From contig JAGOCP010000010.1 of assembly GCA_017998715.1 (NCBI GenBank), forward strand, positions 1 to 32,317: DNA of 32,317 nucleotides, read 5' to 3'. A program made the position numbers and the translations under genes. How positions within the stretch are numbered: the first letter of the stretch is position 1; every line of letters starts with the position of its first letter. This document shows positions 1 through 32,317 of the stretch, one piece after another. The notes beneath the pieces were generated by a model, which saw nothing but the letters and a program-made list of their open reading frames with translations, made no database searches and was not told the DNA's origin. The DNA is from Thermoanaerobaculia bacterium. Its GTDB lineage: Bacteria > Acidobacteriota > Thermoanaerobaculia > Multivoradales > JAGPDF01.

Positions 1-687
1 TACGACCGCACGCTCGAGGACCGGACGCTGCTGCTCGACGCGCCGCCCGCCTCGCCCGCCTCGTCCTCCCCTTTCGCCGCCGCCCGCCCGCAAGACCGGG
101 CGAAGCCGCGGCGAGCGCCTCGCGCGGTGCTCACGACGATCGGCTTCCTGGCCCACAACCTGCGGCTGATGGTCTTCCAGCAATGGCACCGCTTCGGGTA
201 CGCCTGCGTCAACTTCGGCGAACCGCTCTCGCTGCGTGCCTGGAGCGCGGCGCGCGACCTCGACCTGGCAAGTCTGCCGCGCGAGGCCCGTTTCGCCGCC
301 GTCCAGGCTCTGGCGGACGAGCTGATGCTGCGCATCGGCGCCGTCGTACCCGTTCTGCCGGTGGCCCTGGTGGCGACGGTCTTCGTCCGCGGGCCGCAGC
401 GGGCGCTCTCGCTGCTCGAGGTCAAGAGCGCCGTGCTGGCGCTCTGGCGACAGCTCGAGTCTTCCGGCGCCCGGCTCTACGTGCCGCGGCAGGACCAGGA
501 CTATGCCGTCGAAGTGGGGCTCCGCATGCTTACCCTCCGGCGCCTCGTGGTCGAGCGTGACGGCCTCCTGCTGCCGACGTCTGGCGACCTCCCGGTGCTC
601 GCCTACTACGCCAACTCAGTCGCCCACCTGGTGGCGTCGGCAGAAACCAGGCCGCCGGCCGTAGCGCCCGCGACACCCCTGGAGTAA
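1..687 (+). CDS. PlsB-like glycerol-3-phosphate acyltransferase, C-terminal part (5' truncated)
   Basis: The reading frame is open from the first base to a TAA at 685-687, so the gene starts upstream of the window and only its last 228 residues are visible. The fragment has the late PlsB landmarks: a YDR-x-LED block at the very start, then NFGEPLSL (about residue 70), then a helix ending IGAVVPVLPVALVA. In PlsB these lie downstream of the acyltransferase HX4D motif, which is not in the window. The family transfers an acyl chain to sn-1 of glycerol 3-phosphate at the inner membrane, the first step of phospholipid synthesis. Between the YDR block and the rest is an Ala/Pro/Arg-rich insert of about 30 residues that looks disordered. 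The family call is good; orthology to PlsB rather than another acyltransferase of the superfamily is likely but not certain. Confidence 0.72.
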   Translation, partial: YDRTLEDRTLLLDAPPASPASSSPFAAARPQDRAKPRRAPRAVLTTIGFLAHNLRLMVFQQWHRFGYACVNFGEPLSLRAWSAARDLDLASLPREARFAAVQALADELMLRIGAVVPVLPVALVATVFVRGPQRALSLLEVKSAVLALWRQLESSGARLYVPRQDQDYAVEVGLRMLTLRRLVVERDGLLLPTSGDLPVLAYYANSVAHLVASAETRPPAVAPATPLE

Positions 688-719
688 CTTCCGCCAGGCT
701 TTGTGCGTATCTCCCCGAT

Positions 720-3005
720 ATGCACTCGATGCACGCCACGCGCTCCCTGCGCTCTCGGGCTGGACTCTGCGGCTGGCTACTCGCTTTTGTTCTGCCGACA
801 GCGCACCTGGCGGGCTCGGCGGCTCACGCCGCGATGGGCCCGGAGATCCGCATCACGCGCACGGCGACGCCGGTCGTCGTCGACGGCGACCTCTCCGATC
901 CGATCTGGCAGACGGCGGAGCCGATCACCGACTGGCTGGAGACCAACCCCGGCGACAACATCGCACCGAAGGTGCGCAGCGTCGCCTGGCTCGCCTATGA
1001 CGACGACTTCTTCTACGCCGCGTTCGAGTTCGACGAGCCCGATCCGAAGGCGATCCGCGCGCCGTTGGGCGACCGCGACAACGTGCGCTCCTACACCGAC
1101 TACGGCGGCGTGATCGTCGACTCGCAGAACGACGGCCACACGGCGCAGATGTTCCTCGCCAACGCCCGCGGCATCCAGTACGACGCCCTGACCAACGACG
1201 CCTCCGGCGAAGACAACGCCCCCGACTACTTCTGGGACAGCGCGGCGAAGATCACCGCCACCGGCTGGGTGCTCGAGATCCGCATTCCGTTCTCGTCGCT
1301 GCGCTACACCGAGCCCGACCCGGCGCAGTGGGGGATCCTGCTCTATCGCAACCGGCCGCGCGACTTCCGCTACCAGATGTTCACCTCGCGCCTGCCGCGC
1401 GACTCCAACTGCTTCATCTGCAACGCGCGGCCGCTGGTTGGCCTCGCTGGCCTCTCGGCCGGTTCGCACTACGTCGTTGCTCCATATGTTTCGGCCAACC
1501 AGTCGGCGACGCCGAGCAACGGTCTCGGCAGCCCCCTGGCCTGGAACAGCTCGGAGTTCGACGGCGGCGTCGACGCCAAGTGGATCCCCAATCCGTCGAC
1601 CGTCATCGACGCGACGGTGAACCCCGACTTCTCGCAGATCGAATCGGACGCTGGCCAGATCTCGGCCAACGAGCGATTCGCGCTCTTCTTTCCGGAGAAG
1701 CGGCCCTTCTTCCTCGAGGGCGTGAACCTCCTCGCGACACCGATCCAGGCGGTCTACACGCGGACGTTCACCGCGCCGTCCTTCGGCCTGCGAGCCACGG
1801 GTGGCACCGCATCGACCAAGTACACCGCGCTCGTCGGGCAGGACGACGGCGGCGGCTCGGTCATCCTGCCGGGCCCCGAGGGCTCCGGCTTCGCCGACCA
1901 GGACTTCGAGTCGCTGATCTCGGTGGCGCGCGTGCGCCACGACTTCTCGAAGGCCTTCGTCAGCTTTCTCTACACCGGGCGCGACAACGAGGGGAGCGCC
2001 GGCGGCGGCTCGAACCGGGTTGCGGGCCCCGACTTCGAGTGGCGTCCGACGCCGCAGGACACCATCACCGGCCAGTTTCTCTACTCCTGGACCGAGACCC
2101 CCGAGCGCCCCGACCTCGCCGCCGAGTGGGACGGACGCAAGCTCTCCGGCCACGCTGCAAAGCTCTGGGCCAACCACGCCACCGAGACCTGGGACCTCTT
2201 CGGTCAGTACGAGGACTTCTCGGACGACTTCCGCGCCGACAACGGCTTCGTGCCGCAGGTGGGCTACCGCATGCTCTACGTCGAGTCCGGCCGCACCTGG
2301 CATCCGGTGGACAAGAAGGTCTCGCGCTTGCGCCTGTTCACCGTCGCCGATCGCGCCGAGACCCAGAGCGGGGAGCTGCTGTCGCAGGAGATCGTGCCGG
2401 GCTTCGGCCTCGACGCCACCTGGAACTCCTTCGTGCGCTTCGAATTCGCCTTCGACGAAGTGGTGAACCAGGGGGAGCAGTTCGAACGCTTCCAGTTCCG
2501 GCCGCGCTTCGAGATCCGGCCCGGGAAGATCGTGCAGCAGGTGACACTTCAGGCGGTCTACGGCGACGATGTGGACTTCGCCAACAACCGCCCGGCCGAG
2601 GGCTGGCGCGCGACGCTGACCGCTGATCTGCAGCCGACCAACCATCTTGCCCTCGGCCTCTCGGCAGCGCGACGGACCCTCGACGTCGAAGCCCACGGAC
2701 TCGCGGGCACCCTCTTCACCGCCGACCTCGCGCGGCTGCGCGCGGTGTATACCTTCAACGCCAAGAGCTGGCTACGCCTGATCGCCGAGTACCAGACGAT
2801 CGACCGTGACCCGGCGCTCTACGACTTCGACGTCCGCCCGACGAGCGGCGACTTCGGCGGCTCGGCGGTCTTCGCCTACAAGCTCAATTGGCAGACCGTC
2901 CTGTTCCTCGGCGTCGGCGACGAGCGCACCCAGGACCCCAACGGCGATCTCCAGGCGCTCGGCCGCGAGGCCTTCTTCAAGATCTCCTACGCCTTCCAGC
3001 ACTAG
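720..3005 (+). CDS. DUF5916 / CBM9-like-domain outer-membrane protein
   Basis: A 761-residue protein with an Arg-containing N-terminus, a hydrophobic stretch and a signal-peptidase-I-like site after about residue 38 (AHAA). The mature N-terminus (about 40-210) resembles the carbohydrate-binding-9-like domain that opens DUF5916 proteins: VVVDGDLSDPIWQ followed by a beta-rich region with DDDFFYAAFEF. The rest (about 230-761) is rich in alternating polar/aromatic strands, contains FFPEKRPFFLEG, a hallmark segment of DUF5916, and ends in YAFQH, an aromatic C-terminus of the kind found on outer-membrane beta-barrels. The molecular function of DUF5916 is not established; an outer-membrane barrel or surface protein is the likely location. 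A second in-frame ATG lies at 729. It starts 32 bases after the acyltransferase and may be co-transcribed with it. No obvious Shine-Dalgarno precedes either start. Confidence 0.8.
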   Translation: MHSMHATRSLRSRAGLCGWLLAFVLPTAHLAGSAAHAAMGPEIRITRTATPVVVDGDLSDPIWQTAEPITDWLETNPGDNIAPKVRSVAWLAYDDDFFYAAFEFDEPDPKAIRAPLGDRDNVRSYTDYGGVIVDSQNDGHTAQMFLANARGIQYDALTNDASGEDNAPDYFWDSAAKITATGWVLEIRIPFSSLRYTEPDPAQWGILLYRNRPRDFRYQMFTSRLPRDSNCFICNARPLVGLAGLSAGSHYVVAPYVSANQSATPSNGLGSPLAWNSSEFDGGVDAKWIPNPSTVIDATVNPDFSQIESDAGQISANERFALFFPEKRPFFLEGVNLLATPIQAVYTRTFTAPSFGLRATGGTASTKYTALVGQDDGGGSVILPGPEGSGFADQDFESLISVARVRHDFSKAFVSFLYTGRDNEGSAGGGSNRVAGPDFEWRPTPQDTITGQFLYSWTETPERPDLAAEWDGRKLSGHAAKLWANHATETWDLFGQYEDFSDDFRADNGFVPQVGYRMLYVESGRTWHPVDKKVSRLRLFTVADRAETQSGELLSQEIVPGFGLDATWNSFVRFEFAFDEVVNQGEQFERFQFRPRFEIRPGKIVQQVTLQAVYGDDVDFANNRPAEGWRATLTADLQPTNHLALGLSAARRTLDVEAHGLAGTLFTADLARLRAVYTFNAKSWLRLIAEYQTIDRDPALYDFDVRPTSGDFGGSAVFAYKLNWQTVLFLGVGDERTQDPNGDLQALGREAFFKISYAFQH

Positions 3006-3031
3006 CGTCCTGAGCCCCACACAGGCCTCGG

Positions 3032-3053
3032 CCGGCTTGCCAGCAAGTGCCGG
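3032..3053 (+). other. hairpin downstream of the DUF5916 gene
   Basis: CCGGC/GCCGG and TTGC/GCAA arms form a compact stem with a two-base bulge. It lies 27 bases after the DUF5916 stop and has no following T-run, so it is not a standard intrinsic terminator. The hexamer TATACT follows directly at 3055-3060 and could be a -10 element for the nitrilase transcript, although no well-spaced -35 is visible. Apart from these, I see no gene in the 229 bases between 3006 and 3234. Confidence 0.3.
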
Positions 3054-3234
3054 GTATACTGCCGCTCGCAAGGGTCCGGCGGGCCAGTTCCGTCGGAGGA
3101 AGCCAGGATGGTCGGGCCGCCATCTGAGCAGCAAGCTCTGGCGATCCGCACGCCCGACCCGCCCGGGTCGAGCGCACTTTTGTCTCGTCGGAGTTTCCAT
3201 CGCCCGGTCGGAACACGTGCGAAAGGAGCCGAGA

Positions 3235-4122
3235 TTGCGAAACGACTTGCGAGTGGCAGCGCTGCAGTACTTCATCCGGCCGGTGGTGAGCTTCCAGCAG
3301 TTCGCCGATCAGGTCTCGGGTCTGGTCGCGACGGCGGCAGACTACAAGGCAGAGCTGGTGGTTTTTCCCGAGTACTTCACGGTGCAGCTGCTCACGCTGG
3401 GAGACCTGCGCAAGCCTATCCGCGAGCAGGTCCGCGATCTGGCGGGGCAGGATGCTGCCTTCCTGGAGCTCATGTCCGGCCTGGCGCGGAAGCACGGCGT
3501 CTACATCGTCGCCGGCTCGATCCCCGGGCGAGGCGAGGACGGCAGACTGCACAACGATTGCCATGTCTTCAACCGCACCGGCGAACGCAGTGTGCAAGGC
3601 AAACTGCACATGACGCGCTGGGAGGCCGAGGAGTGGCTCGTCGCCCCGCGCCGACGTCTGCGGGTTTTCGAAACCGACTTCGGCCGGATGGCGATCGCAA
3701 TCTGTTACGACGTGGAGTTCCCGGAGATCGCGCGCGCGGCGGCGCGCCGCGGCTGCGACATCCTGGTGGTGCCCAGTTGCACGGACGATCGCCACGGCTT
3801 TCTGCGGGTGCGCTACTGCGCACAGGCGAGGGCGATCGAGAACCAGATGTACGTCGTCCACGCCTGCACGGTGGGATCGCTTCCGATGGTGCCGGCCGTC
3901 TCGCTCAACTACGGCCAAGCCTCGATTCTCACCCCTTCGGATTTCCGCTTCGCGCGTGACGGCATCCTGGCCGAGGGTCAGGTGAACTCCGAGATGATGG
4001 TCATCGGCGTGCTCGACCTCGAGACCCTGCGCCAGTCACGCGAAACGGGAACCGTCCTGCCGCTGCGCGATAGCCAGACGACCGCCGAAGTGCTCGCCGA
4101 TCTCGACGAGGTGAATCTGTGA
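3235..4122 (+). CDS. nitrilase-superfamily carbon-nitrogen hydrolase
   Basis: A 295-residue cytosolic hydrolase with the complete Glu-Lys-Cys triad of the superfamily: E46 in VVFPEYF, K123 in QGKLHMTRWE, and C157 in IAICYDVEFPE. The length equals a single nitrilase domain. The family cleaves amides or other non-peptide C-N bonds; the substrate here is unknown. I chose TTG at 3235 because AAGGAG (3223-3228) sits six bases ahead and homology begins at once (LRVAALQY). GTG at 3217 is an in-frame alternative, and the frame is open further upstream without looking like protein. The stop overlaps the start of the GNAT gene by four bases (GTGA), so the two are probably co-translated. B. subtilis YhcX-type proteins carry a GNAT domain fused to this kind of nitrilase, which suggests a shared pathway. 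Confidence 0.9.
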   Translation: MRNDLRVAALQYFIRPVVSFQQFADQVSGLVATAADYKAELVVFPEYFTVQLLTLGDLRKPIREQVRDLAGQDAAFLELMSGLARKHGVYIVAGSIPGRGEDGRLHNDCHVFNRTGERSVQGKLHMTRWEAEEWLVAPRRRLRVFETDFGRMAIAICYDVEFPEIARAAARRGCDILVVPSCTDDRHGFLRVRYCAQARAIENQMYVVHACTVGSLPMVPAVSLNYGQASILTPSDFRFARDGILAEGQVNSEMMVIGVLDLETLRQSRETGTVLPLRDSQTTAEVLADLDEVNL

Positions 4123-4814
4123 CCTGGCCGGGCAGCAGCCCGGTTCGCGTGCGCCCGCTTCGGGACTCGGACTTCTCCGCCGTGATCGCGCTGTGCGAGA
4201 GGGTCTACCCCGAGTCGCGCCCCTGGACCGAGGAGCAGTTGGCGAGTCACGTCGCCGTCTTCCCGGAGGGGCAGCTGGTCGCCGAGGATGGCGCAACCGG
4301 GGGCCTTCTCGGCATGGCCTCTTCGCTGATCGTGCGTTGGGACGACTACGACTTTCACGCCGAATGGCGGGAGTGGACCGATCGCGGATTCTTCACCAAC
4401 CACGACGCGGCGAATGGCCGCACGCTCTACGGCGCCGAGGTCATGGTCGACCCCGAGGTGCAACGCCGCGGCATCGGCAAGCGTCTCTACGCTGCACGCA
4501 GCGAGCTCGTGGTGCGGCTCGGCCTGCGCCGCATCCGGGCGGGCGCGCGCCTGCGCGGCTATCAGCACTGGGCGAACAGGCTCTCGCCCGAGGACTATGT
4601 CGGGCGGGTCGTGCGCGGCGAGATCCAGGATCCGACGCTCTCCTTCCAGCTACGCGAGGGCTTCGACGTGCTCGCGGTCGTGCACGGCTACCTGCGCAAC
4701 GACCCGGAGAGCCAGGGCTACGCCGCCATCATCGAATGGCTCAACCCGCAGGTAGCGAGGCCAGAGGACGCACTCGGCCGCGATCCGAGATATCACCGCC
4801 CGGCTTCGGCCTGA
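4119..4814 (+). CDS. GNAT-family N-acetyltransferase
   Basis: A 231-residue protein with the GNAT core. The N-terminal beta-strand/helix reads VRVRPLRDSDFSAVIALCE, and the acetyl-CoA pyrophosphate loop is QRRGIGKRLY (about residues 114-123), directly after the strand YGAEVMVDPEV. The C-terminal half (RLRGYQHWANRLSPEDYV and a GYLRNDPES block) is longer than in minimal GNAT proteins and probably shapes the acceptor site. GTG at 4119 overlaps the nitrilase stop by four bases. The acceptor is unknown; acetylation of a small amine or amide linked to the neighbouring hydrolase is an inference from the fused homologues. Confidence 0.82.
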   Translation: MTWPGSSPVRVRPLRDSDFSAVIALCERVYPESRPWTEEQLASHVAVFPEGQLVAEDGATGGLLGMASSLIVRWDDYDFHAEWREWTDRGFFTNHDAANGRTLYGAEVMVDPEVQRRGIGKRLYAARSELVVRLGLRRIRAGARLRGYQHWANRLSPEDYVGRVVRGEIQDPTLSFQLREGFDVLAVVHGYLRNDPESQGYAAIIEWLNPQVARPEDALGRDPRYHRPASA

Positions 4815-4861
4815 ATCGAGGATAAGCCGGCGCTGACGACGGCCGCGGTACGGTCCCCGAC

Positions 4862-4892
4862 CCGGCTTGTGCGGCGCGAGGCGCACATCCGG
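4862..4892 (+). other. hairpin in the leader of the permease gene
   Basis: Inside the 238-base gap 4815-5052, TGTGCG (4868-4873) pairs perfectly with CGCACA (4882-4887) around an eight-base loop. Outer CCGG/CCGG arms can extend the stem across a small internal loop. There is no T-run and no riboswitch consensus that I recognise. It could be a transcript structure in the leader of the downstream permease or the remnant of a terminator for the GNAT gene. I see nothing else in this gap except the permease ribosome-binding site (GGAGG, 5042-5046). Confidence 0.25.
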
Positions 4893-5052
4893 AGAATGAG
4901 CGGTTCGCTGGCCCGCGCTAGCGATGCCCGCCTCCGACCCCATCGGGTGGCAGCTGAACGGTGAGGCGTCGCGTAGGATGCAGCCCAAAGCGCCGGCAGA
5001 CGGCGCGCGTGTGTAGGCGCGGCGGCGCAGCTCGGAAAACCGGAGGGTTAGG

Positions 5053-6369
5053 ATGCCATCAGGGATGCGTTGGGGCAGGTCCTTGCTTTGGATGCTCGGT
5101 CTTGCGCTCGTCCTGCCGGGCCTGGCGGCGGCGTTCACCAGCGCCGTGGCGCCGCAGCCGATCGAAGTGGCCGGTATCCCGCTCGAGTTCTTCCTCTTCG
5201 GCTTGACTCTCCTCGGCGTCGCGCTTTTCCACCACAAGACACTCGAAGTCGCGGTCACCGGCCTGTCGGTGATCACGCTCTACAAAATCTTCTTCACCGG
5301 CTTCAAAGAGGGCAGCGGACTCACCGGCTTCGTCTCGCACCTGGGGCATGAGTGGGTGGTGATCTTCAATCTCCTCGGCCTGCTGCTCGGCTTCGCGCTG
5401 CTGGCGCGGCACTTCGAGGAGAGCGAGATCCCGAAGGCGCTGCCGCGTTTCCTGCCCGACGACTGGAGGGGCGCTTTCGTCCTTCTGCTCCTGGTCTTCG
5501 TGCTGTCGTCGTTCCTCGACAACATCGCGGCGGCGCTCATCGGTGGCGCGATGGCTCATACCCTCTTCCGCGGCAAGGTTCACATCGGCTACGTTGCCGC
5601 GATCGTCGCGGCTTCGAACGCCGGCGGCTCGGGGAGCGTCGTCGGGGACACGACGACGACGATGATGTGGATCCATGGCGTGCCGCCCTCCGCCGTCCTC
5701 CATGCCTACGTCGCCGCCGGCCTGGCGCTCGTCGTCTGCGGCATCCCGGCGTCGTTCCAGCAGCACAAGTACTCACCGATTCTCAAGGACGCCGGCCCGG
5801 GCGTGCGCATCGACTGGACGCGGGTCGGAATCGTCGCCTTCATCCTGAGCGCGGCAGTGGCGACGAACGTCCTCATCAACGTCAAGTACGCCGAGCTCTC
5901 CGACAGCTTCCCGTTCATCGGCGTCGCGGTTTGCCTGGCGATCCTCGTCGCGGCGCCGATCCGCCAACCCGAATGGTCGCTCCTTCCAGGTGCGTTCAAA
6001 GGCGCGTTGTTTCTGCTGTCTCTGGTTCTTGCCGCCACCATGATGCCGGTCGAGAAACTCCCGGCGGCGGCCTGGCAGACGGCTTTCGGCCTCGGCTTCC
6101 TGTCGGCGGTCTTCGACAACATTCCGCTGACCGCCCTCGCCTTGGCACAGGGTGGCTACGACTGGGGCATGCTCGCCTACGCGGTGGGCTTCGGCGGCTC
6201 GATGATCTGGTTCGGCTCCTCGGCCGGTGTCGCCATCACGACGATGTACCCGGAAGCGCGGTCGGTCGGCTCCTGGCTCAAGAACGGCTGGCACGTCACC
6301 CTCGCTTACGTCCTCGGCTTTCTCCTGCTGCTCGCGACGCTCGGCTGGCAGCCGTACGGCGGGCACTGA
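5053..6369 (+). CDS. ion-transporter (CitM/NhaD/ArsB-like) superfamily permease
   Basis: A 438-residue polytopic inner-membrane protein with about 10-12 hydrophobic segments. Two related re-entrant motifs lie about 200 residues apart: SSFLDNIAAALIGG (D156-N157) and SAVFDNIPLTALAL (D355-N356). Each is followed by a small-residue/Thr-rich loop (GSVVGDTTTTMM and GSSAGVAITTMYPEA). This twofold layout is typical of the IT superfamily, which includes NhaD Na+/H+ antiporters, CitM-type carboxylate carriers and ArsB. The exact ion or substrate cannot be read from the sequence; a sodium/proton antiporter or sodium-coupled anion carrier is plausible. ATG 5053 has GGAGG six bases upstream, and a second ATG lies at 5065. 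It has a long leader and no overlap with neighbours, so it is probably an independent transcript. Confidence 0.75.
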   Translation: MPSGMRWGRSLLWMLGLALVLPGLAAAFTSAVAPQPIEVAGIPLEFFLFGLTLLGVALFHHKTLEVAVTGLSVITLYKIFFTGFKEGSGLTGFVSHLGHEWVVIFNLLGLLLGFALLARHFEESEIPKALPRFLPDDWRGAFVLLLLVFVLSSFLDNIAAALIGGAMAHTLFRGKVHIGYVAAIVAASNAGGSGSVVGDTTTTMMWIHGVPPSAVLHAYVAAGLALVVCGIPASFQQHKYSPILKDAGPGVRIDWTRVGIVAFILSAAVATNVLINVKYAELSDSFPFIGVAVCLAILVAAPIRQPEWSLLPGAFKGALFLLSLVLAATMMPVEKLPAAAWQTAFGLGFLSAVFDNIPLTALALAQGGYDWGMLAYAVGFGGSMIWFGSSAGVAITTMYPEARSVGSWLKNGWHVTLAYVLGFLLLLATLGWQPYGGH

Positions 6370-6436
6370 GCGCGGCCGGAAGTTGCCGCCGCAGGGCTCG
6401 TTCGCTTGCTCGATCGGGCCCTTCGGGTTACCCTAG

Positions 6437-8199
<1,763 letters not shown>

Positions 8200-8206
8200 C
8201 TCCGAC

Positions 8207-9244
8207 TCAGGCGCCGTTCGCCAGGCGCCGCTCGACCGCGGCAGCGACCTCTTCGACGCCGAGGCCGCGCATGCAGCCGTGATGAAGGAGTGGACAGCGC
8301 CGGCGGAAGCAGGGCGAGCACCAGAGATCGCGCGACAGGACGACGTGACCGGCTTCGGCCCCGCCCGCCGGGGCCGTGCGGCGGTGGTCGGTCGGCCCGA
8401 ACAGGGCGACGCAAGGCACGCCCACCGCGGCCGCGAGATGCATCGGCCCGGAGTCGTTCGTCACCAGCAGGTCGAAATGCGACAGGACCGCCGCGAGGCC
8501 GGGGAGATCGAGGTCCGGCCCGAGCATGGGGTGGATCTTGCCGCTCTCCTCGTGCACCCGCACTCCGAGCCAGATCTCTTTCGGCCCGGCGAAGATGGCC
8601 TCGCGCACGCCCGGGATGCCGCGGCGCAGAGCGCGCGCGAGATCCGCCCAGTAGCGCATCGGCCAGCGTTTCGAGCCGCCCCACTCGGCGCCCGGAGAGA
8701 GGCCGACCAGCGGGCCCGCATCGTCGAGGAGGCGGGCGCGCTCGAGGCGCTCGCGCCCGCGCGCGATGAGCGCCGGGGCGAGGTCGAGACGGGGAATCCA
8801 GTCGTCCGGGGGCGCGACCGCCATCGCCGCCAGGAGCTCGCGATAGTCCTCGATCTGCGGCCGGATGACCCTGAAGCCGTCGCGCGGTCGCGCGACCGCC
8901 GGGGCGAGCAGCGGGCCGCGGAAGTCGGCGCGGTAGCCGAAGCGCCGAGGCACGCCGGCGCGCGACAACATCCAGGCGGCGCGAAAGGAGTTCGGCAGCA
9001 GGATTGCCTCGGCAAAGCCGGCACCGGCGATCTCCGCCACCGTCGCCTCGTCCCGCCGGTTGTCGATCGCCGCCACGACGCCGGGAAAGAGAGCCAGCAG
9101 GCCGTGCAGCGGGCGTTTGGCCAGCACGACGATCTCGCGCCCGCTGGCGGCGAGGGCGCGGAAGACCGGTTCGGCCATGACGCAGTCGCCGACCCAGTTG
9201 GGGGCGACGAGGAGCGTGCGCGGGGCGGCAGCAGGCGAGCTCAT
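8207..9244 (-). CDS. waaF: ADP-heptose:LPS heptosyltransferase (GT9, WaaF-like)
   Basis: A 345-residue GT-B glycosyltransferase of family 9. The N-terminus LLVAPNWVGDCVMAEPVFRAL is the WaaF signature. The C-terminal donor-binding half contains VGLSPGAEWGGSKRWP and LVTNDSGPMHLAAAVGVPCVALFGPTDHRRTAP. A Cys-rich segment (LWCSPCFRRRCPLLHHGCM), usual in WaaF, lies before the end. The family adds L-glycero-D-manno-heptose to the LPS inner core at the cytoplasmic face. ATG at 9244 overlaps the preceding acyltransferase stop (ATGA), so I prefer it over an in-frame start six codons upstream (9262). It is the last gene of the minus-strand operon. Heptosyltransferase I versus II specificity is not proven. 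Confidence 0.88.
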   Translation of the reverse strand: MSSPAAAPRTLLVAPNWVGDCVMAEPVFRALAASGREIVVLAKRPLHGLLALFPGVVAAIDNRRDEATVAEIAGAGFAEAILLPNSFRAAWMLSRAGVPRRFGYRADFRGPLLAPAVARPRDGFRVIRPQIEDYRELLAAMAVAPPDDWIPRLDLAPALIARGRERLERARLLDDAGPLVGLSPGAEWGGSKRWPMRYWADLARALRRGIPGVREAIFAGPKEIWLGVRVHEESGKIHPMLGPDLDLPGLAAVLSHFDLLVTNDSGPMHLAAAVGVPCVALFGPTDHRRTAPAGGAEAGHVVLSRDLWCSPCFRRRCPLLHHGCMRGLGVEEVAAAVERRLANGA

Positions 9245-10140
9245 GCCTTGGGCCGCTTCCACCGGTCGTGCAGCCAGAGCCAGAGCTCCGGGCGCTCGCG
9301 GACGCGCTGCTCGAGAAGGTCGAGATAGCGCTGCGACAGGCTCACATCGTCGTCGGCCTCCTGCGGCAGCATCGGCGCGAGCGCCTCGACGCGGTAGCGT
9401 CCGCCGGGGAGCTCTTCGCCGAAAACCGGCACCACCGGGGCACCCGTGCGCCGCGAAAGGCGGGCGACGATCGGGCTGGTCAACGCCGGGCGGCCGAAGA
9501 ACGGCACGTCGATGCCCTCTTCGGCGCGCACCCGTTGGTCGATGAGCAGCCCCAGCCGCCCGCCGCGCTCGAGCAGCCGGAACATCTCCCGCACCGCGCC
9601 GCGCTTGTCGAGCGCGACATTGCCGTAGCGCGTCCGCAGACGCTGGACGACGCGATCGAAGTGGGGATTGTCCGCCCGCCGGCCGACCGAGCTCATCGGC
9701 CCGACGGTGAGCGCGATGGCGGCGGGGACGACCTCCCAGTTGCCGAAGTGCGAGCCGAGGACGATCGTCCCCTTGCCGCCGCCCGCGAGATTGCCGAGCT
9801 CGGCGGCGCGGGCGAAATTCTCCCAGCCGACGAGCTCGAGCCGCGCGAGAAGCTCCGGGCCGGTAAACCGCAGGCTCGACAGGGCATCGCAGAATGAGGC
9901 CCCGAAGTGCCGGAAACAGTCGCGGGTGATCCGGGTGCGCTCCGCGCCGGCTAGCTCCGGGAAGGCGGCGGCGAGATTCTGGTCGGCAGTGCGCCGCCGG
10001 CGCCGGTCGAGCCGTCCGGCGAGCGCCCCGAGGGCGCCGCCGAGTGCGCGGCTGGCCGGGTGGGGCAGGGCGCGCACGGCGCCCTGGAAAAGGGCGAAGG
10101 CGCCGAACTCGACGGCGTGGCGGACGGGAGCGTTCTTCAT
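9241..10140 (-). CDS. lpxL: lipid A biosynthesis lauroyl/acyl-acyltransferase (LpxL/HtrB-like)
   Basis: A 299-residue protein, the usual LpxL/LpxM length. It has an N-terminal hydrophobic/Arg-rich anchor, the catalytic HX4E motif in LGSHFGNWE, the block MSSVGRRADNPHFDRVVQRLR, and the later LLIDQRVRAEEGIDVPFFGRPA motif of the lysophospholipid-acyltransferase superfamily. It adds secondary acyl chains to Kdo2-lipid IVA at the inner membrane. It lies ten bases after lpxK and overlaps waaF by four bases, in an operon with waaA, which supplies its Kdo-bearing substrate. LpxL and LpxM cannot be told apart by eye. Confidence 0.88.
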   Translation of the reverse strand: MKNAPVRHAVEFGAFALFQGAVRALPHPASRALGGALGALAGRLDRRRRRTADQNLAAAFPELAGAERTRITRDCFRHFGASFCDALSSLRFTGPELLARLELVGWENFARAAELGNLAGGGKGTIVLGSHFGNWEVVPAAIALTVGPMSSVGRRADNPHFDRVVQRLRTRYGNVALDKRGAVREMFRLLERGGRLGLLIDQRVRAEEGIDVPFFGRPALTSPIVARLSRRTGAPVVPVFGEELPGGRYRVEALAPMLPQEADDDVSLSQRYLDLLEQRVRERPELWLWLHDRWKRPKA

Positions 10141-10150
10141 CGCCCGGGGG

Positions 10151-11185
10151 TCAGCCTCTCGCCTCGGCGAGGCGACGGTCGAACCACTCCCAGAAGGTGG
10201 GCTCCGGCCGCGCCACGACCGGCAGCACCGCTGCCGCTGGCTTGATCCGTCCCTGCAGCTTGAGAGCGTCCTTCGCCGTGGTCAGCAGGGCCTCGGCGCG
10301 ATGGCGGCGAAAGGCCCCCTCGATGCGGGCGATGCTCTCGTCGGGGTAGTCGTGGTGGTCGGGAAACGCGAGCCGTGCGGCGAGCTCGAGGCTCTGGCGC
10401 TCGGCGTCGCGGAAGAAGGCCTCCGGCCGCGCGATGCCGGCGAAGGCGACCACCCGCGTGCCGGCAGCGAGAGGGGCTCCGCCGGCGGCGCGTGCCGGGC
10501 CGCTGGCGCTGGCGCTGGCGAAACCGGGGCCGGTGAAACCGTGCGGCGCCAGCGCCTGCGCGAGCTCCCTGCCGGCCGTGGCCATCGCCATCGGCGCGGC
10601 GCCGGTGAGGATCACCGCGTCGGCGTGTCGCGCGGCGGAAAGCGGCTCGCGCAGCCGGCCGGCCGGGGCGAGGCGGGAGCCGGCGAACGGGTCGGCCGCC
10701 GGAAAGAGCAGCAGCTCGATGTCGCGCGCCAGGGAAACATGCGAGAAGCCGTCGTCGAGCAGGAAGAGGTCGGGCGAGTGCGCGAGCTCGCGCAGCAGGA
10801 GGCGCGCCGCCTCGACGCGGCGTTCGCCGACGGCGACGGCGACCCCGGGCAGGGACTGCGCGAGCAGATAAGGCTCGTCCCCGGCAGCCTGCCAGGAGAT
10901 CCGCGGTCCGGCGCCGAGCGAGACGATCTGCGGACCGCGGCTCGACCGCCGATAGCCGCGCGAGACGATCGCCACCGCGAGGCCGCGCGCAGCGAGATCG
11001 GCGGCGATCGCGGCGGTGAACGGGGTCTTGCCGCCGCCGCCCCAGTGGAGGTTTCCCAGGCTGACCACCGGTACGGGCAGGCGCTCGGCGTGCGCCACCG
11101 CGCGCCGGCGCCGCCGGGCGAGCAGCGCGCCGTAGATCCGCTGCCAGGGCGAGCGCGCCGGAGCGCCGGCCGCGAGCGTCGTCAT
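10151..11185 (-). CDS. lpxK: tetraacyldisaccharide 4'-kinase (lipid A 4'-kinase)
   Basis: A 344-residue kinase with an N-terminal membrane-associating basic helix and the P-loop SLGNLHWGGGGKTPF (about residues 42-56). The loop reads GGGGKT where E. coli-type LpxK has GGTGKT. Further blocks are VSRGYRR, GDEPYLLA and the metal/catalytic LLDDGFSH, with the C-terminal FPDHHDYP and LLTTAKDALKL blocks. It phosphorylates the 4' position of the lipid A disaccharide in the sixth step of the Raetz pathway. ATG 11185 shares one base with the waaA stop. The Ala/Ser/Gly-rich stretch around residues 220-245 is probably a loop. Confidence 0.93.
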   Translation of the reverse strand: MTTLAAGAPARSPWQRIYGALLARRRRRAVAHAERLPVPVVSLGNLHWGGGGKTPFTAAIAADLAARGLAVAIVSRGYRRSSRGPQIVSLGAGPRISWQAAGDEPYLLAQSLPGVAVAVGERRVEAARLLLRELAHSPDLFLLDDGFSHVSLARDIELLLFPAADPFAGSRLAPAGRLREPLSAARHADAVILTGAAPMAMATAGRELAQALAPHGFTGPGFASASASGPARAAGGAPLAAGTRVVAFAGIARPEAFFRDAERQSLELAARLAFPDHHDYPDESIARIEGAFRRHRAEALLTTAKDALKLQGRIKPAAAVLPVVARPEPTFWEWFDRRLAEARG

Positions 11186-12498
11186 CAGCGCTCTTGCCCG
11201 TCGTGCCGCTGCTGCGTCCTTGCCGCCGCGACGAGCGGGGCGAGCAGGTCGATCGTCCGGTCGAGCGCGCCGGCATTCGCCGTGACGAGGGCGCGCCCGC
11301 GCTCGCCGATCGCCCGCGCAGTCTCCGGCTCGGCCAGCCAGGAGGCCCAGAGGCGCCCCAGAGCGTCGCCCGATGCGACCCGTCCCCAGGCGCGGTTGCG
11401 GTCGAACTCCTCGGCGATCTCGCGGAAGTTGGTCATCGACAGTCCGACCGCGACCGGCACACCGAAACGTGCGGCCTCGATCGGGTTGTGACCGCCGGTC
11501 GGGCGGAGCGTGCCGCCGATGAAGGCGGCGCTTGCCAGGCGGTAAGTCGCCGCGAGCTCGCCGATCGAATCGAGCAGAAAGACCGCCGGCCGTTCACGGT
11601 CCGTTCCGCTCCTGCGGACGAAGTCCGGATGCGCAGCGGCAAGGAGCTCGGCGACGGCGGCGAAGCGCTCCGGATGACGCGGCGCGACGACCAGCAGCGC
11701 GCGTTCGCCGGGCGTTCTTTCGCCCTCGGCGAGGCGGCGGAAGGCCGTCAGCACCTGCTCTTCTTCGCCGGCCATGGTCGAGCCCGCAAGGAGAATCGGC
11801 CGGCCGGCGGCCAACCTCTCGAGGCGCCGGGCGAGCGCGGGGAGCAGCGGCGGTTCCGGCGAGTCGAACTTGAGGTTGCCGGTAACCGTGACGCGGTCGG
11901 GGGCGACGCCCAGAGCGATCAGGCGCTCGGCATCGACCGCGGTCTGCACGCCGAAGCGTTCGATCGGGTCGAAGAACAGGGGTCGCGCCAGGCGGCGGAA
12001 GCGCCGCAGGCGGGGAAAGCTCCGGTCGCTCACCCTGCCGTTGACCACCGCGGTCGGCAGGCCGCGCCGGCGCACGGTGCGCAGCAGCAGGGGCCAGTAG
12101 TCGCCCTCGACCAGCACCAGCGCGGCGGGGGAGAAACGGCGAAAGAACCGGGCGATGGCGAAACCGAGCTCGAACGGCAGATAGGCCGCCTTCGCCCGAT
12201 CGCCGAGCCGGCCTGCGATGGCTTCGGCCTGGCGCTGGCCGGTCGGCGTGATCGTCGTCAGCAGGAGGGGCAGATCGGCCGGCAGCCGCGCCGCGAGCGT
12301 CCCGGCGAGCACCGACTCGCCCACGGAGACGGCGTGGATCCACAGACCGGCCGGCCGGGGCGCTTCGGCCGGCGCCGGCCCGCCCCCGCCGAACCGCCCG
12401 CGCACGGTCGGCAGGTAGTGCCGACGGCGAGCCAGGAGCAGCCAGGGACCGGCGGCGAGCAGGGCCAGGGCGGCCAGAAATTGATAGATCCACCACAT
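11185..12498 (-). CDS. waaA: 3-deoxy-D-manno-octulosonic acid (Kdo) transferase
   Basis: A 437-residue GT30 enzyme. It has an N-terminal membrane anchor (about 1-23), then LWIHAVSVGES carrying the catalytic Glu of WaaA, the TTITPTGQRQAEA block, PALVLVEGDYWP, VTVTGNLKFD, PRHPERF, and the C-terminal GGTLRPTGGHNPIEAARFGVPV signature, which binds CMP-Kdo. It transfers Kdo to lipid IVA at the inner membrane. It is the first gene of the waaA-lpxK-lpxL-waaF operon and diverges from the ECF sigma gene, with a 125-base shared intergenic region. Confidence 0.95.
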   Translation of the reverse strand: MWWIYQFLAALALLAAGPWLLLARRRHYLPTVRGRFGGGGPAPAEAPRPAGLWIHAVSVGESVLAGTLAARLPADLPLLLTTITPTGQRQAEAIAGRLGDRAKAAYLPFELGFAIARFFRRFSPAALVLVEGDYWPLLLRTVRRRGLPTAVVNGRVSDRSFPRLRRFRRLARPLFFDPIERFGVQTAVDAERLIALGVAPDRVTVTGNLKFDSPEPPLLPALARRLERLAAGRPILLAGSTMAGEEEQVLTAFRRLAEGERTPGERALLVVAPRHPERFAAVAELLAAAHPDFVRRSGTDRERPAVFLLDSIGELAATYRLASAAFIGGTLRPTGGHNPIEAARFGVPVAVGLSMTNFREIAEEFDRNRAWGRVASGDALGRLWASWLAEPETARAIGERGRALVTANAGALDRTIDLLAPLVAAARTQQRHDGQER

Positions 12499-12512
12499 CG
12501 CGACCGGGGCAG

Positions 12513-12518
12513 TATAAT
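12513..12518 (+). promoter_or_regulatory. candidate -10 hexamer (TATAAT) in the waaA/sigma divergent region
   Basis: A perfect TATAAT lies on the plus strand 105 bases before the sigma-factor ATG and stands out in a window this GC-rich. No good -35 lies 16-18 bases upstream; TTGATA at 12481 is too far, with 26 bases between. The minus strand of the same site reads TATACT, so it could instead serve waaA. Direction and use are therefore uncertain. Confidence 0.35.
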
Positions 12519-12578
12519 CAAGCGCTTCAATGTTTTGCCCGAGCCTCCGGCGATTGCGGCAGCCTGTTGCGCCGCCTT

Positions 12579-12600
12579 GGACGGCGTGGCCACGCCGTCC
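12579..12600. promoter_or_regulatory. perfect 22-bp palindrome upstream of the ECF sigma gene
   Basis: The half-site GGACGGCGTGG is followed immediately by its exact reverse complement, with no spacer and no mismatch. The palindrome ends 23 bases before the sigma ATG and starts 60 bases after the TATAAT hexamer. It could be an operator for a dimeric regulator or a hairpin in the leader that includes the ribosome-binding region. No T-run follows, so a terminator is unlikely. Confidence 0.45.
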
Positions 12601-12623
12601 GTAGAAACGAATTGGAACCGGTC

Positions 12624-13280
12624 ATGCCAGAGTTGGTCTACTCCCAGAACCGCGAACGACTGAAGCTCGCCGAGCGCAGCGATCGGGAACTGCTCTGTCT
12701 GCTCCAGGCGGACGACGAGCTCGCGCTCGCCGAGCTCGTGGCACGGAAGACCCGGGCCCTGCTCCAGGTCACCGCGCGCATCGTGCGCGACGAAGAGGAG
12801 GCCCGGGACGTCGTGCAGGTCGCTTTCCTCAAGATCTGGGAGAGCCGGGCCAAGTACGACACGCGCTGGAGCCCCAATACCTGGATTTACCGCATTGCGA
12901 CCAATCTGGCGATCGATCACTGGCGCTCGCGCCGCTCGCGCGACCAGGCGTCCGAGCCGGTGCGCTTCCATCTCCTGCGCGCCTCGGAGAGCCACCCTAC
13001 CGGCGCCATGGCGGAGCTCAAGGAGGCCGAGGTCGAGCGCATCTTCATCGAGCTCGCCGCCGAGCTGACCGAGAAACAGCGCCTGATCTTCCTGCTCCGC
13101 GAAACCGAAGGTCTGGCCTCCGCCGAGGTGGCCGAGATCGCCGGCTGCGAAGAGTCGACCGTGCGCAACCATCTGTTCAACGCCCGCAAGATCCTGCGCC
13201 AGAAGCTCGTCGAGCGCTATCCCGAGTATGCGCGCCACGCTACCGCGGCGAAAGACTGCACCAGGGGGCTCGATCGATGA
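12624..13280 (+). CDS. ECF-type RNA polymerase sigma factor
   Basis: A 218-residue sigma-70-family protein with region 2 (about 20-95) and region 4 (about 140-200) and no region 3, as in ECF sigma factors. Region 2 contains DEEEARDVVQVAFLKIWES and WIYRIATNLAIDHWRSRR (promoter melting). Region 4 contains LTEKQRLIFLLRETEG and an HTH in SAEVAEIAGCEESTVRNHLFNARKIL. ATG 12624 starts the sigma homology within 20 residues; the frame is open upstream but crosses the palindrome, so I reject a longer start. The stop overlaps the anti-sigma ATG (ATGA). It heads the secretion/pilus operon and probably autoregulates it, which is inference from position. Confidence 0.92.
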   Translation: MPELVYSQNRERLKLAERSDRELLCLLQADDELALAELVARKTRALLQVTARIVRDEEEARDVVQVAFLKIWESRAKYDTRWSPNTWIYRIATNLAIDHWRSRRSRDQASEPVRFHLLRASESHPTGAMAELKEAEVERIFIELAAELTEKQRLIFLLRETEGLASAEVAEIAGCEESTVRNHLFNARKILRQKLVERYPEYARHATAAKDCTRGLDR

Positions 13281-13840
13281 CCTGTCCCGACTGGCGCACT
13301 CTCACCGCCGCCCGCGACGCCGATCCCGCGGCCGAGTCGCCGGCCTGGGAGGAGGCACGCCGCCACGCCGCCCACTGCGGCCGCTGCCGGGAGGCGGCGC
13401 TCGCGGCCGACCCGTTGCTGCTGTTCGCGCGCCTGCCCGAGCGCCAGGTCTCCGCCGACGAAATCGGCGACATGCAGTCGTCGGTGGCCGCGCTGCTGCG
13501 CGCCAGCCGCGTCGGTCCCGTCGGCCCCTTCTCCAAAGGCCGCGACCGCAGCACGCTGACCTTGCGCCGCGCCTTCGGCCGGCTCGGCGTCTTCCGCGTG
13601 GCGGCGGCGCTCGGCGTCTGCTCGCTGCTGGCGCTCTCTGGCGCGCCGCGTTCCCGCCCGGTCGAAGCCGGAATGTTCGCCGCCGGCGGCGCTCGGGCGG
13701 TGCAAGGGGAGCGCGCCGAGGAGCTTCTGCCGCTCGGTTCCGTCGTCGAAGAGCTCGATCGCCCGGGGGCCCGCATCTACGAGCTGCCGCAAGCCGACAT
13801 GGCGGTCGTGATGATCGTCGACGCGAGTCTGGATGTCTGA
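13277..13840 (+). CDS. putative zinc-motif anti-sigma factor, single-pass membrane
   Basis: A 187-residue protein translationally coupled to the ECF sigma gene. Its N-terminal domain has H-x3-C-x2-C (HAAHCGRC, about residues 31-38), the hallmark of zinc-binding anti-sigma (ZAS) domains. A single hydrophobic segment (VAAALGVCSLLALSGA, about 112-128) separates it from a short outer domain ending MAVVMIVDASLDV. By family logic it would sequester the sigma factor at the membrane and release it on a signal. The upstream neighbour and the topology both support this; the motif alone would be weak evidence. It overlaps the next gene by eight bases. Confidence 0.78.
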   Translation: MTCPDWRTLTAARDADPAAESPAWEEARRHAAHCGRCREAALAADPLLLFARLPERQVSADEIGDMQSSVAALLRASRVGPVGPFSKGRDRSTLTLRRAFGRLGVFRVAAALGVCSLLALSGAPRSRPVEAGMFAAGGARAVQGERAEELLPLGSVVEELDRPGARIYELPQADMAVVMIVDASLDV

Positions 13841-14732
13841 AACCCGTCCGCTGCCGCCAGCTCTGCGTGCCTGGATCTGTGCCGTGACGCTCGTTCTGGC
13901 GCCGGCCGGCTTCGCCATGGCTCAAACGTCTCAGACGTCCCAGACATCTCAGACGCCCCAGACAGCGCAGCCGGCGCCGACCCCGCCGACCACCAAACCG
14001 GCGCCCGCGGCGGCGACCGGGCCGGCGCCGACCGTGCCCCGCCTGCGTTCGCGACCGGCAGTTGCGCCGCCGGCCGCCGCGCCCGGTGAGGCCGGCGCGG
14101 TGCGCCTGATGGTCTTCAGCCTCGAGCGCCAGCCGGTCTTCGAGGCGCTCACCGTCGTCCGGCCGCTGCTCTCGGTGCAGGGGTCGGTCGAGCTCGATCC
14201 GAGCCACAACACGATCTCGGTGCGCGACAATCTCGCGGCGCTCTCTCGTGTGGCCACCGCCATCCGGGCCTTCGACCGCGAGAACCAGCCGGTCAAGATC
14301 GGGGTCTCGCTGATCCTCGCCCAGGTGGCGAAGATCTCGCCGGTTCGGCCGGACGTCGGCATCGAGCCGGACCTGCTCACCCGCCTGCGCCAGCTGATGC
14401 GCTTCAACACCTTTTCGCTGCTCGCGCACGGCGACATCACCAGCCGCGAAGGCGAGGCGGTGATCTACGAGATGGCGCAGGGCTATCGCCTGAGCTTCGA
14501 GCTCGGGACGGTCGGCAGCGACGGCAAGCGGATCCGGCTCGCCGACTTCCGCATGGTGCGCGCCCTGCCGGGCCAGTCGGAGAGCGAGCTCGTCCGCTCG
14601 GTGGTCAATCTCGGGCTCGACCAGCCGCTCATTCTCGGCCTGACCCGGGGCGAGGCCGCCGACCGCGCCCTGATGCTGGTGCTGCGCTTCCAGAACGCCG
14701 CGGTCCCGACGGCCACCACGGCGGAGCGGTAG
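13833..14732 (+). CDS. secreted NolW/secretin-like periplasmic protein, family not identified
   Basis: A 299-residue protein with a signal peptide (cleavage near residue 31, GFAMA-Q), then a low-complexity Thr/Gln/Pro/Ala linker to about residue 90. The folded part starts with a secretin N1/NolW-like segment (LERQPVFEALTVVRPLLSVQG, then HNTISVRDNLAALSRVATAIRAFD) and continues as a beta-rich region (FSLLAHGDITSREGEAVIYEM, RLSFELG, LVLRFQNA). It resembles a truncated secretin without the membrane-spanning core signature. Lying between the anti-sigma gene and the assembly genes, it may be a periplasmic accessory of the secretin channel. ATG 13833 overlaps the anti-sigma stop by eight bases. Secretin-domain similarity is by eye only. 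Confidence 0.6.
   Translation: MSETRPLPPALRAWICAVTLVLAPAGFAMAQTSQTSQTSQTPQTAQPAPTPPTTKPAPAAATGPAPTVPRLRSRPAVAPPAAAPGEAGAVRLMVFSLERQPVFEALTVVRPLLSVQGSVELDPSHNTISVRDNLAALSRVATAIRAFDRENQPVKIGVSLILAQVAKISPVRPDVGIEPDLLTRLRQLMRFNTFSLLAHGDITSREGEAVIYEMAQGYRLSFELGTVGSDGKRIRLADFRMVRALPGQSESELVRSVVNLGLDQPLILGLTRGEAADRALMLVLRFQNAAVPTATTAER
13923..13967 (+). repeat. 9-base tandem repeat in the secretin-like gene linker
   Basis: Five imperfect nine-base units (consensus CAGACGTCY) encode TSQ/TPQ triplets directly after the signal peptide. Gain or loss of a unit would keep the frame, so the repeat number may vary between strains. It is a coding microsatellite, not a CRISPR. Confidence 0.7.
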
Positions 14733-14735
14733 GCC

Positions 14736-15953
14736 GTGGAGTTCCTTTGTCATCTCGGGACGCCCGAGGGGCGCGTGGTGCGCGAGACCCGGGCCGCCGC
14801 GAACGAGGCGGTGCTTCGCGCCGAGCTCGAGCGCCAGGGCTTGAGGATCTTCGCCATCGAGCGCCGCATGGGCCTCTCCTCGGCGACCGAGCTGTGGGCC
14901 CGCATGCGCGGGCAGCGCAAGATCCCCTACAAGACGCTGCTGGTCTTCAACCAGGAGCTCGCCGCCCTGCTCAAGGCCGGGCTGCCCCTCCTGCAAGCGC
15001 TCAACCTGATGCTGGAGCGCATGCGCGAGCCGAACTTCCGCGAGATCCTGATCCAGGTCCGCGACCGGGTGCGCAGCGGCGAGGAGCTCTCCGACGCCTT
15101 CGGCTCCTTCGGCGCGGTCTTTCCGCCGCTCTACGCCGCGACGCTCAAGGCGGGCGAGCGCACCGGCGAGCTCGAGCAGGTGCTGCGCCGGTTCATCCGC
15201 TATCTCAAGCTGGTCATCGAGGCGAGGAAGCGCGTGGTCTCGGCGCTGGTCTACCCGGCGGTGCTCGTCGGGCTGTCGATCGCCATGCTCTTCGTCATGG
15301 CGATCTTCGTCATGCCTCGCTTCACCGTCTTCTACGACTCGATGGACATGGAGCTGCCGCTGCTGACGCGGATCACGCTCGGCGTCTCGCTCTTCCTGCG
15401 CGACAACATCGTGTTCATCCTCGCTGGCGGCATCGCCACGGCGGTCGTCTTCCGGCGCTGGGCGCGCACCGAAGCGGGCGCCGCGCGACTCGACCGCTGG
15501 CGGCTGCGCGTCCCGCTGCTCGGTCCGGTGCTGCACCTGTTCTCGCTCGGCGAGTATTGCCGCTCGCTCGCGACGCTGCTCGCCGGCGGCATGCCGCTGG
15601 TGCCCTCGATGGAGATCTCCGGGCGCGCGATCTCCAACCTTTACGTGCGCGCGAGGATCGCGCCCACGGTGCAGCAGGTGCGGGAAGGCAAGGCGCTGCA
15701 CGAGGCGCTCGACGGCACCGGCATCGTCACCGATCTGGCGATCGACATGGTCAAGGTCGGTGAGGCGACGGGCTCGCTCGACGTTATGCTCACCAACATC
15801 GCCGACTTCTTCGACGAAGAGGTCGAGCTCAGGATGCAGCGCATCCTTTCGCTGGTCGAGCCGCTGATGCTGGTGATCATGGGCGGCCTGGTGGCGGCGC
15901 TGCTGGTTTCGGTCTACATGCCGATGTTCAACGCCATGGGAGGCATCAATTGA
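14736..15953 (+). CDS. inner-membrane platform protein, type II secretion/type IV pilus GspF/PilC family
   Basis: A 405-residue protein of the usual GspF/PilC length with two T2SSF repeats (about 68-190 and 270-395). The first has LLVFNQELAALLKAGLPLLQALNLM and LKAGERTGELEQVL; the second repeats the pattern as LGEYCRSLATLLAGGMPLVPSMEI and VKVGEATGSLDVML. Three TM segments are visible (about 170-195, 218-240 and 375-400). It is the membrane platform that couples the ATPase to pilin assembly. GTG 14736 starts three bases after the previous stop. The order F then E is the reverse of the common E-F order. Confidence 0.93.
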   Translation: MEFLCHLGTPEGRVVRETRAAANEAVLRAELERQGLRIFAIERRMGLSSATELWARMRGQRKIPYKTLLVFNQELAALLKAGLPLLQALNLMLERMREPNFREILIQVRDRVRSGEELSDAFGSFGAVFPPLYAATLKAGERTGELEQVLRRFIRYLKLVIEARKRVVSALVYPAVLVGLSIAMLFVMAIFVMPRFTVFYDSMDMELPLLTRITLGVSLFLRDNIVFILAGGIATAVVFRRWARTEAGAARLDRWRLRVPLLGPVLHLFSLGEYCRSLATLLAGGMPLVPSMEISGRAISNLYVRARIAPTVQQVREGKALHEALDGTGIVTDLAIDMVKVGEATGSLDVMLTNIADFFDEEVELRMQRILSLVEPLMLVIMGGLVAALLVSVYMPMFNAMGGIN

Positions 15954-17596
15954 GCACCGTACCGCCGCCGCTGTCTCCGGGCGACAACCTCCTGGCAACC
16001 GACAGCGCCCTGCGCGCCGCCGACGAGCGTCGCGCCGTCGAAGCGCTCGCCGCGAGGCACGGTCTCGAGTTCGTCGATCTCGAGCACTTCCGGATCGACA
16101 ACGACCTCTTCCACACCATTCCGTTCGAGCTCATGCTGCGCTACGGCTTCATTCCGCAGGTGCAGCTCGCCGGCCGGATCGCGCTGGTGATGAAGGATCC
16201 GAAGGACGTCGAACGGCTCGACGAGCTCGAGCTCCTGCTCGGCCAGCCGGTCGAGGTGCGGGTCGGGGTTCCGTCGGCGATCGAGGAGATCCTGCAGAAG
16301 TCCGAGTCGACCCAGCGCGTGCTCGAAGAGGCGACGGAGGACTTCCGCATCCAGCTCGTGCAGGAGGACGACCAGGGCGAGGAGATCCTGTCGATCGACA
16401 GCATCACCGCCGACTCGTCGCCGGTGATCAAGCTCGTCGACTCGACCGTGTTCAACGCCATTCAGCGCCGCGCCTCCGACATCCACATCGAGTCGCGCGA
16501 CAACGAAGTGGTCATCAAGTACCGCATCGACGGCGTGCTCTACCAGGCGATGGAGCCGATCGACAAGCGCCATCACCAGACGATCATCAGCCGCATCAAG
16601 GTCATGTCCGAGCTCGACATCGCCGAGAAGCGCGTCCCCCAGGACGGTCGCTTCAAGCTGCGGCTCAAAGGGCGCACGATCGACTTCCGCGTCTCGATCA
16701 TGCCCTCGGTGCACGGCGAGGACTGCGTCATCCGTATCCTCGACAAGGAGTCGATGTCGGCGGAATTCTCGAATCTCCGGCTCGACATCCTCGGCTTCGA
16801 CGAAGACACCATGCGCAAGGTGCGCAAGTCGATCCGCGAGCCTTACGGCATGGTGCTGGTGACCGGCCCCACCGGCAGCGGCAAGACGACGACGCTCTAT
16901 GCCTGCCTGTCGGAGATCCAGTCGCCGGAAGACAAGATCATCACCATCGAGGATCCGGTCGAGTACCAGTTGAAGGGCATCACCCAGATTCCGGTCAACG
17001 AGAAGAAGGGCCTGACCTTCGCGCGCGGCCTGCGGTCGATCCTGCGCCACGACCCCGACAAGGTGATGATCGGCGAGATCCGCGACGAGGACACCGCCTC
17101 GATCGCCATCCAGTCGGCTCTCACCGGCCATCTGGTCTTCACCACCGTGCACGCCAACAACGTGGTCGACGTTCTGGGCCGGTTTCTCAACATGAAGGTG
17201 GACCTCTACAATTTCGTTTCGGCGTTGAACTGCGTGCTCGCCCAGCGGCTGGTGCGGCGGATCTGCCCGCACTGCCGGCGCGAGGCCGCGGTCTCGGCGC
17301 AGCTGCTCGAGGACTCGGGACTGTCGCCGGCGGTCTACGGCGACCACCCGTTCTTCGAGGGTGCGGGATGTCTGGAGTGCAACGGCACCGGCTTTCTCGG
17401 CCGCCTGGCGGTCTCGGAGTTGCTCGACCTCTCGGACCGTATCCGTGAGCTGATTCTGGAGAAGCGGCCCGGCTCGGAGATCAAGCGCGCGGCCAAAGAA
17501 GAGGGAATGCGGTTCCTGCGCGAATCGGCGCTCGAGAAGGCTCTGCAAGGACTGACGACGCTACGTGAGATCAATCGGTTTACCTTCGTGGATTGA
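15950..17596 (+). CDS. assembly ATPase, GspE/PilB family
   Basis: A 548-residue hexameric ATPase with a T2SSE-N-like N-domain (about 15-150) and the secretion ATPase core. Motifs are Walker A GPTGSGKTTTLY (from G306), Asp box IITIEDPVE (about 332-340), Walker B VMIGEIRDEDTA (about 372) and the His box LTGHLVFTTVHANN. The tetracysteine zinc module of extension ATPases is intact: CPHC at 439-442 and CLEC at 474-477. This marks a PilB/GspE extension ATPase rather than PilT. TTG 15950 overlaps the platform gene stop (TTGA) and follows GGGAGG by six bases. Confidence 0.95.
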   Translation: MSTVPPPLSPGDNLLATDSALRAADERRAVEALAARHGLEFVDLEHFRIDNDLFHTIPFELMLRYGFIPQVQLAGRIALVMKDPKDVERLDELELLLGQPVEVRVGVPSAIEEILQKSESTQRVLEEATEDFRIQLVQEDDQGEEILSIDSITADSSPVIKLVDSTVFNAIQRRASDIHIESRDNEVVIKYRIDGVLYQAMEPIDKRHHQTIISRIKVMSELDIAEKRVPQDGRFKLRLKGRTIDFRVSIMPSVHGEDCVIRILDKESMSAEFSNLRLDILGFDEDTMRKVRKSIREPYGMVLVTGPTGSGKTTTLYACLSEIQSPEDKIITIEDPVEYQLKGITQIPVNEKKGLTFARGLRSILRHDPDKVMIGEIRDEDTASIAIQSALTGHLVFTTVHANNVVDVLGRFLNMKVDLYNFVSALNCVLAQRLVRRICPHCRREAAVSAQLLEDSGLSPAVYGDHPFFEGAGCLECNGTGFLGRLAVSELLDLSDRIRELILEKRPGSEIKRAAKEEGMRFLRESALEKALQGLTTLREINRFTFVD

Positions 17597-18623
17597 ACGA
17601 GTCCTGGGCCTCGCGCCCAGGCCGGTGCCGCCCTACGTCTTCGCGGTGCGGCGGCGTGAGCTGCGCTTCGCTGCCTTCTCGCGATCGGCAGCCGGCGGAG
17701 CTGCGCTCGAGCTTGCCGAGTTCCATTCCCTGCCGCTCGCCGAGGGGCTCTTCGGCAGCGGGCCGCTGGGCGTGCCGGTCGCCGACGGCGACGGCCTGGC
17801 CGCGAGCCTCCGCCTGTTGGTCGGCCGCAGCGCGAAGCCGGTGCGCGAGGCCTCCGTCGTGCTGCCCGACGCCTGGACGCGCTCCATGGTGCTCGAGCTC
17901 GGCGACCTGCCGGAGGAGCCGGCGGCGCGCCTCGAAGTGCTGCGCTTCCGCATCAAGCGGATGGTGCCCTATCGCGTCGAAGACCTGCGCATCGAGGCCG
18001 TGCCGATCGGCCAGGCGACCCCGGCGCTCGCCGGCGGAGCGGCGCCTGCGGCTTCCGCCGTCACCGCCACCCCTGGCACCCCTGGCACCCCTACCGACGC
18101 CGCGCACTGTCTCGTCACCCTCGCCAACGCCGCGGTCTGCTCGGCGATCGAGGACGGCTTCGCGCGTTGCGGCATCCGCCTGGGGCAGCTCTCCGGAGCG
18201 ACGCTCGCGACGCTCCAGGCACTGCTGCGCAGCGACGCCGACGGCGCGCTCTTCGGGTTGGCACTGGTCGACGCCGACGGTTTCAGTCTCGTGCTCGTGC
18301 GCGCCGGGGTTCCCGTCGTCTGGCGCCAGAAGAGCTTCACCGAAGGTCTTTCGGATGCCGACCGGGCGCGCCTGCTGACCTCCGAGCTGCGCCTCACGCG
18401 CACGCTCCTGGGCGAGCGCTTCCCGGGCGAGACGCTCGCGGCGCTCTACCTCGCCGCACCGCGCGCCGTCGAGCCGTTCTGGCTGCAGGTGCTCGCCCAG
18501 GGTCTCGACTGCCAGCCGGCGCGCCTGCGGGTCGAACACCTGGGGCTCGCCGCCCCCGGAGTGGGCGACGCCGTGGTCGAGCTCGCGCCGCTCGCCGGCG
18601 CGGCCTCGCGGGAGGTCGCGTGA
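17565..18623 (+). CDS. pilM: PilM-like actin-fold assembly protein
   Basis: A 352-residue protein resembling divergent PilM/GspL-cytoplasmic-domain proteins. Visible blocks are YVFAVRRRELRFAAF (phosphate-1-like strand pair), VVLPDAWTRSMVLELGDLPE, LRFRIKRMVPYRVEDLRIEA, which is the most PilM-typical block, and later GLALVDADGFSLVLVRAGVPVVWRQ. The ATP-site glycines of canonical PilM are poorly conserved here. PilM links cytoplasmic machinery to PilN. GTG 17565 lies inside the ATPase gene, giving a 32-base overlap; no closer start reads well because the next in-frame candidate (about 17625) would remove the first strand. A Thr/Pro/Gly linker encoded by 9-base repeats interrupts the middle. Confidence 0.7.
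   Translation: MRSIGLPSWIERVLGLAPRPVPPYVFAVRRRELRFAAFSRSAAGGAALELAEFHSLPLAEGLFGSGPLGVPVADGDGLAASLRLLVGRSAKPVREASVVLPDAWTRSMVLELGDLPEEPAARLEVLRFRIKRMVPYRVEDLRIEAVPIGQATPALAGGAAPAASAVTATPGTPGTPTDAAHCLVTLANAAVCSAIEDGFARCGIRLGQLSGATLATLQALLRSDADGALFGLALVDADGFSLVLVRAGVPVVWRQKSFTEGLSDADRARLLTSELRLTRTLLGERFPGETLAALYLAAPRAVEPFWLQVLAQGLDCQPARLRVEHLGLAAPGVGDAVVELAPLAGAASREVA
18068..18094 (+). repeat. 9-base tandem repeat in pilM
   Basis: Two exact copies and one near copy of CACCCCTGG encode a TPG-TPG-TPT linker in the PilM-like protein. Repeat change would keep the frame. Confidence 0.75.
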
Positions 18624-19738
18624 GCCGGACGCGCTGGCAGGAGCCGAATCTCGCGCGCGCGCCGTTCGTCAACGAGCGCCCGGTGCGGCGCCTCGCGGTG
18701 ACGCTCTGGCTGCTGTTTGCGCTCGTCGGCGGCCTTGCGGCCTGGCAGGCGGTCGCCAGCCGGCAGGCGACCAGCGCCCGCCTCGCCGAGTTGGCGAGAC
18801 TCAACACCGAAGCGGCCGCCGCGCGCGAGCGCGCCGCGACGCTCGAGCGCGAGCTGCGTGGCGCCGATCTGCCGGCGCAGAACGAACGCACGGCGTTTCT
18901 CAACCGGCGGCTGGCCGAGCGCGCCTTCTCGTGGAGCCGTCTGCTCGAGAGCGTGACCGCGGTCATGCCGCGCGGCGTGCGTCTGGTGCGGCTGTCGCCG
19001 GAAGGGTTCGGCAGCGAGCAGCGCCGGGCCGGAATGCCCGTGCGGGCCGCCGCCACGACGCGCGTCGAGATGCGTGTCAGCGGCGAGGCCGAGGAGACCG
19101 AGGCGTTGCTCGAGTTCGTCGACCGGCTCTTCCAGCATCCGGCTTTCGATCAGCCGAATCTCGCGCGCGAATCCGAGCGCAAGGACTCGCGGATCCAGTT
19201 CGAGCTCGCCGTCGCCTACCTGCCGGAGGTCGCCGGCGACTCGGGCGCTGCGGCCAGCAGTGCTGTGGCCTCGAGCGCTGCGACGACGGCCGCGACGCCC
19301 GGCGCGCCGGCGGCGCCGCGGCCCGGGGAAACCGGCGGCACGGGGAGCCTCGCTGGCGCAGCCTCACCGCCCGCAGCTGCCGCCGGGCAGGCGAGCGTGG
19401 GTAAGGTGGTGGGTAGCGCCCCGCCGCCGGCCTCGGCCAAGGTCGGTTCGCCGCCAGCGGGCCGCTCGACCCCGGGGTCGCGCGCCGGTACTCCCACTTC
19501 CGCCTGGGAGGGCGGCGAGGATCCGGCATCTGAAGACAAGGCGGCGGAAGACAGGGCGGCCGAGGCCGCCAGCGCCGGCGGCCGGATCACGGGCAGGCCT
19601 GCCGGGGCGGTGCCGGCGATGGGCGGAGCGGCTGGCGGCGGCCTGCGGCCGGCGGCCGGGAGCGGCGCGCCGTTCCCCGGCAACGTCATGCCGACGCCGC
19701 TGCGACCCTACGCCTCGACGACCGGAGGTGGGCGATGA
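18620..19738 (+). CDS. pilN: PilN-like protein with long low-complexity tail
   Basis: A 372-residue bitopic membrane protein. It opens with NLARAPFVNERPVRRLAV, a PilN-like amphipathic start (PilM-binding in canonical PilN), followed by one TM segment (about 26-48), a coiled coil (about 50-92), and the PilN fold with FSWSRLLESVTAVMPRGVRLVRL and a strand-rich part to about residue 204. From about 205 to the end it is almost wholly Ala/Gly/Pro/Ser, unlike ordinary PilN of about 200 residues. GTG 18620 overlaps the PilM stop (GTGA) with GGAGG at 18611-18615. Longer in-frame starts upstream would lie in pilM and are rejected. Confidence 0.8.
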   Translation: MSRTRWQEPNLARAPFVNERPVRRLAVTLWLLFALVGGLAAWQAVASRQATSARLAELARLNTEAAAARERAATLERELRGADLPAQNERTAFLNRRLAERAFSWSRLLESVTAVMPRGVRLVRLSPEGFGSEQRRAGMPVRAAATTRVEMRVSGEAEETEALLEFVDRLFQHPAFDQPNLARESERKDSRIQFELAVAYLPEVAGDSGAAASSAVASSAATTAATPGAPAAPRPGETGGTGSLAGAASPPAAAAGQASVGKVVGSAPPPASAKVGSPPAGRSTPGSRAGTPTSAWEGGEDPASEDKAAEDRAAEAASAGGRITGRPAGAVPAMGGAAGGGLRPAAGSGAPFPGNVMPTPLRPYASTTGGGR

Positions 19739-20334
19739 GAGGTTCGTTCGGCCTCTGGCGCCGCCGCCTGTGGATATGGCTGCCGCCGGCCGTGGCGCTC
19801 GCCGCCGCGACCCTCTACCTGGTCTCCCTGGAGCGCGGTGTGCGGTCGCAGGGCGCGACGCTCGCCAGCCGCCTCGAGGTCGCTCAGCGCGAGCATGACC
19901 AGGCGTCGGCGGCGCTCGCGCGCCTCGATGCGCTCGACACCTCCGCCCGCGCGACGCGCGAACAGATGGCGCGGCTCATGGAGGAGAAGTTCGCCACCGA
20001 GAGCGGGCGGTTCACCAGTCTGGTGCGCGAGATCAAGCAGCTCGCCGAACACGCCGGTCTCGATCCCAGAGAGATCGGCTACCCCGAGGAGGCCTTTGCC
20101 GATCTCGGGCTCGTGCGGCGCTCCTTCGTCTTCACCGTCCAGGGGAGCTACGTCAATCTGCGCGCGTTCCTCTACCTGCTGGAGCTCTCGCCGTCGTACG
20201 TCACCGTCGACTCGATCGAGGTGCGCGAGCTCGCAGGCGCCAAGGGCCTGGGAGTCGATCTCCGCCTCTCGACCTTCTTCGCCGCGCCGCCGCCGGCGGC
20301 CGCCGCGCCTGCGGTGCCGGGAGGCCGGTCGTGA
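19735..20334 (+). CDS. pilO: PilO-like alignment-complex protein
   Basis: A 199-residue bitopic protein with a short basic N-terminus, TM at about 10-30, a coiled coil at about 35-95 (ATREQMARLMEEKFATESGRF), and a ferredoxin-like periplasmic domain with FVFTVQGSYVNLRAFLYLLELSPSYVTVDSIEV, typical of PilO. It ends with an Ala/Pro tail. PilO pairs with PilN in the inner-membrane alignment complex. ATG 19735 overlaps the PilN stop (ATGA). Confidence 0.8.
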   Translation: MRGSFGLWRRRLWIWLPPAVALAAATLYLVSLERGVRSQGATLASRLEVAQREHDQASAALARLDALDTSARATREQMARLMEEKFATESGRFTSLVREIKQLAEHAGLDPREIGYPEEAFADLGLVRRSFVFTVQGSYVNLRAFLYLLELSPSYVTVDSIEVRELAGAKGLGVDLRLSTFFAAPPPAAAAPAVPGGRS

Positions 20335-20966
20335 AGCTCGCGCCGCGGGAACGCAAGCTCCTGTCCGCGCTGGCTGTCCTGGGCGGCCTCGCGGTCTTGC
20401 GCTTTCTCTGGGTTCAGCTCACGCCGGCGGCGTTGCCGGCGGCCAAGCCGGTCGCGGCGGCGGCGCGCGGCGCTGGCGCCGCCGGAGCGACGAGCACGAG
20501 CTTCGGCAAGGGCACCCGCAGGGGCGTGGCCGAGCTGCCGCAGGAGATCGTCGAGCTCCAGCTCGCCGACCTCGAGGGTCAGCCGCGCGCCTTGACCGTC
20601 GGCCGCGACCCTTTCCGCTTCGGTCCAATGCCTCCTCCTCCTCCCCCGCCGCCACCCACCCGGGCGGAGCTCGAGGAGATGCGCCGGCAGGAGGAGTTGC
20701 GCCGGGAGGCCCAGGAAAGAGCGGCTCGCGAAGCGATGATCCCGCGGCCGCCGCCGGTCACCGTGGTCTATCTGGGAAGTTTCGGCCCGGAGCGGCGCCG
20801 CATCGCGGTGTTCGCCGACGACGCCGGCGAGAATCTCTACAATGTGCGCGTCGGCGAAGTCGTCGAAGGCAAATTCATCGTCGACCGGATCGGCTACGAG
20901 TCGGTCGACATCAAGTTCGTCGGTTTTCCCGACGAGCCGGCGAAGCGCTTGCCGATCGGGGGCTAG
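20331..20966 (+). CDS. PilP/GspC-like inner-membrane protein with polyproline linker
   Basis: A 211-residue protein with an N-terminal TM (about 10-30) and an Ala/Gly linker, then DPFRFGPM, typical of PilP-like linkers. Nine consecutive prolines (101-109) and a charged Glu/Arg helix (about 112-136) follow. The C-terminal domain (about 143-211) is a small beta module, VTVVYLGSFGPERRRIAVF with NLYNVRVGEVVEGKFIVDRIG, matching the GspC homology-region/PilP fold that contacts the secretin. GTG 20331 overlaps the PilO stop. PilP proteins are often lipoproteins; this one uses a TM anchor like GspC or MshK. Confidence 0.7.
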   Translation: MKLAPRERKLLSALAVLGGLAVLRFLWVQLTPAALPAAKPVAAAARGAGAAGATSTSFGKGTRRGVAELPQEIVELQLADLEGQPRALTVGRDPFRFGPMPPPPPPPPPTRAELEEMRRQEELRREAQERAAREAMIPRPPPVTVVYLGSFGPERRRIAVFADDAGENLYNVRVGEVVEGKFIVDRIGYESVDIKFVGFPDEPAKRLPIGG

Positions 20967-20985
20967 TTTGGTGGGAGAACAGAAA

Positions 20986-23532
20986 ATGAGTCGGGGAGTT
21001 CGAGCGGCCGGGGCGCTGCTCTTCGTGGCGCTCTGGGCGGCGACGTCCGGATGCGCGACCTATCGCCTCGCGCACCAGGCCTCGCTCGCCGAGGAGAACG
21101 CCGACTGGGATGCCGCGGTCGAGCACTATCTCGAGCTGGTCGAGCGTCAGCCCTCGAACGTGCGCTTCAAGACGGCGCTCCTGCGCGCCCGTCTCAAGGC
21201 TTCCCAGGAGCACTTCAGCAAGGGCCAGCGCTTCCGCGCCGCCGGCGTCCTCGAGCGCGCCCTGGTCGAGTTCCAGGAGGCCGTGCAGCTCGACTCGACG
21301 AACCAATATGCCCAGGTCGAGCTCGACCAGCTGCGCAGCGAGATGGCGAAGGCCGACCGCAACGGCAGCCAGCTGTCGCTCGAGGAGCTGAAGAAGAAGA
21401 CCCGCGACCAGCCGGCGCAGCCGCCGGTGCTCTCGCCGCGCTCGAAGGAGGCGATCTCGCTCGACTTCCCGAAGCCGGTGTCGATCTTCGACATCTACCG
21501 CGCGCTCGGCAAGGCCTTCGGCATCAACGTCCTCTTCGATCCGGCGCTCAAGGACCAGGACCTGGCGATCGAGTTGCGCGACGTCACGGCGCAGAACGCT
21601 CTCGAAACCCTGATGCGGGCGGCCGGGCATTTCTACAAGGTCGTCGACGAGCACTCGATCATCATCGCCGCCGACAATCCGCAGAATCGCAAGAACTACG
21701 AAGACCTGGTGATCCAGACCTTCTTCCTGTCGAACGCCGAGACCAAGGACGTTCTGACGCTGCTGCGCAGCCTCATCGGGGCGAAGAACATCGCCACCAA
21801 CGAGGAGCTGAACGCGATCACCATCCGCGACACCGCCGACAAGGTGAAGGTGGCGCAGCGGATGATCGAAGGCATCGACAAGTCGCGCTCGGAGGTCATC
21901 GTCGATGTCGAGCTGATCGAAGTCGATACCAACCGGATTCGCGAGATCGGCGTCAGCCTGTCGCAGAACCAGATCACCCAGACGCTCGACCTCGGCGAGG
22001 ATGCCAAGGTCCATCTCTCCGATCTCAAGTACCTGAATCAGAGCAGCTGGATCCTGACCATTCCGTCGATCATCTACGACTTCGTCAAGACCAACGCCGA
22101 CGCGCAGCTCCTCGCCAAGCCGCAGATCCGCATCAGCGAAGGCGAGAAGGGCAAGGTCCACATCGGCGACCGGGTGCCGATTCCGGTGACCAGCTTCAAC
22201 TCGGCGCAGACCTCGGGTGGCAACATCATCCCGATCACCTCCTTCCAGTACCAGGACGTCGGCATCAAGATCGACATCGAGCCGCGCGTGCACCACAACA
22301 AGGAGGTCACGCTCAAGCTGCAGATCGAGGTCAGCCAGATCACCGGCTATCAGGACGGCGGCGGCGGACAGAAGCAGCCGATCATCGGCACGCGGACCAT
22401 CGAGTCGACCATCCGGCTGAAGGACGGCGAGACCAACTTCCTCGCCGGCCTGATCCGCACCGACGAGGTCCAGGGCGAGACCGGCATTCCGGGTCTCTCG
22501 GACATTCCGATCATCGGCCGGCTGTTCGGCAAGTCGTCGAGCAACATCAAGCGCAGCGACGTCATGCTGACGCTGACGCCGCACATCATCCGCACGCCCG
22601 AGATCACCGAGGGCGATCTGATGCCGATCTGGGTCGGCACCGAGTCGAACATCTCGTTCCGCGGCGGTACGCCGCGCGTCGAGTCCGAGGCCGAAGGGCC
22701 GTTCGACGACGGACAGTCGAGCGCCGAGGCGGAGGAGAAGATCCGCGAGCAGGTTCAGCGCCTGCCGCGCGGTCTGCGCTCGGAAGGGGTCAACGGGTCG
22801 GGCCCGGCCGCGGCGGAGCCGTTCCCGGGAGTGAACCTCGCTCCCGGCGGCGCGCCGTCGAACCCGTTCGCGACGCCGCAGAAAAAGCCGGAGCCGATGG
22901 ACGAAGAGAACCCGGACAACGGTTCGGCGAGCTTCGACACGCCCCCGCCCAGCGGCACGCCGCTCGACCTCATCGCCACGTCGGCGGCGGGTTCGACCGG
23001 GTCCGGCAGCGCTCGTCTGCGGATGCTGCCGAAGTCGGTCGAGATCCTGCCGGGCGCGAGCTTCGAGATGTCGGTCGAGATCGCGACGACCGCGCCGGTG
23101 GCGCACGTGCCGATGACTCTTTCCTGGGATCCCGCGCTACTCGCGCTCGAGCGGGTGGTGGCGGGTGACTTTCTCGGCAGCGGCAAGAACGCCGGGTTCG
23201 TGAGCGACGCCTCCACGCCCGGCGAGCTGGAGCTCTCGGCCGACCGTGTGGCGGGCGCTTCGGGTGTCGCCGGTCACGGCGCCCTGGCGCGTCTCGTCTT
23301 CCGCGCCCTGGGCGAAGGCGTCGCTCTCGTCACGATCGCGGCATCGCATGTCGAGGACGCCGAGCGCTACGAGCTCGCGACGGTCGCGGCGGCGCCGAGC
23401 GAGGTCGTGATCCGCACGCCGGACGACTCCGGCCTGACGCTGCTCGAAACCGTCGAGCCGATCGCTGCGGGCGCGGCGGGCGATGCGGACGATTCGAACG
23501 TTCCGGTTCCCGCTCCGGGCGGGGGTTCATGA
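20986..23532 (+). CDS. lipoprotein secretin with N-terminal TPR-like and C-terminal cohesin-like domains
   Basis: An 848-residue outer-membrane secretin. A lipobox-like ATSGC (Cys23) ends the signal peptide. Residues about 24-130 are helical TPR-like repeats (DWDAAVEHYLELVERQPSN, then RAAGVLERALVEFQEAVQLD). An STN/N0 domain spans about 157-235, NolW/N1 about 238-310, and the secretin core about 310-540. The secretin signature is TNFLAGLIRTDEVQGETG and IPGLSDIPIIGRLFG, starting near residue 482. A Pro/Ser/Asn-rich linker (about 545-672) leads to a beta-rich cohesin-like domain (about 675-810): ILPGASFEMSVEI, VPMTLSWDPALLALERVVAGDFL and ALARLVFRALGEG. ATG 20986 follows GGGAG by eight bases; TTG 20968 is a weaker alternative. 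The secretin call is certain; the cohesin call is good by pattern but needs a profile search. Confidence 0.93.
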   Translation: MSRGVRAAGALLFVALWAATSGCATYRLAHQASLAEENADWDAAVEHYLELVERQPSNVRFKTALLRARLKASQEHFSKGQRFRAAGVLERALVEFQEAVQLDSTNQYAQVELDQLRSEMAKADRNGSQLSLEELKKKTRDQPAQPPVLSPRSKEAISLDFPKPVSIFDIYRALGKAFGINVLFDPALKDQDLAIELRDVTAQNALETLMRAAGHFYKVVDEHSIIIAADNPQNRKNYEDLVIQTFFLSNAETKDVLTLLRSLIGAKNIATNEELNAITIRDTADKVKVAQRMIEGIDKSRSEVIVDVELIEVDTNRIREIGVSLSQNQITQTLDLGEDAKVHLSDLKYLNQSSWILTIPSIIYDFVKTNADAQLLAKPQIRISEGEKGKVHIGDRVPIPVTSFNSAQTSGGNIIPITSFQYQDVGIKIDIEPRVHHNKEVTLKLQIEVSQITGYQDGGGGQKQPIIGTRTIESTIRLKDGETNFLAGLIRTDEVQGETGIPGLSDIPIIGRLFGKSSSNIKRSDVMLTLTPHIIRTPEITEGDLMPIWVGTESNISFRGGTPRVESEAEGPFDDGQSSAEAEEKIREQVQRLPRGLRSEGVNGSGPAAAEPFPGVNLAPGGAPSNPFATPQKKPEPMDEENPDNGSASFDTPPPSGTPLDLIATSAAGSTGSGSARLRMLPKSVEILPGASFEMSVEIATTAPVAHVPMTLSWDPALLALERVVAGDFLGSGKNAGFVSDASTPGELELSADRVAGASGVAGHGALARLVFRALGEGVALVTIAASHVEDAERYELATVAAAPSEVVIRTPDDSGLTLLETVEPIAAGAAGDADDSNVPVPAPGGGS

Positions 23533-23984
23533 AGTCGAGCCGCGGCTTCACCCTGACCGAGCTGCTGATCGTCTGCGCCGTGCTTTCGATCCTCGCCGGG
23601 GTGACTTTTCCGACTGTCAAGTACACGCGCAAGCGGATGAAGGAGATCGAATTGCACGCTCAGTTGCGCGAGATGCGGGCGGCGATCGACGAGTTCAAGA
23701 GGTACAGCGACGCCGGCTTCCTGGCGATCGAGTTCGGCACGGACGGCTATCCGAAGGATCTCGAGACGCTCGTCGAGGGCGTCGACGTCATCGGCCAGAT
23801 CGACAAGAAGGCGCGCTTTCTGCGCCGCATCGGGGTCGATCCGATGACCGGCGACGACGAGTGGGGCCTGCGCAGCTATCAGGACGAGCCCGACTCCTCG
23901 AGCTGGGGCGGGGAGAACGTCTACGACGTCTATTCGCTCTCCGCCGGCACGGGACTGAACGGGATCCCGTACTCGCAATGGTGA
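23529..23984 (+). CDS. type II pseudopilin (GspG-like), first of three
   Basis: A 151-residue prepilin with a short basic leader and the class III cleavage motif G-FTLTE (Glu at mature +5), then a hydrophobic helix (LLIVCAVLSILAGVTFP). The globular part has YPKDLETLVEG and VDPMTGDDEWGL, the C-terminal region of GspG-type pseudopilins where the calcium-binding loop lies. It ends YSQW. ATG 23529 overlaps the secretin stop by four bases. It is probably processed by a prepilin peptidase encoded elsewhere. Confidence 0.9.
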   Translation: MKSSRGFTLTELLIVCAVLSILAGVTFPTVKYTRKRMKEIELHAQLREMRAAIDEFKRYSDAGFLAIEFGTDGYPKDLETLVEGVDVIGQIDKKARFLRRIGVDPMTGDDEWGLRSYQDEPDSSSWGGENVYDVYSLSAGTGLNGIPYSQW

Positions 23985-24400
23985 CCACGAAGCGGCAGGG
24001 CGGCTTCACGCTGCTCGAGCTGATCATCGTCATCGCGATCATCGGCATCCTGGCGACGATCGCCATGCCGGCGCTGAAAGACATGCCGCGGCGGGCGAAC
24101 GAGGCGGTGTTGAAGACCAACCTGCGCACCATCCGCGACCTCATCGATCAGTACTACGGCGACCAGGGCCACTATCCCGAGAGCCTCGAAGTGCTGGTCG
24201 AAAAGGGCTACGCGCGGCAGGTGCCCTACGATCCTCTGACCAAGAGCTTCGAGAGCTGGAAGCTCGTCTTCGAAGAGCCGGATCTGCTGGCCGAGCCGGC
24301 GGAGACCGATCTGCCCGAAGGGGGCGAGCCGGGGATCATCGACGTGCGATCCGGTTCGCCGCTGATCTCGCTCGATGGCACTCCCTATGCCGACTGGTAG
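23978..24400 (+). CDS. type II pseudopilin (GspG-like), second of three
   Basis: A 140-residue prepilin with leader MVTTKRQGG, the cleavage motif G-FTLLE with Glu+5, and the helix LIIVIAIIGILATIAMPAL. The globular part has DQYYGDQGHYPESLEVLVEKGYARQVPYDPLTKSFESW, close to the GspG consensus, and ends YADW. It is the best candidate for the major pseudopilin by motif quality. ATG 23978 overlaps the preceding gene by seven bases; GTG 23981 is possible. Confidence 0.9.
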   Translation: MVTTKRQGGFTLLELIIVIAIIGILATIAMPALKDMPRRANEAVLKTNLRTIRDLIDQYYGDQGHYPESLEVLVEKGYARQVPYDPLTKSFESWKLVFEEPDLLAEPAETDLPEGGEPGIIDVRSGSPLISLDGTPYADW

Positions 24401-25154
24401 CCCGCCGGCGAGCGGCGGCGGCAGTCCCAAGGCGAACGGCTACAGCCTCGTCATGGTGGTGATGATCATCACCGTCATGAACATCGTCGTCGCCATCGCC
24501 CTGCCGCTGTGGAGCGGCATGATCAAGCGCGACAAGGAAGAGGAGCTGATCTCGCGCGGCCTGCAGTACGCCGAGGCGATCCGCGTCTTCCAGCGCCGTT
24601 TCGGGCGCCTGCCGGTGCAGCTCGACGAGCTGGTCAAAGTCGAGCCGCGCTCGATCCGCCGCCTGTGGGAGGACCCGATGACCGGCAAGGCCGACTGGAT
24701 CGTGATCCTCGAGGGCACGCCGCAAGGCGGGCCGGTCATCGACCCGGGCACCGGCGAACCGATCCCGCAGCCGGGGGATCCGAATCCGCAGACGCCTCCC
24801 GGCACCGCGGACGGCGAGCCGCCGCCGCAGCCGATCGGCCCGATCCGCGGCGTGCGCAGCCGGGCGACCGGCGAGGCGTTCCACGTCTTCCTCGACCAGA
24901 CCGAGATCGGCAGCTGGGAGTTCCGCTCCGACATCTTCAGCCGCTTCCGCACCGCGCCGTCGGAGAACGGCATTCCCCGCGTCTCGGCGCTCACCCTCGG
25001 GCGGCCGTTCCGTTACGCCACTCCGGGAAGTCCGCAGAACCCGTCCGGCCTGCCGATGACGCCGCCCGGCGTGCCGGGCTCGCCGCCCGTGGGCAAGCCG
25101 AAGTTGCGCTCGCAGGCCGACAGCGCACCGCCGTCGTCGGAGAAGCAGCGCTGA
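24387..25154 (+). CDS. non-canonical pseudopilin-like protein, third of three
   Basis: About 255 residues. After a Gly/Pro/Ser-rich leader comes [26 protein letters not shown], which has the position and helix of a pilin but Met instead of Glu at mature +5. The globular start [37 protein letters not shown] and [13 protein letters not shown] align with the same block in the two upstream pseudopilins. A Pro/Gly-rich insert (about 116-150) and a Pro-rich tail follow. Loss of Glu+5 is a known trait of GspK-type tip pseudopilins. Neither ATG 24387 nor ATG 24375 has a clear Shine-Dalgarno; I prefer the shorter overlap (14 bases). Confidence 0.78.
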
Positions 25155-25612
25155 TGGCCGACGCCGCGCCGGTCGTGCGCGTCCGGCGTTGGCCGCACGC
25201 CGGCGACCTGCCGTTGCCGGAGCCGGCGACCGCCGGCAGTGCCGGCGCCGATCTGCGTGCAGCGGTGGGCGAGGAGGTCGTGCTCGCGCCCGGAGGGCGG
25301 GCTCTGGTGCCCACCGGCTTCAGCCTCGAGATCCCCGCCGGCTGGGAGGGTCAGGTGCGGCCGCGCAGCGGGCTCGCGGCCCGGTTCGGCGTCACCCTGC
25401 TCAACTCGCCTGGCACCATCGACAGCGACTATCGCGGTGAAGTGCAGGTGCTGCTGATCAATCTCGGCGCCGAGCCGTTCGTCGTGCGGCGCGGCGAGCG
25501 TATTGCGCAGCTCCTGATCGCGCCTTCGCCGCGCGTTCGTTTCGTCGAAGTCGACGAGCTCCCGGCGAGCGCGCGCGGCGCCGGCGGATTCGGCTCGACC
25601 GGCCGGGGCTGA
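25154..25612 (+). CDS. dut: dUTP diphosphatase
   Basis: A 152-residue trimeric dUTPase with all five motifs in order: [44 protein letters not shown] with the catalytic Asp, [12 protein letters not shown], and [12 protein letters not shown]. It hydrolyses dUTP to dUMP and pyrophosphate, keeping uracil out of DNA and feeding dTMP synthesis. ATG 25154 shares one base with the last pseudopilin stop, so it is the distal gene of the assembly operon although functionally unrelated. It converges with the minus-strand operon, 22 bases apart. Confidence 0.97.
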
Positions 25613-25634
25613 AAGGCTTGTCGCCGCGGTGCCG

Positions 25635-25862
25635 TCAGCGCGCCGGCGGTTCGGCGTCGGGCTTGCCGACCAGCCCCAGGAGCAGATCCATCACCAGCGT
25701 GCGCAGCTCGAGCGCGTACTCGGTGACGTCGCGCAGCCGGTCTTCGATCTGCTCGAGGCTCGCCCTGCCGGGGCCGGCGCTGCGCGCCCGCAGGCGGTAA
25801 GACAGACGGTCGTCGAGCGATTCCAGGCGGTCGTGCACATCTTTGAGCCGCTTCGGGTCCAT
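25635..25862 (-). CDS. small hypothetical coiled-coil protein
   Basis: A 75-residue acidic/basic helical protein: RLKDVHDRLESLDDRLSYRLR, then SLEQIEDRLRDVTEYALELRTLVMDLLLGLVG, then a short polar tail. Heptad spacing suggests a coiled coil or helical hairpin with an amphipathic C-terminal helix. ATG 25862 lies four bases after the cytochrome stop and has GAGG-like sequence ahead, so it is the last gene of the minus-strand run. I do not recognise a family; a longer frame upstream merely reads through the cytochrome gene. Confidence 0.6.
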   Translation of the reverse strand: MDPKRLKDVHDRLESLDDRLSYRLRARSAGPGRASLEQIEDRLRDVTEYALELRTLVMDLLLGLVGKPDAEPPAR

Positions 25863-25866
25863 ACCC

Positions 25867-26247
25867 TTACCTCGCTCTTGAAGGGGCTTCGAGCTCGAGC
25901 ACGTAGTCGACCAGCAGATCGACGTCGCCGAGCTCGAGCTTGTGGGAAAACGCCGGCATCGAGCCGTAGCCCTGGGTGATGCGCAGGTGGATCGGGCCGC
26001 GCGCCCGGCTCTGGACGAGCGACGAGCGCGTGAGGTCGGCGTTGGGAGACAGGGTGAGAACCCGCGGGTCGCCACGGCCGTCGCTGCCGTGACAGCGGCT
26101 GCAGTGCTCGCCGTAGAGCTCGGCGGCGCTCTTGCCGGAGGTCGGAGCGCCGCAACCCTGGGCGGCCAGGGCGGCCAGGGCGAGCGCGGCGAGGAGGCCG
26201 CCCGCCAGCGGCGCGCTCGCCGCCGGCGGCAGTCGCTCGCCGTTCAT
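25867..26247 (-). CDS. lipoprotein monohaem cytochrome c
   Basis: A 126-residue protein with a hydrophobic signal ending in a lipobox-like AAQGC. The haem motif CSRCH is followed by GSDGRGDPR, and an axial-Met candidate lies in QGYGSMPAFSH. The C-terminal helix LGDVDLLVDYVLEL is typical of small class I cytochromes c. It would be tethered in the periplasm as an electron carrier. ATG 26247 overlaps the upstream cytochrome stop by four bases (ATGA). A nine-base direct repeat in the signal region encodes LAALAA. Confidence 0.87.
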   Translation of the reverse strand: MNGERLPPAASAPLAGGLLAALALAALAAQGCGAPTSGKSAAELYGEHCSRCHGSDGRGDPRVLTLSPNADLTRSSLVQSRARGPIHLRITQGYGSMPAFSHKLELGDVDLLVDYVLELEAPSRAR

Positions 26248-26609
26248 GGGTTCGCTTCGCCGCGCAGCTTGCGCAGGTAGCCGAGCAGCGCCCGCATCTC
26301 CTCCCGGGTGAGCTCGTTGCGCGCCGGCATCTGGCCGAAGACGCCCTCGCGGATGGTCGTCTCGATCGAGCCGTCGTCGCCGTAGGTCTTCCAGCTGCTG
26401 TCGGTCAGGTCGGCCCAGTCGCTGCTCATCGAGCGCACCGTGTTGCCGCGTCCATCGACGCCGTGGCAGGAGGCACAGTAGCGGCGATAGATGCGCTCGC
26501 CGGGGTCCTTGGGCTCGAAGGCGTCGCAGCCCGCGGCCAGGAGGCCTACGCAGGCGACGAGCGCGAGGGCGGTGCTACGCAGGACGGAAAGCAGGCTCGT
26601 CGGCATCAC
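26244..26609 (-). CDS. lipoprotein monohaem cytochrome c
   Basis: A 121-residue protein with a signal ending in the lipobox LAAGC. The haem motif CASCH is followed by GVDGRGN, with axial-Met candidate EGVFGQMPARNEL and C-terminal helix MRALLGYLRKLRG. It resembles the next cytochrome in layout and motif spacing, suggesting duplication. GTG 26609 has GGGAG seven bases ahead; ATG 26606 is the adjacent alternative. It lies four bases after the SDR stop. Confidence 0.87.
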   Translation of the reverse strand: MMPTSLLSVLRSTALALVACVGLLAAGCDAFEPKDPGERIYRRYCASCHGVDGRGNTVRSMSSDWADLTDSSWKTYGDDGSIETTIREGVFGQMPARNELTREEMRALLGYLRKLRGEANP

Positions 26610-26613
26610 GCGA

Positions 26614-27366
26614 TCACTCCCTGGGCCGCCGGTGGACGAGCATCGTCGTCGCCTGGTCGCGCGGCCGGATGACGATCTCGTCGATGTCGACGTGAGATGG
26701 ACGCGTCGCCACCCAGCGCACCGCCTCGGCGATGTCTTCGGCGGAAAGCGGCGTCATTCCTTCGTAGACCTTCGCCGCGCGCTCACGATCGCCGTCGAAG
26801 CGCACCAGCGCGAACTCGGTCTCGGCGAGCCCCGGAAGGATCTCGGTCACCCGCACCGGCTGGCCGAGGAGCTCGAGGCGCAGCGTCCGGGTGAGGGCGT
26901 GCACGGCGAACTTCGAGGCGGCGTAGCCGCCGCCGCCGGGATAGGCCTCGATGCCGGCGATCGAGCCCAGATTGACGACCAGGCCGTCGCCGGAGGCGAC
27001 GAGCTTGGGCAGCAGGGTGCGCGTCATGCGCAACACGCCGAGGACGTTGAGCTCGAACATGGCGCGCCACTTGTCGTCGATCGAGGCGGCGAGGCTCTCG
27101 GCGCCGAAGGCGTTGCCGGCGTTGTTGACCAGCACGTCCACCCGCTCGAGGGTGGCGCAGAACGCTGCGACGCTCTCGTCGTCGGTGACGTCGAGGGCGT
27201 GGAAGCGCGCCCCCAGCGGCTCGGCGATCGCCGCCAGCCGATCCACCCGCCGCGCCCCGAGCACCACCGAAAACCCCTCGCCCGCAAGCGCCCGCGCCGT
27301 TGCCGCGCCGAAGCCCGAGCTCGCTCCCGTCACCACCGCCACCCGCCCTCGATTCACGCTGTTCAT
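26614..27366 (-). CDS. short-chain dehydrogenase/reductase (YdfG-like)
   Basis: A 250-residue classical SDR with the Rossmann loop TGASSGFG (13-20), acid-to-amide NNAG, active-site Ser in NLGSIAGIEAY, and Y-x3-K in YAASKFA. The later segment EILPGLAETEFALVRFDGD and a C-terminus with WVATRPSHVDIDEIVIRP resemble NADP-dependent YdfG-type 3-hydroxy-acid dehydrogenases. The substrate is not determinable. ATG 27366 begins right at the fold; the open frame 28 codons upstream shows no protein-like pattern. It is separated by 52 bases from nth, with no clear terminator. Confidence 0.92.
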   Translation of the reverse strand: MNSVNRGRVAVVTGASSGFGAATARALAGEGFSVVLGARRVDRLAAIAEPLGARFHALDVTDDESVAAFCATLERVDVLVNNAGNAFGAESLAASIDDKWRAMFELNVLGVLRMTRTLLPKLVASGDGLVVNLGSIAGIEAYPGGGGYAASKFAVHALTRTLRLELLGQPVRVTEILPGLAETEFALVRFDGDRERAAKVYEGMTPLSAEDIAEAVRWVATRPSHVDIDEIVIRPRDQATTMLVHRRPRE

Positions 27367-27418
27367 CGGTCGCGAAGTGTACTCGATGGCGGGCGGCGCC
27401 ACGGTGAAGCGTTTCGCC

Positions 27419-28117
27419 CTAGACCTGTACCGACGGGCAGATGTCGGCAAGGAAACAGCTGGCGCAGAAAGGCTTCCTGGCGTTGCAGATCTTCCGGCCG
27501 TGATCGATGAGGAGGTGGGAGAGGAGGGTCCAGTCTTCGCGCGGGAAGAGGGGCATGAGGTCCTGCTCCACCTTCACCGGGTCGGTCTCGCGGCTCAGTC
27601 GAAGGCGGCCGGCGAGCCGGCCGACGTGGGTGTCGACGACGACGCCTTCGTTCAGGCCGAAGGCGTTGCCGAGGACGACGTTGGCGGTCTTCCGGCCGAC
27701 GCCGGGGAGCTGAACGAGCTCCGCCATGGTGCGGGGGACCTCGCCGCCGTGGCGTTCGACCAGCGCGCGGCCGAGGCCCTGGAGCGACTTCGCCTTGTTG
27801 CGGAAGAAGCCGGTGGACTGGATGAGCGCCTCGAGATTCTCGAGCGGGATCTGGGCGTAGTGCGCTGCCGAGGGGCAGGCGGCGAAGAGCGCCGGCGTGA
27901 CCATGTTGACCCGCACGTCGGTGCACTGGGCCGACAGGACCGTCGCGACCACGAGCTCGAGCGCGTTGCGATGGTCGAGGGCGCAGTGCGCCCCCGGATA
28001 GGCGGCCTTGAGCCGCGTCAGGATTTCGGCCGAGCGCGCTGCGAGCTCAGCGGCCGATTCGCGCCGGCGTCTCGGCCGCGGGCTCGCAGGCTTCCTGGCC
28101 GTTCGGGCCAAGGTCAC
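27419..28117 (-). CDS. nth: endonuclease III
   Basis: A 232-residue bifunctional DNA glycosylase/AP lyase of base-excision repair. The helix-hairpin-helix LPGVGRKTANVV contains catalytic Lys143, and VVVDTHVGR carries catalytic Asp162. The 4Fe-4S loop C-x6-C-x2-C-x5-C is intact near the C-terminus (CNARKPFCASCFLADIC). A basic, low-complexity N-terminal extension of about 25 residues precedes the fold. GTG 28117 overlaps the stop of the holin-family gene (GTGA), so I reject starts further upstream. Confidence 0.96.
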   Translation of the reverse strand: MTLARTARKPASPRPRRRRESAAELAARSAEILTRLKAAYPGAHCALDHRNALELVVATVLSAQCTDVRVNMVTPALFAACPSAAHYAQIPLENLEALIQSTGFFRNKAKSLQGLGRALVERHGGEVPRTMAELVQLPGVGRKTANVVLGNAFGLNEGVVVDTHVGRLAGRLRLSRETDPVKVEQDLMPLFPREDWTLLSHLLIDHGRKICNARKPFCASCFLADICPSVQV

Positions 28118-28458
28118 TCGCGGTCGAACAGCGCCCGCAGGAGCATGTTGAAGACGGCGAGGAAGAGTCCGCCGGCCATCGCCCAGAGGAAGCTGTCGAC
28201 GCGGAAGCCGGCGAGAAGCAGGTCGACCAGCCAGACCATCAGGCCGTTGATGACGATGAAGAAGAGGCCGAGCGTCAGCACGACGAACGGCAGCGACAGG
28301 ATGGTGACGAGCGGCTTCACCAGCAGATTCACTGCGCCGAGGACGAACCCGGCGAGCAGCAGATAGAGCAGGCCCCCTTCGTAGTGGATCCCGGGCAGCA
28401 ACTGGGCCGCCGCCCACAGTCCGAGGCCGTTCAACGCGATGCGGACCAGAAGTTTCAT
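28114..28458 (-). CDS. 4-TM phage-holin-superfamily IV-type membrane protein (YvlD-like)
   Basis: A 114-residue hydrophobic protein with four TM segments and the family pattern ALNGLGLWAAAQLLPGI, GFVLGAVNLLVKPLVTILSLP, GLFFIVINGLMVWLVD and AVFNMLLRALF. Members are widespread chromosomal proteins named after distant holin similarity; no lysis function is implied, and there is no endolysin or phage gene nearby. It is coupled to the Nudix gene upstream and nth downstream by four-base overlaps. Confidence 0.85.
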   Translation of the reverse strand: MKLLVRIALNGLGLWAAAQLLPGIHYEGGLLYLLLAGFVLGAVNLLVKPLVTILSLPFVVLTLGLFFIVINGLMVWLVDLLLAGFRVDSFLWAMAGGLFLAVFNMLLRALFDRE

Positions 28459-28925
28459 CCTTCGTCTCCAGTAGGGGTCGCGCTGGCCTGGCGCTCGCGC
28501 GCGATGTTCCAGGCCTGCTCGGCGACCCTGCGGTCGTTGGCGTGCGAGAGCTTGGCGATCGCCTCGCGCCAGGGAAACCAGCGCGCCGCCACGACTTCGC
28601 GCGGCTCGAAGTCGGCTTCGCTGCCGCTCTCGTAGGCGAGCAGAAAGTAGTCGACGTGCTTCTTGATCCGCTGCCGGCCGCGCTCGAGGAAGGTGTAGTC
28701 GACGCCGGAGAGCGGCGCGACGATCGAGCCGGTGACGCCGGTCTCCTCGCGCACTTCGCGCACGGCAGCTTCGGCCGGCAGCTCGCCCGCTTCGAGATGC
28801 CCCTTCGGCAGCTGCCAGCGCCGCCCGCCGGCGGTGGCGATCAGCAGGACCTCGTCGCCGCGCACGACCAGACCGCCGGCGGAGTGCTGCTCGGATGCGA
28901 CCGGCGAGGCGGACGACGGCTTCAT
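28455..28925 (-). CDS. Nudix hydrolase
   Basis: A 156-residue protein with a complete Nudix box, G-x5-E-x7-REVREETGV (about residues 42-64), after LIATAGGRRWQLPKGHLEAGE. The strand VDYFLLAYESG and the block FEPREVVAARWFPWREAIAKLSH follow, as in MutT/Ap4A-type enzymes. It cleaves a nucleoside diphosphate linked to some moiety; the substrate is unknown. ATG 28925 overlaps the pdxH stop (ATGA). Confidence 0.92.
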   Translation of the reverse strand: MKPSSASPVASEQHSAGGLVVRGDEVLLIATAGGRRWQLPKGHLEAGELPAEAAVREVREETGVTGSIVAPLSGVDYTFLERGRQRIKKHVDYFLLAYESGSEADFEPREVVAARWFPWREAIAKLSHANDRRVAEQAWNIARERQASATPTGDEG

Positions 28926-29503
28926 GGGCTCAACCGTTCGCAGCGCCAGGCGCCGGCGTCGAGGGTGAAGCGGCGGCGCTCGTGCAGGCGGCTCTTCTTG
29001 CCCTGCCAGAACTCGATGGCGTGCGGCCGCAGGAGGAAGCCCCCCCAGTGCGGCGGCCGCGGGATCGCCCGGCCGAGGTAGCGCCCCTCGGTGGCGATGA
29101 CCCGCCGCAGCAGCGCGAAGCGCGAGTCGAGCGGCTGGCTCTGATAGGAGGCCCAGGCGCCGAGCTGCGAGCCGCGCGGGCGGGTGGCGAAGTAGGCGTC
29201 GGATTCGGCGGCGCCGAGGCGCTCGATCGCTCCTTCGGCGCGCACCTGCATCTCGAGCCAGGCCCAGTGCCAGCAGAGCGCCGCGCGCGGATTCTCCGTC
29301 AGCTCGCGCCCCTTGCGGCTGTCGTAGTTGGTGAAGAACTGGAAGCCGCGGGCGTCGACCCCCTTGAGCAGCACCATACGCGCCGAGGGCGCGCCGGTCG
29401 CGTCGGCGGTGGCGAGCGTCATGGCGGTCGGGTCGGTCGGGGCGTCCTGGGAGACGCGGGCGAAAAGCGTCTGGAATTCGCCGAGCGGGTCGAGCTCTGC
29501 CAT
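28922..29503 (-). CDS. pdxH: pyridoxamine/pyridoxine 5'-phosphate oxidase
   Basis: A 193-residue FMN enzyme that makes pyridoxal 5'-phosphate. Blocks run in order: PTAMTLATADATGAPSARMVLLKGVD, GFQFFTNYDSRKGRELTENP (FMN phosphate site), ALCWHWAWLEMQVRAEG, SDAYFATRPRGSQLGAWAS, PRPPHWGGFLLRPHAIEFWQG, and the C-terminal RLHERRRF with a WRCERLSP end. It is shorter than the 218-residue E. coli enzyme only at the N-terminus. ATG 29503 overlaps the algH stop by one base. Confidence 0.97.
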   Translation of the reverse strand: MAELDPLGEFQTLFARVSQDAPTDPTAMTLATADATGAPSARMVLLKGVDARGFQFFTNYDSRKGRELTENPRAALCWHWAWLEMQVRAEGAIERLGAAESDAYFATRPRGSQLGAWASYQSQPLDSRFALLRRVIATEGRYLGRAIPRPPHWGGFLLRPHAIEFWQGKKSRLHERRRFTLDAGAWRCERLSP

Positions 29504-30090
29504 CAGTTCGCCGGGCTCTCCGGCTCGTTGGCCGTCCAGGTGGGGAGCGTCGTCGGGTCGACGCCGACCGACGAGACTGCCGCTTCCCAGACCGCTTCGG
29601 TCGTGCCGCCGAAGACGAGGTCCGGGTCGACCGGGGCGATCAGCCAGTCGTTTCTCAGGATCTCGCTCACCAGTTGGCCCTCGCCCCATCCGGCGTAGCC
29701 GAGAAAGAGGCGGAAGCGGTGCGGCGGCCGGCCCGCCAGGGTGGCGAGCTCGCCCAGGTGCTGCGTCAGATGGATGCCGGGAAAGACCTCGGTCGCCGCC
29801 TCGAGCGGCGGCAGCTCGTCGCCGGCGTCGGAATAGAGAACCGTGCCGACCTGCGGCTGCACCGGGCCGCCGAACTGCGCCAGATCGGCCTCGTCGCCGC
29901 CCCACGGCAGCTCGAGGTCGGTGAGGATCTCCGCCACTTTGAGCTCGGTCCGGCGGTTGACGATGAAGCCGAAGCTGCCCTCCTCTTCGTGGGCGAGCAG
30001 CAGGACGACGCTCTTGCGGAAGTACGGATCGGCCACCTGCGGCATGGCGAGGAGCAGTAGTGGCGGGACGAGAGCGGAAGGCGACGGCAC
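29503..30090 (-). CDS. AlgH/YqgE family protein (DUF179)
   Basis: A 195-residue protein with the family blocks LLLAMPQVADPYFRKSVVLLLAHEEEGSFGFIVNR, FGGPVQPQVGTVLYSD, RLFLGYAGWGEGQLVSEI and WLIAPVDPDLVF. The family is widespread and its biochemical role is not settled. GTG 30090 is the only start giving the full N-terminus; the Met at residue 16 would cut into the conserved strand. It is the first gene of a tightly overlapping minus-strand set with pdxH, Nudix, the holin-like gene and nth, 49 bases after the zinc-ribbon gene. Confidence 0.93.
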   Translation of the reverse strand: MPSPSALVPPLLLLAMPQVADPYFRKSVVLLLAHEEEGSFGFIVNRRTELKVAEILTDLELPWGGDEADLAQFGGPVQPQVGTVLYSDAGDELPPLEAATEVFPGIHLTQHLGELATLAGRPPHRFRLFLGYAGWGEGQLVSEILRNDWLIAPVDPDLVFGGTTEAVWEAAVSSVGVDPTTLPTWTANEPESPAN

Positions 30091-30139
30091 GCGGCGATTC
30101 TATCCGCTCCGGCGGGGCGGCAGGGCGCTTGCCCGGCGC

Positions 30140-31087
30140 TCAGCGCCGGCGGCCGACCGCCTCGAACACCATTTCGACCAGGTCGCCGAGCAGCTCGAAC
30201 CAGCGCGCTTCGGCCGGCGGCTCCGCGGCGACCTCGCGGATCTCCTGCTTGGCGAGCGCCTGGCGGCGGGTGGCCTCCCGGCGCTCCTCGGCCAGGCGCT
30301 CCTCGACGCGGGTGAGGCCGCCGGCGCGGATCCACGACAGCGTCGCCTCGAGCTCGGCGGCATCGAACCAGAGCCCGTGCGTGCCGCAGACGTCGAGGAC
30401 CACGCCGGAGCTGCCGGCGAAGGCGCGCCGCACCATGAGCTTGCGGCAGACAGGGCAGGGGCGATAGGTCACCTGCCCGAGAACTTTCGGCCGGCCGGAG
30501 TTGGGACGGCCCGCCTCGGGCCGGCCGGCGCTGGCGAGCGGCTCCGGAACGACCTCGCGCCGGGCGCGCTCCTGCAGGGCGTCGAAGGTCGGGTGGCCGA
30601 GCCAGACGCCGGCGCAGCTGCCGCATTCGAGCATGGCGAGGGCGCTCGTTGCGTCCGGAATCCGCCGGCTGGAGAGCCGACGCTCCGGTTTGCAGGAAGG
30701 GCAGGAGAAGTCGCTCCGCCCGCCGGCGACGGCTTCCGGCGCGATCCGTGTGCCGCAGCTGTGGCAGAAGCGCTGGCGGTCACCGATGCGCGAGGCGCAG
30801 ACCGGGCAGAGCGTGTTGCGGTCGCTCTCGCCGAGGACGAACGGCGCCGAGCAGAAGGTGCAGTCGGCCGCGCCGGCGACGCGTGGCGCACCGCAGGAGG
30901 CACAGCGCACCACCGGCGCCTCCTGCGCCTTGCTGCGCGGCACCGCGAGCACGGCGCCGCACAGGCAGCGGAAGCGCTCGCCGACGGCCAGATCGCCGGC
31001 GTCGAACTGCTTGAAGCAGCTCTCGCAGCGCACCAGGCGGCGGTAGCGATGCGGGTTTTTCGCCGGCGAGGCAGGGGAATCGGACAT
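30140..31087 (-). CDS. multi-zinc-ribbon protein with TFIIB-type zinc fingers
   Basis: A 315-residue soluble protein with about five metal sites. They are CESC...CLC (about 20-42), CASC...CTFC (about 60-80), CPVC...CHSC (about 92-110), CPSC...CGSC followed by AGVWL, and CPVC...CGTHGLWFD. The last two match the TFIIB-like zinc-finger pattern CPxC...(D)C..(H)GxWFD, so that domain is duplicated. A Gly/Arg/Pro-rich spacer (GRPEAGRPNSGRPK) separates them. The tail is a charged Glu/Arg helix (about 265-295) and a short hydrophobic end. ATG 31087 is preferred over an upstream in-frame ATG at 31180, which overlaps the aconitase start. No function is assigned. Confidence 0.75.
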   Translation of the reverse strand: MSDSPASPAKNPHRYRRLVRCESCFKQFDAGDLAVGERFRCLCGAVLAVPRSKAQEAPVVRCASCGAPRVAGAADCTFCSAPFVLGESDRNTLCPVCASRIGDRQRFCHSCGTRIAPEAVAGGRSDFSCPSCKPERRLSSRRIPDATSALAMLECGSCAGVWLGHPTFDALQERARREVVPEPLASAGRPEAGRPNSGRPKVLGQVTYRPCPVCRKLMVRRAFAGSSGVVLDVCGTHGLWFDAAELEATLSWIRAGGLTRVEERLAEERREATRRQALAKQEIREVAAEPPAEARWFELLGDLVEMVFEAVGRRR

Positions 31088-31178
31088 GAGCGCCCTCGCC
31101 GCGAGTCTATCCGCGGCCGTGCGATATCGTTCAGGTGCCTGATTCGCCTCGGTCCGCTTCGGGAAGGGAGCCCGCCCC

Positions 31179-32317
31179 ATGAAAGATAGTTTCGCCAGTC
31201 ACGGTACCCTCGCGGTCGGGGGAGAGAGCCTGAAAATCGCCCGTCTCGCTGCGCTCGAGAAGCGCGGCTACGACCTCTCCCGCCTGCCGTATGCCTTGAA
31301 GATCCTGCTCGAGAATCTCCTGCGGCGCGAAGACGGCAAGGTCGTCTCCTCCGAGGAGATCGACTTTCTCTGCCGCTGGGATCCCGCCGCGGCCCCGTCG
31401 CGCGAGATCGCCTTCATGCCGGCGCGGGTGCTGCTACAGGACTTCACCGGCGTGCCGGCGGTGGTCGACCTTGCCGCGATGCGCGACGCGATGGCGGCGA
31501 TGGGCGGCGACCCCAACCGGATCAATCCGCTGCAGCCGGTCGAACTGGTCATCGATCACTCGGTGCAGGTCGACGAGTACGGTACGGAGGCGGCGCTTCT
31601 CCTCAACAGCCAGAAGGAGTTCGAGCGCAACCACGAGCGCTACCTCTTTTTGCGCTGGGGCCAGAAGGCGTTCCGTAACTTCCGCGTCGTGCCGCCGGCG
31701 ACCGGCATTGTCCACCAGGTCAATCTCGAGTACCTGGCGCGAGTGGTCATGCAGGAGGAGGGCTGGGCCTACCCCGACACCCTCGTCGGCACCGACTCGC
31801 ACACCACGATGATCAACGGGCTGGGCGTCCTGGGTTGGGGAGTCGGCGGCATCGAAGCCGAGGCCGCGATGCTCGGCCAGCCGGTGTCGATGCTCATCCC
31901 GCAGGTGGTCGGCTTCCGTCTGACCGGCAAGCTCCCCGAGGGCGCGACGGCCACCGATCTCGTGCTCACCGTCACCCAGATGCTGCGCAAGAAGGGCGTC
32001 GTCGGCAAGTTCGTCGAGTTCTTCGGCCCCGGCCTCGAAAATCTCCGCCTCGCCGACCGCGCGACGATCGCCAACATGGCGCCGGAGTACGGCGCGACCT
32101 GCGGTCTCTTCCCGGTCGACGCGGTGGCGCTCGACTACCTGCGCTTCACTGGCCGTTCGGAAAAGAGCGTCGCTCTCGCCGAGGCCTACATGAAGGAGCA
32201 GGGGCTCTTCCACACCGCGGCGACGCCCGAGGCGGTCTATTCCGACACCCTGGCGCTCGACCTCGGAACGGTCGAGCCGTCGCTCGCCGGGCCGCGGCGG
32301 CCGCAGGACCGCGTCGC
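31179..32317 (+). CDS. acnA: aconitate hydratase, AcnA type (3' truncated)
   Basis: The frame opens at ATG 31179 and remains open to the last base (379 complete codons), so about the first 40 % of the enzyme is present. Typical AcnA/IRP blocks are [78 protein letters not shown], and [21 protein letters not shown] with [10 protein letters not shown]. The 4Fe-4S cysteines lie later in the protein, outside the window. It isomerises citrate and isocitrate in the TCA cycle. GGGAG (31166-31170) lies eight bases upstream. It diverges from the zinc-ribbon gene across 91 bases in which no clear promoter is visible. Confidence 0.97.

Follow-up and report, generated by a model that had tools for sequence, protein, structure and literature searches.

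The envelope partners known for ECF sigma factors come in few forms, represented by RseB, the FecA-type receptors and VreA. RseB binds RseA (PMC8103513), the signalling domain of FoxA protects FoxR from proteolysis (PMC11637429) and secretin/TonB-type domains make part of the contact in PupR/PupB (PMC7186176). VreA is described as a soluble, probably periplasmic STN-domain protein that is the partner of an ECF sigma factor and is encoded beside the Hxc type II genes; overproduction of the ECF sigma factor VreI in Pseudomonas aeruginosa raises several of these neighbouring Hxc type II genes (PMC2729926). A comparable layout occurs in the window studied here, i.e. the whole 32,317-nt stretch of contig JAGOCP010000010.1 from a Thermoanaerobaculia bacterium, where a predicted secretin-derived gene is the third of an operon that begins with the genes of an ECF sigma factor and of an anti-sigma factor. 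With a probability of about 0.62, the encoded protein acts in the periplasm as the third component of a switch made up with an ECF sigma factor and a membrane anti-sigma factor.

The features of this locus lie on the + strand. The sigma gene (12624..13280, with ATG 12624 as the assumed start codon) is syntenic in relatives and matches PF04542 (1.1e-15) and PF08281 (4e-13). It is followed at 13277..13840 by a membrane anti-sigma factor, recognized by its position, the motif Hx3Cx2C (HAAHCGRC) and one hydrophobic segment. Its short outer tail has the end ARIYELPQADMAVVMIVDASLDV, and no Pfam or NCBIfam match was obtained for the protein, the FecR-type periplasmic domain included. The third gene begins within the end of the anti-sigma gene, with an overlap of 8 bp. 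This gene, read from an ATG, occupies 13833..14732, exactly where the earlier note had placed an ORF between the anti-sigma and assembly genes, and encodes a protein of 299 aa that is predicted to be exported. Its stop is separated by 3 nt from the start of GspF (14736..15953; PF00482, 1.4e-54), and the genes, overlapping or nearly abutting, run on into the secretion genes. These comprise GspE (15950..17596; PF00437, 8e-129), an ORF with a PilN/GspL-like domain whose true start is probably later (18167..19738; PF05137, 8.8e-4, below cut-off), a GspM-like gene (19735..20334; PF10741, 0.0017, below cut-off; NF040576, 9e-4), a GspC/PilP-like gene assigned by position and synteny only, with no family match (20331..20966), the full secretin GspD (20986..23532, in an ORF from 20842; PF00263, 1.2e-41; PF03958, 2.3e-8) and two pseudopilins (23529..24400; PF07963, 5e-8 and 7e-9). 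The reading frame is doubtful for the ORF 17593-18375 and for the beginning of 18167-19735. The operon GspD starts with a lipobox-like sequence (ATSGC), contains TPR repeats and has a cohesin domain at its C-terminus (PF00963, 2.4e-7); behind the secretion genes, the ORF at 24509-25612 encodes a dUTPase domain (PF00692).

The architecture that had been read from the letters, namely a signal peptide, a TSQ-repeat linker, a NolW-like segment and a beta-rich, secretin-like part devoid of the core signature, is borne out in the 299-aa protein. The signal peptide, judged by eye, covers about aa 1-30 (13833..13922), with cleavage placed at MSETRPLPPALRAWICAVTLVLAPAGFAMA/Q. Behind it lies an unconserved TSQ/Pro/Ala linker (13923..14087) that differs in relatives; the TSQ repeat itself, at about aa 32-46, is missing from the protein of another species of the same genus, hence the linker is variable, and a functional role of the repeat was discarded for want of conservation. 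A Secretin_N domain (N1/N3, KH-like) extends over 14088..14282, as supported by PF03958, by comparison of the AlphaFold2 (AF2) model with XcpQ N1 and by hhalign. In the window protein the PF03958 match (aa 94-150, E=3.7e-4) is below the Pfam cut-off, and the GspD family TIGR02517 matches aa 83-161 at 8.5e-8; PF03958 is matched by all 35 members of an order-level alignment that includes the window, at best with 7e-11. The remainder (14283..14729) corresponds, according to AF2, VIA and hhalign, to a stripped secretin-core domain without membrane hairpins or lip. PF00263 is absent among the eight families matched at E 1 by any of the 35 members. In a motif scan, the VGGL-type turn occurs in 0/64 relatives versus 33/34 GspD proteins, and the lip motif PxLGxxPxxGxLF in 0/64 versus 17/34. 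Secretin_N is the sole Pfam family given for the protein in scans of the window and of the 35 members, with neither a MucB_RseB domain nor an STN domain (PF07660), and no N0 domain was matched.

Structure prediction points in the same direction. The AF2 model of the protein, built with 35 relatives, has a pLDDT of 90.6, and Foldseek returns for the whole model 32 matches at E <=0.001 (best 8.8e-8), all of them secretin or secretin-complex chains by title. In VIA comparisons the modelled N-domain superimposes on XcpQ N1 over 66 residues at 1.4 A (Z 11.8); with the whole model, secretins align at Z 8.0-10.4 over 167-188 residues (rmsd 6.7-9.4 A). The core domain modelled by itself from 50 sequences (pLDDT 92.3) gives 25 best VIA rows that are all secretins, with Z from 11.3 to 8.3, the next and unrelated entry scoring 7.8. 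These alignments span 116-125 residues at 3.4-5.2 A, and the 149 residues of the domain stretch over spans of about 230-320 residues of the secretins; the core-domain model contains no further strands, i.e. no membrane hairpins or gate. A Foldseek search with the core domain by itself retrieved nothing at E 0.001, and no secretin is named among the 50 rows listed. Comparison by hhalign with the local GspD profile yields E 7e-6 for the N-domain, and for the core domain a score of 31.1 and an E of 0.0021 with a probability of only 13.6, versus 19.0 for reversed GspD, at most 16.3 for eight column shuffles and at most 15.1 for ten other operon genes. The secretin identity of the core domain thus rests on VIA, on whole-model Foldseek and on a modest profile comparison. 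By prediction, the protein derives from one secretin N-domain plus a core that lost its membrane hairpins and its gate and lip loops; as modelled, it looks like a secretin core that would form no pore of known kind.

Linkage of this gene to the sigma gene was followed in 131 loci, a subset of the hits drawn from among the matches listed: the window, 20, 26 and 80 loci from homology searches, and four (L136-L139) reached via GspD. A single genus supplies eleven of them (L048, L049, L181-L189), and in another eleven entries (L222-L225, L227, L228, L160, L166-L168 and L226) the profile is matched by the first part only. An ECF sigma gene is present upstream, on the same strand and within 3 kb, in 121 of the 131 loci from the matches listed; merely 290-933 bp of sequence lie upstream in the ten others. 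For loci from the matches listed that have at least 1 kb upstream the frequency is 119/119, versus 0/20 for a control of true secretins given by the same search as N-domain-only matches, so the co-occurrence with the sigma gene that the earlier note had raised is strongly supported in this sample. Remote paralogues chosen on homology alone have the sigma gene upstream in 18/20 cases, the other two starting at or near a contig edge. In all 20 loci from the window's own order, sigma, the secretin-derived gene, GspF and GspE are found by tblastn in this sequence. The anti-sigma gene is found by tblastn in 19 of them and in the 20th by profile only; after GspE come GspL/M/C/D-like genes and pseudopilins, some contigs ending early. 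The widest gap occurs in L098 (7209-10686), where the sigma gene lies 2.3 kb upstream and the ORF between the two genes has 303 aa.

A middle ORF accompanies the sigma gene in 121/121 sigma-bearing loci; 110 of these ORFs have a hydrophobic segment and 95 the motif Hx3Cx2C, features for which the ORF was itself selected. The outer tails of these 110 anti-sigma-like proteins have a median length of 62 residues, and 91 of them contain a strand-like motif, defined after inspection of the tails, compared with a mean of 31 and a maximum of 45 after shuffling. Strand-like tails recur in many of these proteins, for instance VVMIVDESLDV, IRIIWL and QVVWFFDKNF (L149-L168 and others). In ten loci (L137-L139, L213-L217, L220, L221) the middle ORF has only 97-124 aa and one hydrophobic stretch, with the zinc motif missing, and is possibly a minimal anti-sigma factor.

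The relation to the secretion operon is looser. Among the 42 loci where gspF is not the next gene, two end right behind the secretin-derived gene and were left aside; of the 40 with downstream room, 22 belong to the paralogue class, and several of the genomes concerned carry a secretion operon elsewhere. In all 11 loci where the gene stands apart from the secretion operon, the sigma gene is kept. A set of 20 wider loci shows the secretion operon after the gene except in L083, L084, L087, L088, L089 and L100, where it is followed instead by a gene for OMP decarboxylase or a FadL-like protein or by genes of no clear family. Conversely, where the trio is detached, the secretion operons of seven genomes lie elsewhere and begin at gspF, with no trio in the stretch examined (L129-L135), and neither sigma nor the secretin-derived gene occurs in the stretches examined of the operons L141 and L142 and of the gspD locus L140. 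In one trio-bearing genome, no GspD was seen at E 1e-30 among the matches listed.

By layout, the protein resembles the VreA, PupB, FoxA and RseB systems; by domain tests it is a member of none. As in VreA-VreI-VreR (PUMA3; PMC2729926), an ECF sigma factor and its membrane regulator are accompanied by a soluble, probably periplasmic partner whose N-domain belongs to the secretin superfamily, and both cases adjoin type II secretion genes (Hxc there). In the Vre system, however, the gene order is unlike the sigma/anti-sigma/secretin-derived trio, VreA combines STN with a predicted TolA/TonB-like C-domain whereas Secretin_N (N1 type) is here joined to a stripped core, and VreR has a large periplasmic part whereas the tail of the window-type anti-sigma factor has about 60 residues. 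With FecI-FecR-FecA, FoxA-FoxR and PupB-PupR the trio shares a sigma factor, a membrane anti-sigma factor and an envelope partner, in systems where a secretin/TonB N-domain touches the anti-sigma factor; unlike FecA-type receptors, the secretin-derived protein has no beta-barrel, plug, TonB box or STN match, and unlike FecR the window anti-sigma factor has no FecR-type domain match. The gene order of rpoE-rseA-rseB is the same, i.e. sigma, single-pass anti-sigma and exported partner, but Pfam scans give the protein no RseB/MucB family match. Membership in the STN/FecA-type or RseB-type families was ruled out on these missing matches. GspD, PilQ and InvG have, by prediction, the same N-domain and core strand order; they differ in that the secretin-derived protein lacks matches to PF00263 and to an N0 domain as well as the VGGL and lip motifs, and its model is without membrane hairpins.

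A predicted ECF-type promoter, TTGGAC-N17-CGTA (12577..12603, + strand), ends 20 nt before the assumed sigma ATG. Inside it, at 12579-12600, lies the perfect 22-bp palindrome GGACGGCGTGGCCACGCCGTCC, which is not kept in the other species of the genus. When all pairs of spaced words were counted in the sequences preceding 108 sigma genes, TAGAC-N17-CGTA turned up in 38 of them; in one shuffled set no pair exceeded 7. The expression T[AG]GAC-N17-CGTA was formulated on the same sequences once these counts were known; it precedes the sigma gene in 58 of 117 cases, versus 0.2 expected from shuffles, which control composition only. It is found in 51/80 secretion-linked loci, 7/17 unlinked orthologues and 0/20 paralogues, for respective expectations of 0.2, 0 and 0; nine of the loci (L181-L189), from one genus, have near-identical promoters. 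The paralogues must rely on different promoters or do without a promoter of this type. With a promoter-like site in front of sigma in roughly half of the loci, the operon is probably self-activating. A match on the gspF strand was found in 0/7 of the separated secretion operons, and therefore control of secretion is not general. One secretion operon with no trio in the stretch examined (L141, about 3894) has a promoter-like match 784 nt upstream of the gspF frame. Scanning 12 genomes gave 173 matches versus 154 for a control pattern, with counts above control in eight genomes and below in four. The largest excesses (22 versus 7 and 21 versus 12) come from two genomes of one genus, and the window's own genome has 8 matches versus 14. 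Of 20 sites inspected, 18 fall inside stop-to-stop frames of at least 270 aa; one of the two sites outside such frames, in L296 (about 2001), lies 56 nt before a secreted-protein-like ORF. No wider regulon was resolved by this 12-genome scan, and none is claimed, the excess being slight and most inspected sites being in long frames.

Collectively, adjacency to the sigma gene across paralogues, retention of sigma in loci detached from the secretion genes, and the promoter-like site indicate that the gene is a component of an ECF switch; most likely it belongs to this sigma/anti-sigma switch and not to the adjoining secretion channel. The protein is most likely a periplasmic anti-sigma partner made of secretin parts and RseB- or VreA-like in action, its binding, signal and direction of control being inferred. 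It would bind the anti-sigma factor at the short outer tail and, once docked, would shield the factor from proteolysis or otherwise set its activity; a periplasmic cue would make it release or change shape, and sigma would be freed. In the branch of the window, where the genes run with overlaps into those for secretion, the switch would thereby set the amount of secretion apparatus made, and a plausible cue there would be an imbalance of secretin or pseudopilus parts. Reporting of the channel state may apply in the window's own order, where secretion genes come next in 20/20 loci. It is tempting to go further and to propose that a distinct signalling class of hairpin-less periplasmic ECF sensors, spread across the phylum, evolved from secretin subunits; its secretion-linked branch would mimic the secretin N1-core surface and inform its own anti-sigma factor of secretin that is jammed or not assembled; this extension is tentative and, on present grounds, doubtful.

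The earlier note had hesitated between a periplasmic cap, a gate modulator and a sensor tied to the anti-sigma factor. The link to sigma and anti-sigma stands (119/119 versus 0/20), while the cap and gate proposals lose ground in view of the loci without an adjoining secretion operon, an occurrence that the note had itself named as counter-evidence. A type II secretin accessory (cap, gate modulator or N-domain ring extender) that merely shares an operon with regulators would account for the secretin-derived fold, for the position of gspF directly downstream in 89 of the 131 loci from the matches listed, and for evolutionary rates that correlate best with GspF. The partial r over 34 loci is 0.49 for GspF, compared with 0.31 for GspM, 0.28 for sigma, 0.27 for the anti-sigma factor and 0.25 for GspD; the rates of the protein thus track the anti-sigma factor no more than other operon genes and do not discriminate. 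An accessory of this sort is distinctly improbable, however, given that 36 of the 40 loci with downstream room and no gspF next retain sigma, and given the secretion loci whose examined stretches show no copy of the gene, the seven separate operons as well as L140-L142.

The protein could also be an output of the switch, i.e. a sigma-induced effector of periplasmic stress without anti-sigma action, such as a protein holding secretin-like or outer-membrane subunits that are not assembled. Secretin N-domains act as assembly surfaces, which would suit such a holder, as would an operon whose promoter-like site is common to the sigma genes; adjacency to sigma across paralogues with differing downstream genes is, by contrast, probably commoner for regulators than for a single common effector, and we consider an output role unlikely. 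The missing core sequence signature might finally suggest a decayed, functionless copy of a secretin, but full-length frames, invariant columns in many families of the phylum and a fixed gene order leave this a negligible chance, and it was dismissed on conservation. The preferred reading therefore remains a periplasmic partner of the anti-sigma factor. It would represent a case of a pore protein remade into a soluble regulator and suggests how a secretion operon may come under the control of a protein related to the channel it encodes; the conserved promoter-like site makes the targets of the switch testable.

Homologues are widespread in the phylum. A match was obtained in 54 of the 59 genomes searched in the set of relatives, and full-length relatives extend, among the matches listed, across many families. 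Sampling of phyla beyond its own was limited to a single scan with an exact DNA pattern and to the first protein scan, the latter confirming no relative in them. The pattern scan returned 28 stretches, 23 with acidobacterial titles (several Thermoanaerobaculia), three titled 'uncultured bacterium', one from Mesorhizobium, where a relative is unconfirmed, and one labelled Deltaproteobacteria. Literature queries combining Acidobacteriota, type II secretion, anti-sigma and secretin, or PF03958 and sigma factor, gave no description resembling the family in the titles and abstracts listed, ECF re-classification work being outside their scope. A secretin-derived partner with several paralogues would give the Acidobacteriota, abundant and hard to culture, a readable signalling family. 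One paralogue class (L149, L151, L153, L159, L161, L164) lies behind sigma genes, without gspF next, and has the shared end GETVV[VL]GTS...AL[VI][VI]LLTA. At the other extreme, a very diverged copy in a genome of 2 Mb (L136, 2911-3561) keeps the full gene order.
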